64,000 nucleotides of DNA from Candidatus Cloacimonas sp. (GTDB lineage Bacteria; Cloacimonadota; Cloacimonadia; Cloacimonadales; Cloacimonadaceae). The notes beneath the pieces are model-generated. The model was not told the origin of the DNA and made no database searches. It saw only the letters and a program-made list of their open reading frames with translations. The stretch is taken from contig JBDKSF010000096.1 in the NCBI GenBank assembly GCA_039680785.1, forward strand, positions 1-64,000. The letters run 5' to 3'. Made by a program: the position numbers and the translations under genes. Below are positions 1 to 64,000 of the stretch, one piece after another. The first letter of the stretch is position 1, and each line of letters starts with the position of its first letter.

Positions 1-1222
1 TTTCTTCCGTAAGAGTGATGCTATCTTTCCAGTATTTAACTGTCTGTTTTCTTTTGCCCAATTTCCAAAGTAAAATGATATACCAAAGAGTAGAATCAAC
101 ACTATCGTAATTTGCTTCTCTGCCTGATTCCGCCAACATATTGGGGATAAGACCATTCTTAATGAAGCCACGATATTTGCTTAGTATTTTTTCTACGGTC
201 TCTTGTTGACCAGGGCTGCGTAAAAGAGCATTAAGAACAACCATTGTATCTCTTCCCCAAGCGCCATAAAAAGGATAGCCGGCTACTATATCATCATTGG
301 CTAAAAAGTCCTGAAGGCCAAACTCCAATATTTTTAGATAGCTATCATAATTGAACAGGATACTATCATTATAATCAAGAGAATTGAGCAGGGTATCATC
401 TTTATCGGGATAAGAAGGATAATCAAGTGGCTTGGGTAAATAAGCGTAACGGTTTTCTATCCTCTTAATTAGTGTTTCCGCATCTTCAATGGGAGTATCA
501 CTAAAAAGTAAATAGTTGCTATTACCAATTTTTAGATCAAAACTTATTTGAACAAGAGATATTTGGTCTCCCACGCCTTCATAGCCATTCATCACTTCCC
601 AAGGATAAAAAACATTGTAATATACATAACGATTGGATGTAATTTCTCCGAATAAAACAGCTCCACTAAGAGTAACATCGTTATCTTTGCGAACAACGCT
701 ATAGCGGATGAATTTATCTATATTTTCAATTTCAGTATCAAATTCCAGCGAATTTAGAGTTCCAGGTTGGTTCAATGAATGATGATTGACCATTGTAAAC
801 TTCGGGTGCAATTCAAAATGGAGCAAATGATGACCCAAATTAGTATATTTAACCAAGGTTGTATTGGTGGATTCATCCATCATAATTTCTTTGAGAATTA
901 GAATATCATTTTGATGGGGAAGAGCGGAATACAAGAAAATAGGATAGGGTCTTAACCACGGTTTCACCAAATGTAAAAACCCCTCGGGGAAAATACAATT
1001 ACTGTAATTATTACTATCCAGGTGGAAATATTCTCCCCGCCATTCAATTTTTTCCTCTATGCCAGCTACCAGATGAGTTCTATTAAATTTATTATCGCTG
1101 CTTACCAGCAAACTATGATATTTGCGTTGATTTATGAGATTACCAGTTCCCAAGGCATACCCACCTCTACGATTGGTTAAAATCCATTCATGATGATGGG
1201 TTTCCATAAAGTAATTATTCAT
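1..1222 (-). CDS. Glycogen debranching enzyme (amylo-alpha-1,6-glucosidase family), 5' part only
   Basis: The open frame runs from an ATG at 1222 (GAGGTGG Shine-Dalgarno 7 nt upstream) off the left end of the window, so only the first 407 codons are present. The N-terminus contains WILTNRRGGYALGTG, the typical start of the bacterial glycogen debranching N-terminal domain, and a second conserved block around residues 315-330 reads GYPFYGAWGRDTMVV, matching the catalytic-domain entry motif (G-W-G-R-D-T) of amylo-1,6-glucosidases. The family removes alpha-1,6 branches from glycogen in the cytoplasm. No signal peptide is visible, consistent with this. No neighbouring glycogen gene lies in the window; the next gene upstream is 546 bp away. 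The family call is firm; the C-terminal half cannot be judged. Confidence 0.88.
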   Translation of the reverse strand, partial: MNNYFMETHHHEWILTNRRGGYALGTGNLINQRKYHSLLVSSDNKFNRTHLVAGIEEKIEWRGEYFHLDSNNYSNCIFPEGFLHLVKPWLRPYPIFLYSALPHQNDILILKEIMMDESTNTTLVKYTNLGHHLLHFELHPKFTMVNHHSLNQPGTLNSLEFDTEIENIDKFIRYSVVRKDNDVTLSGAVLFGEITSNRYVYYNVFYPWEVMNGYEGVGDQISLVQISFDLKIGNSNYLLFSDTPIEDAETLIKRIENRYAYLPKPLDYPSYPDKDDTLLNSLDYNDSILFNYDSYLKILEFGLQDFLANDDIVAGYPFYGAWGRDTMVVLNALLRSPGQQETVEKILSKYRGFIKNGLIPNMLAESGREANYDSVDSTLWYIILLWKLGKRKQTVKYWKDSITLTEE

Positions 1223-1768
1223 CAAACCACCTCGTTGTTATGCGTTCAAATTGTGTTGATTTTTTTCCATACTGCAAAATCCGTCAAGAATAATTTTTAG
1301 ATCCTTGTTAAATATAGCAGTTAACCTGATTGGGAGAGTGTCTCTCGGATGCAAAATAATACAAGTTTATTATTTATATTACTTACTGATCGGCAAAGAG
1401 ATAGCTGCATAATATAAAATATTTCTTACTTTTAGGTATATAGCCATTTTTACACTTGTCTGTTTCTTCTTAAAGGTGTGCAGATCAAGACCATCCCGAA
1501 AGCATCCGATATGGCGATACGGGATGGTTACGGGTTGGTTTTCAGGCGTAGCCGAGTTATGAGTAAGGAAGAAGACGCTTGCAAGTGAATTATGGATAAG
1601 CTACCAGATAGAGTGCGAAAAAGTAAAATTTCATTAGGAATCAAATGGCTGAGTTGAAATCTGCTTCAGGATATTATAGCTAATGTAAAACGCAATTGTC
1701 TTGTTATTTACTCTGTAATTTCTGTCTAAAATGCAATTGTTAGAAAATATGGCTGCTGGAAATGTGGG
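1223..1768. other. Long intergenic region with a dispersed repeat
   Basis: 546 bp between two minus-strand genes. It holds one copy of a palindromic repeat (1489-1590, listed separately) and a small perfect hairpin GAGAG/CTCTC near 1333-1345. I found no frame resembling a protein. The promoter of the debranching gene should lie at its left side, but I see no convincing -35/-10 pair. Confidence 0.6.
1489..1590 (+). repeat. Dispersed palindromic repeat, family 2, copy 1
   Basis: Contains the perfect 9-bp inverted repeat ACCATCCCG (1490-1498) / CGGGATGGT (1520-1528), then a conserved tail with the words CGAGTTATGAGTAAGG and GACGCTT. The same order of words is found on the opposite strand at 34048-34126 (ACCATCCC, GATACGGGATGGTTACG, CGAGCTATGAGCAGG, GACGCTT), so this is a dispersed element and not a local hairpin. 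Both copies are intergenic. Function unknown; it could be a REP/MITE-like element or a structured RNA segment. Confidence 0.65.
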
Positions 1769-2722
1769 TTAATCCCCAATATGAGTGTAGTTTCTAATAC
1801 CTTTACTGATCAGTTCAATGGATTCCGCCAAGGATGGCATAGCGGAAAAGTATTTACTGTAAATAATCTTCAGATCTTGATGTTCCTTATTCAGGGGATT
1901 TACATCGGGCAATTCATACAGCAAATCATAGTCCTCATTGGCTTTTACGGTTGCATATTCATAATCGACAGTGCGGATGTAATTTCCTTCCTCATCAAAA
2001 AGGCCTAAAATAAAAAAGCCCGTTATTTCAACGGACAATTTATTATGCAAAGAAACATAAACATCGGCAGGATGAGGTAATTTGGCTACATCATAGAGGA
2101 AAAGTTCATCTTGTGACACTGGAACAACATTGATCTCACTATCTAAATCAAATGCTTGTTCATCAATCCAGTTACCAGAATAGGAACGAGCAGATCTAAA
2201 ACCGCCAAAATAAGCAAGCGATCGTTCTTCGTATTCTTTCATTCCCGGGTCATTGATTAGATAGGATGAAGGTTTGTCAGAAGGACCATCCTGCTTGATA
2301 ACCAACACCCAATGGCTTCTTCTGCCGGTAACTTTTACAATAACTTTGTTACCTTTTCCCAGTTCGCCAGAAAGAAAATCCCAATCATTACGCTTTGTGC
2401 TTTGGGCAACTAATTCCAGTCCTAATCCACTGCCGTCAATTTCTCCGGGAATTTGCCAGCGCATATTGCTGCCAGAATATCCACCATTTTTTTGTAACCA
2501 TTCATTTAAGCGGTCAGGCGTCATATATTGATTGCTTGCTTCTGCATTTAATAACATAGAAAGACAACTGAGAACACAGCCACTACTACCGATGGAACTT
2601 CGGCTCGAACCCAATTGTTCTGATTTCCAGCGCTCGTCGCTTTGCGAATACCAGTTAAAACTTCCTGCCAATAAAGGCAAACACAAAAGCAAGGTTAAAA
2701 TTAATGTATTGAATCTCTTCAT
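1769..2722 (-). CDS. Secreted C39-like papain-fold cysteine peptidase
   Basis: 317 residues from ATG 2722, chosen because it gives a clean signal peptide (basic MKRF, hydrophobic core, ends near LLAG at residues 16-20) and has GGTGA upstream; a longer frame from 2758 would bury the signal. Residues 25-60 show YSQSDERWK then IGSSGCVLSCLSMLL, the usual start of the Peptidase_C39_2 fold with catalytic Cys49. His137 (GRRSHWVLVI) and Asp158 (YLINDPG) complete a triad. The remaining C-terminal ~140 residues are not recognised. It is probably exported and acts on peptides in the periplasm or outside. It lies 96 nt downstream of the racemase gene and could share its transcript. Substrate unknown. Confidence 0.72.
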   Translation of the reverse strand: MKRFNTLILTLLLCLPLLAGSFNWYSQSDERWKSEQLGSSRSSIGSSGCVLSCLSMLLNAEASNQYMTPDRLNEWLQKNGGYSGSNMRWQIPGEIDGSGLGLELVAQSTKRNDWDFLSGELGKGNKVIVKVTGRRSHWVLVIKQDGPSDKPSSYLINDPGMKEYEERSLAYFGGFRSARSYSGNWIDEQAFDLDSEINVVPVSQDELFLYDVAKLPHPADVYVSLHNKLSVEITGFFILGLFDEEGNYIRTVDYEYATVKANEDYDLLYELPDVNPLNKEHQDLKIIYSKYFSAMPSLAESIELISKGIRNYTHIGD

Positions 2723-2818
2723 AAGCAAGTCACCATTAGTTAACAGAATGAAAAACAATCATTTATGCTTTTGAAACCAAATATATGGCAGGACTGATTT
2801 GTCAAACTTTTTTTTAGC

Positions 2819-4708
2819 TTAATAGGCAAAGACAACTCCGCTGACGGGGAAAATCCATTCATCCGGTCGGCTGGAAACGCTAATTTCGTTATTGGTAATA
2901 TTCACCACCGGGTCTTTATCCTGTCCGGAAAAAAAAGGTACACAATCCACACTCGCAATGTCCTGAGGAAAATGGAAGGAAATATTCACGCCGCGCGTAA
3001 GTTCCGTGATAAAAACGCTGAATTGATGCGTAGATATAGGATACAATGTCTGAGTATTTATCATAAAATGCACTTTTTTACCTATCTTTTTCTTCAGGTC
3101 AGGATGGCTGCATTTAATTTCCAGGCAGTCATTTATGTAGTTTACGGAGGTCTCCAAAATGAGCTCATCCACTTGTGCCAAACAAACTATAAAGTTTTCA
3201 GTGTTCAGTTTGAAGCTATCATCCATCAGCCATCTGTATTCAACATCATTGCGTTTAAAATAATGTCTTAAAACTTCATCAGAAGAAGCGCAGGCAACTA
3301 AAAAATAATCATTGCTCAGCACTTTATCAAAACTGAGGGTAGTGGTTGCCTTATAATAGCCGGCGTTTAAAGAACAGGAAAAGACGATTTGGTGCTGAAA
3401 ATTATGGCGATAATGAATGTCCTTATCCTTGTAAAAAAAGAAATCCCGCAGCATTTCACGATAGATAAGTTCGCCAATTTCTATGTTTTGCATTCGTTGA
3501 GCGATGGCAGATTCGATTATTTGGTTCAGTTTAGTATCAGGAAAATCATCAGGGACAAAATCTCGCCGGGATAAAGGTGTGCTGTGCAGCAATTTACCAT
3601 CTTGAAAATAATACCGTTTGGCGCGTCTGCCAACCTGACAAAGCAATTCATAGGAACTTCCGTTGTAATGGGCAACCAAATTTTCCGCTCTAATTTCTTT
3701 GCTCTCTCCGCCCAAAAGAATTGCCGTATCCCCAATTGCTGGAGCTTTTACTTCGCTTAAATCAATACAAATCATATCCATAGAAATGCGGCCAATTACT
3801 TGGCATAATTGATTATTTAGCCATACTACTCCGCAATTGGAAAGCATAAAATCATAACCATCGGCATAGCCAATGGGCAATATTCCATAAATACAATCCT
3901 TGGGGGCAATCCAAGCACGGTTATAACCGATTGACTCCCCTTTTTTAATCTGCTTGATTTGCGAAAGAGTAGTTTTAAATTTCATAACAGGTTGTAAACC
4001 AATGTCGTTATGAGACGGAATTTGAATTCCATAAGCCATAATGCCTATGCGAACTAAATTAGTCCCTTTTCCCAGTCCATTTACAAGTGCGTGAGAATTA
4101 TTGATATGCACATATTTGGGTTTTGCCGGTAGCTTGTCTATTATTTTCCTAAAGCGTTCTTCTTGCAGTTGGCTAAATTCAAGATCATTTTCTGCAGAAG
4201 CAAAATGACTGAAAATACCCTCTATGACCAGATTATCCATTTCTGCTATTTTAGAATAAAAGGAAAGGAATTCACTATCCAAAATTCCGCTACGGTGCAT
4301 ACCTGTATCTACCTTCAAATGAACAATTGCTTTTATGTTTCTAATTTTGGCTGCCTTATTCAAGTCCTTGGCAAAATTGTAAGAAGATACATTTACAGCT
4401 AAGTTATTATCTAAAATGAGTATAATTTCATTCTTCAGGCAGGGAGAAAGAACTAAAATAGGAGATTTTAAGCCCTGCAATCTTAATAAACGCCCTTCTT
4501 CCGGATTGGCGACTCCTAAATAAACTGCTCCTTCCGAACAAGCAATTTGGCTTATTTCACTGGCTCCATGTCCATAAGCGTCTGCTTTCACAATCATCAT
4601 AAATTGTTGCTGGGGATTTAAGTATTGCTTTAAAATATTTAGGTTTGCCTTAAAAGCAGAGAGGTCTATTTCCACTCTGCTTCTATCGGTGATTTTCTTC
4701 TGTAACAT
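2819..4708 (-). CDS. alr: Alanine racemase with a large unassigned C-terminal domain
   Basis: 629 residues, whereas ordinary alanine racemases have about 360-390. Residues 10-370 form the racemase: the PLP lysine is Lys41 in VKADAYGHG, the second catalytic base is Tyr262 in SIGYNRAW, and RISMDMICIDLS follows near 307. It interconverts L- and D-alanine for peptidoglycan using pyridoxal phosphate. From about residue 378 there are roughly 250 further residues, mixed alpha/beta in appearance, with no motif I recognise and no membrane segment. The frame is continuous with no stop, and base composition does not change at the join, so it looks like a true fusion. The start is 3 nt after the stop of the PIN-PhoH gene, so they are probably co-transcribed. 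The racemase call is secure; the function of the tail is unknown. Confidence 0.9.
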   Translation of the reverse strand: MLQKKITDRSRVEIDLSAFKANLNILKQYLNPQQQFMMIVKADAYGHGASEISQIACSEGAVYLGVANPEEGRLLRLQGLKSPILVLSPCLKNEIILILDNNLAVNVSSYNFAKDLNKAAKIRNIKAIVHLKVDTGMHRSGILDSEFLSFYSKIAEMDNLVIEGIFSHFASAENDLEFSQLQEERFRKIIDKLPAKPKYVHINNSHALVNGLGKGTNLVRIGIMAYGIQIPSHNDIGLQPVMKFKTTLSQIKQIKKGESIGYNRAWIAPKDCIYGILPIGYADGYDFMLSNCGVVWLNNQLCQVIGRISMDMICIDLSEVKAPAIGDTAILLGGESKEIRAENLVAHYNGSSYELLCQVGRRAKRYYFQDGKLLHSTPLSRRDFVPDDFPDTKLNQIIESAIAQRMQNIEIGELIYREMLRDFFFYKDKDIHYRHNFQHQIVFSCSLNAGYYKATTTLSFDKVLSNDYFLVACASSDEVLRHYFKRNDVEYRWLMDDSFKLNTENFIVCLAQVDELILETSVNYINDCLEIKCSHPDLKKKIGKKVHFMINTQTLYPISTHQFSVFITELTRGVNISFHFPQDIASVDCVPFFSGQDKDPVVNITNNEISVSSRPDEWIFPVSGVVFAY

Positions 4709-4711
4709 AAG

Positions 4712-6052
4712 CTATAAATACTTGGCAGCTAAATCTGCCAATGCGCTGCGTTCACCCTTATCCAAAGTGATGTGTCCAACCATAATTTCTCCCTTGAATT
4801 TTTCCACTAAAACGGAAAGCCCATTACTTTGCGAATCAAGATAGGGAATATCGATCTGGTAAGGATCTCCGGTTAGAACTACTTTGGTATTTTCGCCGGC
4901 ACGCGTAATAATTGTTTTCATTTCATGAGGGCTTAAATTCTGCGCTTCATCGATGATAAAGAATTGATCTGGTAAGCTGCGGCCTCGGATATAAGTTAAA
5001 GGTTCCAATTCCAGCAAGTCATAATCAGTTAGGTAATTAATATCTGTTTTTTTATTATCTTTTCCGGAGGTGTGCAGTTTATCGGAATGGGCAGAAAGTA
5101 ATATGTCCATATTATCATAAATGGGCTGCATCCAAGGATTAAATTTTTCACTTTTGGAGCCGGGAAGATAGCCCAAGTCCTTGCCCAAAGGAGAAATTGG
5201 ACGCGAGATAACCAGGCGGGAATATTTTTTTTCTTCCACTACTTTATGCAAGCCAGCAGCCATCGCTAAAAGTGTTTTCCCCGTGCCTGCTCTGCCGGAT
5301 AAACTCACTAAGCGGATGCTGTCATCCAAAAGAATATCTAAAGCCATTTCCTGTTCAAAATTGCGTGCTTGGATGCCATATATTTGCTGTCCTGTGTAGT
5401 GATTTATTTTATAGAGCTGATTTCTACCCTTATGATAACGCAAAGTGATATATTTGGCGGAATTATTAGGATCAAGTACACGAACAAACTGATTGGCAAA
5501 AAAATCACCAAAAATATTGTCAATGTATCCTTTCTGTTCCAATTCCCGATATTGTTCTGTTTCTAACTCGATAATTTCCCAACCCGTAAAGAATTCATCA
5601 TATTTAATCGAATCGGTCTCAAAATTCTCAGCATTGATACCTACACAATCAGCTTTCACCCGCACATTTACATCTTTGGAAACAAGAGTTACGATGGACT
5701 GGGGATATTTTTCTTTCAGATATAATGCCGTGCCAATAATCATATTATCATTTTTGTCCATATATAAAAGGCGGGAAGCAGTAGCTACAATATCTTCCGT
5801 AATTACAACCTGAATAGTGCCTCCATTTTCTGTAGGAACGCCTTCTTTCAAACTGCCTTTTTTACGCAAAGCATCCAAATATCTACCAATCTGACGCGCA
5901 TTTCTGCTTTTTTCATCTACGCCTTTTTTAAACTGATCAACTTCTTCTATAACGACGATGGGTATAACCACTCTGTTATCCTCAAAGGAAAAAAGAGCTT
6001 GTGGATTGTGAATTAGAACATTCGTATCCAGAACAAAGATTTTCTTTTCCAT
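4712..6052 (-). CDS. phoH: PIN domain plus PhoH-type ATPase
   Basis: 446 residues from ATG 6052. I prefer this start because the protein then opens with MEKKIFVLDTNVLIHNP, the first strand and first acidic residue (Asp9) of a PIN nuclease domain, and AAGGA lies 10 nt upstream. Residues about 1-140 are the PIN domain. From about 240 comes a PhoH ATPase with Walker A SGRAGTGKTLLA and Walker B FFIIDEAQNLS. Proteins of this two-domain type (YlaK-like) couple a predicted RNase to an RNA helicase-like ATPase; the physiological role in most bacteria is not settled. It is the first gene of a minus-strand run leading into alr. It acts in the cytoplasm; no signal or membrane segment is seen. Confidence 0.88.
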   Translation of the reverse strand: MEKKIFVLDTNVLIHNPQALFSFEDNRVVIPIVVIEEVDQFKKGVDEKSRNARQIGRYLDALRKKGSLKEGVPTENGGTIQVVITEDIVATASRLLYMDKNDNMIIGTALYLKEKYPQSIVTLVSKDVNVRVKADCVGINAENFETDSIKYDEFFTGWEIIELETEQYRELEQKGYIDNIFGDFFANQFVRVLDPNNSAKYITLRYHKGRNQLYKINHYTGQQIYGIQARNFEQEMALDILLDDSIRLVSLSGRAGTGKTLLAMAAGLHKVVEEKKYSRLVISRPISPLGKDLGYLPGSKSEKFNPWMQPIYDNMDILLSAHSDKLHTSGKDNKKTDINYLTDYDLLELEPLTYIRGRSLPDQFFIIDEAQNLSPHEMKTIITRAGENTKVVLTGDPYQIDIPYLDSQSNGLSVLVEKFKGEIMVGHITLDKGERSALADLAAKYL

Positions 6053-6287
6053 ATCTATATCTTCCTTTTCTGTATATAATAATGTTTTTCTTTCTGCAGC
6101 CAAATGCAATGTTCTCTATCTCTCTAACCAAATCTATAAAGAACAAATATATGGTTATTTGAACTGCATTCAAAAAATCTTATCGTGAGACAATATACAA
6201 TAATTGAAACATTATCTGCTGAGTCAATGTTTATTTTCTCTGTTGCATCAATCCTTCTGATTTTAAGTATTAAAATAGATAAAAAAA

Positions 6288-6375
6288 TGGTGCTGAAGGG
6301 GGGACTCGAACCCCCATGAACGCATTGTTCACTAGTCCCTGAAACTAGCGTGTCTACCAATTTCACCACTTCAGC
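6288..6375 (-). tRNA. tRNA-Leu (anticodon CAG)
   Basis: On the minus strand the 7-bp acceptor stem GCTGAAG/CTTCAGC closes a full cloverleaf. The anticodon arm is CTAGT-TTCAGGG-ACTAG with anticodon CAG, the long variable arm TGAAC/GTTCA is as expected for a class II tRNA-Leu, the T arm GGGGG-TTCGAGT-CCCCC is perfect, and CCA is encoded at 6288-6290. Confidence 0.96.
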
Positions 6376-6700
6376 ACATTGCTTATTCTTCTATTTTTAA
6401 CAGGTGTTTTTTGTCAAGCACGAAATTTCGTTAAGTTAAGAATTTAGCGGATTGAAGCCGATAAACACTGATTATGAGGAAGGATTATTTTATCAAACAG
6501 GCATTTTCTTACTTTGGGCACGCCAATAACTTAATAAAATAAAGCCAAAACCGTAAAAGTTCATACTTGTTTAGATTTTCATATCATCTACCTACGATAA
6601 CCTAATTTCGTAATTTACAAGATTTTCCTTGACGGTAAAACCCTAATTTAAAGGTTGACAGTAAATAAGCAACAAATATAAAAATAAAGGAGATTCATTA
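6376..6700. other. Divergent intergenic region upstream of the COG2403 gene
   Basis: 325 bp between the 5' end of tRNA-Leu and the COG2403-arcC pair. It should carry promoters in both directions. Only a plus-strand candidate at 6655-6682 could be picked out; no repeat or reading frame of note. Confidence 0.5.
6655..6682 (+). promoter_or_regulatory. Candidate sigma70-type promoter for the COG2403-arcC pair
   Basis: TTGACA at 6655-6660 and TATAAA at 6677-6682 are separated by 16 bp, then an AAAGGAG ribosome site precedes the ATG at 6701. The start of transcription would fall about 12 nt before the ATG, so the leader would be unusually short; that keeps confidence low. Confidence 0.4.
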
Positions 6701-8035
6701 ATGAAACGCAAAGTTATCATTATGGGAGCTGCTGGAAGGGACTTTCAAAATTTCAATGTTTACTTCCGCGATAATAAGGACTATGAAGTTGTAGCTTTTA
6801 CGGCTACCCAAATTCCTGGAATTGATGATAAGAAGTATCCTGCTGCATTAGCCGGAAAACTTTATCCAGAAGGAATTAAAATTCATCCCGAAAGTGAAAT
6901 TAAGAGCTTAATTAAGAAACACAATGTGGATATGGTTGTGTTGGCTTATAGTGATCTTCCTTTTGAAGTTGTGATGCATAAGGCATCTTTAGTGAATGCT
7001 TGTGGTGCCGATTTTATGTTAATGGGAACCCAAAATACCAGCATTAAAACCAGCAAACCATTAGTAACGGTATGTGCCGTAAGAACTGGATGTGGAAAAT
7101 CTCAAACTACCAGAGCAGTTGTTAAAGCCCTAAAAGCAAAAGGACTGAAGGTTGTTTCTATTCGTCATCCTATGCCTTATGGAGATCTGGTAAAACAAAA
7201 AGTACAAAGATTTGCTGAACTGGAAGACCTCAAAAAACACAACTGCACTATTGAAGAAATGGAAGAATATGAACCACACATTATGATGAATAGTGTGATT
7301 TATGCAGGCGTAGATTATGCAGCAATCTTAAAAGAAGCCGAAAAAGAAGCTGATGTAATTGTTTGGGATGGTGGAAATAATGATATACCTTTCTACACTT
7401 CCGATAAAGAAATAAAAATTGTGGTAGTTGATCCGCATCGTCCTGGAGACGAGATTTCTTATTATCCCGGAGAAACAAATGTCCTATTGGCTGATGTAAT
7501 TGTAATCAATAAAATTGATAGCGCTGATTTGATTGATATAAATGAAGTGAGAGAAAATGTGCGTGCCATCAATCCCACCGCTCAAATCATTGAAGCTGCT
7601 TCACCTCTATTTGTAGATCATCCGGAAATGATTTTGGGCAAGAAAGTTCTGGTCGTGGAAGATGGACCTACTTTAACACATGGAGAAATGACTTATGGCG
7701 CAGGTGTCGTGGCAGCAGAAAAATATGGCTGTGCCGATTTGGTTGATCCTCGTCCTTGGGCTGTAGGAGAAATAAAACAGACCTTCGAAAAATATCCTGA
7801 TATAGGTATTTTATTACCAGCCATGGGTTATAGCGCTAAGCAAATTAAAGACCTCGAAAAGACCATTAATAGCACCGAATGTGACTCCGTTATTATTGCT
7901 ACTCCTATAGACCTACGGCGTCTGATTAAAATAAATAAGCCAGCATGTCAAGTTAGCTATGAATTACAGGAAATTGGGATACCCACAATCGCTGATGTGC
8001 TGAAGAATTTCGGAAAGAAATCTAACAAAAAATAA
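6701..8035 (+). CDS. COG2403 predicted P-loop NTPase (cyclic 2,3-diphosphoglycerate synthetase-like)
   Basis: 444 residues, AAAGGAG ribosome site. It starts with a Rossmann-type segment (GAAGRDFQNFNVYF, residues 8-21) and then has a Walker A motif RTGCGKSQTT at about 128-137, with further NTPase features VIVINKID (~265). Database annotation often transfers the name cyclic 2,3-diphosphoglycerate synthetase from methanogens, but a bacterium of this type is not known to need that solute, so I keep to the COG2403 family. It is followed 134 nt later by carbamate kinase, suggesting a role near carbamoyl-phosphate or amino-acid fermentation. A hairpin (8047-8073) lies between the two, so coupling may be partial. 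Cytoplasmic; reaction not established. Confidence 0.72.
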   Translation: MKRKVIIMGAAGRDFQNFNVYFRDNKDYEVVAFTATQIPGIDDKKYPAALAGKLYPEGIKIHPESEIKSLIKKHNVDMVVLAYSDLPFEVVMHKASLVNACGADFMLMGTQNTSIKTSKPLVTVCAVRTGCGKSQTTRAVVKALKAKGLKVVSIRHPMPYGDLVKQKVQRFAELEDLKKHNCTIEEMEEYEPHIMMNSVIYAGVDYAAILKEAEKEADVIVWDGGNNDIPFYTSDKEIKIVVVDPHRPGDEISYYPGETNVLLADVIVINKIDSADLIDINEVRENVRAINPTAQIIEAASPLFVDHPEMILGKKVLVVEDGPTLTHGEMTYGAGVVAAEKYGCADLVDPRPWAVGEIKQTFEKYPDIGILLPAMGYSAKQIKDLEKTINSTECDSVIIATPIDLRRLIKINKPACQVSYELQEIGIPTIADVLKNFGKKSNKK

Positions 8036-8046
8036 CAATTATAAGT

Positions 8047-8085
8047 ATGGAGGTGGTTTTTTCCCACCTCCATTTCCGGTTTTTA
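8047..8085 (+). terminator. Strong hairpin after the COG2403 gene
   Basis: Perfect 10-bp stem ATGGAGGTGG (8047-8056) / CCACCTCCAT (8064-8073) with a 7-nt T-rich loop, 12 nt after the stop codon. The T tract after the stem is interrupted by CCGG, so it may attenuate rather than stop transcription into arcC. Confidence 0.6.
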
Positions 8086-8169
8086 TATTTTAGTCGTATA
8101 GTTAATTATGCTGTTATCTCTTACAGTATATTAGCCGTTTGCTCATAATTAAACAAAGAGGAATTGAAA

Positions 8170-9114
8170 ATGCCAAAAACAGCTGTTCTCGCTCTGGGTG
8201 GAAATGCTATAATCAAAGCTGGTGAACCAGGAACCATAACACAACAGTTTGCTAACACGCGTGAATCACTCGGTGGAGTTGTGGAATTAATAAAACGCGG
8301 TTATCATCTAAGTATAACTCATGGAAATGGACCTCAAGTTGGAAACCTTCTTCGTCAACAAGAATTAGGAGAAAAGGAAGGTATTTCACCTTTACCTTTA
8401 GGTGTGTTAAATGCAGCCACCGAAGGAACGATGGGCTATATGATTGAACAGAGTTTACAAAATAAACTGCATAAAAGTGGAATACAAAAACAAGTTATAA
8501 CCATTATTTCACAAGTAGTAGTAGATAAAAATGATCCCAGTATGCTAAATCCAACTAAATTTGTGGGAAGCACTTATTTTTCTGCAGAACAAGCAGAAGA
8601 ACTAAAAATTAAATTGGGTTGGACTCTCAAAGAGGACTCAGGTAAAGGATATCGCAGAGTTGTTCCTTCTCCTCATCCGGTGGAAATAATTCCCGGAGCT
8701 ACAATCAAAGAACTGGTAGATAGGGGAGAAATTGTTATTGCAGTTGGCGGAGGTGGTATCCCTATTTATATTGAAGAAGATGGAACTTACGAAGGAGTAG
8801 ATGCAGTAATTGATAAGGATTTTGCTTCTGCTTTATTAGCTCTGGAGATTAAGGCAGATCTATTTGTGATTTTAACTGGGGTGGAAAAGGTCTCCATAAA
8901 CTACGGTAAAGCAAATCAGCAAGATTTGGATAAATTAACGATTTCCGAAGCCAAACAGTATTACGCAGAAAAGCAATTTCCAGCAGGTAGTATGGGACCT
9001 AAAATTATGGCTGCAATTGATTTTCTGGAGCGCGGGGGCTCGGAAGTGTTGATTACTTCCATAGATAAAATCGTAGATGCCATAGAGGGTAAAACAGGAA
9101 CCCGAATTCTGTAG
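8170..9114 (+). CDS. arcC: Carbamate kinase
   Basis: 314 residues from ATG 8170, preceded by AAAGAGG at a good distance; an upstream in-frame TTG at 8164 is less likely. The protein shows the amino-acid-kinase opening ALGGNAI (residues 8-14), HGNGPQVGN near 55 and AVGGGGIPIY near 195, which are the classic carbamate kinase motifs, and its length is normal. The enzyme makes ATP and carbamate from carbamoyl phosphate plus ADP, the last step of arginine, citrulline or purine-derived carbamoyl phosphate catabolism. No arginine deiminase or carbamoyltransferase is in the window. The gene ends in a hairpin at 9132-9165. Cytoplasmic. Confidence 0.93.
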   Translation: MPKTAVLALGGNAIIKAGEPGTITQQFANTRESLGGVVELIKRGYHLSITHGNGPQVGNLLRQQELGEKEGISPLPLGVLNAATEGTMGYMIEQSLQNKLHKSGIQKQVITIISQVVVDKNDPSMLNPTKFVGSTYFSAEQAEELKIKLGWTLKEDSGKGYRRVVPSPHPVEIIPGATIKELVDRGEIVIAVGGGGIPIYIEEDGTYEGVDAVIDKDFASALLALEIKADLFVILTGVEKVSINYGKANQQDLDKLTISEAKQYYAEKQFPAGSMGPKIMAAIDFLERGGSEVLITSIDKIVDAIEGKTGTRIL

Positions 9115-9131
9115 CTGAAGGTTCCAGACCT

Positions 9132-9165
9132 AATATTGTTCCTGTATCAAATACGGAACGATATT
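9132..9165 (+). terminator. Hairpin downstream of arcC
   Basis: Long stem AATATTGTTCC / GGAACGATATT with one T.G wobble, continued inside by GTAT/ATAC around a 3-nt loop. It begins 18 nt after the stop codon. There is no clear T run behind it, so the terminator label is an inference from position and stem strength. Confidence 0.55.
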
Positions 9166-9337
9166 GCAATTTCATTATCAGTATATGGTTATAAAGATAG
9201 AAAGAAATTGCAGCATACGCATTCACAGCTCGAAGAAATAAAAGTTAATAACTAAATCACTGTAACCTTAAGGAAATCAGGAATTGGCTCTAATATTGCA
9301 ACATTATGGCCAAGAAAATGAAAATATAGAGGTTATA

Positions 9338-12300
9338 ATGAAACAATCTAAATGTTTAACATTGCTATTCGTAACCATTCTACTGTTGCCATTAGCAATA
9401 TTTGCCAATAGCGGTAGTGATAAAAATGCCTTTAGTATAATAAATTCCAGTAGTTCAGAGATAAAAATTCAATTCTCGTTACCTGAATGGCAGATTAAAC
9501 AAATTGATGATAAGGGTGAAATTAGAAAACAAATAAAAGTTCAAGATACTCCCTATTTATTTATAGATGAAGATGAAACACTCCCTGTTTTTTCTACAAT
9601 GATTGCTATTCCGAATAGGGGAGGGGTGAATCTCCTTGTTTCCAATAGCTCAAAATCCACAATTAACGATTTTACCGCTGATTTTAATGATGTTTTGATG
9701 CGAGAAAGTCAGCAGGGTAGATATTCTGATGTTCTTTATCCTGCCAATAATGTCGTAATTTCAGAGCCACAGATATTGCGCGATTTCAGAGTGATAACTT
9801 TAAACATTTATCCCTTTCAATATAACCGGAATAACCGGACCCTATTTATTAATGAAAATATGGAGATAACCTTAAAGTTTGATAATCGGACAGCTGGCAA
9901 CGAACTGAATTCCGATACTGATGTATCTTGCAGTTTTGATTGTATTTACAAGGGGCTTATATTAAACTATGATTCCGTAATGCAAACACGGAATGTTAGT
10001 TATAGAAATCCTGTGATGCTGGTTATTTATGGCAATTTTACAGATACAAACTATTTATCCAAAATAAATGAATATGTTACCTGGAAAAGGCAGAAGGGCT
10101 TTATTGTAAACGCTGTTAGCACCAGTGTTACCGGAACATCCAATACAAGCATAAAGAGTTATATCCAAAATGCTTATAACAATGTATCCACTCGCCCCGA
10201 TTATATTACTTTGATTGGAGATACAGATGGAAATATTGCCGTACCAAGTAATAGCTCTTATGTGGATTATCAATATACCTGGCTGGCTGGTAACGATAAC
10301 TTGGGTGATGTGATGATTGGCAGGATTTCCGTTAATTCTACTTCTGATCTGGATGTAATTATGGCAAAAATTATTTCTCTGGAGAAGAATATCAGCCAGC
10401 ATTCAACTGATTGGTTGAATAGAATGGTTTTAGTAGGAGATTCCAGCTCTTCAGGTATCTCAACGATTTATACAAATAGATACATTCGTGATATTTCGGA
10501 AGAAATTAATCCTGCATATACTTATACTGAGGTCTATGGTTCCAGCCCCAGTAACACAACAACTAATAGTGCAATTAATCAAGGTGTTGCCTTTTATAAC
10601 TTCCGGGGTTATATAGGTATGAATAGTTGGCCCAGCACAATGTCTTCCTTATATAATTCCTATAAACTCTTTCATTCAGTATTTATTACTTGTAACACTG
10701 GAACTTTCTATGGCTCTTCTCAAACCTCTACTACAGAACAAGTTATTCGTATGGGAACCGCTGCGTCTTTAGGAGGTGCCGTAACTTCAATTGGAATGGC
10801 TACTTCATCCACTCATACACCAATGAACAATTGTTTGAATGTAGGTATCTTTCACGGAATTTACAATCTGGGAATGAGGGATATGTCTTCCGCAATGCTT
10901 TATGCAAAGTTATACCTGAATTCTATTTATGGTATAAGCCATCCTACTCAAGCATTGGATTTTGCCGGTTATTGTAATCTGATGGGTGATCCTACTGCTA
11001 TGGTTTATGTAGGAACTCCTGGAAGTTTTACCGTTATGGCTCCTGCAACTATTCCTACCGGTTCAACCAATGTCAGAATTGGAACAACAAATAATAACGG
11101 AGAATGCGTTGAAGGTGCTTATGTAACTTTAACAACGACTTCCGGTTTACAGTTAACCGGAATTACGGACGCTACCGGTTTTGTTACTATAAATCTACCT
11201 TCCGATTTAAGTCAGAACCTGGTTTTAACCGTTGCTAAGGATGATTATATGGCGTTTACTGGAACAATAACATTAAACACGAATGGAGGCATTGTATATG
11301 ACAGCTATGTTTTGGATGATGATACGGCTACAGGAAATGGCGATGGAACACTTAATGCTGGTGAAGAAGTAAACCTCTATGTAACTTTGAAAAATACGGG
11401 TTCATCTACTCTGTTCGTTAATGGTAGTGTAACTACTACAGATTCTTTTATAACTTTGAGACAATATGATCGCTTGGAATTTGGGGATATTGCTGCCGGT
11501 AATTATGGTGAAAACATTACTCCCATTGTATTTTCCGTTTCTCCCACCTGCCCTGACCGACATACTTCTATTTTAGTTCTTACGGCTCAAGCATCAGGCA
11601 ATAATTGGACGATAAACATCCCTGTTATCGTTCGTAATGGTAACCTGGAAATGCAAAGCTATACCTTTGTTGGTATAACTAATAATATTATCACTCCAGG
11701 AGTTTCCTGTCCCTTTACTTTTTCTCTGAAAAACACAGGTATTTCTACTCTACAAAATGTTTACGGTAATTTACAGTCGCTCAGTAATTATTTCGTGGTT
11801 CAGGATGCTGAGGGTTTTTTTGGCAATATTGCACCCAATTCTACGGTCACTAATAGTTCTGACAGTTTTACTATTTTTGCTCGTGGCAGCAGTGTAAACG
11901 GAATGGTTATTCCGTTGATTCTTACACTTTCTAACGCTAATGGCTACATACAAACATTACATTTAAGTATTACCATCGGAACAACTATTGTGAATGATCC
12001 TTTAGGTCAGGATGCTTACGGGTATTTTATCTATGATCAAACGGATATTGCTTATCCACTATGTCCCGCCTATCAATGGATTCCTATAGCTCCTACTGAA
12101 GGAGGAAGTGGAACATTACTTTCCTTAACAGACCCGGGTAATGCTTCTGATGAAGGGGATGCTACGAACGCCGTAGCTATTCAGACAATAAATTTACCTT
12201 TTCCCTTTACTTTTTACGGCAGGCAATATACTCAGGCATCCATTACTTCCAATGGCTTTATTGCATTTGGTGCTACACAAGATGCGGACTGGAGAAATTG

Positions 12301-15300
12301 GCGTTTACCGGGTGCTGGAGGTCCTAATTGTATGATTGCCGCTTTCTGGGATGACCTGCAGTTGGGCACTGGAAGCGGAGTTTATACTTATTACAATTCT
12401 GGGAATCATTATTTTGTGGTGGAATGGTATAATCTAATATCAGGATTTGACAATGCAACTAATGAAACCTTTCAAGCAATATTATATGATCCTGTTTATT
12501 ATCCCACTATAACTAATGACGGGCAAATCAAACTCCAATATAAGGTCTTTAATAATATAGACCAAGGTAGTGGGGATACATATCCCCATGGAAATTATTG
12601 TAGCATTGGCATTAAAGACCACTACGGAACTGATGGACTGGAATATACTTTCAACAATACTTATCCTACAGCGGCAAGCCCTTTAAGTAATGAAAAAGCA
12701 TTGTTTATAAGTACTCCTGGCATAATTTCCGGTTTACCACATCTGAACATTGCTGGAACAACTATTCTTGACTCCAATTTTAATAACCATCTGGAACCGG
12801 GTGAAACAGCTCAACTGCAAGTTTTACTTATAAATAACGGGCTTTCTGTTGCAGAAAATGTTACCGCCGTGCTTACCTGTTCCGATTCTTATGTTACAAT
12901 TAATAATAGTACAGCTAATTACGGAAATATTGCTGCTGATTCTCAAGCTTTACCTCAAAACAATTTTATTTTAAGTATATCTCCCTCTTGCCCTGGAGGT
13001 CATACAATTAACTTTGCATTAACTCTTTCAGGCAGTGGATTAAATTGGAATTATTCCTTTTCTCTGGAGGTTTATGTTCCAATACTTGAATTTGGAACTT
13101 ATACTGTGTTAGATTCTAATGGTGACTTTGATGAAATATTAGATCCCGGTGAAACAGCAAGCATCTCTGTTCAATTATTGAATACTGGAGAAGTAGCCAG
13201 CACTGCTGGAACGGTAATGATTACTACATCTACTGAAGGAATTAATATTATTGCAGGAACAGCTCAGTTTGCCTCCATTGCTGGAAACGGAACTGCTACT
13301 CTTGTTTTTACTCTTAGTGCGGATGCTTCAGTTGCCGTTGGAACTATGGCTGATATTCTGTGTTCCGCCGTTGCCGGAAATTATTCTGCCTCAACGAATA
13401 TTATTCTGGAAATCGGAGCACCTTTAGAAATTACAATCGGGACTGGAACCGGAACGCAAAATTATCCTTTGGATAGATATTATAACTATTCTGCGCATGA
13501 AGCAATTTATCTTGCCAGCGAAATTGGTATTGCAGGTGAAATTAAGTCCCTTGCTTATTATAAAGCTCAAGGTGTAGATGTAAACCCGATAGAAAGTGTA
13601 TCTATTTATCTGAAACATACGCAAAGCACAAACCTCAGCTCCGGAGATTATAGTTTGGATGGATATACATTGGTTTATAACGGTTCTTTGCCTAATAATG
13701 CAACTTCCGGTTGGATGGAAATTACTCTAAGCCCAAGGTTCCTTTACAATGGAGTCGATAATCTTTCTGCCCTCTGCGTAAAAGGATATCAACAATACAT
13801 AAACAATTATCCATTGTGGAGTTATACCAGTAGTGCATCATCACGGGCAAGGCAAAATCATAGTGATAGTGCAGCTCCCACAGATCTTTCCGCTACCAAC
13901 AATCTACCTAATATCCGCTTTAAAATCTTTGCAGATAACAGTATAATCTTTCCCCCCACTGCTTTAACAGCTACCCCGGGAAATGGAATAGTTACTTTAT
14001 CCTGGCAGGCACCAATTACAGGAAACATAAATAGTTATAATATCTACCGTAATAATGCTTTATATGATAATGTAGCTAATAGACAGACCTATTATGATGT
14101 AGATGTTATTAATGGAACAACCTATTCTTATTATTTAACCTCTGTTTCCGGAACTAATGAATCTCTTCCTACTTCAACTGTTCAGGCAACTCCCAATAAT
14201 ACTACTTCCATTGTAGCAATAATTGGTAGTGGAACAAGCGTTACAGGAACTTCTACTGCCAGTCCGATAAATATTTATTATAGAAGTGCGCACGGTCAAT
14301 CGGTTTATACTGCTGCAGAACTGAATGCAGCAGGGATTTACGGACCCGTAGACTTTTTACAACTGGGTTATTATATTGCGGGCTCTCCAACTTATGCTTT
14401 ACCGAATTTCTTAATCCGAATGAAACACACGACTGCTACTAATGCGTCTTCTTGGCAAACCGCAACGGGAATGACTACTGTTTATACCAATGCGTCCTAT
14501 ATGCCTGTTTCCAGTGGCTGGGATATGCTTACTCTTACTACTCCTTTTCATTGGAATGGAACAGATAATATTGTTATTGATACTGCCTTTGGGCTTGTAA
14601 GTCAATGGAATTCCTCCGGAACAGTTCAATACACAACTGTTACCAATGGTTATCGATATGCTTGGGACGATAACAATGACCAAACTAATGTTTTTACTGG
14701 GAGTAATATTTCCAGTAATAGACCAAACATTAAAATTGTTGTTCCTACCCAAGCTCAAAGTGCTCTAATTTCAGTTAATCCCGGTCAATTGAACTTTGGA
14801 GCGGTGGAAATTGGCAGTTCAACAACTTTGCCTTTTACTATTCAAAATACAGGCAATCAACTTTTAGGGGGTTATTTTACTATTCCTTCCGGATATGTAT
14901 TTGCCAATCCTGCCAAAAATTCTTTTGAAGATGGAAATATTAACAAAGAACGGAATAATTTGCAATTTGCTATTCAAGCAGGAAATTCCTTCACCTTTAA
15001 TTTGATTTTCACTCCAACTGCTGAAACATCTTATAACGGTAATTTGCTTATAGCCAGTAATGCTGTTAACAATCATAATTATAACTTGGCTTTAATTGGT
15101 AGAGGTTTCTATTCATCATTGGCAACGCCAATAGTAAACATTATGCCAGGAACGAATAGTATTATTCTGCACTGGAATACTGTTCCCAATGCCAATAGCT
15201 ATCAGGTCTATAAAAGTGATAGTCCAACTGGTGTTTTTACTTTGATTGGAACCACAACTCAACTGCAATTTACCGATACTTCTGTAAATAAAGGTTTTTA

Positions 15301-15343
15301 CTATATAAAGGCAAGCACCCAAAATCCACTTGCCAAAAAATAA
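9338..15343 (+). CDS. Gingipain-type (C25) large secreted surface protein, copy 1
   Basis: 2001 residues from ATG 9338 (AGAGG upstream); this start gives a signal peptide of about 25 residues ending IFA-NS, while a longer frame from 9284 would not. A propeptide region reaches ~205, the C25 domain ~210-560. Cys452 (FITCNTG) aligns with the gingipain nucleophile, but the place of the catalytic His (normally GHG) reads FRGYIGM with Tyr425. Next come a carboxypeptidase-regulatory-like domain (~570-650), two CARDB-like Ig domains, a large domain ~887-1127 (GQDAYGYFIYD onward), two more Ig domains, a module at ~1367-1534, a fibronectin III domain, a second copy of that module (~1627-1800), an ASH-like domain and a final FN3-like domain. 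No type IX sorting tail is visible. Likely an exported adhesin or protease-derived protein. Confidence 0.83.
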   Translation: MKQSKCLTLLFVTILLLPLAIFANSGSDKNAFSIINSSSSEIKIQFSLPEWQIKQIDDKGEIRKQIKVQDTPYLFIDEDETLPVFSTMIAIPNRGGVNLLVSNSSKSTINDFTADFNDVLMRESQQGRYSDVLYPANNVVISEPQILRDFRVITLNIYPFQYNRNNRTLFINENMEITLKFDNRTAGNELNSDTDVSCSFDCIYKGLILNYDSVMQTRNVSYRNPVMLVIYGNFTDTNYLSKINEYVTWKRQKGFIVNAVSTSVTGTSNTSIKSYIQNAYNNVSTRPDYITLIGDTDGNIAVPSNSSYVDYQYTWLAGNDNLGDVMIGRISVNSTSDLDVIMAKIISLEKNISQHSTDWLNRMVLVGDSSSSGISTIYTNRYIRDISEEINPAYTYTEVYGSSPSNTTTNSAINQGVAFYNFRGYIGMNSWPSTMSSLYNSYKLFHSVFITCNTGTFYGSSQTSTTEQVIRMGTAASLGGAVTSIGMATSSTHTPMNNCLNVGIFHGIYNLGMRDMSSAMLYAKLYLNSIYGISHPTQALDFAGYCNLMGDPTAMVYVGTPGSFTVMAPATIPTGSTNVRIGTTNNNGECVEGAYVTLTTTSGLQLTGITDATGFVTINLPSDLSQNLVLTVAKDDYMAFTGTITLNTNGGIVYDSYVLDDDTATGNGDGTLNAGEEVNLYVTLKNTGSSTLFVNGSVTTTDSFITLRQYDRLEFGDIAAGNYGENITPIVFSVSPTCPDRHTSILVLTAQASGNNWTINIPVIVRNGNLEMQSYTFVGITNNIITPGVSCPFTFSLKNTGISTLQNVYGNLQSLSNYFVVQDAEGFFGNIAPNSTVTNSSDSFTIFARGSSVNGMVIPLILTLSNANGYIQTLHLSITIGTTIVNDPLGQDAYGYFIYDQTDIAYPLCPAYQWIPIAPTEGGSGTLLSLTDPGNASDEGDATNAVAIQTINLPFPFTFYGRQYTQASITSNGFIAFGATQDADWRNWRLPGAGGPNCMIAAFWDDLQLGTGSGVYTYYNSGNHYFVVEWYNLISGFDNATNETFQAILYDPVYYPTITNDGQIKLQYKVFNNIDQGSGDTYPHGNYCSIGIKDHYGTDGLEYTFNNTYPTAASPLSNEKALFISTPGIISGLPHLNIAGTTILDSNFNNHLEPGETAQLQVLLINNGLSVAENVTAVLTCSDSYVTINNSTANYGNIAADSQALPQNNFILSISPSCPGGHTINFALTLSGSGLNWNYSFSLEVYVPILEFGTYTVLDSNGDFDEILDPGETASISVQLLNTGEVASTAGTVMITTSTEGINIIAGTAQFASIAGNGTATLVFTLSADASVAVGTMADILCSAVAGNYSASTNIILEIGAPLEITIGTGTGTQNYPLDRYYNYSAHEAIYLASEIGIAGEIKSLAYYKAQGVDVNPIESVSIYLKHTQSTNLSSGDYSLDGYTLVYNGSLPNNATSGWMEITLSPRFLYNGVDNLSALCVKGYQQYINNYPLWSYTSSASSRARQNHSDSAAPTDLSATNNLPNIRFKIFADNSIIFPPTALTATPGNGIVTLSWQAPITGNINSYNIYRNNALYDNVANRQTYYDVDVINGTTYSYYLTSVSGTNESLPTSTVQATPNNTTSIVAIIGSGTSVTGTSTASPINIYYRSAHGQSVYTAAELNAAGIYGPVDFLQLGYYIAGSPTYALPNFLIRMKHTTATNASSWQTATGMTTVYTNASYMPVSSGWDMLTLTTPFHWNGTDNIVIDTAFGLVSQWNSSGTVQYTTVTNGYRYAWDDNNDQTNVFTGSNISSNRPNIKIVVPTQAQSALISVNPGQLNFGAVEIGSSTTLPFTIQNTGNQLLGGYFTIPSGYVFANPAKNSFEDGNINKERNNLQFAIQAGNSFTFNLIFTPTAETSYNGNLLIASNAVNNHNYNLALIGRGFYSSLATPIVNIMPGTNSIILHWNTVPNANSYQVYKSDSPTGVFTLIGTTTQLQFTDTSVNKGFYYIKASTQNPLAKK

Positions 15344-15688
15344 TCCCTAAACAATCTTATTTTACGATAAAAAGCATTGTCTTGGGAAACAGAGATAAGC
15401 AAATCTTGCTTTCCAGGGCAATCTTTTTATGACTTGTTGGGCTTTATGGAATTGGATAATGGAACCGCAAAATTCAAAATTCATTCCGATGCTAAAGGAT
15501 ATATCAGTAAAAAACATTACGAAATTTCCTATCCACTTTCTAAAATTTATCTGGCAGTCCGAAATCATCAGAACAATATGCTACTTTGGGATGAGATGAA
15601 ATTTAGCTCAATAATATTGATAAAATGTCTTGTTTTGGTTTATAAATTGCAATTAAATAAAACAATTTGATATTAACTGAGGTTGACT
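15344..15688. other. Spacer between the two tandem C25 genes
   Basis: 345 bp. It carries a composite hairpin (15377-15428) and short overlapping frames on both strands (68 and 97 codons) that have no recognisable protein features and probably reflect the inverted repeat. GAGG at 15679-15682 is the ribosome site of the next gene. Confidence 0.55.
15377..15428 (+). terminator. Composite hairpin with T tract after C25 copy 1
   Basis: Outer stem TTGTCTTGGGAAA (15377-15389) pairs with TTTCCAGGGCAA (15410-15421) with two G.U pairs and one bulge; an inner AAGCAA/TTGCTT hairpin sits in the loop; five Ts follow at 15424-15428. It begins 34 nt after the stop codon. The fit to an intrinsic terminator is good but the stem is imperfect. 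Confidence 0.5.
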
Positions 15689-18600
15689 ATGAAACCATAT
15701 CTCTATTTGTCTTTATTGATGATAGCTATTTTGATGTTACCAGTAGCGCTATATGCTAATGCAAACAGTGCAGATAATCCCTTTGAATTAACTCGCTCTG
15801 CCAACGATGAAATTAACATTCATTTTTCTTTGTCTGAGTGGGAAATTAAGCAGATTGACAACAGTGATCTTATCAAACAGATTAAGATGTCAGACACTCC
15901 TTATTTATTCATTGATGAGAAAGAAACATTACCTGTATTTTCTACGATGGTAGCGATTCCTGATAGGGGAGGGGTTAATTTATTTGTATCAGATCCTGCC
16001 AAAATTTCTATAGATCAATTTATTGCTGATTTTGACGAGCAACTATCTTCCGAAAGACAACAGGGTAGATTAGCTGAAGGTTTGTATCCAGTCAATAATG
16101 TTGTTATATCACAACCTCAGATTCTGCGTGACTTCAGAGTAGTAAGCATCAATGTTTATCCTTTTCAATATGACCAGAAGAATCATAACCTTCTTGTAAC
16201 ACAAGATCTGGATATCAAGCTTACTTTTGATAATCGTTCATCTGTAAATGAGCTAATGTCAAGCCCAATATCCATTTCCGAGAGTTTTGACAGTATTTAC
16301 CAGGGTTTGATCTTAAATTATGATTCGGTAATGCAAACACGAGAAATCAGCTATCGAAATCCTATTCTGTTAGTTATATATGGTAACTACTCAGATACCA
16401 CTTATCAAGCTAAAATCAATAATTATGTTTACTGGAAAAAGCAAAGGGGCTTTATCGTAAATGCCGTTAGTACCAGTGTTACAGGATCTACAAGCACCAG
16501 CATAAAAAATTATATACAAACAGCATACAATAATATTGCTACGCGTCCGGACTATATTGTTTTAATAGGTGATACGGATGGGACGATTACTGTGCCTACA
16601 TTTAGTAGTTATGTTGATTATCAATATACCTGGCTTTCCGGGGGAGATAGTTTAGGCGATGTTATGATCGGGAGAATTTCGGTTTCAACTACTGCACAAC
16701 TGGATGTTATACTTGCCAAAATACTCTCTTTGGAAAAAAATATTGGTCAGCATTCTACGGACTGGTTAGATAGAATGGTTTTAGTAGGGGACAGCAGTTC
16801 ATCTGGAATATCTACCATATATACTAACAGATTCATCCATGACATATCCTATGAAGTTAATCCAGCATATACTTACACTGAACAATATGGTTCTCCCAGT
16901 TCTACCTCAATTAACAATGCCATCAATCAAGGTGTTGCCTTTTATAACTATCGTGGTTATATAGGAATGAGTGGTTGGCCCAGCACAATGTCTTCATTGT
17001 TTAATTCCTACAAGCTATTTCATGCTGTCTTTATTACTTGTAACACTGGTAGCTTTGGTGGAGGCAATGCAACTACGGAAGATATTATCAGATATGGCTC
17101 ATCTGCATCTTTGGGAGGAGCTGTAACTGCCATCGGGATGGCTACATCCAGTACACACACTCCTATGAACAATTGTTTAACGGTGGGTATTTTTCACGGA
17201 ATATTTGGATTGGGAATGCGAGATATGTCTTCCGCATTACTTTATTCAAAACTATACCTAAATTTAATTTATGGAGTTAGTCATCCTACCCAGGCACAAA
17301 ATTTTGCTGCTTATTGTAATTTGATGGGTGATCCCACGGCGATGGTTTATATAGGAACTCCTAATAGTTTTGCTGTGTCAGCGCCTACAACTATTCCTTC
17401 TGGCTCAACCGATGTTAGAATTAATGTAAAATCAAATGATGGAATAAGCGTTGAAGGTGCCTTTGTAACTTTAACTACAACCTCCGGTGTGCAGTTAAAA
17501 GGAATAACCGATTCAAATGGTTATGTAAGCATTTCCTTGCCAGCAGGGTTAGCTCAAAATCTTGATTTAACAGTTACTAAGAATGATTTTATCGCCTATT
17601 CAAGCACAATTAATGTAAATACAAACGGTGGTGTTGTGTTTGACAGTATTATTGTTGACGATACAATAGTTGGTAATGGCGATGAAATAATAAATCCAGG
17701 TGAAGAAGCAAATTTATATATATTTTTAAAGAATACAAGTGCATCTACACTATTTGTCAATGGACGAGTTAGTTCCGATGATCCTTATATCAATTTAATA
17801 GAATTTGACCGCATAGAATTTGGTGATATTAGCCCCATAGGTTTAGTTACGAATACTACTCCCATTGTCTTTTCGATTTCTCCTAACTGCCCTGATCAAC
17901 ATACCATCAATTTACTTTTAACTGCTGAAGGAACAGGGTATATTTGGTCAATGAATATTCCTATAATGGTTCGGGGCGGAAAACTACAGATGCAGAATTA
18001 TAACTTTGTAGGTTTAACTGGAAATATCGTTACTCCGGGAGTTACCTGTCCATTCACATTATCGGTTAAAAATACGGGTTTAATTGCTCTGCCAAATGTT
18101 TCTGGCAGATTGAGATCGCTTAGCAATTATTTTGTAATACAGGATTCCATTGGGTATTACGGGACGCTAAATCCTAATGCTATTGCTACTAATAACAATG
18201 ACAGTTTTAACATTATGGTTAGAAACACCAGCGTTGTAGGGATGGTTATTCCGTTAATTCTTACCTTATCATCTACAAACGGTTATTCGGAAGAGATTCA
18301 CTTTACCGTAAACATTGGAACTACCACCGTTCATGATCCTTTGGGCCAAGATGCTTATGGTTATTTTATTTATGATGTAACTGACATTGGCTATGCCTTA
18401 TGTCCTACTTATCAGTGGATACCGATAGCTCCTACCGAAGGAGGAAGTGGGACTTTGCTTTCTTTCACTGATCCGGGAAATTCTTCTGATGAAGGAGATG
18501 CTACCAATGCCATCGCCATTCAAACAGTTACTTTACCTTTTCCCTTCCAATTTTATGGCAGACAATATACTCAGGCATCAATTTGTTCCAATGGTTTTAT

Positions 18601-21600
18601 TGCTTTTGGTCAGACCTTAGATGGGGACTGGCGAAATTGGCGTTTACCGGGTGCTGGCGGACCTAATCCTATGATAGCTGTTTTTTGGGATGATCTTCAA
18701 TTTGGAACAGGCAGCGGAATTTATACATATTACAATTCTGCTCAGCACTATTATGTAGTTGAGTGGTATAATATAGTTAGCGGTTATAACAGTTCCAGTT
18801 TAGAGACCTTTGAGGCAATTTTATACGATCCGATTTATTATCCTACCAATACTAACGACGGACAGATCAAATTACAATACAAAATCTTCAATAATATAGA
18901 TCAAGGGAGTGGAGATACCTATCCCCATGGCAATTATTGCACGATCGGAATCAAAAATCATTTGGGAACTGACGGATTGGAATATACTTTCAATAATACT
19001 TATCCAACTGCGGCAAGTCCTTTAAGTAGTGAAAAAGCATTATTTATAAGCACTCCTGGCATAATTTCCGGCTTACCACATCTGAATATTGCCGAGACAA
19101 CAGTCATTGATCCTAATGCTAATAATAATCTTGAACCAGGAGAAACAGCTGATCTGCAAATTCAGCTAACCAACAACGGACTTACTGATGCAGAAAATGT
19201 TACTGCCGTGCTTACCTGTTCCGATCCTTATGTAACTTTAAATGTAAATACTGCCAATTATGGAAACATTGCAGGAGAATCACTGGGTATCCCTCAAACC
19301 AATTTTAACCTTAGTATTTCGCCATCTTGCCCAGGCAATCATACTATCAACTTCACAATATCCATTACCGGAAGTGGGCAGAACTGGATTTATACTTTTA
19401 CTTTAGGAGTTTATACTCCAGTTTTGAGTATGGGCACTTATACTATACTTGATTTTAGTGGAGACAACGATGGCACTCTTGATCCGGGTGAAACAGTAAA
19501 TCTTGCTGTTCAGCTTCTCAATACAGGAGCAGTAGCAAGTCCATCTGGTTCAGCAAATATTACTACTTCTGGGGGATCAATAACGATAACAACAGGGTCT
19601 GTTCAATTTGCTCCTATTGCCGGAAATGGAAGTTCAGAGCTCATTTTTACTCTTAGCGCCGGTATTTCGGTTCCTATAGGAACTTTGGCAACTCTGAATT
19701 TTTATGCTACGGCTGGAAGTTATAATCTTTCCTCAACAATTTCTTTGGAAATTGGAGCGCCGTTACCTGTAATTATCGGCACCGGAACAGGTCAACAAAG
19801 TTATCCAATAGACCGCTATTATAACTATTCAGCCCATGAAGCAATTTATCTGGCAAGTGAAATCGGGATGCCGGGTATGATAAAATCAATTGCTTACTAT
19901 AAAGCTTCTGGAGCTGATACCAACCCAATTGATAATGTAACAATCTATATGAAACTCACTTCCAGTAATTCTTTAAGCACGGGAAATTATGATTTAAACG
20001 GATATACATTAGTTTATAGCGGTTCTTTTCCTAATAATGCTGTTTCGGGTTGGATGGAAGTTAATCTTAATCCGATGTTCTTTTTTGATGGAGTGAATAA
20101 TCTTTCTATCTTATGTATAAAAGGATTTCAATCGTGGATAAGTAATTATCCTTATTGGACTTATACAAATACTACTGCAAATAGGGCAAGGCAAAATCGC
20201 AGTGATAGTGCATCACCCACTAATCTTTCTTCTACTACTAATTTACCTAATTTAAGAATGAAAATGTTTATTGATGACAATATAGTATTCCCTCCAACGG
20301 CTTTAAGCGCAACTCCCGGAAATGGATTAGTAACTCTTTCCTGGCAAGCACCCGTAATTGGAAATGTAAGTGGCTATAAAATATATCGTAATGATGCTTT
20401 TTATGCGAATGTAGAAAATGCTTGTATTTTTTATGATGTCAATGTGGTCAATAATACTACCTATTCTTATTATTTAACCACTGTTTCCGGAGATAATGAA
20501 TCAAGCCCTACCCAAACGGTGCAAGCGACACCTTCCAATATTACTTCCACGCAAGTAATTTTAGGCGTCGGAACAGGTTTTACGGACAATACAACTGCTT
20601 GTCCCGTAAATATATATAATCCAAGCTTACATGGCCAATCAGTTTATACTGCAGCAGAATTGAATGCCGCTGGAATATATGGTCCCATTCCAATCTTACA
20701 AATCGGTTTTTATATATCCGGTTTACCTTCCTATCCATTGCCCAATTTTTTGATTCGGATGAAACATACGGCTACAACTAATGTCTCTTCTTGGCAATCT
20801 GCCACAGGAATGTCAATTGTTTATGCCAATACATCTTATATGCCAACTGAAGTCGGTTGGAATATGTTAACTCTTTCCACTCCCTTTCAGTGGAACGGAA
20901 CGGATAATATTGTTGTGGATACAGCTTTTGGAGTAGCCAGTTTATATGTTTCTTCGGGAACAGTTCGCTATACTACTGTTGATAATGGATATAGATATTG
21001 CAGAAGCTATAGCAATGATCAGACCAATGTTTTTTCCGGCGGTTTCGTCATAAGTAGCAGACCCGATCTTAAAATCACTGTTTCTGCTCCACCCCAAAAT
21101 CCAAACATAGCAGTAAATCCTTCTCAACTCGATTTTGGCACCGTAGAAATTGGTAGTTCAGCAACTTTGCCTTTTACGGTTCAAAATACTGGCAATTATT
21201 TGCTGGCAGGTTATTTTACCGTTCCTGAAGGTTATCTTGTTAGTTTTAATAACCCTACAAACTCATCTATTTGGGAACAGCATAGAATTGATGAACGAGA
21301 TAATGTTAGCTTTACCATTGAGCCGGGAAATACTTTAAATTTCAGCGTTACTTTTACTCCTACAATTCCAGCATCCTATAATGGTAATTTAACCATAACC
21401 AGTAATGCGGAAAATAGTCATATATTTAGCATAGAGATTAGCGGAAGTGGTTCTTATCCATCATTGGCAACGCCCACAGTAAACATTATTCAAGGAACGG
21501 ATAATATTATTCTACAATGGAATACTGTTCCCAATGCCAATAGTTATCAGGTCTATAGAAGTGATAGTCCAACTGGTGTCTTTACTTTAATTGGCACTAC

Positions 21601-21694
21601 TTCTCAGCTACAATTCAGTGATGTAACTGCCACCAAAGCATTTTATTATATCAAAGCAAGTTCGCAACTTCCAGTTCTAAAAGATAACCCATAA
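15689..21694 (+). CDS. Gingipain-type (C25) large secreted surface protein, copy 2
   Basis: 2001 residues from ATG 15689 (GAGG 6 nt upstream), the same length as copy 1 and the same domain order throughout: signal peptide ending ALYA-NA, propeptide, C25 domain to ~560, regulatory-like domain, Ig-like domains, the GQDAYGYFIYD domain, two copies of the SAHE/SAHG module flanking an FN3 domain, ASH-like and final FN3-like domains. Cys451 is kept, and the catalytic His position is again Tyr (YRGYIGM, Tyr424). The two genes are clear tandem duplicates that have diverged over most of their length, with some stretches remaining nearly identical at the DNA level. No sorting tail at the C-terminus. Expected to be exported; ligand or substrate unknown. 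Confidence 0.83.
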   Translation: MKPYLYLSLLMIAILMLPVALYANANSADNPFELTRSANDEINIHFSLSEWEIKQIDNSDLIKQIKMSDTPYLFIDEKETLPVFSTMVAIPDRGGVNLFVSDPAKISIDQFIADFDEQLSSERQQGRLAEGLYPVNNVVISQPQILRDFRVVSINVYPFQYDQKNHNLLVTQDLDIKLTFDNRSSVNELMSSPISISESFDSIYQGLILNYDSVMQTREISYRNPILLVIYGNYSDTTYQAKINNYVYWKKQRGFIVNAVSTSVTGSTSTSIKNYIQTAYNNIATRPDYIVLIGDTDGTITVPTFSSYVDYQYTWLSGGDSLGDVMIGRISVSTTAQLDVILAKILSLEKNIGQHSTDWLDRMVLVGDSSSSGISTIYTNRFIHDISYEVNPAYTYTEQYGSPSSTSINNAINQGVAFYNYRGYIGMSGWPSTMSSLFNSYKLFHAVFITCNTGSFGGGNATTEDIIRYGSSASLGGAVTAIGMATSSTHTPMNNCLTVGIFHGIFGLGMRDMSSALLYSKLYLNLIYGVSHPTQAQNFAAYCNLMGDPTAMVYIGTPNSFAVSAPTTIPSGSTDVRINVKSNDGISVEGAFVTLTTTSGVQLKGITDSNGYVSISLPAGLAQNLDLTVTKNDFIAYSSTINVNTNGGVVFDSIIVDDTIVGNGDEIINPGEEANLYIFLKNTSASTLFVNGRVSSDDPYINLIEFDRIEFGDISPIGLVTNTTPIVFSISPNCPDQHTINLLLTAEGTGYIWSMNIPIMVRGGKLQMQNYNFVGLTGNIVTPGVTCPFTLSVKNTGLIALPNVSGRLRSLSNYFVIQDSIGYYGTLNPNAIATNNNDSFNIMVRNTSVVGMVIPLILTLSSTNGYSEEIHFTVNIGTTTVHDPLGQDAYGYFIYDVTDIGYALCPTYQWIPIAPTEGGSGTLLSFTDPGNSSDEGDATNAIAIQTVTLPFPFQFYGRQYTQASICSNGFIAFGQTLDGDWRNWRLPGAGGPNPMIAVFWDDLQFGTGSGIYTYYNSAQHYYVVEWYNIVSGYNSSSLETFEAILYDPIYYPTNTNDGQIKLQYKIFNNIDQGSGDTYPHGNYCTIGIKNHLGTDGLEYTFNNTYPTAASPLSSEKALFISTPGIISGLPHLNIAETTVIDPNANNNLEPGETADLQIQLTNNGLTDAENVTAVLTCSDPYVTLNVNTANYGNIAGESLGIPQTNFNLSISPSCPGNHTINFTISITGSGQNWIYTFTLGVYTPVLSMGTYTILDFSGDNDGTLDPGETVNLAVQLLNTGAVASPSGSANITTSGGSITITTGSVQFAPIAGNGSSELIFTLSAGISVPIGTLATLNFYATAGSYNLSSTISLEIGAPLPVIIGTGTGQQSYPIDRYYNYSAHEAIYLASEIGMPGMIKSIAYYKASGADTNPIDNVTIYMKLTSSNSLSTGNYDLNGYTLVYSGSFPNNAVSGWMEVNLNPMFFFDGVNNLSILCIKGFQSWISNYPYWTYTNTTANRARQNRSDSASPTNLSSTTNLPNLRMKMFIDDNIVFPPTALSATPGNGLVTLSWQAPVIGNVSGYKIYRNDAFYANVENACIFYDVNVVNNTTYSYYLTTVSGDNESSPTQTVQATPSNITSTQVILGVGTGFTDNTTACPVNIYNPSLHGQSVYTAAELNAAGIYGPIPILQIGFYISGLPSYPLPNFLIRMKHTATTNVSSWQSATGMSIVYANTSYMPTEVGWNMLTLSTPFQWNGTDNIVVDTAFGVASLYVSSGTVRYTTVDNGYRYCRSYSNDQTNVFSGGFVISSRPDLKITVSAPPQNPNIAVNPSQLDFGTVEIGSSATLPFTVQNTGNYLLAGYFTVPEGYLVSFNNPTNSSIWEQHRIDERDNVSFTIEPGNTLNFSVTFTPTIPASYNGNLTITSNAENSHIFSIEISGSGSYPSLATPTVNIIQGTDNIILQWNTVPNANSYQVYRSDSPTGVFTLIGTTSQLQFSDVTATKAFYYIKASSQLPVLKDNP

Positions 21695-21744
21695 CTTTCA
21701 TAACCAATCAAAAATAACTGCTTTAAGATGTAACGAGCTTATTC

Positions 21745-21860
21745 TCTAATTATTTGTTCCATAGAGGATTATCTAATAATCCTCTAACACTTCCGTAACA
21801 CTGCTGTTACTTCGTTACTGGATTGCTACTCAGTTGTTACTGAGTTATAAGATAGTTTTG
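21745..21860 (+). repeat. Dispersed intergenic repeat, family 1, copy A
   Basis: Shares ordered words with 48345-48455 and, inverted, with 59464-59575: TTGTTNCATAGA-GATTATCT, CTCTAACACTTC, ACACTGCTGT, TCGTTACTG and ATAAGA. Its second half is built on an 11-bp period: TTACTGGATTG, CTACTCAGTTG, TTACTGAGTTA. All three copies are intergenic. The role is unknown; the one-turn period would suit a protein-binding array or a mobile non-coding element. Confidence 0.7.
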
Positions 21861-21900
21861 CAACCGAAGGTTAATAGCGAACCAGCAAAAAGTTAATGCA

Positions 21901-21940
21901 AAAGGAGTCAGAACTTTGGTAAGTTCCAACTCCTTTTAAT
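21901..21940. terminator. Bidirectional-type hairpin between convergent genes
   Basis: AAAGGAGT-CA-GAACT / AGTTC-CA-ACTCCTTT: a 13-bp stem with one symmetrical CA/CA internal loop and a 6-nt apical loop, followed by TT on the plus strand and preceded by an A-rich stretch that is a T-rich stretch on the minus strand. It lies between two convergent genes, so it can serve both. Confidence 0.65.
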
Positions 21941-22032
21941 GTGAACGGTCAGATATTTAGAGCGGAAATCACTTCTTTTTATATTGGTGGTTTTCCACTC
22001 ATCTTCATCGTCATTTTATTTGCTAATAAGCT

Positions 22033-23442
22033 TTAATAGTGAAGGTCTCTAATTCCTTCTTTCATTTTCGCCAAATTATCTTTTACAGAAGATTGCATAT
22101 TCGGATCATCAATCTTTTCCACTTCTTTATCAATCAATTCAAAACCCGCTTTTTTAGTTTTTTCGCTGGAGTAATCATATAAATATTCTGCAAAAGTGAG
22201 TAACGCATTGGGAGTGCAGAATTTTTTGACAAAGCCAGGGATGGCAAATTCCATAAAATGCTCTCCAGTTCTGCCTGCTCTGTAACATGAAGTGCAAAAA
22301 GAAGGAATATAGCCACCGGTGGCAAGTTCATAAATTACATCATCAAGAGTGCGTGTATCACCCAAGACAAATTGACTTTTGTGTTTGGAATCTTCGTCTT
22401 TATGTGCATAATCGCCAACTCCAATGCTGCTGCCCGCATCAATTTGTGAAATTCCATAGCGTAAAACCTCATCTCTAATTGCAATTGGCTCTCTGGCCGT
22501 AAGAATCATTCCTGTATAAGGAACGCTTAAACGAAGCGATGCTATGAGAAGTTTAAAATCATCGTCGGAAACTCTGAAGGGTGGGTGTTGAGTAAAATCC
22601 GTTCCAATAGCCGGCTCTATCCGCGGGAAAGAGATAGTATGAGGACCCACTCCAAAACGTTCTTCCAGATGAATGGTATGATAAAGCAAACCCATAACTT
22701 CAAAATGCCAATCGTAAAGCCCCATCAAAGCTCCGATTCCCAAATCGTCAATTCCGGCTTGCATAGCTCTATCCAAACTATCCAGTCGCCATAAAAAGTT
22801 ACTTTTAGGACCGCGAGGATGCAGTTTTTTGTATGATTCTTCGTGGTATGTCTCCTGGAAAATCTGATATGTTCCAATGCCAACTGATTTGACAGTTCTA
22901 AAACCTTCAATATCTAAAGGTGCGGCGTTAATATTTACGCGACGGATTTCGCCTTTGTTGTGTTTTACATTATAAACGGTCTGAACCGTCTCAGCAATAA
23001 ATTCAGGAGAATATTTAGGATGTTCTCCGTAAACCATAATCAAACGTTTGTGTCCGTTATCTTCCAATGATTCGGTTTCTGCAATAAGATCTTCTTTACT
23101 TAATGTAGCCCGGTTGCATTCTTTATTGGAAATGCGAAACCCACAATAAACACAATCGTTTATACATTCATTGCCCACATATAAAGGTGCAAAAAGAACA
23201 ATGCGATTGCCATAAATTCTTTCTTTTAGGGTGTGAGCTCCTTCCAAAATTTGCAATTTTAATTCTGGATCGGTAACATTGATCAAAGCAGCCGTTTCAT
23301 CTGGATTTAATCTATTCTTAGCCAATGATTTATCTATGATGTCTCGGATGCGAATGGTGTCGGCAAAACGGTTTTTTTGCAAATGCGTTTCAATTTCGCT
23401 GGTAGGAATAAAGGACTTTACGCCTTCTGTGTTAATGTTCAT
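22033..23442 (-). CDS. hydG: [FeFe]-hydrogenase maturation radical SAM enzyme HydG
   Basis: 469 residues from ATG 23442, which has AAAGGAG at ideal spacing; a TTG further upstream would overlap that site. The radical SAM cluster motif is C93-X3-C97-X2-C100 (ECINDCVYCGF), and the C-terminal second cluster region reads CTSCYRAGRTGEHFMEFA followed by KKFCTPNAL, specific to HydG. HydG cleaves tyrosine to give the CO and cyanide ligands (and p-cresol) used to build the hydrogenase H-cluster. The start overlaps the end of the small hydrogenase-system regulator by 11 nt, so the two are translationally coupled. HydE, HydF and the hydrogenase itself are not in this window. Cytoplasmic. Confidence 0.95.
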   Translation of the reverse strand: MNINTEGVKSFIPTSEIETHLQKNRFADTIRIRDIIDKSLAKNRLNPDETAALINVTDPELKLQILEGAHTLKERIYGNRIVLFAPLYVGNECINDCVYCGFRISNKECNRATLSKEDLIAETESLEDNGHKRLIMVYGEHPKYSPEFIAETVQTVYNVKHNKGEIRRVNINAAPLDIEGFRTVKSVGIGTYQIFQETYHEESYKKLHPRGPKSNFLWRLDSLDRAMQAGIDDLGIGALMGLYDWHFEVMGLLYHTIHLEERFGVGPHTISFPRIEPAIGTDFTQHPPFRVSDDDFKLLIASLRLSVPYTGMILTAREPIAIRDEVLRYGISQIDAGSSIGVGDYAHKDEDSKHKSQFVLGDTRTLDDVIYELATGGYIPSFCTSCYRAGRTGEHFMEFAIPGFVKKFCTPNALLTFAEYLYDYSSEKTKKAGFELIDKEVEKIDDPNMQSSVKDNLAKMKEGIRDLHY

Positions 23443-23704
23443 TTTTATCTCCTTTTTCAATTTTCAGGGTTGTAACTTGGACTTTAACAGATTTAATTTG
23501 TCCTAATTTTCCGGAAAATGCTCCCAATTCTGCAAGTGGTAGAGCTACAATCAAAAAGATTACCGCTACTCCTAAATCTCGCATTGGATAGCCAACTCGC
23601 AATAAAATATGCTGAGCATAGTTGTGTAACAATTCATTTACAGGAAGAAAAGCACTTTCTCTGTCTTCCATAATGATAGTGAGAATGTGATGTCTCTCTT
23701 GCAT
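23432..23704 (-). CDS. Iron-only hydrogenase system regulator (TM1266-type)
   Basis: 90 residues from ATG 23704 with AAAGGA upstream; a longer upstream frame exists but adds only unconvincing sequence. The protein MQERHHILTIIMEDRES... with NELLHNYAQHILLRVGYP and FSGKLGQIKSVKVQV resembles the small ferredoxin-fold, CopG/ACT-like regulator found next to [FeFe]-hydrogenase maturation genes (TIGR03959 family). Its end overlaps the start of hydG, which supports the assignment. It probably regulates, or feeds a signal into, hydrogenase maturation; the ligand is not known. About 200 bp with no gene separate it from the PHP gene upstream. Confidence 0.82.
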   Translation of the reverse strand: MQERHHILTIIMEDRESAFLPVNELLHNYAQHILLRVGYPMRDLGVAVIFLIVALPLAELGAFSGKLGQIKSVKVQVTTLKIEKGDKNEH

Positions 23705-23901
23705 AATAAATATCCTTTTGCGTGAGAGGGTAAAAAAGAGGCATAACAAGAAGGTTCTTATTTAGCCCTTGATGCCAGAACTTATCTCTCATCGCAGGTC
23801 TGTTTTTTAAACAAAATAATGGGTTTGTCTTTTTTGGCAAGAAAAATTTTAAATATAGAGGTATCTGATAGTCAAAAAAAAGGTATTGTGGCAAGTTCCT
23901 A

Positions 23902-24645
23902 CTACATTTGATGTCTAAAAGAAGTGCAGAATCGTTGAGGTATGCTGTCTCTATATTTATCAAAATGATCTATCAAATGTGCATCGCTACCCAAAGAAAA
24001 AAGATCTCCACCCATTTCCAGATACAATTCTAAAATATGGTTTTCTGGAAGATAGGAAGGATATCCTCTGCGCAATGAACTGTAATTGATTTCCAGAGCT
24101 ATTTTGCGATCAATCATAGTTCTAAATATGTCTTTTATGACAGGATAATGAATGCTTTCCTCCGGAATTGACTGATAACAACGCTTATACACTCCCAAAT
24201 GAGCTAAAACCGTTATGTCACAATTGGTCACTAATGCTAAATTTTGCCTATAATAGTCGTTAACTTGTTCTTTAGTAAGTGGATGCTTCAAAGGTAGGGC
24301 TACATTAGTTTGATCTTTTAAAAAATGCACCGAGCCGAGAATCAAATCAAAATGGTAACCCTCTATTAAAGAGAGTGCATATTCCTTAACACGCTGATAA
24401 TCACCAATTTCTATGCCACAAAGTAAAGTAACTTCTGAAGTGCTATCCTGTAATATCTTTATTCTTTCCATATAGCGCTTTAGTGATGGAGCTCCGTATT
24501 GCTTAATTTCAATTGGAAGTAAATCCAGATGCTCAGTAATAGCTATTTCATCATATTGTAATTGAATAGCTTTGGTAATTAAATCAACTGCTTTAATAGA
24601 ACTATCGTAACTATCTTCAGTATGAATATGATAATCGTATTTCAT
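23902..24645 (-). CDS. PHP-domain phosphoesterase (histidinol-phosphatase-like)
   Basis: 247 residues. The N-terminal motif DYHIHTEDSYDS supplies the first HxH metal ligands of the PHP fold, ITEHLD (~37-42) the next, GIEIGDY (~77-83) and GSVHFLKD (~104) the following, and SLGSDAHLIDHF (~217-228) the last, so the metal site looks complete. The length and motif order match the HisK type of histidinol-phosphate phosphatase, but no histidine gene is near, and related PHP proteins hydrolyse other small phosphates or nucleotides. Its ATG overlaps the stop of the BcrAD-type ATPase gene by 4 nt (ATGA), implying co-translation. Cytoplasmic. Confidence 0.78.
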   Translation of the reverse strand: MKYDYHIHTEDSYDSSIKAVDLITKAIQLQYDEIAITEHLDLLPIEIKQYGAPSLKRYMERIKILQDSTSEVTLLCGIEIGDYQRVKEYALSLIEGYHFDLILGSVHFLKDQTNVALPLKHPLTKEQVNDYYRQNLALVTNCDITVLAHLGVYKRCYQSIPEESIHYPVIKDIFRTMIDRKIALEINYSSLRRGYPSYLPENHILELYLEMGGDLFSLGSDAHLIDHFDKYRDSIPQRFCTSFRHQM

Positions 24646-25409
24646 TCAACTAAAATAGCTGCTCCCAAGGCAGCTGTAATTTCTGGTATAGGTGGTGTAA
24701 CTATTTGATATGTAAGTGATTCACTTAAACATTTTGCCATATCTTCATTCAAAGCGACTCCTCCCGTAAAAACAACTGGCGGCTCCCAAATTAAAGATGA
24801 CATTTGACCCAAAATTCGTTTTGCAATGCTGCGATGAACAGAACGAGCTATATTTTCTGGTGCAATTGCCGAAGAAAGCATACCAATAATTTCTGATTCT
24901 GCAAAAACTACACAGGTGGAATTTAGTTTAATTTCACAAGTGGATTTTGCCGCCAAGGAAGAAAGTTCAGAAATAGGACAACCCAGGCGTAAAGAAGTCA
25001 TTTCCAGAAAGCGTCCGGTTCCTGCTGCACATTTATCGTTCATTACAAAATCAGTTATTTTTCTGCTTTCATTCAAAGTTATAATTTTGGAATCTTGGCC
25101 TCCGATATCGATGATTGTATTGGCATTAGGAAAATAAAATAAACAACCGGCGGTATGACAGCTAATTTCAGAATGGATGGAATTTGCCTCTTTATATAGT
25201 TTGCGTCCGTAACCTGTTACGCCAATTAAAGATATATCGTTTTTACTTATTCCTAAAGTCGAAAATGCTTTATCGAGAAGTGAGTGAACTCCATCTAAAA
25301 CAAAAATATCAGTTGTCTGATAAGCATTAAATTCTATATTTTTGTTATCAGTGTTGTAGATAACAATTTTCGTGTTGCGTGAGCCGATATCGATACCAAG
25401 TTTAAGCAT
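24642..25409 (-). CDS. BcrAD/BadFG-type ATPase, 2-hydroxyacyl-CoA dehydratase activator family
   Basis: 255 residues, a single ASKHA-fold domain: GIDIGSRNTKIV (5-16), IDIGGQDSKII (100-110), and a GG motif FTGGVALN near 215. Cys127 (KCAAGTGRFLE) and Cys166 (STCVVFAESE) are the two conserved cysteines by which the homodimer holds one [4Fe-4S] cluster. Members use ATP to push an electron into 2-hydroxyacyl-CoA dehydratases or benzoyl-CoA reductases; some activate unknown enzymes. No dehydratase subunit is adjacent here, so the partner must be encoded elsewhere. It lies 1 nt after the M16 protease gene and overlaps the PHP gene, inside a tight operon. Confidence 0.85.
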   Translation of the reverse strand: MLKLGIDIGSRNTKIVIYNTDNKNIEFNAYQTTDIFVLDGVHSLLDKAFSTLGISKNDISLIGVTGYGRKLYKEANSIHSEISCHTAGCLFYFPNANTIIDIGGQDSKIITLNESRKITDFVMNDKCAAGTGRFLEMTSLRLGCPISELSSLAAKSTCEIKLNSTCVVFAESEIIGMLSSAIAPENIARSVHRSIAKRILGQMSSLIWEPPVVFTGGVALNEDMAKCLSESLTYQIVTPPIPEITAALGAAILVE

Positions 25410-25410
25410 T

Positions 25411-28065
25411 TTACAATAAAATATAAGTAAATTGGTTTTCTGGCAGCAACCACTTTTTAGCTATTTGCCATATTAACTGGCTATCTACTTTCCTAATTCG
25501 TTCTTCTCTGGTAAGATAATATTCTGGTTCATATCCCAAAGCTGCCAGATTGGAAATTGTGGAAGCCGTGTAAGAAACGCTTTCGTTTTCAAAACGATTC
25601 ATTCCAATTAAATATTGTTTGGCATTTTTAAGTTCATCTTCTGTTACGCCATTTTCAACTACGGAGGACAAAATATTTTGCATCAAAATTAGGCAATTTT
25701 GATAATCTGCTTTATCACAAAAAGCAAAAGCATTCCAAAATCCCAGTTCATTTAAAGATTGAAAATCAAACCCAGTTTGATAAGCATATCCATATTGTTC
25801 TCTTAAAAGATCAAAAAAGCGCGAAGATATGTCGCCCCCCAAAATTTGGGCTAAAACATAAAAAGCTGTATTTTCGTCTCTATTAGTAGCAGGTGAAGCA
25901 AATCCCCCAATATAAATAATGGCTTGGTCTGTTTTACGGTATTTCTTTTTGAAATGAACAGGGGAAGGAGCATACACAGGTTGTGAAGTTAGAGAAGGAG
26001 AAACAAATTTTCTTCCTCCCAAGTTCTCCTCGCATAATTCCCATATTTCATTTACTGAATAGTTTCCGGCAATACAAAGACAGAAATCTTTTGCTATATT
26101 CCATTTAGAATACCAATCTTGAAGATTTGCCAATCGGATGGAACGAATCTGAGTGGATGTTCCCGTTGATCTAAAAAGATTACTGTTATTGCCTACTAAC
26201 ATTTTATACCAGTTTAGATAAGCGTAACTAACAGGATAATCATTATCGCGTCGAATATCATCCAAAGCCACGGAAGTTAATAAAGAAAGATAGCTTCTAT
26301 CAAAATTAGGGAAATAGAGCAACTCAGCCAGCAACGAAAGTGCCTTATTCAGATTTTTGTTTAGACACTTTCCTCTGAATGTAGTTGAATCCAAATGATG
26401 CATTAAACGGATGTTCAATCCATTATCGCGAGAATATTGTAATAAGTCCTGATGACTATGTTTTTGGGTTTGATACAGTAACAAGGAAGAACAGAAAAAA
26501 TTATTACCTACAGAATGAGGAGATTCACATACTTGACTGATAGGCGTGGACAATGAATAACCGCTTATGTTTTTATGCTTAAGCTGTTTAAAAAGAACTT
26601 GCATACCATTGGAAAGAAATATCTGATAATAATCGTCATCAATCCTATTTATTTCAGTTGGTTTTTTGCTGCCTTCCATATTCAAAGGCAAAAAGTTTAG
26701 CTCTGAAGAATCATTCTTAACGGAATCGGATAGGGAATATGCGTTGGAAATAAAATCTTTGATGAGATTGGCTTTTGTCGCTGTTTCTTTTATTTCAGAA
26801 GGTCCTTCCACATAAACTGCAATGCCTTCCGGAAGCCAATATTTATGAATGGCCGCCATAACATTTTCCATTGTTGTGGAATTGATTTCTTCGCCATATT
26901 TTTGTAAACGATTTAGGTCTCCGGTAAACTTTTCCATAGCTACGAGGTTGGCAAGATTTTCCATACCTTCAAAACTATAGAACCACCCGTAGATAATGTC
27001 TTTTTTAATCAGTTCCATTTCTGCCAGTGGTATTCCGTTGTTCATTAAATTGGAATATTCTTCCCTGAAAATGTCCAGTATTGTAGGTATATAATTTTCG
27101 GAAATGGGAGTAAAAGTTATCACCGAAATCCCGGAAAAGAATCCGCACAAAGAATTTACTTTTACACTGGAACATATTTTTTCTTCTTCCACAAGCCGTT
27201 TAAATAGACGCGATGATTTTCCAATTGCCAGATAGCGCATAGCAACTAATAAAGCATTGGCGCAAGGATGTTTTTCACTCAATTCTGGTAAAGCAATGGC
27301 AAGTGTGTCACCGCTTACTTGTTTTTTTCGAAAGAAATAACGAAAACCATTTAATTCTGGCTCAATGTCAGAAAGATAGGGAAGAGGGTTATCGGTATTT
27401 TGCCAATCGCCAAAATAGTCCTCAATATATGTCTTTAGTTCCTTTTCCTGAAAGTCGCCGCAAATAATTAGAAACGCATTAAGAGGAATGTATCTCTTTT
27501 CATAAAACTGATAGAGTGATTCAAAGCTTGCATTATGAATACTTTCGGGATTTCCTAATACAGGGTATTGGAGTGGGCTTTTAAGATAATAACTCTTTTG
27601 AATATATTCCAAGAAGTCCGATTCTGGTTCATTCTGGTATTGTTTTATTTCCTCCAGAATAATCTCTTTTTCTTTTTCAGCATCTTCATTATTAAATGTG
27701 CTGTGAAAAGCAAGCTGAGAAAGGATATGCAATCCCTCCTTGATTTGTTCGGCAGGAATATTCAAATAATAACAGGTGCAATCGTAATCTGTATAAGCAT
27801 TCAGCATTCCACCCAATCCAGAAGTATAAAAAGAAATACCATTGTTGGGAAAATCCCGGGTGGATTTGAAACTCAAGTGTTCGATAAAATGCGAATAACC
27901 TCTCTGCTGATTATTTTCCAGAGCTGAACCAGTTCGAATGTATAGTTGAATGCAGAGAACAGGATTGGAATTATCTTTAACGGAGATAATTTCCATACCG
28001 TTATTCATCTTTTGGCAGATTGGGATTGGAAATTCATAATCTCCGGAGATGATTTTTTGTATCAT
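25411..28065 (-). CDS. M16 family metallopeptidase, two fused halves
   Basis: 884 residues. The N-terminal half has the inverted zinc motif HFIEH (His59, Glu62, His63) and the later glutamate in EKEIILEEIKQY; the C-terminal half (from ~480) resembles the inactive M16 partner domain, with NLAALGYEPEYYL near the end. There is no signal peptide, so it is probably a cytoplasmic peptide-degrading enzyme of the pitrilysin/insulinase type (a two-domain chain similar to PqqL or falcilysin-like lengths). It starts 5 nt after folE2 and ends 1 nt before the BcrAD-type ATPase gene. Substrate unknown. Confidence 0.87.
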   Translation of the reverse strand: MIQKIISGDYEFPIPICQKMNNGMEIISVKDNSNPVLCIQLYIRTGSALENNQQRGYSHFIEHLSFKSTRDFPNNGISFYTSGLGGMLNAYTDYDCTCYYLNIPAEQIKEGLHILSQLAFHSTFNNEDAEKEKEIILEEIKQYQNEPESDFLEYIQKSYYLKSPLQYPVLGNPESIHNASFESLYQFYEKRYIPLNAFLIICGDFQEKELKTYIEDYFGDWQNTDNPLPYLSDIEPELNGFRYFFRKKQVSGDTLAIALPELSEKHPCANALLVAMRYLAIGKSSRLFKRLVEEEKICSSVKVNSLCGFFSGISVITFTPISENYIPTILDIFREEYSNLMNNGIPLAEMELIKKDIIYGWFYSFEGMENLANLVAMEKFTGDLNRLQKYGEEINSTTMENVMAAIHKYWLPEGIAVYVEGPSEIKETATKANLIKDFISNAYSLSDSVKNDSSELNFLPLNMEGSKKPTEINRIDDDYYQIFLSNGMQVLFKQLKHKNISGYSLSTPISQVCESPHSVGNNFFCSSLLLYQTQKHSHQDLLQYSRDNGLNIRLMHHLDSTTFRGKCLNKNLNKALSLLAELLYFPNFDRSYLSLLTSVALDDIRRDNDYPVSYAYLNWYKMLVGNNSNLFRSTGTSTQIRSIRLANLQDWYSKWNIAKDFCLCIAGNYSVNEIWELCEENLGGRKFVSPSLTSQPVYAPSPVHFKKKYRKTDQAIIYIGGFASPATNRDENTAFYVLAQILGGDISSRFFDLLREQYGYAYQTGFDFQSLNELGFWNAFAFCDKADYQNCLILMQNILSSVVENGVTEDELKNAKQYLIGMNRFENESVSYTASTISNLAALGYEPEYYLTREERIRKVDSQLIWQIAKKWLLPENQFTYILL

Positions 28066-28070
28066 ACTAT

Positions 28071-28841
28071 CTATATTCTGCTTATAAGGGCATACGCATC
28101 GTGTGCATGGATGGATTCAAAATTTTGCGCTTCTACATAAAATCCCGTTATTCTATCATCCTTGTTTAATGCCAAGGTTATTTCTCGCACTACATCCTCT
28201 ACAAATTTGGGGTTATTATATGCCTTTTCGGTAACATATTTTTCATCGGAGCGTTTCAATAAAGGGAAAATTTCGCAACTGGAATGTTTTTCAGCGAGCT
28301 GGATCAGTTCCTCCAGCCAAACAAATTCCCGATAACGCACTTTGATGAAAATTTCTGACCTTTGATTATGTGCTCCGGAAACACTGATTGCCTTGGAACA
28401 GGGACATAAAGTTGTAACCGGCACTTTTACGCCAATCCAAAGTTCAAAATTTTCATTGTAAGAAGCGTTAAAAAAACAATCATAACTCAATAGGGAGGAG
28501 ACCTTGGAAACAGGAGCCGTTTTTTTCATAAAAAAAGGAAACATAATATCCACATAAGCAGCATCTGCTTTCAAACTCATTTTCATATCGCTCAGAAAAG
28601 AATCCAGCTTATCAATAAAGACATCGGTATGATACCGATTCAAAATTTCCAGAAAACGGCTCATATGAGTTCCACGCCTATGTTGAGGAAGTTCCACATA
28701 AATATTTAGATCGGCAATGCTATGTTGAATGCCATTTTCTCGATCCTGAACTATTATCGGATAGCGAATGCCTTTTACGCCAACTTTATCAATGGTTATT
28801 GAACGATTATCGGTTTGGGATTGAATATCAGGTATGTTCAT
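28071..28841 (-). CDS. folE2: GTP cyclohydrolase I, type B (FolE2)
   Basis: 256 residues. The signature CPCSKAIS (~147-154), which carries the metal-binding cysteine, and GAHNQRS just after it identify GCYH-IB; HRRGTHMSRF near residue 55 is another typical block. The enzyme converts GTP to 7,8-dihydroneopterin triphosphate for folate or queuosine-type pathways and works with several divalent metals, unlike the zinc-only type A enzyme. Its start overlaps the stop of apbE by 4 nt and the M16 gene follows after 5 nt. Other folate genes are absent from the window. Cytoplasmic. Confidence 0.93.
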   Translation of the reverse strand: MNIPDIQSQTDNRSITIDKVGVKGIRYPIIVQDRENGIQHSIADLNIYVELPQHRRGTHMSRFLEILNRYHTDVFIDKLDSFLSDMKMSLKADAAYVDIMFPFFMKKTAPVSKVSSLLSYDCFFNASYNENFELWIGVKVPVTTLCPCSKAISVSGAHNQRSEIFIKVRYREFVWLEELIQLAEKHSSCEIFPLLKRSDEKYVTEKAYNNPKFVEDVVREITLALNKDDRITGFYVEAQNFESIHAHDAYALISRI

Positions 28842-29842
28842 ATTTTCTCGTTCAAATCCCTTTCCAACATACCAGGTGTTTTAATTGATGTTAAAGAATC
28901 ACCTTTACTGAAATATATTATTGCCTCACAGTCCTTTTTGCCCTTAAGAGAATCCAAAGCTTTCTCCGGAGGCAATAAAAATAAAGCTGTAGAAAGACCG
29001 TCCGACCATGCGGCAGAAGGAGATAAAACAGTTACCGACTGCACATTTTTTACTGGATAACCGGTAAATGGATCTAAAATATGATGATAGCGAGTGCCGT
29101 TGTATTCAAAAAATTGCTGATAATCTCCCGAAGTTGAAATACTTAGATTCAATACTTTGAAACTGGCGATAAAATCATCCGTCTTGCGAGGATGTTGAAT
29201 ATAAACAATTTGCGGTTTTTTGTAACCGAAGAAGATCATCGAACTTCTACAGTTAATGTATCCATCATCCAATTTCAAAGTTTGCATATAATCCTTTGCT
29301 TTATCCAGTATATAACCTTTGGCAATAGAGCCAAAAGTAAGCTGCATTCCTACTGGCTTATATAAATTTTTTTGATTATACCGAATTTTGCTGAAATCTA
29401 CTTTGGCGAGTGTTTTCTTTACTAACATCGAATCGGGTGGAACCGGATTTTCCACATTAAAACCCCATAAATCCCACACCGGTTTTATCGTGGGATCAAA
29501 AGTTCCGTCAGTCATTTTATATAAACTATCGGCAATTGTAAGTAAATTATAGATGTCGGCATCCATAGCAAAGACAGTATGAGTGGAATCTGCATTTATT
29601 TTGCCCAAATAGCTGTCGGGATTAAATTCATTCAGTTTGCTTTCCAGATTATGAATGTAGTTAAACACTTTATCAATTTGATGACCAACATTTTTACTCT
29701 GCGAAGTGGCAGATATTTCTACTATCGTATCCATCAAATATTGACTTTTTAATTCAGTAAAAGACCTGGTTAAGTATTTATAAGCGCCAAATCCAATTAC
29801 TAAAATCAGGATTAGAAGTGATATAATTTCTCTCCGATTCAT
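28838..29842 (-). CDS. apbE: ApbE-like FAD:protein FMN transferase with altered motif
   Basis: 334 residues with one N-terminal membrane anchor (~5-24, no lipobox cysteine). ApbE features are present: LMDTIVEISA (~36-45), DGTFDPTIKPVWDLWGF (~130-146), GSIAKGYILDKA (~170-181), TSGDYQQFFEY (~235) and HHILDPFTGYP (~251-261). The family moves FMN from FAD onto threonines of Rnf/Nqr subunits and other periplasmic proteins. The usual glycine pair of the IN-x-GG-D/N-I segment is here INCRSSMIFFG, so this conserved loop is changed and activity is uncertain. It lies 10 nt after the zinc-ribbon membrane gene and overlaps folE2. Confidence 0.85.
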   Translation of the reverse strand: MNRREIISLLILILVIGFGAYKYLTRSFTELKSQYLMDTIVEISATSQSKNVGHQIDKVFNYIHNLESKLNEFNPDSYLGKINADSTHTVFAMDADIYNLLTIADSLYKMTDGTFDPTIKPVWDLWGFNVENPVPPDSMLVKKTLAKVDFSKIRYNQKNLYKPVGMQLTFGSIAKGYILDKAKDYMQTLKLDDGYINCRSSMIFFGYKKPQIVYIQHPRKTDDFIASFKVLNLSISTSGDYQQFFEYNGTRYHHILDPFTGYPVKNVQSVTVLSPSAAWSDGLSTALFLLPPEKALDSLKGKKDCEAIIYFSKGDSLTSIKTPGMLERDLNEKI

Positions 29843-29852
29843 AATGAATGCC

Positions 29853-30650
29853 TCACAAACGATAGTTCAAAAGTTCAAAATCAATCAATTTACGCGTATA
29901 ATCCCTTAACGCAAAAAAGGAGAATGTTAAAATTAGAGCTTCCGGAATTAACAACAGCCAGAAAAACAAAAGACCAAGAACATTTAAAACTGCTAAGACC
30001 AAAGCAAGCAAATAGATATTCCAACGCACATCCTGTAAATGCTGATAGGATTTTTTTATTGCTTTACCAGGGCTTAAGTTCAATTCTTCCATCAAAACTA
30101 AAGAGGGTAAAGAAATGGCAACCCAATAGTTAGCTAAAACAAGCCAGACCAGATGCAAAATTGGTCCCGAAGGAAATTCTGGTAGTCCAAAACAGATGAT
30201 ATAGATAAGGCAAAAATAAATGGCATTGATAAGAGTCCATAAGAAATAACGCGGATAACTGTGTAGAGCCGTAAACATTTCAGACAGTTTAAGATGATAT
30301 TCTTTATGCTTACAAATTGCCTCAAAAGAAATTAGCATAAAGGGAATGAAGACAGAAAAAGTAACTGCCTTAATTAGTAAGTTTAACAAAAATTGTCCGG
30401 TTGTATTACTTTCCAATACCACAATACTATTAAACAGCCAAATTAAAACTGCTACGGGAATTAAACCCAAAATTACAGCAAAAGCTGCACCCGGCATTGA
30501 AGCAGCCATTTGTTTCTTGAATGCTTTATATGTATCAGATAAAGATTTCATTGAATAAAGATCATTTTTGAGGACAGATGTATGTCTGCCGCATTGCATA
30601 CACCATACATCGTGGATGGCAAGGTGGGCATTACAATATCTACAGCGCAT
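29853..30650 (-). CDS. Zinc-ribbon multipass membrane protein, function unknown
   Basis: 265 residues. It begins with a short zinc ribbon (Cys3, Cys6, Cys17, Cys20) on the cytoplasmic side and then has about six hydrophobic segments (roughly 55-78, 88-110, 133-152, 158-178, 205-228, 230-248). I do not recognise a named family; the overall plan resembles small membrane proteins with a zinc_ribbon_2 head and a glycerophosphodiester-phosphodiesterase-type membrane domain, but this is only an impression. It is the first gene of a minus-strand run ending with hydG. About 140 bp of non-coding sequence separates it from the end of nrdJ. Confidence 0.6.
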   Translation of the reverse strand: MRCRYCNAHLAIHDVWCMQCGRHTSVLKNDLYSMKSLSDTYKAFKKQMAASMPGAAFAVILGLIPVAVLIWLFNSIVVLESNTTGQFLLNLLIKAVTFSVFIPFMLISFEAICKHKEYHLKLSEMFTALHSYPRYFLWTLINAIYFCLIYIICFGLPEFPSGPILHLVWLVLANYWVAISLPSLVLMEELNLSPGKAIKKSYQHLQDVRWNIYLLALVLAVLNVLGLLFFWLLLIPEALILTFSFFALRDYTRKLIDFELLNYRL

Positions 30651-30789
30651 TTATTCTCCTTTTATAATAGAATTAGCGAATTTCGAATCAGCACTTTAAT
30701 GTAACCAAATCTTTTGCAGCATAGCAAAATATACTATTAGGTCTTGCATTTAGGCAAAAATATAATAACGCTACTTTTGTCAAGCATAG

Positions 30790-33045
30790 CTAACATTTAC
30801 TCCATCCACAGGAAGGACATTTTAAGCATCCTTCAATATGTTCAATTGTATTTCCACAGTCCGGACAAAGTGCAAATCCATTACCTAACGGCTTATCCGA
30901 ATCATTATAAGCATTTTCGGTTTGGTTTTCATTTTGCGCAAAATCACCATTAGTATATTGCCTTAAAAAATGTTCTAATGCCTGTCCAACGGCATCGCCG
31001 CAAGAAGTAATCATTTTCCCTTTATTCCACATAGGGGATTGACAACGAATTCCTTTCAGCTGCCTAATTATGGACTCAATCTCTATTTGAGATCGCAAAG
31101 CCAAAGAAACCATTCTTGCCAATGCTTCCAATTGGGCAGAAGCACATCCACCCACTTTTCCCATTTGAATAAAGACCTCACAGGCACCTTGAGCATCGGA
31201 ATTTATGGTTACATACATATGGCCACATCCTGTTTCCACGCGCTGAGTTATCCCTTTGGTAATTTCAGGTCTGGTTCTGGGAGCAACCTTTTTTTCACTT
31301 TTTTCCGCTACCTCAGTTTGAGTTCCCTTACTTAGAACTTGAAATTCACGGCTTCCATCTCTGTAAACCGTAACTCCTTTACAATTAAGTTGATAGGCAA
31401 GTTCATAAGCACTTCTGATATCATCCACCGTAGCTGAATTTGGAAAATTAATGGTTTTGCTAACCGCATTATCAGTATATTGTTGAAAAGCTGCCTGCAT
31501 TCTGATATGCCATTCGGGGCTAATATTATGGGCTGTCTGAAAAATCATTTTTTGCTCTTGCGGAATTTCATCTATATTATCAAGGGACCCCTCAGATAAA
31601 ATCTTCTCCAGCAAATCCTCACTATATAATCCTTTATCTTCCAATTCCTTCTGCAAGTATTTGTTCACATAAATTAATTTTTCGCCATCCATCACATTCT
31701 TAACATAGGCAAGAGAAAATTGGGGCTCAATACCACTGGAAGTATCAGCAATCATACTAATTGTTCCCGTGGGAGCAATCGTAGTAAGAGTAGCATTCCG
31801 CAGACCTTTTTGCTTAATTTCTTCTTTTAGGAAATCCCAATTTTGCTCCATTTTTTCGCGCTTGAACATACCGTGGGCATAAATACTTTCGGAAAAATTA
31901 GGAAAAGCACCTTTTACCTGTGCCAGCTGCATAGACCTTTCTTTGGCAGAGAAATCTATAAATTCCATAATTTTAGCGCCCAGAGCTACCGCAGATTCAC
32001 TCGCATAAGGTATTTTCAGCTGAAACAACAAATCTGCCCAACCCATAACTCCCAGTCCAATTTTCCGGTTTGCTTTGGACATTGCATCAATTTGAGGTAG
32101 GGGAAATCGGGAAACATCAATTACTGCATCCAGAAAATCAACGCTATCATAAACCACTTTCTTTAATTTATCCCAGTTTAACTCGTTGTCTTTTATCAGC
32201 AATGCCAGATTTATAGAGCCCAAATTACATGCTTCATAAGGTAGTAATGGCTGTTCTCCACAAGGGTTTGTTGATTCTATTTTTCCTAAAGACGGAGTAG
32301 GATTAGCATTATTAATTCTATCCAAAAAAACAATTCCGGGTTCACCGTTTTTATGCGCCATTTGCACAATCAGGGAAAAAACATCACGCGCTTTTAATTT
32401 GGCGCATACTTCATTTGTATGAGGAGAAATCAGATTATATTCATCATCATTGGCAACCGCCTGCATAAAATCTTCAGTAATGCCTACGCTGATGTTAAAA
32501 TTGGTTAGTTCCGCAGGATTTTCTTTGCAAGTGATAAAATCCAATATTTGCGGATGATCCACATTTAAAATCGCCATATTTGCCCCTCTTCTGGTTCCAC
32601 CTTGTTTTACAGCATCAGTAGCAGCGTTAAAAACCTTCAAAAAAGAAAGCGGTCCACTGGAAACACCATTAGTAGAACGAACCCGGGCATTGGCTTCTCT
32701 TAAACGACTGAAAGAAAAACCAGTTCCACCTCCGCTTTTATGAATTAAAGCAGCATCTTTTACAGTTTCAAAAATACTTTCCATACTGTCTTCAATAGGT
32801 AACACAAAACAAGCGGCGAGTTGTTGTAAATCACTTCCGGCATTCATTAAAGTGGGGGAATTGGGTAAGAAATATCCTGAATCCATCAAATCGTAAAACC
32901 GTTTGGTTTTTTCTTCATCACCCTGTGCAAGATTGGAGGCAACCCGTGTAAGCATTTTATCCCAGTCCTCAATCAAATTGCCTTTATCATCTTTGTGGAA
33001 ATATCTTTTTTCCAATACTTTCAGTGCATTTTCCGATAATTGCAT
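30790..33045 (-). CDS. nrdJ: Adenosylcobalamin-dependent (class II) ribonucleotide reductase
   Basis: 751 residues. Cys79 (LAACFVLPIEDS) is the first of the redox pair, and Cys262/Glu264 in NPCGEQPLLPYEACNLGS form the radical site; APTGTISMIADTSSGIEP follows near 425. The C-terminus has a zinc ribbon CPDCGN...CLKCPSCGWSKC, typical of NrdJ. It reduces ribonucleotides to deoxyribonucleotides using B12 and does not depend on oxygen. It follows kce after 11 nt with a GGGAAGG ribosome site between them, so both are likely on one transcript. The stop lies near a T-rich stretch but no clear terminator is seen. Cytoplasmic. Confidence 0.95.
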   Translation of the reverse strand: MQLSENALKVLEKRYFHKDDKGNLIEDWDKMLTRVASNLAQGDEEKTKRFYDLMDSGYFLPNSPTLMNAGSDLQQLAACFVLPIEDSMESIFETVKDAALIHKSGGGTGFSFSRLREANARVRSTNGVSSGPLSFLKVFNAATDAVKQGGTRRGANMAILNVDHPQILDFITCKENPAELTNFNISVGITEDFMQAVANDDEYNLISPHTNEVCAKLKARDVFSLIVQMAHKNGEPGIVFLDRINNANPTPSLGKIESTNPCGEQPLLPYEACNLGSINLALLIKDNELNWDKLKKVVYDSVDFLDAVIDVSRFPLPQIDAMSKANRKIGLGVMGWADLLFQLKIPYASESAVALGAKIMEFIDFSAKERSMQLAQVKGAFPNFSESIYAHGMFKREKMEQNWDFLKEEIKQKGLRNATLTTIAPTGTISMIADTSSGIEPQFSLAYVKNVMDGEKLIYVNKYLQKELEDKGLYSEDLLEKILSEGSLDNIDEIPQEQKMIFQTAHNISPEWHIRMQAAFQQYTDNAVSKTINFPNSATVDDIRSAYELAYQLNCKGVTVYRDGSREFQVLSKGTQTEVAEKSEKKVAPRTRPEITKGITQRVETGCGHMYVTINSDAQGACEVFIQMGKVGGCASAQLEALARMVSLALRSQIEIESIIRQLKGIRCQSPMWNKGKMITSCGDAVGQALEHFLRQYTNGDFAQNENQTENAYNDSDKPLGNGFALCPDCGNTIEHIEGCLKCPSCGWSKC

Positions 33046-33056
33046 TCTACCTTCCC

Positions 33057-34278
<1,222 letters not shown>

Positions 34279-35082
34279 TCAATCTTTAAACCAGCTCTCA
34301 AAAAGCCGGACTCTGGTTAAATTGCCGAAATTAGCATCAAGAATGCGTGCTGCAATCTGGGCAAATTTATTTTCATTGTCGCTAACATAAAAAGTGTCCG
34401 TTCCTTTTTGCCCATCATTATCTACGCGCAAATAACGCGTTAAGTATTCAGTTATTGCCATTGCGCTATCTACTAAAGTAACATCCTCTCCCATAATTTT
34501 TTGTATCGTTTTGGAGAGTAAAGGATAATGTGTGCAACCCAAAACAAGGGTATCAACTCCTTGATTTTTCATATCTGCCAGATATATGCTGGCAACTTTT
34601 TCCGTAACAGGATGATCAATCCAACCTTCTTCTACCAAAGGAACAAACAAAGGACAGGCAGCTGAAACTATATAGGCGTCTGGAATTAGTTTCAAAATTG
34701 CTTTCGGATAAGCTTTGCTCATTATCGTTCCTTCCGTTCCAATTATTCCAATACATTTATTTTTGGTAGTTTTAACTGCTTGTTCCGCGCCGGGTTCAAT
34801 AACGCCAATAATGGGAATATCGGTTAATTTTTGTAATGCCGGTATGGCTACAGCGGAGGATGTATTGCAGGCAATAACTAAAATTTTGATGCCTTGTTGC
34901 AATAAAAAACGAGCATTCTGTAGCGAATATTCTATGATATTATTAGGTGATTTGGGACCATAAGGAACTCTGGCAGTGTCTCCAAAATAAATCAGATCTT
35001 CTTCTGGAAAATTATTACGAATGGCTTTATAAACAGTTAAGCCACCAACTCCGGAATCAAAAAGACCGATTGCTTTTTTCAT
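34279..35082 (-). CDS. murI: Glutamate racemase
   Basis: 267 residues. Both catalytic cysteines are present: Cys72 in VIACNTSSA and Cys183 in LGCTHYPLL; the opening IGLFDSGVGGLTV and FGDTARVPYGPKS are classic. It supplies D-glutamate for peptidoglycan without cofactors. The ATG overlaps the end of rnr by 4 nt. With alr at 2.8-4.7 kb it gives the window two amino-acid racemases of wall synthesis. Cytoplasmic. Confidence 0.95.
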   Translation of the reverse strand: MKKAIGLFDSGVGGLTVYKAIRNNFPEEDLIYFGDTARVPYGPKSPNNIIEYSLQNARFLLQQGIKILVIACNTSSAVAIPALQKLTDIPIIGVIEPGAEQAVKTTKNKCIGIIGTEGTIMSKAYPKAILKLIPDAYIVSAACPLFVPLVEEGWIDHPVTEKVASIYLADMKNQGVDTLVLGCTHYPLLSKTIQKIMGEDVTLVDSAMAITEYLTRYLRVDNDGQKGTDTFYVSDNENKFAQIAARILDANFGNLTRVRLFESWFKD

Positions 35083-37400
35083 TTATCTCCTCTTACTTTA
35101 TACCCATATTTTGATTGAGACCGATTGGACTTTTTTATTTCTGTGGACTTGGTTGAAGAAGGGTAATTTTTAGCGGAAGAATACTTTACTCTGCCGCGGG
35201 GCTTATGGTTTTCAGATGTTTTAGGTGAGAATGATATGCTTTGCTTACTCGCAATATTATGCTGCAGAGTTTTGTTGATAGGCAGAAGATAAACATCATC
35301 GGCAACATTGGAAATCTCAACTTGCATAGTATCCAGCAACTGATAATAGTTATGTGTTATGTAATTTACATAGCGCATTTCTTGTTCTCTAAATTCCCAA
35401 TTCTTCTCTCCCAAATCAATTCTGGCGATAATTCCCGTGATGGGAATTTCTTCTAACTGGATAACTAATCCCCTGGAATTGGCAGAAATAACCATTCCTT
35501 TATATATTTCTCCTTCGTGCTTTTTCATAAAAGCCCGACTGTAAATTCTTTCTATGTCGCGTTCTGACTGATCTGCTTGCAATTCTTGTTCGGAAGCAAC
35601 TTCAGCATAATGTTTTAATTGGGTGAGTGAAAACGCTTGCTTACTGCTGTGAATTAAATATGTTTTGCATAAATGATGAATGACTAAATCGCAAAGACGA
35701 CGGATTGGACTGGTGAAATGAGTATAGTCATCTAAAGCCAAACCAAAATGATGGATGTGTTCTGTGCTGTATTTTGCTTTTTTCATACTTCTTAAAACAA
35801 TACGGTCAAAAACCTTGTGATAGGCAGGATTGGGTAATGAATTTAATAAATACTGGAGTGATTTATTTAAATTTTCATACATAACCCACTTAACTCCATA
35901 ATAGGAAAGCAAATCAATCAGCCATTGCAATTTATTATAATCAGGATCTTCATGAATACGATAAAGTGTTGCCGGAGCAAGCTGTGAAAGGCGTTTTGCC
36001 ACATATTCATTAGCTATTAACATAAAATTTTCGATCAATTTATGGCTTTCGGTTTCCTCTGCCAAAGATAAACGCCGCACAAAACCGTTTTCATCGTAAT
36101 CATATTCAATTTCTGGCAAATCGAAAAAGAGATATCCTGCCTCCACTCTTATTTCAGTTAGAATGCGGGAAAGATTTCTTGCTTCAAATAGAATATCTTG
36201 CAATTCCGGTGGCAAATCCGATTCTTGATTGTTAAAAAGAACATCCACTTCGTCATAATTAAGCCGGGCATTACTGCAAATAATGCTTTCATAGATACTT
36301 TGCTCCAAAATGTGTCCTTTCGAATCAAATTCCGTTTGCACGGTTAAACAAAGTTTCTGTTCTTCAGGCCTTAAACTGCAGATTAAATTGGAAATGCGCT
36401 CAGGTAACATTGGAATAACTTTCTTAGGAAAATAAAAACTGTTACCGCGTTTAACTGCCTCTTGAAAAATGGCTCCCTCCACAGGTAAATAATGTGCTAC
36501 ATCTGCAATATGAACATAAAGACGCCAACCTATGTCCGTTTTTTCAAGAGAAATAGCATCGTCAAAATCCTTGGCGGAGATTGGATCAATGGTAAAAGTA
36601 TATAAATCAGTAAGATCTCGCCGATTTTTATGATCTTTTAAGTTAATTGTGTCAGAAAGCTGTTCTGTAGCATTGATCACCTCTTCAGGAAATTCTAAAG
36701 GTAAATTGTATTGGCGGATAACGGCTAATAGTTCAACTTCTGGATCTCCTGATTTTCCTAAAACTTCTATAACTTTGCCTACAGGTAACTTACCCGTTTT
36801 CGGATTACCCCAATTGGTTATTTGTAAAATTACCTTGTCTCCATCGTGGGCATTTGCCGTATCTGAAACATAGAACCATTTATGTATTTTAGGATTACTG
36901 CAAACAAATGTCCAATTATCTTTAACTAATGATAGGTCTCCTGCTAACTTGTCTGAACTTCTTTCAACTATTTTTCGGATAATGGCATAATTCTGATGAC
37001 CCTTTCTATACTTGAGTTCAAAGTCAACAACATCATTATGAAAAGCATTTAAAGTATCTTCTTCGTTAATATAATAGTCCTTCTCAGGAGTTCGGACAAA
37101 GGCATAGGAAAAATTTCTGGATAAAGGTGTGGCATCGAAAATGCCTTGTAACAGTTTTGGATTGGAAGTGGGGGAGGGCTGCTCAGATGATTGCATCTCT
37201 TTTAAGCGAAATTTTCTTTGTGCTTTTACTAAAATGCCTTCCTCTCTCATTTCGTTAAGAATATTGCTAAGTTCGGCTTTCTCTGCTCTATTACAATGTA
37301 GTAGATTAACTATCTCATTGTAAGATAATCCATTAGATTGAATTTTGGAGATTTCATCTAATATTGCTTGTTTGAACTCATTCTTATTTAAAGTGTTCAT
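35079..37400 (-). CDS. rnr: Ribonuclease R (RNB family 3'-5' exoribonuclease)
   Basis: 773 residues. A winged-helix start (~1-65) is followed by cold-shock-like domains, the RNB catalytic domain with TIDPISAKDFDDAISL (~268-283, the acidic metal ligands) and HFTSPIRRLCDLVIH-type sequence (~555-570), an S1 domain (~635-720, EGEIYKGMVISA) and a lysine/serine-rich basic tail. The order and length match RNase R, not RNase II. It degrades structured RNA 3' to 5' and works in RNA quality control. It overlaps murI by 4 nt and the small membrane-protein gene by 1 nt. Cytoplasmic. Confidence 0.94.
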   Translation of the reverse strand: MNTLNKNEFKQAILDEISKIQSNGLSYNEIVNLLHCNRAEKAELSNILNEMREEGILVKAQRKFRLKEMQSSEQPSPTSNPKLLQGIFDATPLSRNFSYAFVRTPEKDYYINEEDTLNAFHNDVVDFELKYRKGHQNYAIIRKIVERSSDKLAGDLSLVKDNWTFVCSNPKIHKWFYVSDTANAHDGDKVILQITNWGNPKTGKLPVGKVIEVLGKSGDPEVELLAVIRQYNLPLEFPEEVINATEQLSDTINLKDHKNRRDLTDLYTFTIDPISAKDFDDAISLEKTDIGWRLYVHIADVAHYLPVEGAIFQEAVKRGNSFYFPKKVIPMLPERISNLICSLRPEEQKLCLTVQTEFDSKGHILEQSIYESIICSNARLNYDEVDVLFNNQESDLPPELQDILFEARNLSRILTEIRVEAGYLFFDLPEIEYDYDENGFVRRLSLAEETESHKLIENFMLIANEYVAKRLSQLAPATLYRIHEDPDYNKLQWLIDLLSYYGVKWVMYENLNKSLQYLLNSLPNPAYHKVFDRIVLRSMKKAKYSTEHIHHFGLALDDYTHFTSPIRRLCDLVIHHLCKTYLIHSSKQAFSLTQLKHYAEVASEQELQADQSERDIERIYSRAFMKKHEGEIYKGMVISANSRGLVIQLEEIPITGIIARIDLGEKNWEFREQEMRYVNYITHNYYQLLDTMQVEISNVADDVYLLPINKTLQHNIASKQSISFSPKTSENHKPRGRVKYSSAKNYPSSTKSTEIKKSNRSQSKYGYKVRGDK

Positions 37401-37837
37401 TAATATTTCTTCCCAATTTTTTGTGTTAAAATAGCAATTAATTGTTCTCTTTCTTGCTTATCAGCAGAAAAGCGTAAAGACATACCCCTAAAAGGATCTA
37501 ACCGACGCGGCATTTTAAAAGTGGAAAGCATAATTCCTCTTTTATCTTCGTAAAAACAACCAAAATCAGTATAGGGACGGGTCACACTAATTATAAGATA
37601 ACGCACATGAATTCTATCTTCAAATAGTTCATACTCCGTTATAATGAAATAGGGTAGAAGGTTACCTAAAACTAATATCATTCCTAAAAAGTAGTAAAAT
37701 GGCTGTTGCCAACCCGTCACCGTAATTCTGTAAAGCAGAACAGAAAGTAAAATTAAGAAAACAACCAGAATCAAAGAAGCCCAGGGGCGTTCAATAAATG
37801 GCCAGGATTTCCATTTTAGCATTGGTTCAGGCAACAT
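37400..37837 (-). CDS. Small membrane protein with PH-like cytoplasmic domain
   Basis: 145 residues, two hydrophobic helices (~20-40 and ~46-68), then a hydrophilic part beginning EYELFEDRIHVRYLIISV, which looks like the strand pattern of bacterial PH-like domains, and LDPFRGMSLRFSADKQE near the end. I do not recognise a named family. Its start overlaps yicC by 11 nt and its stop overlaps rnr by 1 nt, so translation is probably coupled on both sides. It is likely an inner-membrane protein; role unknown. Confidence 0.62.
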   Translation of the reverse strand: MLPEPMLKWKSWPFIERPWASLILVVFLILLSVLLYRITVTGWQQPFYYFLGMILVLGNLLPYFIITEYELFEDRIHVRYLIISVTRPYTDFGCFYEDKRGIMLSTFKMPRRLDPFRGMSLRFSADKQEREQLIAILTQKIGKKY

Positions 37838-38702
37838 TTTGGATTATCTCCCGACATTTTTCAATTTCTTCCTTAAGCGTTAAGATCAACGGAAAACTTT
37901 TGGAAGTAGAGAATTTGGAACCCATAGTATTTGCTTCCCGTTGCATTTCTTGAATGATGAAATTGAGGGTTTTTCCTATATCACCCGTTTCTTGTAAAGT
38001 GTTTTGAAAAGTTGTAATATGAGCTCTCAAGCGAGATATTTCCTCATTGATGTCATATTTATCTACATAAATGGCTGTCTCTTGCATTATGCGTTGCTCC
38101 AGATTTTCAATACTATATTCTCCTAATAACTCTTCAATGTGTTTATGCATATTTTGAAACAGTTCTTTTTTGTAGGGCTCGCATAAAGTGGATATTTCAG
38201 CAATAATCTTATCCATCTTTTGTAGCGAGGCAAATAAAACATCTTTTATTTGGCATCCTTCTTTGCTGAGTGATTCGTTAATTTTTTGCAAGGCAAGATT
38301 AAGCGCTTCTTTTATAATATCAGCTAAAAGAACATCATCAGCCAAACGATCTTCACTGGCAATAACTCCTGGTTCTTGCAATAAAAATTCTATGGGTATT
38401 ATCTCGTCACTGGCTAAAAGAGTTATTGCTTGTATAGCTAATTCATTGTATTTTAATAGTTTCGTTCTATCTAAATATAATCTTGGCTCTCTATGATCAT
38501 TGTAATATAATTTGATCTCAATCGTCCCACGCGAAAGGATTTTTTCGGCTTGATGTCTAATTGTGGCTTCCAAAAAACTTAATTCTCTCGGGAGGGAATA
38601 ACGAATGTCCAAAAAACGACCATTTATGGATTTTATTTCAATATCAATATCAATGCCCTCTCTAAAAATATGAGCATTTCCGTAACCTGTCATACTTTTC
38701 AT
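37827..38702 (-). CDS. yicC: YicC-family endoribonuclease
   Basis: 291 residues beginning MKSMTGYGNAH, the unmistakable YicC opening, with SINGRFLDIRYSLPRE (~26-41) and the C-terminal FIIQEMQREANTMGSKF block. Members are hexameric endoribonucleases implicated in small-RNA turnover. In many bacteria yicC precedes gmk or rpoZ; here it leads into the small membrane protein and rnr, so two RNA-decay enzymes share a probable operon. Cytoplasmic. Confidence 0.92.
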   Translation of the reverse strand: MKSMTGYGNAHIFREGIDIDIEIKSINGRFLDIRYSLPRELSFLEATIRHQAEKILSRGTIEIKLYYNDHREPRLYLDRTKLLKYNELAIQAITLLASDEIIPIEFLLQEPGVIASEDRLADDVLLADIIKEALNLALQKINESLSKEGCQIKDVLFASLQKMDKIIAEISTLCEPYKKELFQNMHKHIEELLGEYSIENLEQRIMQETAIYVDKYDINEEISRLRAHITTFQNTLQETGDIGKTLNFIIQEMQREANTMGSKFSTSKSFPLILTLKEEIEKCREIIQNVA

Positions 38703-38927
38703 TTTTTCTCCTAACTATATTTTGAAAACAATGTTCTTACTGGATAAGTTACTTATCAATCTGAAGAATGCAAGCGAACAAAAAATAAAAATAAATGCTT
38801 ATTATCAATTCTAAGCTACCCAATATATAAATTTAGGCAGGGGGATAAAGGACTTAAATACAAAGTAGATAACTTCCCTATATGCAAGTTTACATAATAT
38901 GCCTTAATGCAACATATTTGTCCCTCG

Positions 38928-40211
38928 CTAAAAACAGATAAGCGTGCTTGCCGTTGCATCTTTAACCTCTACTGTTTTTAAAGTTCCAAAATCACTTTCT
39001 GTCCCTGGTAAAACTGCAACTTTAAAATCCCTTGTTTTTCCCGAAACGATATCCACACTTTTTTTGCTGTAATTCTCCACATATACTTCAACTTTTTTAC
39101 CGATTTTAGCTTTATTTTTTTGCAAAGATATATTTCGCTGCAGATCTATCATTCGTTGCAAGCGGTTTAGACCTTCAGATTCGCTAACTTGATTTTTCAT
39201 AGATGCTGCAGCAGTTCCTGGACGCGGACTGAACTTGTAACAAAAAACATCGTCAAAGCCAACTTGCTTCATAACATCTATAGTATCCTGAAAATCAGAA
39301 TCCGTTTCATCTGGAAAACCGGTCATAATATCAGTAGTTATAGCTATGTTAGGTATAGCTTTATGCAATTTATGGATCAAATCTAAATAATACATAGCAG
39401 TATATTTTCTATTCATTGCCTTTAATATCTTATCGCTTCCGCTTTGTAAAGGTAAATGTATATGTTCGCATACATTAGCTGATGTTGACAGCACTTCTAT
39501 GAGCTCATCGGATAAGTCCTTAGGATGAGAAGTAATGAACCTTAAACGATATATTTCATCAAGTTTGTTCAATTTTGTTAATAAGCCAGGAAACTTCATT
39601 TCATTATCATTGTAAGAATTGACATTTTGACCCAATAATGTAATATCTTTTCTACCTTGCTTACCTGCCAAAATTGTTTCCTCAACAATATCCTGCCAAG
39701 GACGACTTCGTTCGCGTCCTCTTACATAAGGAACAATACAGTAAGAACAAAAATTATTGCAACCGCGCATAATGGTAACAAACGCCGAATAAGCATTTTG
39801 GTATGTTGGCTGAATACCTTTATAGATTTGCTTTTCATCGAAATCCAGCCAATAGTTCTCTTTTATGCACTTTTCAATAATATCAGGCAGATTAGCATAT
39901 TGATCCACACCCACCACAAAATCCATTGTTAAATAGTTATCTATCAATTCTTTACCAATGCGCTGCGCCATACAACCCACCACCCCAATTTTTAAGTTAG
40001 GATTGTCTTTTTTGCGAGATGATTCACTTCGGATTCTGCCTAACACTCTGTTTTCTGCATGGGCGCGAACACTGCATGTATTGAATAATAATAAATCTGC
40101 GTCTTCTATTTGGTTAGCTTCTTTATGGCCTGCTTCCGTTAAGATTGCAGCGATTAATTCACTATCTGCTACATTCATTTGACAGCCGTAGGTCTCTATA
40201 TAAAATTTCAT
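38928..40211 (-). CDS. miaB: tRNA-2-methylthio-N6-isopentenyladenosine37 synthase
   Basis: 427 residues. The UPF0004 domain starts FYIETYGCQMNVADSE (Cys10), with further cluster ligands in FNTCSVR (~46) and VGCMAQR (~80); the radical SAM motif is CNNFCSYCIVPYVRGRE (~151-167), and a TRAM domain ends the protein. MiaB adds the methylthio group to i6A37 in tRNAs reading codons that start with U. The length is normal. The start overlaps the end of the glycosyltransferase-Ppx fusion gene by 4 nt. Cytoplasmic, two [4Fe-4S] clusters. Confidence 0.95.
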   Translation of the reverse strand: MKFYIETYGCQMNVADSELIAAILTEAGHKEANQIEDADLLLFNTCSVRAHAENRVLGRIRSESSRKKDNPNLKIGVVGCMAQRIGKELIDNYLTMDFVVGVDQYANLPDIIEKCIKENYWLDFDEKQIYKGIQPTYQNAYSAFVTIMRGCNNFCSYCIVPYVRGRERSRPWQDIVEETILAGKQGRKDITLLGQNVNSYNDNEMKFPGLLTKLNKLDEIYRLRFITSHPKDLSDELIEVLSTSANVCEHIHLPLQSGSDKILKAMNRKYTAMYYLDLIHKLHKAIPNIAITTDIMTGFPDETDSDFQDTIDVMKQVGFDDVFCYKFSPRPGTAAASMKNQVSESEGLNRLQRMIDLQRNISLQKNKAKIGKKVEVYVENYSKKSVDIVSGKTRDFKVAVLPGTESDFGTLKTVEVKDATASTLICF

Positions 40212-42232
40212 TTATTTTCCTTGTTGGCTTTTTTATCTGAATACCAGTTTGCATAGCCGACAGATATTCCAGAATTACATACAATAATTTCCTGGGTCTT
40301 AAATCTGTCCAGTAAAGAAATAGTAAAACTGATACTTAATTTTAGCACAGGCAGATAGCTTTCTTTCAGTAAATATGGCAGATAGTTTATTTCAGCATTA
40401 ACATCAAGAAAGTGAGATAGTTGCTGCAATGCATCTTTACTAATTGTTTTACCTTCCAATTTATCTACTTCATTATAATTGCATTTATAGATAACCGCAG
40501 CCAGATAAACATAGGTAAGCCCAATTCCTATAAGTTTATATGATCCCTCATAAGGTAAGCTATCAAGCTGATTCTCAATGTATTTTTTAGCTTCCTTACT
40601 ATCTTTGTAACGGTCATTTAGAAGTGTCAGTAAACCAAAAGGTAAACTATATCCCGGCTGTGTTTTGGTTTGGTTTAAGTTCACAAATTCTGTGGAAAAA
40701 CCCCCAATGTCAATTGCCAGGGATGCCTCTTCCCCACTTTCATAATGTTTTGCGGCATAATAAACATAGCGGATTTCTTCTTGCGGAGAAATAATTTTGC
40801 ACTTAATACCAAAATTGTTTGCGATCCAATCTGTCAATTTAGTTGCATTTGTAGCCTTACGCATTACGCCAGTGGCAAGAAGAACTTTTTCGGATGGTAG
40901 ATAAGCATCCGTTTGTAACAAGGGAGTAATTATTTTTTGCACTCTTTGCAAGCACCTTATGCTAAATTGGTCGTTTTTAAAATTCTTGCCCAAAGAAGTG
41001 GTTAATTGCGTTTTATGAATTATCTGCCTATGTTGAATGTCATATAGTAGATAATTAAGATTATTGGAACCGAGATCAAACACGCTAATTAACTGATTAC
41101 TTATCATTTGCGTATATTTTTGCAGAATTAAAGCGGAGACCTGCTGATTGGCATTTTGAAAAAGCTTAGAATGGGTTTTGCTTACTTGTATGTTGTTAAA
41201 AATATCCTTCCATTCCTGAGTTTCTTTTTGCAATGAATCTATCTGCAAGCAATTGGGATATTTTTTCAAACCAGCAATGAGGGCTTTTTCTTCCGGATAA
41301 TTTTTACGGGGGCAATATATAATAAATTTGTTCATTTGCACCGCTTCTGCCAGTGTACTATAACCTGGTTTACAAAGTATTATATTAGCGTTATAGATTA
41401 AGTCCAAAAAATCGGCATTCATTGGAACATAAAAATGATTTTTTGCCTTCACACCTGTTTGGGAAGAAATTACTATACCCTTAAATGCCTTACAGAGTTC
41501 TTCGTAATTTAGTTTTAGTTTGCCTTCTCCGCCAAACATAATCAGTAAAATTGAGGTTGTTTTTTCCCAACCGTAAATTTGACGGATATCATTGTAGCGC
41601 TCTTTTTTACGGGCAAGCAACCCACAATGAATCACTTCTTTAAAAGCGGACATACTATCTTTAGTACTAAGAGGTAGTTGAAAACAGGCATCAAATCTTT
41701 GATACAAAGACCAAATTAGATTGAGCACAGGATTCAGAGAAGTTTCATATTCTGCTTTATCACAACAAGAAATCTGTTTTTTCGCGGCTGAATCGGTAGG
41801 CGGCAATACACTTAGAGATTTGTAAATATAATACCATTCAAAATTGGTAACCGCAAAAACCGGAATCTGACAATAAGCGGCAAAATCACTAACCAAATAT
41901 GGAACATCGGCAATTATGCAGTCAATCTTTTCCCTGCGTAAAAATTCGATCTCTTGTTCCATAATTTCGTTTCGCTGCGAAAGCAAATCTAAAATAGACG
42001 AAACGGTCTTTTCTAAATCAACTTGTAAATCTTCCTTATGCTTAACGCCCACATCAATCGATCGCTGATGCAGAACATAGTAATGGGGATTTAAATTATT
42101 AAAAAGATAAGCTGGTTTAGCACTGATAATATGACAAAAGACACCATAATTAATTAATTCTTCGGCTAAAGCGCAAAGGCGGGTTGAATGACCAAAACCA
42201 TGATTTGAAGCATAGAGGGCAAAGTGTAACAT
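40208..42232 (-). CDS. Fusion: glycosyltransferase-like domain plus Ppx/GppA phosphatase domain
   Basis: 674 residues in one uninterrupted frame. Residues 1-~370 are a GT-B type glycosyltransferase: SNHGFGHSTRLCALAEEL (9-26) at the N-terminus, a second Rossmann half from IMFGGEGKLK (~231) and the donor-site block CKPGYSTLAEAVQM (~287-300). From ~380 an exopolyphosphatase/GppA fold begins: FDLGSNNLNYLL (385-396), ATGVMRKATN (~453), the catalytic glutamates in SPQEEIRYVYYA and AIDIGGFSTEF (~506-516), then LPFGLLTLL. The Ppx family hydrolyses polyphosphate or pppGpp. Small changes (GGF for GGG) leave activity open. It starts 9 nt after the NusG-domain gene and overlaps miaB. Both halves look soluble. 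I do not know this combination. Confidence 0.8.
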   Translation of the reverse strand: MLHFALYASNHGFGHSTRLCALAEELINYGVFCHIISAKPAYLFNNLNPHYYVLHQRSIDVGVKHKEDLQVDLEKTVSSILDLLSQRNEIMEQEIEFLRREKIDCIIADVPYLVSDFAAYCQIPVFAVTNFEWYYIYKSLSVLPPTDSAAKKQISCCDKAEYETSLNPVLNLIWSLYQRFDACFQLPLSTKDSMSAFKEVIHCGLLARKKERYNDIRQIYGWEKTTSILLIMFGGEGKLKLNYEELCKAFKGIVISSQTGVKAKNHFYVPMNADFLDLIYNANIILCKPGYSTLAEAVQMNKFIIYCPRKNYPEEKALIAGLKKYPNCLQIDSLQKETQEWKDIFNNIQVSKTHSKLFQNANQQVSALILQKYTQMISNQLISVFDLGSNNLNYLLYDIQHRQIIHKTQLTTSLGKNFKNDQFSIRCLQRVQKIITPLLQTDAYLPSEKVLLATGVMRKATNATKLTDWIANNFGIKCKIISPQEEIRYVYYAAKHYESGEEASLAIDIGGFSTEFVNLNQTKTQPGYSLPFGLLTLLNDRYKDSKEAKKYIENQLDSLPYEGSYKLIGIGLTYVYLAAVIYKCNYNEVDKLEGKTISKDALQQLSHFLDVNAEINYLPYLLKESYLPVLKLSISFTISLLDRFKTQEIIVCNSGISVGYANWYSDKKANKENK

Positions 42233-42241
42233 AAGCTTATC

Positions 42242-42610
42242 CTAATAAAGAATCAATTTATTTTGCTTGCCGTTTTCGTGTATTTCAATCATCACTTTAT
42301 TGGGTAAACAAATGATGGGCATAGAACTTGTAAATCCCTGTTTTACACATCTTTGTCCAGGACAATCAGCATATTTCATTCTCACCTTGCCGTTCCTTAT
42401 TTCTACGGTATTATGGGCGTCTATTTTAATTAATTTATTCTTGTCTAATGAATAAGAACCATAAAGGCGGTTATTTTTATAAATATAGACATAGGAATCG
42501 GTTTTGGCCTTTAAATAATAACGAGCGGAAAAAATAATTGCCAAGACGACGCATAAAATCAGTAAGAGATCAGATGGTTTTAAATCGTTTAAAATTGTAT
42601 GCTTTGTCAT
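42242..42610 (-). CDS. NusG domain II-containing membrane-anchored protein
   Basis: 122 residues: one N-terminal membrane helix (~12-30) and then a small beta domain with ADCPGQRCVKQGF (~79-91) and IICLPNKVMIEI (~98-109), which is the pattern of the NusG_II (DUF1312) family. Such proteins sit at the membrane with the domain outside and contain a conserved cysteine set (here three). They occur beside Rnf, thiamin or radical SAM genes; function not established. It starts directly after the AmrS-type gene (no gap), so the two are coupled. Confidence 0.75.
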   Translation of the reverse strand: MTKHTILNDLKPSDLLLILCVVLAIIFSARYYLKAKTDSYVYIYKNNRLYGSYSLDKNKLIKIDAHNTVEIRNGKVRMKYADCPGQRCVKQGFTSSMPIICLPNKVMIEIHENGKQNKLILY

Positions 42611-43474
42611 TTATCTTCGATAAAACCTTGAAGAATGAACATTTCCTGCATACACATATTTTAGATATCTTGAGGCAATTTCGCAAGCATTTTCTACTTC
42701 TTCACTGGTTGTAGGCCTAACATTCATTTTGTAGCAAGGTCTGTAGGCAGAGATATGCAAAGGAATGTTCAGATCGACTGAAGCGATAAATTTAGCCAAA
42801 TCGGTCAATTCTTCTTCACTATCATTATAGCCGGGGATAAGCAGATTTGTAAGCTCAATATGCACATCCATCTCTTTTGCTGTAATAATGTTAGCCAATA
42901 TAACTTCAAGTTTTCCTCCGCATATATCTCTGTAAAACTTATCTCTGTAAGATTTTATATCTATATTAACTGCCTTGGTAACCTTCAATATATTTTGCCA
43001 GGGTTTCTTATTCAGATAGGCATTGGTAACTAAAACAACATCAATTTCAGGTGCTTGGGCAGCAAAATCCAAAATGTATTCATACCACATCAAAGGTTCA
43101 GTGTAAGTGAAAGCAACTTGTTTAATTGGCTGATCATTGATAACCGCAATCAATTCTTCAATAGACAGAAAGCGAGTGAAGCAATCCTGTTGACTTATTT
43201 CCCAATTTTGACAGAATTTACAGGTTAGATTGCAAGCATTGGGACCCAAGGAAACAATCATACTTCCGGGATGGAAATGATAGAGAGGTTTTTTTTCAAT
43301 GGGATCAAGAGATAGGGCAATTGTTTTTCCGTAAGAAGTGGCAATCAATGCACCATTGATAACTTCTCTGCTGCGGCAAAATCCTTTCTGCCCTTCACTT
43401 AATAAACATTCTCGCGGGCAAAGCTGGCATTTAATTTTATCTCCTTCTTTAAGATAGAACATTGCTTCTCTCAT
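42611..43474 (-). CDS. amrS: AmmeMemoRadiSam-system radical SAM enzyme
   Basis: 287 residues. An N-terminal CQLCPREC segment (16-23) and GFCRSR (31-36) give the extra cysteines of this family, the radical SAM motif is C81-X3-C85-X2-C88 (ACNLTCKFCQNW), and the typical YTEPLMWYEY (~134-143) and HISAYRPCYKM (~247) blocks are present. AmrS proteins usually accompany AMMECR1 and Memo proteins, which are not in the window; the substrate is unknown, though relation to pyruvate-formate-lyase activators is clear. The ATG overlaps the waaA stop by 1 nt. Confidence 0.85.
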   Translation of the reverse strand: MREAMFYLKEGDKIKCQLCPRECLLSEGQKGFCRSREVINGALIATSYGKTIALSLDPIEKKPLYHFHPGSMIVSLGPNACNLTCKFCQNWEISQQDCFTRFLSIEELIAVINDQPIKQVAFTYTEPLMWYEYILDFAAQAPEIDVVLVTNAYLNKKPWQNILKVTKAVNIDIKSYRDKFYRDICGGKLEVILANIITAKEMDVHIELTNLLIPGYNDSEEELTDLAKFIASVDLNIPLHISAYRPCYKMNVRPTTSEEVENACEIASRYLKYVYAGNVHSSRFYRR

Positions 43475-44712
43475 TATAACTCCTTATGCCATTTTTCCAA
43501 CGCATTAAGATAAATGTCTAAAGTGCTGGCATTTTCAGTCAAGACCTTTTTTGCCGCCTCACCCATTTTAGCGCGCAAGTCCTCATTTTGATACAATGTC
43601 ACAAGGTCATTTTGCAAATCATTTTTATTGCTTATTAATATTCCCCCTGCTGCATTCAATTTTTTAACCGATTCATTACAAGAATTGTGATAATTTCCCA
43701 TAACCACCGGTTTTTTATAATATGCTGGTTCCAAGGGATTATGCCCCCCGAAATCAAAAAATGAACCGCCCACGATAGCAATATCGCACAGACAATATGC
43801 TTGATCCAAAATTCCAAGGGTGTCTATAATTAATATTTCCTCTGCTAAAGTATTTTCTTTTTTCGTGCTAAAGCAGCTATATGAATAGCCATTTAAAAGT
43901 GCAATCACTTCTTCTACTCTTCTGGGATGCCTGAGAGCAATAATTATATGCAAATTGGGAATTTGCTCTTTTAGAAAAGGAAAGATGGATATAAACAGTT
44001 CTTCTTCACCTGGACGGGAAGAACCCCAACAAATAATAAAATCATCACTTTTATAACCCCATTCTTCTCTAAGCTTGTTAGGATCATAGTTTTTAAGAAC
44101 TATAGAGAATTTTAGATTACCACTCTCTAAAACAGGTCTATTAAATAATTTCTCATAGCGTTTGGCATCTTCTTTACTTTGAGCATGGATTTCAGTGATG
44201 GGACTTTGCAAATACCTAAAAAGAAATTTTAGTAAACGATAACTTTGGAAAGTGCGTTTGGACATCCTGGCATTTAAAAATAAAACGGGAACTTTGTTTA
44301 TTTTTGCCCAAAGAAGCATATTGGGCCAGATCTCCGTTTCCACAATACAGATTAAACCAGGATTTATTTTATCTAATTGCTTTTTTCTTAGATGAGGTAG
44401 ATCGATAACTGAAAGAAATCCTGGGACTAAAGGACTAATTTGATTTGCTTCCGCACAACTGGTAACAGTGCTTGTAGTAATGCACAATTTAATTTCCGGA
44501 TGTTTTTGCAAATGTTTGGTTACCAATGTTTTAATAGCGGTTAATTCACCCATTGAAGCACAATGAAACAAGATTCCTTTTTCCGTATTTATGCCGTTGG
44601 CTTTAATTGCCTCACTATAATGCCTTTGTTTCAGCAGTAAATAGAGGAAAGGATAAAAAAGGAAATATATCGTTTCAAGCAGGATATCAAAGAGAGAGAG
44701 TATAATTAACAT
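43474..44712 (-). CDS. waaA: 3-deoxy-D-manno-octulosonic acid (Kdo) transferase
   Basis: 412 residues from ATG 44712; an upstream TTG at 44718 adds two residues. The N-terminal membrane anchor (~3-25) is followed by FHCASMGELTAIK (~50-62), ETEIWPNMLLWAK (~124-136), and the C-terminal GGSFFDFGGHNPLEPAYYKKP split over ~305-325, all characteristic of KdtA/WaaA (GT30). It adds Kdo to lipid A precursors at the inner membrane and therefore implies an LPS-bearing outer membrane. It lies between tRNA-Asp and amrS. Confidence 0.94.
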   Translation of the reverse strand: MLIILSLFDILLETIYFLFYPFLYLLLKQRHYSEAIKANGINTEKGILFHCASMGELTAIKTLVTKHLQKHPEIKLCITTSTVTSCAEANQISPLVPGFLSVIDLPHLRKKQLDKINPGLICIVETEIWPNMLLWAKINKVPVLFLNARMSKRTFQSYRLLKFLFRYLQSPITEIHAQSKEDAKRYEKLFNRPVLESGNLKFSIVLKNYDPNKLREEWGYKSDDFIICWGSSRPGEEELFISIFPFLKEQIPNLHIIIALRHPRRVEEVIALLNGYSYSCFSTKKENTLAEEILIIDTLGILDQAYCLCDIAIVGGSFFDFGGHNPLEPAYYKKPVVMGNYHNSCNESVKKLNAAGGILISNKNDLQNDLVTLYQNEDLRAKMGEAAKKVLTENASTLDIYLNALEKWHKEL

Positions 44713-44754
44713 ATACAAACAGGGACAAAACTAAATTTGCCTTCCTCATAAATA

Positions 44755-44832
44755 TGGCGGGAGCGACGAGACTCGAACTCGCGACCTTCTGCGTGACAGG
44801 CAGACGTTCTAACCAAACTGAACTACGCCCCC
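44755..44832 (-). tRNA. tRNA-Asp (anticodon GTC)
   Basis: Minus-strand cloverleaf with acceptor GGGGGCG/CGCTCCC (one G.U), anticodon arm TCTGC-CTGTCAC-GCAGA, anticodon GTC, T arm GCGAG-TTCGAGT-CTCGT with encoded CCA at 44755-44757. The discriminator base is G as expected for tRNA-Asp. Confidence 0.96.
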
Positions 44833-44963
44833 ACCGCTTTCCAATTTGTAAAATTAAGGTTCAAACACAAAATATGGCATTTTCTGTCAAGATAAAAGTT
44901 TTGCCTATCCAAGCAGTTATGCTTTAAATATTTATCATTTATGGCAGTTAGAGAAAGCATTTT

Positions 44964-46499
44964 TCATTCCCATTCAATAGTGGCAGGTGGTTTGGAAGAT
45001 AGATCATAAACAACTCTGCTAATGCCTTTCACTTCATTACAAATGCGAGAAGCGACTTTTTGCATAAATTCATAAGGTAAGTTAGTTACAGTAGCCGTCA
45101 TACCATCACTGCTATTTACTGCTCTTAAAGCACAAACTTGATCATAACTTCTTTCATCCCCCATAACACCCACAGTTCTTATGGGCAGAAGAACGGCAAA
45201 TGCTTGCCAGGTTTTGTTGTAAAGACCATTGTTTTGCAGCTCGCTGATAAATATTTCATCGGCTTGCTGTAACATTTTGATCTTATTTTCATCTATTTCT
45301 CCCAAAATTCGAACCGCTAAACCGGGACCTGGGAAAGGATGTCTTTGAACAATGGTTTCGGGTAAACCAAGCAAAGTTCCTACTTCTCGAACTTCATCTT
45401 TGAAAAGTTCTCTTAAGGGTTCAATCAATTTCAAATTCATTTTTTCCGGTAAGCCACCCACATTATGATGACTTTTTATGGTAGCTGAATGTCCTGCAAA
45501 AGAAGAACTTTCAATTACATCCGGATATAAAGTTCCCTGGGCAAGGAAAGAAACATTATCAAATTCACTGGCTACTTGGTCAAATACTTCCACAAAAGTT
45601 CTTCCGATTATTTTTCTTTTTTCTTCCGGCTCCGTGACACCTTGCAGTTTGTTTAAAAAGGTTTCGGCGGCGTCAACATAACGAATTTGCAAATCAGGGA
45701 AGGCAGAAAAGGTCTCTTTAACCCTTTCTGCTTCTTTAAAGCGCATCAAACCCGTATCTACAAAAATAGGCAATAATTGTTTTCCAATTGCTTTATATAG
45801 CAAAGCGGCGGTTACAGTGGAATCTACTCCTCCGCTTAAGCCCAGGATTACTTTTTTTGTGCCTACTTCATTTCTTATTTTTTTTATGCTTTCACTGATG
45901 AAAGTGCTGGCTGTCCAATCAGGAACTAATTTGGCTATTTTAAAGAGAAAATTTTTCAGCACTTGCATTCCGTTTTTTGTATGTTCAACTTCCGGATGAA
46001 ACTGCAGAGCATAATAAGGCAATTCTTTATGCGCAATAACGGCATAAGGGCAATTTTCCGTTTTCGCTAAAGTCCTAAAACAAGCGGGTAATAAGGAAAT
46101 TGCATCACTATGACTCATCCACACCTCTTCCCTATCTGCAAGATCTGAAAGTAATTCATTATGATCTATAATATGTAAAATTGCCGATCCATATTCTCTT
46201 TTTTCTGAATGAACAACCGTTCCGCCAAAATGATTAACGATCAATTGCATTCCATAACAGATACCCAAAATGGGTATTCCCAGCTGCCAGATAAGGGCAT
46301 TCGGTTCGGGAAAGTTATTTTGATTGATGCTGAAAGGACTTCCGGATAGGATAATTGCTTTAGGAGAAAAGGATAGTATCCTATCAGCGCTAATGTCACA
46401 GCGTTGAATTTCACAATAAATATTCAGGGACCGAACTTTTCTGGCTATCAACTGAGTATATTGAGAACCGAAATCCAAGATTAAAACCTTATTCTGCAT
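44964..46499 (-). CDS. guaA: GMP synthase (glutamine-hydrolysing)
   Basis: 511 residues. The class I amidotransferase domain has Cys81 (GICYGMQL) and the HPEVEHT His/Glu pair near 168; the ATP pyrophosphatase P-loop is SGGVDSTV (~226-233), and the C-terminus KPPATIEWE is diagnostic. It aminates XMP to GMP. It starts 8 nt after the MBL gene. Cytoplasmic; full length. Confidence 0.97.
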   Translation of the reverse strand: MQNKVLILDFGSQYTQLIARKVRSLNIYCEIQRCDISADRILSFSPKAIILSGSPFSINQNNFPEPNALIWQLGIPILGICYGMQLIVNHFGGTVVHSEKREYGSAILHIIDHNELLSDLADREEVWMSHSDAISLLPACFRTLAKTENCPYAVIAHKELPYYALQFHPEVEHTKNGMQVLKNFLFKIAKLVPDWTASTFISESIKKIRNEVGTKKVILGLSGGVDSTVTAALLYKAIGKQLLPIFVDTGLMRFKEAERVKETFSAFPDLQIRYVDAAETFLNKLQGVTEPEEKRKIIGRTFVEVFDQVASEFDNVSFLAQGTLYPDVIESSSFAGHSATIKSHHNVGGLPEKMNLKLIEPLRELFKDEVREVGTLLGLPETIVQRHPFPGPGLAVRILGEIDENKIKMLQQADEIFISELQNNGLYNKTWQAFAVLLPIRTVGVMGDERSYDQVCALRAVNSSDGMTATVTNLPYEFMQKVASRICNEVKGISRVVYDLSSKPPATIEWE

Positions 46500-46507
46500 T
46501 TCTATAC

Positions 46508-47134
46508 CTAATTAACAAAAGGGTTATTTTTCTTTTCCAAACCTATGGAAGTGGAAGGTCCGTGTCCCGGAAAAACCAGCACATCATCCTCCAAAACAAA
46601 CAGTTTATTCTTGATGGAATCAATAATGGCAGTATGACTTCCACCAGGAAAATCGGTTCTGCCAATGCTTTGTTCAAATAAAGTATCTCCACTGATTAGA
46701 TATTTTCCAGCCAGCAGACAAATACCACCTTTGGTATGCCCAGGCGTATGAATCACTTTTACCTTTTCTTTTCCCAAAAATAATTCATCTCCATCATTCA
46801 AAATAACTTGAGGGGAATCTATATCCAATTCAAAACCCATATAGGTACTAAAATTTTTATTATTATTGGTAAGCATTTCGGCATCCAAACTATGAATGGC
46901 AACGGGACAATTCAATGCTTTGGCAAAAAATGAATTTCCCCCAATATGATCAGCATGACCATGCGTATTGATAATCATTTTTACTTTCAGCTGAAGTTGT
47001 TTTATCCGTTTTAGAAAGGTCTCGTCTGGGTTGGAAGGATCAATTAAAAATGCTTCTAATCCATCACTTTCCCAAAGCAGATAAGTATTGGTTTGAAAAC
47101 TTTCCAGTAAAACGCTACTTTCAATTTTTATCAT
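46508..47134 (-). CDS. Metallo-beta-lactamase-fold hydrolase (glyoxalase II-like)
   Basis: 208 residues. The metal motif HGHADHIGG supplies His58, His60, Asp62 and His63; HTPGHTKGG (~129-137), SGDTLF (~149) and FPGHGPST (~188) complete the binuclear site. Proteins of this size and order hydrolyse thioesters such as lactoylglutathione-like conjugates or act on persulfides; the actual substrate is unknown. Located between a PP-loop sulfur-transfer-type gene and guaA with 8-13 nt gaps, so co-transcribed. Cytoplasmic. Confidence 0.85.
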   Translation of the reverse strand: MIKIESSVLLESFQTNTYLLWESDGLEAFLIDPSNPDETFLKRIKQLQLKVKMIINTHGHADHIGGNSFFAKALNCPVAIHSLDAEMLTNNNKNFSTYMGFELDIDSPQVILNDGDELFLGKEKVKVIHTPGHTKGGICLLAGKYLISGDTLFEQSIGRTDFPGGSHTAIIDSIKNKLFVLEDDVLVFPGHGPSTSIGLEKKNNPFVN

Positions 47135-47147
47135 TTTGTATCCTTCT

Positions 47148-48143
47148 TTAGGTATAGGAGATAAGATATTTATTTATTATCTCTCTATTGCCTTTTGTGG
47201 CTATTTCAGTCGTTTTGGCAACAATTTTTTTATCCTGGACCGTCCATACATTTATCGTTGCATTATTTTGCACTTTAGGATAATATAAAATAAAGATATC
47301 CAAAGCTAACTTTAATGTATCAGCATCCACATTGCCTGTAATAAAACCCGTGGGACCATTATATTCTTCTGCTTCCAACATAATTCCATTTTGAAAAATA
47401 TTTTTCAGCCATTCATTTTCTGCGTCATCTCTTCCTATAATCAATTTAGCATCCTTATGTAAACGAAAATGACGACCCTTGGCAAGCAGTTCTATAGAAT
47501 GCAAATCATCCTGACAATATTTTTGCAGATCTGCCAAGCGTAAACAATAATTACGGTCGGTTAATAAACATCCACCTGCGGGAGAAGGATAATTAACCAC
47601 TCCCAATTGTTTCGCTAAATCCATTTGGGCATATCTACCTCTTCCGTGAATGGATAGCATATCTTTTTTATCTATCCAGCCCTCTCTTATCGGCAAAGTA
47701 TCAGGGAGTAAATTTTGGCTTAAGGGCCTTATGATAAAATCTTTTATGCCACTTAGCTTGCTAACGCTATTCAGGGCATCGCGTCTTTGGCTTTTAGGTC
47801 TTTGCCCCAAAACTTCTCCACTAATTATATAGTCAGCATTTCGGGAGGGTAATAGTTCTGCCGCTTTTTTAAACATCAAACTATGACAATCGATGCAAGG
47901 ATTCATCCTTTTCCCAAAACCATAAATTGGATTTTTTAATAACTCTATATGCTCTTCCGAAATATCATAAATTTCCAATTCTATGTTATTTTGCGAGGCA
48001 AAATCAAGGGCTCGTTCAGGAAAAAGATACGGAGCTTTAAAAAATATAGGATGAATTAAATATCCTCTATTTTGCATCCATTTTACGGCTAAGATACTAT
48101 CCAGGCCTCCAGAAAAAAGGGCTATTGCTTTATGTGTTTTCAT
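47148..48143 (-). CDS. PP-loop ATP pyrophosphatase, tRNA thiolation-type (MnmA/ThiI-like)
   Basis: 331 residues from ATG 48143, where the PP-loop strand begins (MKTHKAIALFSGGLDS); a longer frame from 48224 adds an unlikely leader. The P-loop SGGLDS is at 11-16, a CxxC pair at Cys83/Cys86 (NPCIDCHSLM) and Cys192 in SPAGGCLLTD, which is the usual second catalytic cysteine of 2-thiouridine synthases. The C-terminal ~120 residues resemble the NFACT-R-like tail found in some MnmA-related proteins (ELLAKGRHFRL, LIIGRDDAENEWL). It probably thiolates tRNA, but the position and whether it is the sole MnmA of the organism cannot be told. Followed 13 nt later by the MBL gene. Confidence 0.75.
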   Translation of the reverse strand: MKTHKAIALFSGGLDSILAVKWMQNRGYLIHPIFFKAPYLFPERALDFASQNNIELEIYDISEEHIELLKNPIYGFGKRMNPCIDCHSLMFKKAAELLPSRNADYIISGEVLGQRPKSQRRDALNSVSKLSGIKDFIIRPLSQNLLPDTLPIREGWIDKKDMLSIHGRGRYAQMDLAKQLGVVNYPSPAGGCLLTDRNYCLRLADLQKYCQDDLHSIELLAKGRHFRLHKDAKLIIGRDDAENEWLKNIFQNGIMLEAEEYNGPTGFITGNVDADTLKLALDIFILYYPKVQNNATINVWTVQDKKIVAKTTEIATKGNREIINKYLISYT

Positions 48144-48641
48144 ATTGCCTATGCCTGAAAAAAGCTCTTTTTTGTCAAGCAGGAAATATAGTTTGGCGGT
48201 CACTTCATAAGGTATGCACAACAAGAAATGTTTTATCTAATCTGCAATCTATTGAAAACATAAATCCTCGGTTAATGAGTGAACAATGAAAGCTAACTTT
48301 TTCAAAGCTAAAAACATCCTCCCTAAATCCTGCTCTGTCTCAATCGCCTAATTAGTTGTTACATAGAAGATTATCTTACACCTCTCTAACACTTCTCTTA
48401 CACTGCTGTAATCTCGTTACTGAATTGTAAGAGAATTGTTAGATGCGCATAAGAGTTAATAGCAAGGAAATACTTGCGTGCCAAATATGGGACGGCATCA
48501 GCCCGTTTTGGGACTTCCTAACTTTAGCATAATTTTATGAATATTAACATAAAAGGCAAGTTAGCTGAATAAAATTGGTAAAATGGAATAAGCATTGCTT
48601 TCTAAAATAACGAATTAATATCAATGAATAAAGGTTGTAAA
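48144..48641. other. Divergent intergenic region with family-1 repeat copy B
   Basis: About 500 bp between the divergently oriented PP-loop gene and C25 copy 3. It contains the 110-bp dispersed repeat and AT-rich flanks. A 21-codon frame at about 48287 has no support. Promoters for both flanking genes must lie here but none stands out. Confidence 0.6.
48345..48455 (+). repeat. Dispersed intergenic repeat, family 1, copy B
   Basis: Same order of words as copy A: TTGTTACATAGAAGATTATC, CTCTAACACTTCTCTTACAC, TGCTGTAATCTCGTTACTGA and CATAAGAG. The 11-bp period reads TTACTGAATTG, TAAGAGAATTG, TTAGATG. Same orientation as copy A. Confidence 0.7.
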
Positions 48642-51600
48642 ATGAAAAACAGCATTATTTTAGCTTTACTCTTACTTTTCACGCTGTCCTTAACTGCTGG
48701 TGTAACGATAAATTATACTTTATCTACACCCGAACTTAAAACAGATGGTATCTATACTAAAGTTAATTTGGAAAATGCTCAAACTTGGGGCAATCCCGGA
48801 AATCCAGATTTACCCTGGTATGGAATAAAGGTTTTATTGCCTGCTGGCTTTGAAGCAGAAAAAATTGTCGTTACCAGATCTAATCCTGTCAGATACACGC
48901 TTACCAATTTAATAGCTCCGGTTCAACGGCAATATCCTTTTTCTCATACAACGATTGAACCGCCAAATGAACCTAATGCTGATCTTTATACATCTGCTTT
49001 GCCTTATCCTGAAAATAGTGATAATGGCTTAATTACGGAATATTTAAGTGGACATCCGATTGCTTTTTCCGCCATTAGTCCCTTTGCATATTTCCCTCTG
49101 AAAAAGGAATTGGTTTTTTATCGCAACCTAAATGTGGACATTAGCTACGGCAGCAGTAGTAAAGCTATGGATGCAATGCGTTTTTTGAAGAATGATTCTT
49201 TTACCATAAATCGTTTACAGAAAATTGTTGATAACCCTGAAACAGTTACTATGAGCCCAACTCGTGAGATTGGAGTAGAATATTTAATAGTGGTGGATGC
49301 AAATAAAATATCTCAATGGACACCTCTGAAGGCACTTTATGAAGCAAGAGGAAGAAATGTGTTGATGAAGACGATGGCGGATATAGACGCAGAATATACT
49401 GGTGTTGATACTCAGGAAAAGTTGCGTAATTACATCATTTCGTTATTTGCAAGCAATCCTCTTCGCTATGTATTACTGGCTGGTGATACTGATATAATTC
49501 CTCATAGAGGTTTTTATATTTCTATGGATAGTGGTGGAGAAGGCACAGATGCAGACATTCCAGCCGATATGTATTATTCTTGTTTGGATGGAACTTGGAA
49601 TGATGATGGAGATGGTTACTGGGGTGAAATGTATGAAGCGGATCTTGTTCCCGAACTGGCTATCGGGCGTTTCTGCTATAATGACGATACGGAAATAAGC
49701 AATTTTATCAATAAAGTTACCAATTATTTGAATAATCCCGTGGTTGGAGAAGTTAAATCAGCTTTATTCGTAGGTGAATGGCTTTGGGAAGGTCCTACCT
49801 GGGGCGGAGATTATATGGACGAAATGATTGGTGGAAGTAGCGCTAATAATTATACAACCGTTGGAGTTCCTACTACTTGGAATATAAGTACTTTGTATGA
49901 TAGAACTTATGGATCCTCTGAATCTTGGGATGCCAATGATCTTAGACCCCTTTTAAATCAGGGACCTAACTTGGTTAATCACTTGGGACATTCCAATACT
50001 ACTTATGTGATGCGAATGAATAATGGACAAGTTAGCGCTTCTACTATTACCAATAATGGTGTTAATCATAATTTTTCCACTTATTTTTCTCAGGGCTGTT
50101 ATGCTGGAGCTTTTGATAATCGGGAGACATCCGTAGGAAATTATACCTCCGATTGCATCACGGAAAAATTAACTTCCATAGCTACGGGTCCTGTGGCTAT
50201 GATTGCTCATTCTCGTTATGGTTGGGGTGAACAAGGTAGTACTAACGGTGCCTCTCAATATATTCATCGTCAATTTATCGATGCTATTTTCGGTGAAAAT
50301 ATCAATGAAGTTGGCTATGCTTTGGCAGATAGTAAAATTGATAATATACCTTTCATAAGTAATACTCCTGTAATGTATTGGGTAGATTATGAAACAAACC
50401 TTCTGGGAGATCCTGCTATGCTGATTTGGACAGATACGCCCCAAACGATTGTTGCCAATCTTCCGGAACATTTTATGGTAGGTGTTAATAATTATCAAAT
50501 CCAAACCAATGCGCCTTATGCCGAATTTATAATTAAGAATGTGGGAAATGTTGTTTATAGAACTTATGCCGATGCAAGTGGTTTAATTCAGATAAATCTA
50601 TTATCCTCTCTTGTTCCTGGCAACTATGACATATATTTCATTGCTCCCAATTTCTATCCTTATCATACTACAATTGATGCTACCGCTGCTCAAATGCCTT
50701 ATATTGTCTGTAATAATTTCAGTTTTAACGATCAGGATGGTCTTTACGAAACAGGTGAAACAATTTCAATGAACATCTATATCAAAAATGTTGGCTTGCT
50801 TGATCTTACTTCAAATGGAACATTAACTCTCTTATGCAATTCAGCCAATATTCAAATATTATCTCCTGTCATTAATTTTAGTGGAATTTCTGCCGGTGAT
50901 TCCATAGCTGTTAATGCCGCTTTTCAATTTAATGTAACGGGCAATTTCAACGATCAAACTAATGTGTCATTACAGCTAAGAGCCAATTATGGAACTTATA
51001 CATCTTCTTCTATTACCAATATTGTTTTGAATGCTCCTGTTTTACAAATGGCATCCTATCAAATAAATAATGCAAGCTCGATAATTATGCCTGGTGATTC
51101 TCCTTCCATAAGTTTTAGCGTTGCCAATACAGGTAGTGGAAATGCCCATAATCCTATGTTACTTCTTTTCTGTTCATCCAGTGATATAATTCTAAACCAA
51201 TACGAAGTAACTCTTGATCCTATCTATGCAAATACCACTCTTGATTATCAAAGTGCCATTACTTTCCAGATTCAGGACAGCGCACAAATTGATGAAAGCT
51301 ATATGATAGATTATATTTTCAATGCGGAAAACGGAAATGTGGTTGAAGGAAACTTCTTAGTTCATCTTGGAGCACTAAGTTATGGTTTTGAATCTGATTA
51401 TCAGGATTGGGAGACGATTGCTCTTAATAGCAGTTTTGTTAATCAGTGGCATAGATCTTCTTCCCGCAATCATACTCCCGCTGGAAATTATGCTATGAAA
51501 TTTGGCGGTGAAGGTAATTCTACTTATTCTGGCAGTGCTTACGGTGCACTTATCAGTCCTGTGATGAATGTAAGTCCCAATTGCCAATTGAAATTTTATC

Positions 51601-52226
51601 ACTGGATGAATGCGGAAATAAATTCTGATAATCAATCCTACGCATGGGACGGTGGGTTAGTGGAAATGAGCTTGAATGGTGGTGGTTGGACACAAATTAC
51701 CCCTGTTGGTGGTTATCCTTATAGAATATATAATAATCCCGCTTCTCCTTTCCCTGTAAATACTTGGGTTTATTCTGGCGCTTATGATTGGACGGAAGCA
51801 ACATTTGAACTTGGCAATGTAAATGGAACTGCTCAATTTATCTGGATTTTTGGCAGTGATGGATATGTGGGTGGAGAAGGATGGTATGTTGATGATGTGA
51901 GAGTCGTCGGTTTAGTCAATAATGCAGATCCAACCATTCCAACAGTTGATTGTGTGATACTGGGTAATAATTATCCAAATCCTTTTAACCCAGAGACCAC
52001 AATTGAATTTACTCTGCCTGCTAAAATGCCTGTTTGCTTGGAAGTGTATAACATTAAAGGTCAATTAGTGAACCGTTTGTTAAATGAAGTCCAAACGGCA
52101 GGAACTCATAAAGTTGTTTTTAAAGGTTTAGACAGCAACCAACAAAGTATCGGAAGCGGAGTTTATTATTATCAGCTAAAAACACCTACCGGAACCATAA
52201 TGCGGAAAATGCTTCTGCTGAAATAA
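48642..52226 (+). CDS. Gingipain-type C25 peptidase with type IX sorting tail
   Basis: 1194 residues from ATG 48642 (AAGG 7 nt upstream, then a clean signal peptide ending LTAG); an in-frame ATG at 48624 is less good. The propeptide covers ~22-195 and the C25 domain ~205-600, with His450 in NHLGHSN and Cys486 in SQGCYAGAF, so the catalytic dyad is intact. Ig-like domains (~650-900) are followed by a jelly-roll domain (~913-1091, like the immune-inhibitor-A/choice-of-anchor type). The last ~87 residues start [15 protein letters not shown], the FlgD-Ig/type A sorting domain of the type IX secretion system. Likely a secreted or cell-surface cysteine protease. Confidence 0.88.
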
Positions 52227-52228
52227 AA

Positions 52229-52458
52229 ATGATCAAACTCACTCCCCAAACTAAGGTTCTCGTTTTAACCGGTGCCGGAATAAGCGCAGAATCTGGAATT
52301 CGCACTTTTCGCGATAGTGATGGTTTATGGGAATATCATCGTGTGAAGGATGTTGCTACCCTTTAGAAAAACCAGATAACTTGCATTATATAGATGAATT
52401 TTATCAGGGGAAATCAGGAGAAATATTACCCGATTTGATCGAAAAGTGGACTGTCTGA
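52229..52458 (+). pseudogene. Decayed Sir2-type NAD-dependent deacetylase (internal deletion)
   Basis: A frame opens 2 nt after the C25 stop with [20 protein letters not shown] and [15 protein letters not shown], the sirtuin NAD-binding start, reaches HRVKDVATL and then stops at 52364-52366. In another frame from 52366 to 52458 the sirtuin C-terminal end is readable (DEFYQGKSGEILPDLIEKW). About 170 residues of the middle are missing, including the catalytic His and zinc cysteines. The remnant is therefore a sirtuin gene with a large internal deletion. Confidence 0.82.
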
Positions 52459-52679
52459 TATAAAAAAGACGCTTAGCAAAAGCATAGATACGGTTTTCTA
52501 AGGAAGTAAAAAGTTATTAGTGGAAATATCTATAATTTCAGCTCGATAGATATCTATGAACTTCTATCTTTCCGATGTTTGGCTTGCCGAAATTAGAGAC
52601 CGCCTGACATTTTAATTGACTTTTATATAACAATTGTAAACTTGGAAATGAACCGGTTCTTTACTAAAAAGGAGATAAA

Positions 52680-53969
52680 ATGCGCAAACTGATCGCTGTA
52701 ATCTTAATGATCTTTATCCTCTTGGCAGGATGCAAAAGTGCGTTGCAGTCCAATAAAGTAAGAGTTACTTTCTGGCATGGTTTAAGCGGACCTTTGGGTG
52801 ATACACTAAATAAGATGGTGCGTGAATTTAATAAGACCCATAAAGATGTGGAAGTAATTGCCAATCCCATAAGCAGCTATACCGCTCTTTCACAAAAACT
52901 TATGGCATCCATTCAAGCAAAAAAACAGCCCGATATTGCCCAGGTCTTTGAGTCCTGGACATCCAAATATATAGAAGCAGGTGTCCTTTGTAATTTTGAG
53001 GATTTGATGAAAGCGGATTCCACTTGGACGATGGAAAGTTTGAATGATATCTATCCCGTTTTCTTGAAGTCCAACACTTTTAATGATACTATCTATTCTT
53101 TTCCTTTCAATAAAAGCGTTCGTGCCTATTTTTATAATAAAGATGCCTTTTATAGAGCAGGTCTTGATCCCAATCATTTTCCCACCACTTGGGATGAATT
53201 TAGGGCTTATTGTCATAAACTTACCATTGATAATAATAACGATGGTAAACCAGAGACCTACGGCACTAATTTTAATGTAAACGAATGGCAATTTATCAAT
53301 TTGCTCTATCAAGCAGGTGGAACTATTTTAGATGATAATGGAAAACCCCGACTAAATAGTCCTCAAGGTGTTGAGGCATTAAGTTATGTAACCGATTTGC
53401 TGAATAAAGATAAAACCGTTTACTTGGTACGCGAGTTTGAAGGTCAGAATGATTTTCTGGCTGGAATTGCTGCTATGTATGAAGGTAGCAGTGTTTCCAT
53501 TACCCATATGCGTCAACAACCCATCAATTTTAATATTGGTTATGCACCTCTTCCTGTTTACAGAACAAGCAAAAGTGCAGTTAGCGGAACCAATATTGTT
53601 ATTTTCAAAAGCGGTGATAAAAAAAGAGAACAAGGTGCTTGGGAATTTATCAAATGGTTTACCGATACAAATCAAACTGCCCGATGGAGTGCAGAGACCT
53701 GTTATATGCCAGTGCGAAAAAGTGCTATGCAATCTCCTGTTCTGCAGAATTTTTTAAAGGAATATCCGCAATTTCAAGGTATTTATAATCAGCTGGAAAC
53801 AGCTATCTTTGAACCGCAAATTTCTGCCTGGTTTAAAGCTCGGTTGGAACTGAAAAATTATCTGGAAAAAGCCATGCGTGGGATTTCCACTCCCAAACAG
53901 GCATTAGATGAAATGAACGACAAGTTCCAATCTATCATTAATGAAGAACAATATGTTAAGAAATTATAA
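52680..53969 (+). CDS. Sugar-type ABC transporter solute-binding lipoprotein
   Basis: 429 residues, AAAAGGAG ribosome site. The signal is that of a lipoprotein with lipobox LLAGC and lipidated Cys18. The mature part opens VTFWHGLSGPLGDTLNKMV, then follows the family 1 extracellular solute-binding (MalE/UgpB-like) pattern with KSVRAYFYNKDAFYRAG (~140-156), PTTWDEFRAYC and WEFIKWFTD (~322). It would deliver a sugar or glycerol-phosphate-type ligand to an ABC permease, but no permease or ATPase genes are adjacent; the next gene codes for a GPP34 protein after 26 nt. Located in the periplasm, anchored in a membrane. Confidence 0.88.
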   Translation: MRKLIAVILMIFILLAGCKSALQSNKVRVTFWHGLSGPLGDTLNKMVREFNKTHKDVEVIANPISSYTALSQKLMASIQAKKQPDIAQVFESWTSKYIEAGVLCNFEDLMKADSTWTMESLNDIYPVFLKSNTFNDTIYSFPFNKSVRAYFYNKDAFYRAGLDPNHFPTTWDEFRAYCHKLTIDNNNDGKPETYGTNFNVNEWQFINLLYQAGGTILDDNGKPRLNSPQGVEALSYVTDLLNKDKTVYLVREFEGQNDFLAGIAAMYEGSSVSITHMRQQPINFNIGYAPLPVYRTSKSAVSGTNIVIFKSGDKKREQGAWEFIKWFTDTNQTARWSAETCYMPVRKSAMQSPVLQNFLKEYPQFQGIYNQLETAIFEPQISAWFKARLELKNYLEKAMRGISTPKQALDEMNDKFQSIINEEQYVKKL

Positions 53970-53995
53970 CCAATTAATTTTGCTTGAGGAGAAAA

Positions 53996-54637
53996 ATGCT
54001 GAACTGCGCTGAAGAATTAATCCTGCTTGCCATAGACGATGTAAGCAATTCTTTTCATAAGATTACCATCAATATCAATGTGGCTTTAATCGGAGCTTTG
54101 TTGATGGATTTGGCTTTGCAGAAAAGAATATGTGTAACTCCGGAAAATATCCGTATCCTATCAACGGAAAAAACAGATGATAAGTTTCTAAATGAGATAT
54201 TGGAAATTTTGAACGATTTTGGAACAAACTGTGAGCCAGTAGCTTTATTTAGCCAACTGTATAATCAAAGGTGTAATTTAAAAACCAAACTTCTACAAGA
54301 TTTGGAAGACAAAGGAATAATAAAAGTAAATGAAAGCAAAGTTCTCTGGCTGTTCAAACAACGCCACTATCCTGTCGTTGATCAAAAAGAAGAAGAGGAA
54401 GTCCTCTTTCGCCTTCGCAAAATTGTGTTAACGGATGTTGAACCAGAACCCAGAGACCTGGCGCTTATAGCTTTGCTAAAGATATGTGGTTTGCTAAATA
54501 AAATATTTACAGATGAAGAATTGCAACAGCGTAAAGAACGCTTTATACAATTAAAACAAATGGACGAAATCAGCCCGGCCGTAAATAAAATTATTGGAGA
54601 AATGCAGGTTCTAATTACTACTTCCTATACCACTTAA
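53996..54637 (+). CDS. GPP34 (GOLPH3-like) domain protein
   Basis: 213 residues from ATG 53996, with GAGGA 6 nt upstream; an in-frame TTG at 53984 overlaps that site and is rejected. The opening NCAEELILLAIDDV and ALIGALLMDLALQKRI are typical of the Golgi phosphoprotein 3 (GPP34) fold, as is DLEDKGIIKVNES in the middle and ALIALLKICGLL near 160. In eukaryotes GOLPH3 binds PI4P and Golgi glycosyltransferases; in bacteria members exist but the role is not established. It follows the binding lipoprotein by 26 nt on the same strand. Soluble, all-alpha. Confidence 0.82.
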   Translation: MLNCAEELILLAIDDVSNSFHKITININVALIGALLMDLALQKRICVTPENIRILSTEKTDDKFLNEILEILNDFGTNCEPVALFSQLYNQRCNLKTKLLQDLEDKGIIKVNESKVLWLFKQRHYPVVDQKEEEEVLFRLRKIVLTDVEPEPRDLALIALLKICGLLNKIFTDEELQQRKERFIQLKQMDEISPAVNKIIGEMQVLITTSYTT

Positions 54638-54828
54638 AAAGTATTTTTTTCAAGCAGACCAAAATAAGTTGTTTATTGTGCTTTGCCAAAAGGCATTTGG
54701 AGAAATTCCTTATGTTTTTTCTACTTTTGCGGAAAATGTGGTTCTGTTGGCAATTCGGAAGTTGCCATTTCGTTATTGTTTTTCTTGACTTCAAAACCCC
54801 CATCCAATTATTGGAATTCATCTAAAAA

Positions 54829-54904
54829 GCGGGCATAGCTCAGTTGGTAGAGCATTAGCTTCCCAAGCTGAGGGTCGCGGGTTCGAGTCCCGTTGCCCGC
54901 TCCA
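54829..54904 (+). tRNA. tRNA-Gly (anticodon CCC)
   Basis: Acceptor GCGGGCA/TGCCCGC, anticodon arm TTAGC-TTCCCAA-GCTGA with anticodon CCC, T arm CGCGG-GTTCGAG-TCCCG with slight variation, encoded CCA at 54902-54904. Length 76 nt. Confidence 0.95.
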
Positions 54905-55025
54905 TTTTTTTAAATAGCGTATTCTTTCTTTTATCCTTCCCTGTTTTCAAGAATATCATTGACGAAAACCCGCATACTTTTTGCGTTGATGTATAGGAAT
55001 AATTATTATATATAAGGAGAACAAA

Positions 55026-56222
55026 ATGAAAGAGACCGTAGTAGTATGTGCCAAACGCAGTCCTATTGGTAATTTTGGGGGTGTCTTAAAAGATATTTCC
55101 GCAGTTCAATTAGGAGTAAACACTTTAAAGAGTATGTTTTCTGAGACAGGTATCACACCTGATATCATCGATGAAGTTATCATAGGAAATGTTTGTGGAG
55201 CTGGTTTAGGACAAAATGTGGCAAGGCAAATTGCCATTCATAGTGGAATTTCAGAAACCGTTCCTGCTTATACTGTTAACAAAGTTTGTGGCTCTGGGAT
55301 GAAGGCAGTTTCTTTGGCGGCTTTAATGATTAGTTCAGGCGAAGCGGATATTATAGTTGCCGGTGGAACTGAAAATATGAGCCAGATTCCTTATGCCCTG
55401 AAAGATGCTCGTTGGGGAGCCAGAATGGGAAATAAAGATCTGGTGGATTTAATGATTCGAGATGGACTTAGCGATATTTTCAACGATTATCATATGGGTA
55501 TCACAGCAGAAAATTTAGCTGATAAATATGGTATCTCCAGAGAGGAACAGGATATTTTCGCTACTAAAAGTCAGAATAAAACAGAAGCAGCTCAAAAAGC
55601 CGATAGATTTAAAGAGGAAATTGTTCCTGTCATCATTCCTCAAAGAAAGGGAGATCCTATAATTGTAGATAAAGACGAAATGCCAAGAGCGGGTGTAACG
55701 GTAGAATCCATCGCCAAATTGCGTCCTGCTTTCAAAAACGATGGAACAGTTACAGCTGCAAATTCAAGTGGCATAAATGACAGCGCGGCATTCCTGATTT
55801 TAATGAGTGCCGAAAAAGCTAAAGAACTGGGTTTAGCACCTTTGGCTACATTTATAAACAGTGCTTCAGCAGGTGTTGATCCTTCTATTATGGGTTACGG
55901 ACCTGTTCCTGCCATTAAAAAAGTGCTGGGAAAAGCAAATTGGAAATTAAGTGATATTGAACTGGTAGAACTGAATGAGGCATTTGCAGCACAGTCAATT
56001 GCTGTGTTAAAGGGTCTGGAATTGGAAGGAATCGGAAGAATTAGTCCTGATATCATAAATGTAAATGGTGGAGCCATAGCTCTTGGTCATCCGATTGGAG
56101 CAAGCGGAGCCAGAATTATCGTTACTTTGTTGCATGAAATGAAAAAAAGAAATGTGCACAAGGGACTTTCTGCTTTATGTATTGGTGGCGGAATGGGAAT
56201 AGCTACTTTGTGGCAAATGTAG
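55026..56222 (+). CDS. Acetyl-CoA C-acetyltransferase (thiolase)
   Basis: 398 residues, AAGGAG upstream. Active-site residues are all present: Cys88 ([10 protein letters not shown]), His in [18 protein letters not shown] (~351) and the second Cys in [10 protein letters not shown] (~383). Thiolases of this type cleave or form acetoacetyl-CoA; in a lysine fermenter the likely direction is cleavage of acetoacetyl-CoA to two acetyl-CoA. It is followed after 214 bp by an aminotransferase that could produce acetoacetyl-CoA. Cytoplasmic, homotetramer by analogy. Confidence 0.93.
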
Positions 56223-56436
56223 AAGTTATTTTTACACCGAGAACACCGAAAAAGTAGTAAATATTAATAAAATAGTAAGTTATTCAGAGCAGAGATAGTT
56301 CCTAAAGAAGACATTTAGGAATTAGATAGATAAAAATAGATATGTTTTAGAGTGAGAAACTCCTGCAGGAGAATTGTAATTATCCTCACGGGTTGCTCAT
56401 TTAATCAATGATTTTAATAAAAAAAGGAGATAAAAA
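56223..56436. other. Spacer with a perfect 12-bp palindrome
   Basis: 214 bp between thiolase and aminotransferase genes. It carries CTCCTGCAGGAG (56360-56371), a perfect palindrome 66 nt before the aminotransferase start, which could be an operator or a small RNA hairpin. AAAAGGAG precedes the ATG at 56437. Confidence 0.4.
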
Positions 56437-57681
56437 ATGGCAGACAAGCTTAAGCTAAATAACAGTATGGCTCTTTTTGAAGAAGCCCTGCGTCTTGTTC
56501 CCGGAGGTGTTGCCGGTATAAGACGACCCTATAATTTTGTTCCGGGAGAATATCCAATTTTCTTTGATCACGGTAAAGGTGGCAGAGTAGTTGATGTGGA
56601 TGGTAATGAATATATTGATTATTTATGTGCTTACGGACCCATAATTATTGGCTATCGGGAAGAAGAAATTGATAATGCCGTTATCGATCAGATTAAAAAC
56701 AGGGGTTTTTGTTTTTCTTTAACCCAGTCAATGCAAAATAAACTGGTTAAAAAGCTGCAAGAATTAATTCCTTGCTGTGATATGGCTGCTTTTGTTAAAA
56801 CCGGAAGTGATGCCACCACTATTGCCATTCGTGTAGCGCGCGCCAATGCAGGAAAAACAAAAATTGCCCGTTGTGGATATCATGGATGGCACGATTGGTG
56901 CGTAGAAGTTAAAGGTGGAGTTCCAGAAAAACTATATGAAGACATTTATGAATTTCATTACAACGATCTTGATTCTTTGGAAGCAATCCTGAAAGCTAAT
57001 AAAAATGATATGGCAGGAATTATTGTAACTCCAGTTGGTCATCCAAACGGAGCGGAAGTTCAAATGCCAAAACCTGGTTATCTGGAAGCAGTACGCGAGC
57101 TGGCAAATCAATATCATTGTTTACTGATTTTTGATGAAATCAGAACCGGTTTTAGATGTAGTTTGGGAGGAGCGCAAAAATATTTTGGAGTTACCCCAGA
57201 TCTTTCCACAATTGGCAAAGCAATGGCAAATGGATATGCCATAGCAGCTTTGGTTGGCAAAGAAGAATATATGCAGGTTATGGCTGATAAGGTATTTTTA
57301 TCATCCACTTACTTTTCCAATAGTGATGGCATAGTTGCTGCCTTGAAAACCATAGAAATATTGGAAAGAGATCATATTTTGGATGAAGTAGCTAAAAAAG
57401 GTAAAAAGTTTGGAGAAGCAGTAGCCAAAGTAGTAGAGGAATCAAATGTGCCCGTTAATTTTACAGGTGCGCCTTGGATGCCTTATATAACCTTCAAAAA
57501 AGATGAGAAAGGTCTGTATAAAAAGCTCAGAACTGAATTTTATACACAGTTAATCAGACGCAAGGTCTTTTTGCAACCCTATCATCATGGTTATATTTGT
57601 TATCGACATACGGATGCAGATTTGGCATATACCGTCGGAGCAATTCAGGAATCCCTTGCCGAAGTGAAAAAGATGATCTAA
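56437..57681 (+). CDS. Class III aminotransferase, candidate 3-aminobutyryl-CoA transaminase
   Basis: 414 residues, AAAAGGAG ribosome site. PLP site: Lys261 in STIGKAMANG, Asp233 in IFDEIRTGFR, and KTGSDATTIAIRVARA (~121-136) is the phosphate-binding part, a glutamate-1-semialdehyde-aminomutase-like class III enzyme. No haem genes are nearby, and it sits between thiolase and pyrG. A CoA-beta-transaminase (Kat) acting on 3-aminobutyryl-CoA has been described, as I recall, from Candidatus Cloacimonas acidaminovorans as a replacement for the ammonia lyase of lysine fermentation; with thiolase next door and kce in the same window, this is the best guess. GSA aminomutase or another omega-transaminase remains possible. 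Confidence 0.72.
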   Translation: MADKLKLNNSMALFEEALRLVPGGVAGIRRPYNFVPGEYPIFFDHGKGGRVVDVDGNEYIDYLCAYGPIIIGYREEEIDNAVIDQIKNRGFCFSLTQSMQNKLVKKLQELIPCCDMAAFVKTGSDATTIAIRVARANAGKTKIARCGYHGWHDWCVEVKGGVPEKLYEDIYEFHYNDLDSLEAILKANKNDMAGIIVTPVGHPNGAEVQMPKPGYLEAVRELANQYHCLLIFDEIRTGFRCSLGGAQKYFGVTPDLSTIGKAMANGYAIAALVGKEEYMQVMADKVFLSSTYFSNSDGIVAALKTIEILERDHILDEVAKKGKKFGEAVAKVVEESNVPVNFTGAPWMPYITFKKDEKGLYKKLRTEFYTQLIRRKVFLQPYHHGYICYRHTDADLAYTVGAIQESLAEVKKMI

Positions 57682-57694
57682 GAGATAGAACTGA

Positions 57695-59296
57695 ATGGCA
57701 AAATATATATTTGTTATGGGTGGCGTGCTTTCTTCCTTGGGAAAAGGCATTGCCACCGCTTCCACAGGCCTTTTACTAAAGTCAATGGGGTATAAAGTTG
57801 TTCTGCAAAAATTTGATCCTTATTTAAATGTTGACCCGGGGACAATGAGTCCTTTTCAGCATGGAGAGGTATTTGTAACCGACGACGGAGCGGAAACTGA
57901 CCTTGATTTAGGCCATTATGAACGTTTTGTGGATGAAGCACTTACTCGCTACTCCAGCAATTCTGCGGGACAAATTTATGAAACCGTGATCGACAATGAA
58001 CGCAAAGGTATTTATTTAGGAAAAACAGTTCAGGTTATTCCTCATATAACTAACGAAATTAAAAGCCGCATCCAACGCCAGGCAAAAAATTATGACATCA
58101 TAATAACTGAAATTGGTGGAACCGTAGGTGACATTGAAAGTTTACCTTTTTTGGAAGCGGTTCGTCAGTTACGGCTGGATCTTGGCTATGAAAATACGCT
58201 GTTCATTCTCTTAACTTATGTCCCCTTCATTAAATCGGCGGGAGAACTAAAAACCAAACCAACTCAGCATAGTGCCTATAAGTTACGCGAAATAGGTATT
58301 CAACCGGACATTTTACTTTGCAGAAGTGAGAAATTGTTTGAAGAGGATATCTATAACAAAATTGCCTTGTTCACCAATGTGCCAAGAGAAAATGTAATTA
58401 ATGCCATAGATGTTGATTGTGTGTATAAAATACCCTTAAACTTCTATAAAGCGCATTTAACGGAAATTATCTGTCGGCATTTTGGATTGGAGCAAAAACA
58501 AATCGTGATGAATGAATGGCTACAATTTTTGCATAATCGTGAAAATGCCCAAGAGAAAGTGACTATTGCCGTTTGTGGAAAATATGTTCAGCACCAAGAT
58601 GCCTATAAAAGTATCGTAGAAGCTCTTTCTCATGCAGGAATATCCCTACAGAAAAAGGTGGAAATTCTTTGGATTGATAGTGAGCGTGTTTTTCAGGAAG
58701 AGGAAATTAGCAAACTTATTTCCGGAGTTCAAGGTATTTTAGTTCCCGGAGGTTTTGGCGTTAGAGGCATTGAAGGGAAAATTGCCTTTGCCAAATATGC
58801 CCGTGAACATAATATTCCCTATCTGGGTATTTGTTTGGGAATGCACATCGCCGTAATCGAATGTGCCCGCAATTTATGCCATTTACAAAACGCTAACAGC
58901 ACTGAATTTGATGAATTAACTCCCGCACCCGTAATCCATCTAATGGAAGATCAACTCTATCTTGAAAAAATTGGTGGGTCTATGCGTTTGGGATCTTATA
59001 GCTGCAATTTAGTTAAAGGCAGCAAGGTCTATGAAGCATATCAGACAGACACCATCAATGAAAGACATAGGCATCGTTTTGAATTTAATAATGATTATCG
59101 GGATGTTATTCAACAGGCAGGGCTGAAAATAAGCGGTTTATCTCCGGATGAACTTTTAGTGGAAATTGTAGAATATCCAAATTTGGATTTCTTTGTGGGA
59201 GTGCAATTTCATCCTGAATTTAAGAGCAGACCGGTTAATCCACATCCTCTATTCAAACAATTTGTTAAAGCAGCCGCAAAGACAAATTTAGCATAA
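57695..59296 (+). CDS. pyrG: CTP synthase
   Basis: 533 residues. It opens KYIFVMGGVLSSLGKGIATA, the diagnostic CTP synthase P-loop segment, with KFDPYLNVDPGTMSPFQHGE at ~40-60. The glutamine amidotransferase domain has Cys380 (GICLGMH) and the C-terminal QFHPEFKSRP His/Glu. It converts UTP to CTP. It starts 13 nt after the aminotransferase stop, so they may be co-transcribed, and ends at a strong hairpin. Cytoplasmic. Confidence 0.97.
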   Translation: MAKYIFVMGGVLSSLGKGIATASTGLLLKSMGYKVVLQKFDPYLNVDPGTMSPFQHGEVFVTDDGAETDLDLGHYERFVDEALTRYSSNSAGQIYETVIDNERKGIYLGKTVQVIPHITNEIKSRIQRQAKNYDIIITEIGGTVGDIESLPFLEAVRQLRLDLGYENTLFILLTYVPFIKSAGELKTKPTQHSAYKLREIGIQPDILLCRSEKLFEEDIYNKIALFTNVPRENVINAIDVDCVYKIPLNFYKAHLTEIICRHFGLEQKQIVMNEWLQFLHNRENAQEKVTIAVCGKYVQHQDAYKSIVEALSHAGISLQKKVEILWIDSERVFQEEEISKLISGVQGILVPGGFGVRGIEGKIAFAKYAREHNIPYLGICLGMHIAVIECARNLCHLQNANSTEFDELTPAPVIHLMEDQLYLEKIGGSMRLGSYSCNLVKGSKVYEAYQTDTINERHRHRFEFNNDYRDVIQQAGLKISGLSPDELLVEIVEYPNLDFFVGVQFHPEFKSRPVNPHPLFKQFVKAAAKTNLA

Positions 59297-59306
59297 AGTG
59301 TTTAAT

Positions 59307-59345
59307 ATACAGGCAGAATCTTGATTTTGCCTGTATTTTGTTTTG
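59307..59345 (+). terminator. Intrinsic terminator of pyrG
   Basis: ATACAGGCA (59307-59315) / TGCCTGTAT (59328-59336), extended by a G.T pair and AAT/ATT to a 13-bp stem with a 4-nt loop, followed by TTTGTTTT. It starts 10 nt after the stop codon. Confidence 0.8.
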
Positions 59346-59463
59346 CCCTTATCTTACGAGGAAATCAGTCACTAATGGCACTTAATGTAAAGATGCCTAA
59401 TAACTGGTCAACAATTGCCACTTGTAGAGTTCTTTAGCCCATCACTCATTGCTTACTTTGCCA

Positions 59464-59575
59464 TCTTATGTTGCAGTAACAATTCTGTAACGATTCAGTA
59501 ACGAGATAACTGAATCGTTAGGGCAGTGTTACAGGATTGTAAGATAATCTTCCGTATATCTATCACTTAAGAAAC
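59464..59575 (-). repeat. Dispersed intergenic repeat, family 1, copy C (inverted)
   Basis: Read on the minus strand it gives GAAGATTATCTTAC, CTGTAACACTGCCC, TCTCGTTACTGAATCGTTAC, AGAATTGTTACTGCAAC and CATAAGAT in the order of copies A and B. Its 11-bp units are GTTACTGAATC, GTTACAGAATT, GTTACTGCAAC, the clearest example of the period. Confidence 0.7.
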
Positions 59576-60081
59576 AACTGCCGATATGGGCAAGAAGATG
59601 CAGGGCAACAACCAAATGACATCTTTATATATCTGTATGATAAATAATAGATTACAATCTTTTTATGGAGGGAAAAGGCCAAAATAGCGCCATTGTGGAA
59701 TTATTTCTACAAAATGTGAGTAGCAAATTGCTCATTTTTATTTGACAGGAAAAGAACAATACTAAAAGGATAAAAAGGTAAGTAAAATTTGGGAGTTAGG
59801 AAAGACAGATCAGGTAGAATGAATATTGCTAATTCTATCAAGGTAGAGAGTTTAGATATAGTTTTAGTTCTATCCGTTTAATTTGGCAGAGATGGTATAT
59901 TTTTGTTTTAATTACTTTAGATATAGGATGTTAATGCAGATGAAATTAAATGAGGTTACCAAAAGGCAATGAGTTTTACAAATGAAGAAAGTAAGTATGT
60001 TTTTAAGGTTCATCAGCTTAGGAAATGAAGGCAAATTAGTTCTTTTAAGATATGCCAGTATTAGGGGATAAATTGTATTTT

Positions 60082-61110
60082 ATGAAGTGTAAGCGGTTTT
60101 ATTATTTGATAGTTGGCTTGCTTATAGTCAGTATATATTTTTCTGGGTGCAAAAGCGAAGAACGAATACAAAAAAATATAACCTCTGAAGATACGGAGGC
60201 AAAAAATAAATCAGCTCCTTCATTTACTATTCGTTATCGTCCTGTCTGGACAGCCCAAACACAATTTGCCGGTATATATATGGCGCGCAAAATGGGTTTT
60301 TATCAAGATAAAGGTCTGAATGTAATAATTCAACCCGGTGGTCCTAATTATTCTGTATATGATTTATTGCAAAAGGGAGAGAGTGATATTGTCCAAATGT
60401 CATTATTGACTGCCGTAAAAAGAGATGCAGAAAACGGCAATTTGGTCAATCTGGCACAACTAATGCAGAAAACATCTTTGATGTTGGTAGGAAAGAAATC
60501 CCGGGGGATAAATTCCTTAGCTGATTTTAATGGAAAAAGGATAGGACTGTGGAAAACGGATGAACGGTTGCTGGCGTCCCTTTTTTTGCTAAATCACAAT
60601 CTGAAAATGGATATAGTAGATTTGGATACCTCGATAAATCTCTTTTTAAAAGACGGCTTAGATGTTATAAATGTCATGCGGTATAATGAATATCACTTAA
60701 TGCTACAAGCAGGAATTAACCCTCAAGATTTGTTTACCGTTTCTCTGGATGAAACGCAATTTAACCTTGCAGACAATGGATTATATACTACTCGCGCATT
60801 TTATGAAAAACATCCACAAGAATGTCGTAATTTTGCTGTAGCAACGATTAACGGCTGGTTATATGCTTTTAGTCACCAAGAAGAGACCATAAACACAGTT
60901 TTAGAAATAATGAATGAAAATCATTTACCTGCCAATAAGCCCCATCAGCTATGGATGTTAAAAGAATTGAGCAATGATTTTCTTGCGCCCAAAGACAAAA
61001 TTGGCGTTCTGCAAGAAAGTGATTTTGAAAAAGCCAAAAAAATACTGATCGAGCAAAATATGCCGACCACAAATCAGACCTACAAGAGTTTTTACCCTAA
61101 TGGAAAATAA
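60082..61110 (+). CDS. THI5/NMT1-like periplasmic binding lipoprotein
   Basis: 342 residues from ATG 60082, chosen for the lipoprotein signal (MKCKRFYYLIVGLLIVSIYF then SGC, Cys23); an ATG at 60052 would add ten residues in front. The mature part has YRPVWTAQTQFAGIYMARKM (~57-76), GFYQDKGLNV and the FNGKRIGLW block (~158-166), typical of SsuA/THI5-like solute-binding proteins. No ABC permease is adjacent; instead the gene overlaps the next gene (Cache-HAMP-SpoIIE phosphatase) by 11 nt. This suggests that it feeds a ligand signal to that receptor rather than a transporter. There is no obvious ribosome site close to the ATG. Confidence 0.8.
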   Translation: MKCKRFYYLIVGLLIVSIYFSGCKSEERIQKNITSEDTEAKNKSAPSFTIRYRPVWTAQTQFAGIYMARKMGFYQDKGLNVIIQPGGPNYSVYDLLQKGESDIVQMSLLTAVKRDAENGNLVNLAQLMQKTSLMLVGKKSRGINSLADFNGKRIGLWKTDERLLASLFLLNHNLKMDIVDLDTSINLFLKDGLDVINVMRYNEYHLMLQAGINPQDLFTVSLDETQFNLADNGLYTTRAFYEKHPQECRNFAVATINGWLYAFSHQEETINTVLEIMNENHLPANKPHQLWMLKELSNDFLAPKDKIGVLQESDFEKAKKILIEQNMPTTNQTYKSFYPNGK

Positions 61111-63010
61111 ACGCGAACAACCCGGTCTTGCTTATCAGATAATCGTTTTTATCTTTTTCTTCCTGATTATCATATTTTCCGTATATATTGGCATAACCAG
61201 GTTTCTTTTTTCAGAAATTATGATGGAAAATTCGCGAGAATCAATTAGCCATCTGGCACATGAAACAGTTTCTGAAATAGAAAGTCGCTTTACAAAAGTT
61301 GTAGATATCTCTCACATAATCATATCCTTATATCATGCTGATTACTTTGACAGGAAAAAATTGGATACTTTTCTGTATGATTTGATTTATGAATTCAATA
61401 CTTTGGAATCAGTTACAATTGCTTATGCTCCTGAATATTATTTAAATGGCAATTCTCGAACTATATATCAAAATCGAAATCAACCGGGATTTAAAGAGTT
61501 GAAATTGGAAGATTATCAATATTTGGATTGGTTTCAAATTCCTTATGAACTGAAAAGCAAATATTGGACTGAGCCCTGGTATGATGCTAATTCTACAAAG
61601 CAAATTGTTATATCTTATTGCGTTCCTCTTTTTGCACAAGGAAAATGTGTTGGTATAATGCGGATGGATACAAAACTTTCAGATTTGCAAAGAATCGTCT
61701 CTCCTCTAAAATTAGAAAGAAGTGGTTATGCCTTTCTTATTTCCAGCGTCGGCACAATTATCACTCATCCTGCTGATTCATTGACATTTAATGAAAGTAT
61801 TTTCAGTTTGGCGGAAGCAGCCAATGATAGCCAATTAAGACAAATCGGTGAAAATATGATAAAAGGTGAGACGGATTTCGTTCATTTACAGGGTGATAAT
61901 ATTTTGGGCGATTCCTGGCTTTATTATACGCCCTTATTAACAAATAATTGGTCTTTGGGCATAGTGATAGCACACAAAGATGTGGTTAAAGACCTTAATC
62001 TATTGCTGATTATCCAAACGCTATTTTCGTTAGTTATTTTTATTACAATTTCCTTAGTCGTTTACTACCGAACTTTTAATGTTTCCAAACCAATTCGTTA
62101 CTTTGCCGATATTGCTTCCAAAATTGGACAGGGAGATTTTGATGCTCAGCTTCCTCTTAGCGGAAATAGCTATGAAATAGATCACTTGATTCAGTCCTTT
62201 TCCGCGATGCAAGAATCCCTGAAAGTATATATCAAAAATCTGGAGATTACCATTGAGGAAAAAAATCGTATTTTAGCGGAAGTTCAGATAGCTTCTAAAA
62301 TTCAGCAAAAATTGATTCCTGAAAATACAGAGCATCCTTATGACATTAAAGCAATTAGCTGTTATGGAATTTTGGAACCTGCCGGTGTTATTGGAGGTGA
62401 TTTATATGATTTCTTTCCGGTGGATGAATCCCAATTCTTGTTTGTAATCGCTGATGTGGCTGGTAAAGGTATTGTAGCTGCAATGACAATGACTATGGTA
62501 TCCACTTATCTGAGGACAATATCCACTTATCATTACACTGCCAGTGAAATATTACAAAATTTGAATAACTTTTTATGCAAACAATCGTCTGTTTCCAATT
62601 TTGTAACGGCACTTTTGGGAATTATTGATTTGGAAAAAGGAGAACTGGAATTTTCTAATGCGGGACATACTCCTTTGATTATCAAAAAGAAGGGTAATCG
62701 CTATAAAATATATTCTGAAACACATTCTACCCCCTTGGGCGTGTTTGAAAATATGCAAATTGGCTCTTCCAATTTGATGTTAGATAAAGGTGATGAACTG
62801 ATTCTGTTTACGGATGGCATTACGGAAACTATGGATGAAGCAGAGGACTTCTTGGGTATTAAAGGCGTAGTAAAAATAATCAGAGAACTATCAACCGACA
62901 GTCCTGAACAAACTGCTACGCAAATTATCCAAAAAGTTCATAACTTCGCTAAAAATGCTGCCGTCAGAGATGATATAACCATTCTGGTAATTGATTATTG
63001 GCGTGCTTGA
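61100..63010 (+). CDS. Membrane receptor phosphatase: Cache, HAMP and SpoIIE (RsbU-type) domains
   Basis: 636 residues. TM1 is at ~14-36 and TM2 at ~300-322; between them is a periplasmic dCache-like sensor (~40-295, with YWTEPWYDANSTKQIVISY). HAMP follows (~323-378), then a coiled coil (~378-408), then a PP2C-type SpoIIE domain (~410-636) with metal-site residues GVIGGDLYDFF (~430), ADVAGKG (451-457), NAGHTPL (~520-526) and FTDGITE (~570-576). Such proteins dephosphorylate anti-anti-sigma factors to switch sigma-factor partners on. The start overlaps the binding-lipoprotein gene by 11 nt, so the ligand-binding protein and receptor are translationally coupled. No RsbW or RsbV gene is near. 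Confidence 0.9.
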   Translation: MENKREQPGLAYQIIVFIFFFLIIIFSVYIGITRFLFSEIMMENSRESISHLAHETVSEIESRFTKVVDISHIIISLYHADYFDRKKLDTFLYDLIYEFNTLESVTIAYAPEYYLNGNSRTIYQNRNQPGFKELKLEDYQYLDWFQIPYELKSKYWTEPWYDANSTKQIVISYCVPLFAQGKCVGIMRMDTKLSDLQRIVSPLKLERSGYAFLISSVGTIITHPADSLTFNESIFSLAEAANDSQLRQIGENMIKGETDFVHLQGDNILGDSWLYYTPLLTNNWSLGIVIAHKDVVKDLNLLLIIQTLFSLVIFITISLVVYYRTFNVSKPIRYFADIASKIGQGDFDAQLPLSGNSYEIDHLIQSFSAMQESLKVYIKNLEITIEEKNRILAEVQIASKIQQKLIPENTEHPYDIKAISCYGILEPAGVIGGDLYDFFPVDESQFLFVIADVAGKGIVAAMTMTMVSTYLRTISTYHYTASEILQNLNNFLCKQSSVSNFVTALLGIIDLEKGELEFSNAGHTPLIIKKKGNRYKIYSETHSTPLGVFENMQIGSSNLMLDKGDELILFTDGITETMDEAEDFLGIKGVVKIIRELSTDSPEQTATQIIQKVHNFAKNAAVRDDITILVIDYWRA

Positions 63011-63038
63011 AAAATGTTATCGATTTTGTATTATTTAG

Positions 63039-64000
63039 TTATTCTGCCCCTGCTTCTAAAATCATTTTTACTGCCAAAGCGACTGGTATATTTCCATTGG
63101 CGACTTCATCTTTCAGCTGAGTAACTAAACTTTTTACTTTTTCTTTACGATAGAAATTATGCAGAACTGATTCATCTATTAGATTGTGAAACCATTCAAT
63201 ATTTTGTTCTCTTCTGCGTTTAGCAAAATATCCATTTTTTTGAGTAAGTTCTTGGAAAGCAGAGATATTTTCCCAGATACTCGCTAAACCGGTTTTATTT
63301 ATGGCAGAACAAGCAAGAACTTTAGTTTGCCAATCTTGGGTGGCGTTTCGGATATAATGTAATACATTCTGAAGTTCCTGTTTGGCAAGTTCCGTTCTTG
63401 GTATATTATCTCCATCTGCTTTGTTAAATACAATAAGATCTGCAAGTTCTATAATTCCTCTCTTAATGCCCTGAAGTTCATCTCCCGCTCCTGCAATTTG
63501 CATAAGTAGGAAAAAATCTACCATTGAACGAACCGTGATTTCCGATTGTCCAACTCCTACGGTCTCGATTAAAATTATGTCATAACCAGCTGCTTCACAA
63601 AGAATTATCGTTTCTCTTGTCTTTCTTGCCACCCCTCCCAAAATGCCTGCACTGGGAGAAGGACGAATAAAACTGCTAATATTTTGAGATAATATTTCCA
63701 TTCTGGTTTTATCACCTAAAATACTTCCTTTGCTGAGAGTGGAGCTGGGATCAATAGCTAAAACGGCAACTTTGTGACCTTTCTCAATTAAATATAAGCC
63801 AAAATTTTCTATAAAGGTGCTCTTTCCTACGCCCGGAATTCCTGTTATGCCAATCCGAATGGACTTTCCAGAAAAAGGCAGAAGTTCTTTGATTAACTCC
63901 TGCCCCATTTCAAAATGTTTTTCGGCATTACTCTCGATTAAAGTAATTGCTTTGGCAAGTAATGTTCTATCGGATTTTAAAACTCCGTTAACCAGCGCAT
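63039..64000 (-). CDS. meaB: MeaB/ArgK-type P-loop GTPase of B12-dependent mutases, 5' end outside window
   Basis: The open frame runs past the window end; an ATG at 63908 exists but sequence before it (ALVNGVLKSDR...LLAKAITLIES) matches the conserved N-terminal helix of MeaB, so the true start lies beyond 64000. The P-loop is GITGIPGVGKSTF; VLAIDPSSTLSKGSILGDKT and ETVGVGQSEI follow, then the base motif FNKAD. MeaB guards adenosylcobalamin mutases such as methylmalonyl-CoA mutase against inactivation and helps load cofactor. The mutase is not visible but may lie just outside. At least 320 residues are present, close to the full family length. Cytoplasmic. Confidence 0.93.
   Translation of the reverse strand, partial: ALVNGVLKSDRTLLAKAITLIESNAEKHFEMGQELIKELLPFSGKSIRIGITGIPGVGKSTFIENFGLYLIEKGHKVAVLAIDPSSTLSKGSILGDKTRMEILSQNISSFIRPSPSAGILGGVARKTRETIILCEAAGYDIILIETVGVGQSEITVRSMVDFFLLMQIAGAGDELQGIKRGIIELADLIVFNKADGDNIPRTELAKQELQNVLHYIRNATQDWQTKVLACSAINKTGLASIWENISAFQELTQKNGYFAKRRREQNIEWFHNLIDESVLHNFYRKEKVKSLVTQLKDEVANGNIPVALAVKMILEAGAE

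Follow-up and report, generated by a model that had tools for sequence, protein, structure and literature searches.

The 64,000-nucleotide stretch of Candidatus Cloacimonas DNA analysed here (the window) encodes a genuine, conserved two-domain protein of the Cloacimonadota, in which a GT-B glycosyltransferase-like (GT) domain is joined through a short linker to a Ppx/GppA phosphatase domain. This is an unusual and new domain architecture built from known parts, and the functions considered below are predicted ones. A first-pass annotation of the same letters had placed the 674-residue frame exactly, without giving its strand, and its author knew of no such fusion; a literature search of incomplete coverage likewise found none reported.

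40208–42232, minus strand: GT-Ppx fusion gene, 674 amino acids, stop codon included, ATG start at 42232 (open reading frame list, orthologous frames, AlphaFold model)

Two trivial explanations raised with the first-pass annotation can be set aside. A frame error in the assembly is ruled out because the frame is continuous in 44 of the 48 genomes that carry this glycosyltransferase (among 104 Cloacimonadota genomes surveyed, each at least 80% complete), including the single-contig genome G008, where the same fusion is an uninterrupted frame of 691 residues. The fusion is cut at contig ends in three others (G005, G032 and G035), and the last, G009, has a glycosyltransferase of 362 residues with no attached Ppx domain. 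Nor are the homologues always encoded as two genes: genomes with unfused Ppx orthologues contain no such glycosyltransferase, and G009 has the glycosyltransferase half only. The fusion occurs in eight family-level groups of Cloacimonadota, and its closest named record, in a contig scan that reached one close relative, is a Cloacimonetes MAG; the best plasmid matches listed align to the Ppx half only. Both halves are under purifying selection (pairwise dN/dS about 0.11–0.26, at dS values near saturation), with the Ppx half evolving faster than the GT half in the window's family (for example, 42–45% versus 53–54% identity with G004). The whole chain, modelled by AlphaFold with 26 orthologues, yields a pLDDT of 91.2 and a pTM of 0.91, and the high pTM suggests that the two domains are predicted to adopt a set arrangement.

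The first-pass annotation had assigned the N-terminal half to the GT-B glycosyltransferases, and structure prediction bears this out more clearly than sequence comparison does.

41111–42232, minus strand: N-terminal GT-B glycosyltransferase-like domain, residues 1–374 (Foldseek; Pfam below cut-off)
42179–42202, minus strand: HGFGHSTR motif, residues 11–18 (H11 in 32/33 fusions; G12, H15 and R18 in 33/33)
41345–41371, minus strand: KPGYSTLAE donor-site motif, residues 288–296 (K288 in 33/33; G290 and E296 in 32/33)

By sequence, the matches of this half in Pfam and the PDB are weak: Glyco_trans_1_3 (PF13528) scores 21.6 bits on the window protein and 24.2 on the half alone, under a cut-off of 25, and both Glyco_tran_28_C and the NCBIfam MJ1255/VC2487 glycosyltransferase model also fall below their cut-offs. 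By structure, the half modelled alone (pLDDT 91.6) matches the UDP-bound YojK of Bacillus subtilis (Foldseek E=5.4e-14, probability 1.0, TM about 0.65). The protein thus shares with GT-B glycosyltransferases (PF13528, NCBIfam MJ1255-VC2487, the GT28 C-terminal domain and, by structure, YojK) a common fold and the GxGH..R and KPGYST motifs, the latter opening the stretch KPGYSTLAEAV at residue 288, and it differs from them in lying under all curated cut-offs and in being fused to Ppx. Ten residues of this half (Y7, G12, H15, R18, D60, E94, D109, N130, K288 and E314) are invariant in a 20-row alignment and kept over 33 fusions. Most likely, judging from fold and motifs, the N-terminal half is a sugar transferase with a nucleotide sugar as donor. 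It could instead be another enzyme of GT-B fold, such as an NDP-sugar hydrolase or epimerase, so that the fusion would be a two-step sugar-nucleotide hydrolase; the weak sequence matches leave room for this, as do its GHxxR-type N-terminal motifs, a type shared by GT-B hydrolases like PseG. However, the 50 best-scoring structures listed are, to judge from their titles, glycosyltransferases, many of them with bound UDP, and the KPGYSTLAE donor motif is conserved; we regard a non-transferase role as quite unlikely.

The assignment of the C-terminal half is firmer.

40253–41092, minus strand: C-terminal Ppx/GppA domain, residues 381–660 (PF02541, E=2.4e-20; Foldseek to 1t6d)
41060–41077, minus strand: DLGSNN phosphate loop 1, residues 386–391 (canonical DIGSNS/T, with S/T replaced by N)
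40775–40777, minus strand: E486, counterpart of E114, the catalytic glutamate in Deinococcus radiodurans PPX (33/33; role from PMC11234463)
40688–40711, minus strand: DIGGFSTE phosphate loop 2, residues 508–515 (D508, G510, G511 and S513 in 33/33; third glycine replaced)

The domain had been proposed to begin at about residue 380, and PF02541 matches residues 401–656 (73.6 bits, the cut-off being 27) and also matches all 20 members examined; the NCBIfam exopolyphosphatase model covers residues 382–660 (2.5e-29), below its strict cut-off. The motifs on which the proposal relied are all present, FDLGSNN at 385–391, SPQEE at 482–486 and IDIGGFSTE at 507–515. The modelled half has the two-subdomain ASKHA fold, with 1t6d as top Foldseek match (E=4.6e-20, TM by target 0.78). 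It shares this fold, significant sequence similarity, and metal and catalytic residues with known Ppx/GppA phosphatases (PF02541; Aquifex aeolicus 1t6d/2j4r, E. coli PPX and GppA). Over 33 fusions D386, N390, R458, E486, D508, G510, G511 and S513 are kept, and of the metal-site acidic residues, the arginine and the catalytic glutamate, D386, R458, E486 and D508 occur in 33/33 and E515 in 30/33; in D. radiodurans PPX (PMC11234463), and likewise in Mycobacterium tuberculosis PPX (PMC3411833), the counterparts of the kept residues serve metal binding, phosphate binding and catalysis.

Against this conservation stand several differences from the known enzymes. The domain sits behind a GT-B domain, it has DxGSNN where they have DxGSNS/T, and its clade has lost basic polyphosphate-guiding residues, in D. 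radiodurans PPX H14, R271 and R302 (PMC11234463). With these positions mapped by motif rather than by structure superposition, H14 and R302 are each basic in 22/22 canonical paralogues versus 0/40 members of the fused clade, and R271 in 22/22 versus 1/26 in the window's family, being mostly kept in other families. The fused clade, then, keeps the phosphate-hydrolysis residues, those that handle the metal and activate the water, and has lost the basic polyphosphate-guiding ones. In the window's family, moreover, the third glycine of loop 2 is variable and the GG of the third glycine loop is GL in 26/26, and activity of the Ppx half could be reduced as a result.

The first-pass annotation saw polyphosphate or pppGpp as what the Ppx/GppA half works on, so that the fusion would link starvation signalling with the sugar chemistry of the envelope. 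It was right about the fusion, the domain assignments and the neighbouring genes; the meaning that it gave them is not supported. In favour of that meaning are the Pfam and fold assignments of the half to Ppx/GppA, its retained catalytic glutamate, arginine and metal aspartates, and the nearby waaA gene. However, with positive controls detected in each search, PPK1 and PPK2 were each found in 0/28 genomes, and the RelA/SpoT synthetase domain is missing in 12/13 genomes of the window's family, among them the window's own (G000). A separate Ppx paralogue is also present in these genomes, and together with the lost basic positions this makes action on polyphosphate or pppGpp very improbable; a starvation or polyphosphate link for the fusion is, on the whole, unlikely. 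The window protein thus departs from an exopolyphosphatase in its lost polyphosphate-binding residues and in a host where no polyphosphate kinase was found among the genomes tested, and from a GppA in that no (p)ppGpp synthetase gene was found in the window's genome; a literature search of incomplete coverage returned nothing on polyphosphate in Cloacimonetes. Because a RelA/SpoT synthetase domain does occur in 7/28 genomes overall (1/13 in the window's family), the case against pppGpp, though strong there, loses force in some other families. As a separate matter, the genomes of the family in which no such domain was found, G000 among them, are near-complete, and if its absence is real the family would be without a classical stringent response.

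Since in most of these cells neither substrate has a known maker, the Ppx half probably clips another phosphate. We tentatively favour a conserved GT and Ppx enzyme in which the Ppx half would cleave a small phosphoanhydride of the GT reaction, with nucleoside diphosphate (NDP) as the leading candidate. The GT-B domain would move a sugar from a nucleotide-sugar donor, releasing NDP, and the Ppx domain would hydrolyse it to NMP and Pi, relieving product inhibition and drawing the sugar transfer on; Golgi GDA1/CD39 NDPases work in this way. We count in support the kept hydrolytic residues, the lost polyphosphate guidance, the UDP-type GT partner and the near-invariant active sites of both halves; that both halves are catalytic is presumed, as are the donor nucleotide and the acceptor, and the step from conserved residues to NDP is one that we infer. 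There is precedent on both sides of the proposal: M. tuberculosis Ppx/GppA proteins act as ATPases and to some extent as ADPases (PMC3411833), and Golgi NDPases sustain glycosyltransferases by removing UDP and GDP, which is needed because these inhibit the transferases (PMC4379058). The proposed task is alike, clearing the NDP that glycosyltransferases make (PMC4379058), but the Golgi enzymes are separate eukaryotic proteins, and the fusion has no GDA1_CD39 sequence match. Membership of that family is rejected: its Pfam model has no match in the window protein at E<=1 or among 20 members at E<=0.1. We take GDA1/CD39 NDPases and Ppx/GppA proteins to be distant relations that share an ASKHA-type fold. 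Presumably comparable in plan is plant L-arabinokinase, in which a GT-like N-terminal domain of similar motif type is joined to a phosphate-handling GHMP kinase domain of another fold.

Counting against an NDP substrate are the missing GDA1/CD39 match, the position of the GT half under the Pfam cut-off, and the GL in 26/26. The last of these, with the variable third glycine of loop 2, the loss of R271 in 25/26 and the faster evolution of the Ppx half in the window's family, would also fit a different role, in our view almost as likely, that of a nucleotide-binding regulatory or structural module (an ASKHA clamp) that gates the GT in response to ATP, NDP or phosphate and itself turns over little substrate, if any. 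A pure binding module, however, need not keep E486, R458, D386, D508 and S513, which are invariant across the clade. A hydrolytic Ppx half remains our preferred, if tentative, reading, and a new phosphatase role for it is plausible; more doubtful is the specific proposal of a bacterial glycosyltransferase with its own NDP-clearing phosphatase derived from a Ppx/GppA domain. If true, this would give Ppx/GppA a third role besides those on polyphosphate and pppGpp, and the protein would do in cis what Golgi NDPases do in trans. Annotation routinely assigns Ppx/GppA proteins to one or the other of those two substrates, and here a conserved GT-fused clade retains its residues for hydrolysis in cells that mostly have no known maker of either. 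The fusion offers a testable case for Ppx/GppA domains in other phosphoanhydride chemistry and a model, in an uncultured phylum, of how sugar transfer could be coupled to clearance of its by-product.

What argues most against a tight coupling is the existence of relatives in which one or the other half persists by itself. The 33 fused Ppx domains form one clade with seven unfused, DVGTNN-type Ppx genes (SH-aLRT 100); the second, standalone Ppx of most genomes lies outside it and retains the basic polyphosphate-guiding residues that the fused clade has lost. Families f9 and f10 have Ppx orthologues without the GT, and the unfused gene of f9 occupies the same location as the fused gene of f7 (NYN gene, Ppx with or without GT, DAHP synthase). 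Family f6, sister of the fused f7 (rpoB 100/100, Ppx 98), has a Ppx (437 residues in all, L041:5240-6550) with some 140 N-terminal residues that resemble a decayed GT without HGFGH or KPGYST, a putative remnant whose score was equalled by 1/2000 shuffles. In G009 the Ppx half seems to have been lost naturally, its GT standing alone and abutting miaB (L071:1044-2129) and its only Ppx lying elsewhere in the genome. The halves are therefore separable, and these losses would suit the idea that they do unrelated jobs, were joined through a shared operon and persist as a neutral relic. That idea is hard to square with one frame in 44/48 genomes over eight family-level groups, a short linker and a confident whole-chain model, and we consider it rather unlikely. 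Either a single joining of GT and Ppx was followed by several separations, or the two came together repeatedly; the former, an ancestral fusion with later losses, is likely, and falls short of proof because the rpoB tree leaves the base of the order unresolved. A further observation concerns the separate Ppx, whose region in G000 and G001 (L053/L054) has about 86–98% protein identity and a Ppx dS of 0.20, versus 66–79% identity and a fusion dS of about 1.6 at the fusion locus, which suggests that the region was recently exchanged between the two species.

The gene neighbourhood had been described correctly, with waaA and a tRNA-modification gene (miaB) close by.

38928–40211, minus strand: miaB-like tRNA methylthiotransferase, overlapping the fusion gene by 4 nt, adjacency conserved (named by sequence recognition)
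42242–42610, minus strand: NusG domain II-like protein, upstream neighbour, conserved in the family (named by sequence recognition)
42611–43474, minus strand: AmmeMemoRadiSam radical-SAM-like protein (amrS), conserved in the family (named by sequence recognition)
43474–44718, minus strand: waaA (KDO transferase; PF04413 at G000:C96:44104-44589, E=1.7e-41)

In the window's family the genes run in a conserved order of amrS, nusG-II, fusion and miaB, with waaA upstream. A tie to LPS through waaA is non-discriminating, because 27/28 genomes have waaA whether or not the GT is present. A DAHP synthase gene (PF00793) lies directly downstream of Ppx with or without the GT, often overlapping it, in about nine family-level groups (L010, L017-L022, L030, L033, L034, L036, L037, L038, L042-L045, L047, L048); downstream of the fusion it is found in two other genera of the window's family and in most other families. 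A functional tie to DAHP synthase as a requirement is rejected, because the window's genus, where the gene is missing from the fusion locus and the one PF00793 gene left is probably KdsA, seems to have lost DAHP synthase yet keeps the fusion. The neighbours do not fix the acceptor of the GT, and any tie to the envelope would be conjecture. Near fused and unfused Ppx genes in two families there is also a PsuG-like (pseudouridine-5'-phosphate glycosidase) gene, named by sequence recognition (L039:5867-6787, L042:3513-4412, L045:1713-2627). Finally, the uncharacterised AmmeMemoRadiSam set recurs near the fusion gene, with AMMECR1 and Memo genes in f8 (L033:1367-2744) and the radical-SAM partner beside the fusion in f1 (window 42611–43474), all named by sequence recognition.
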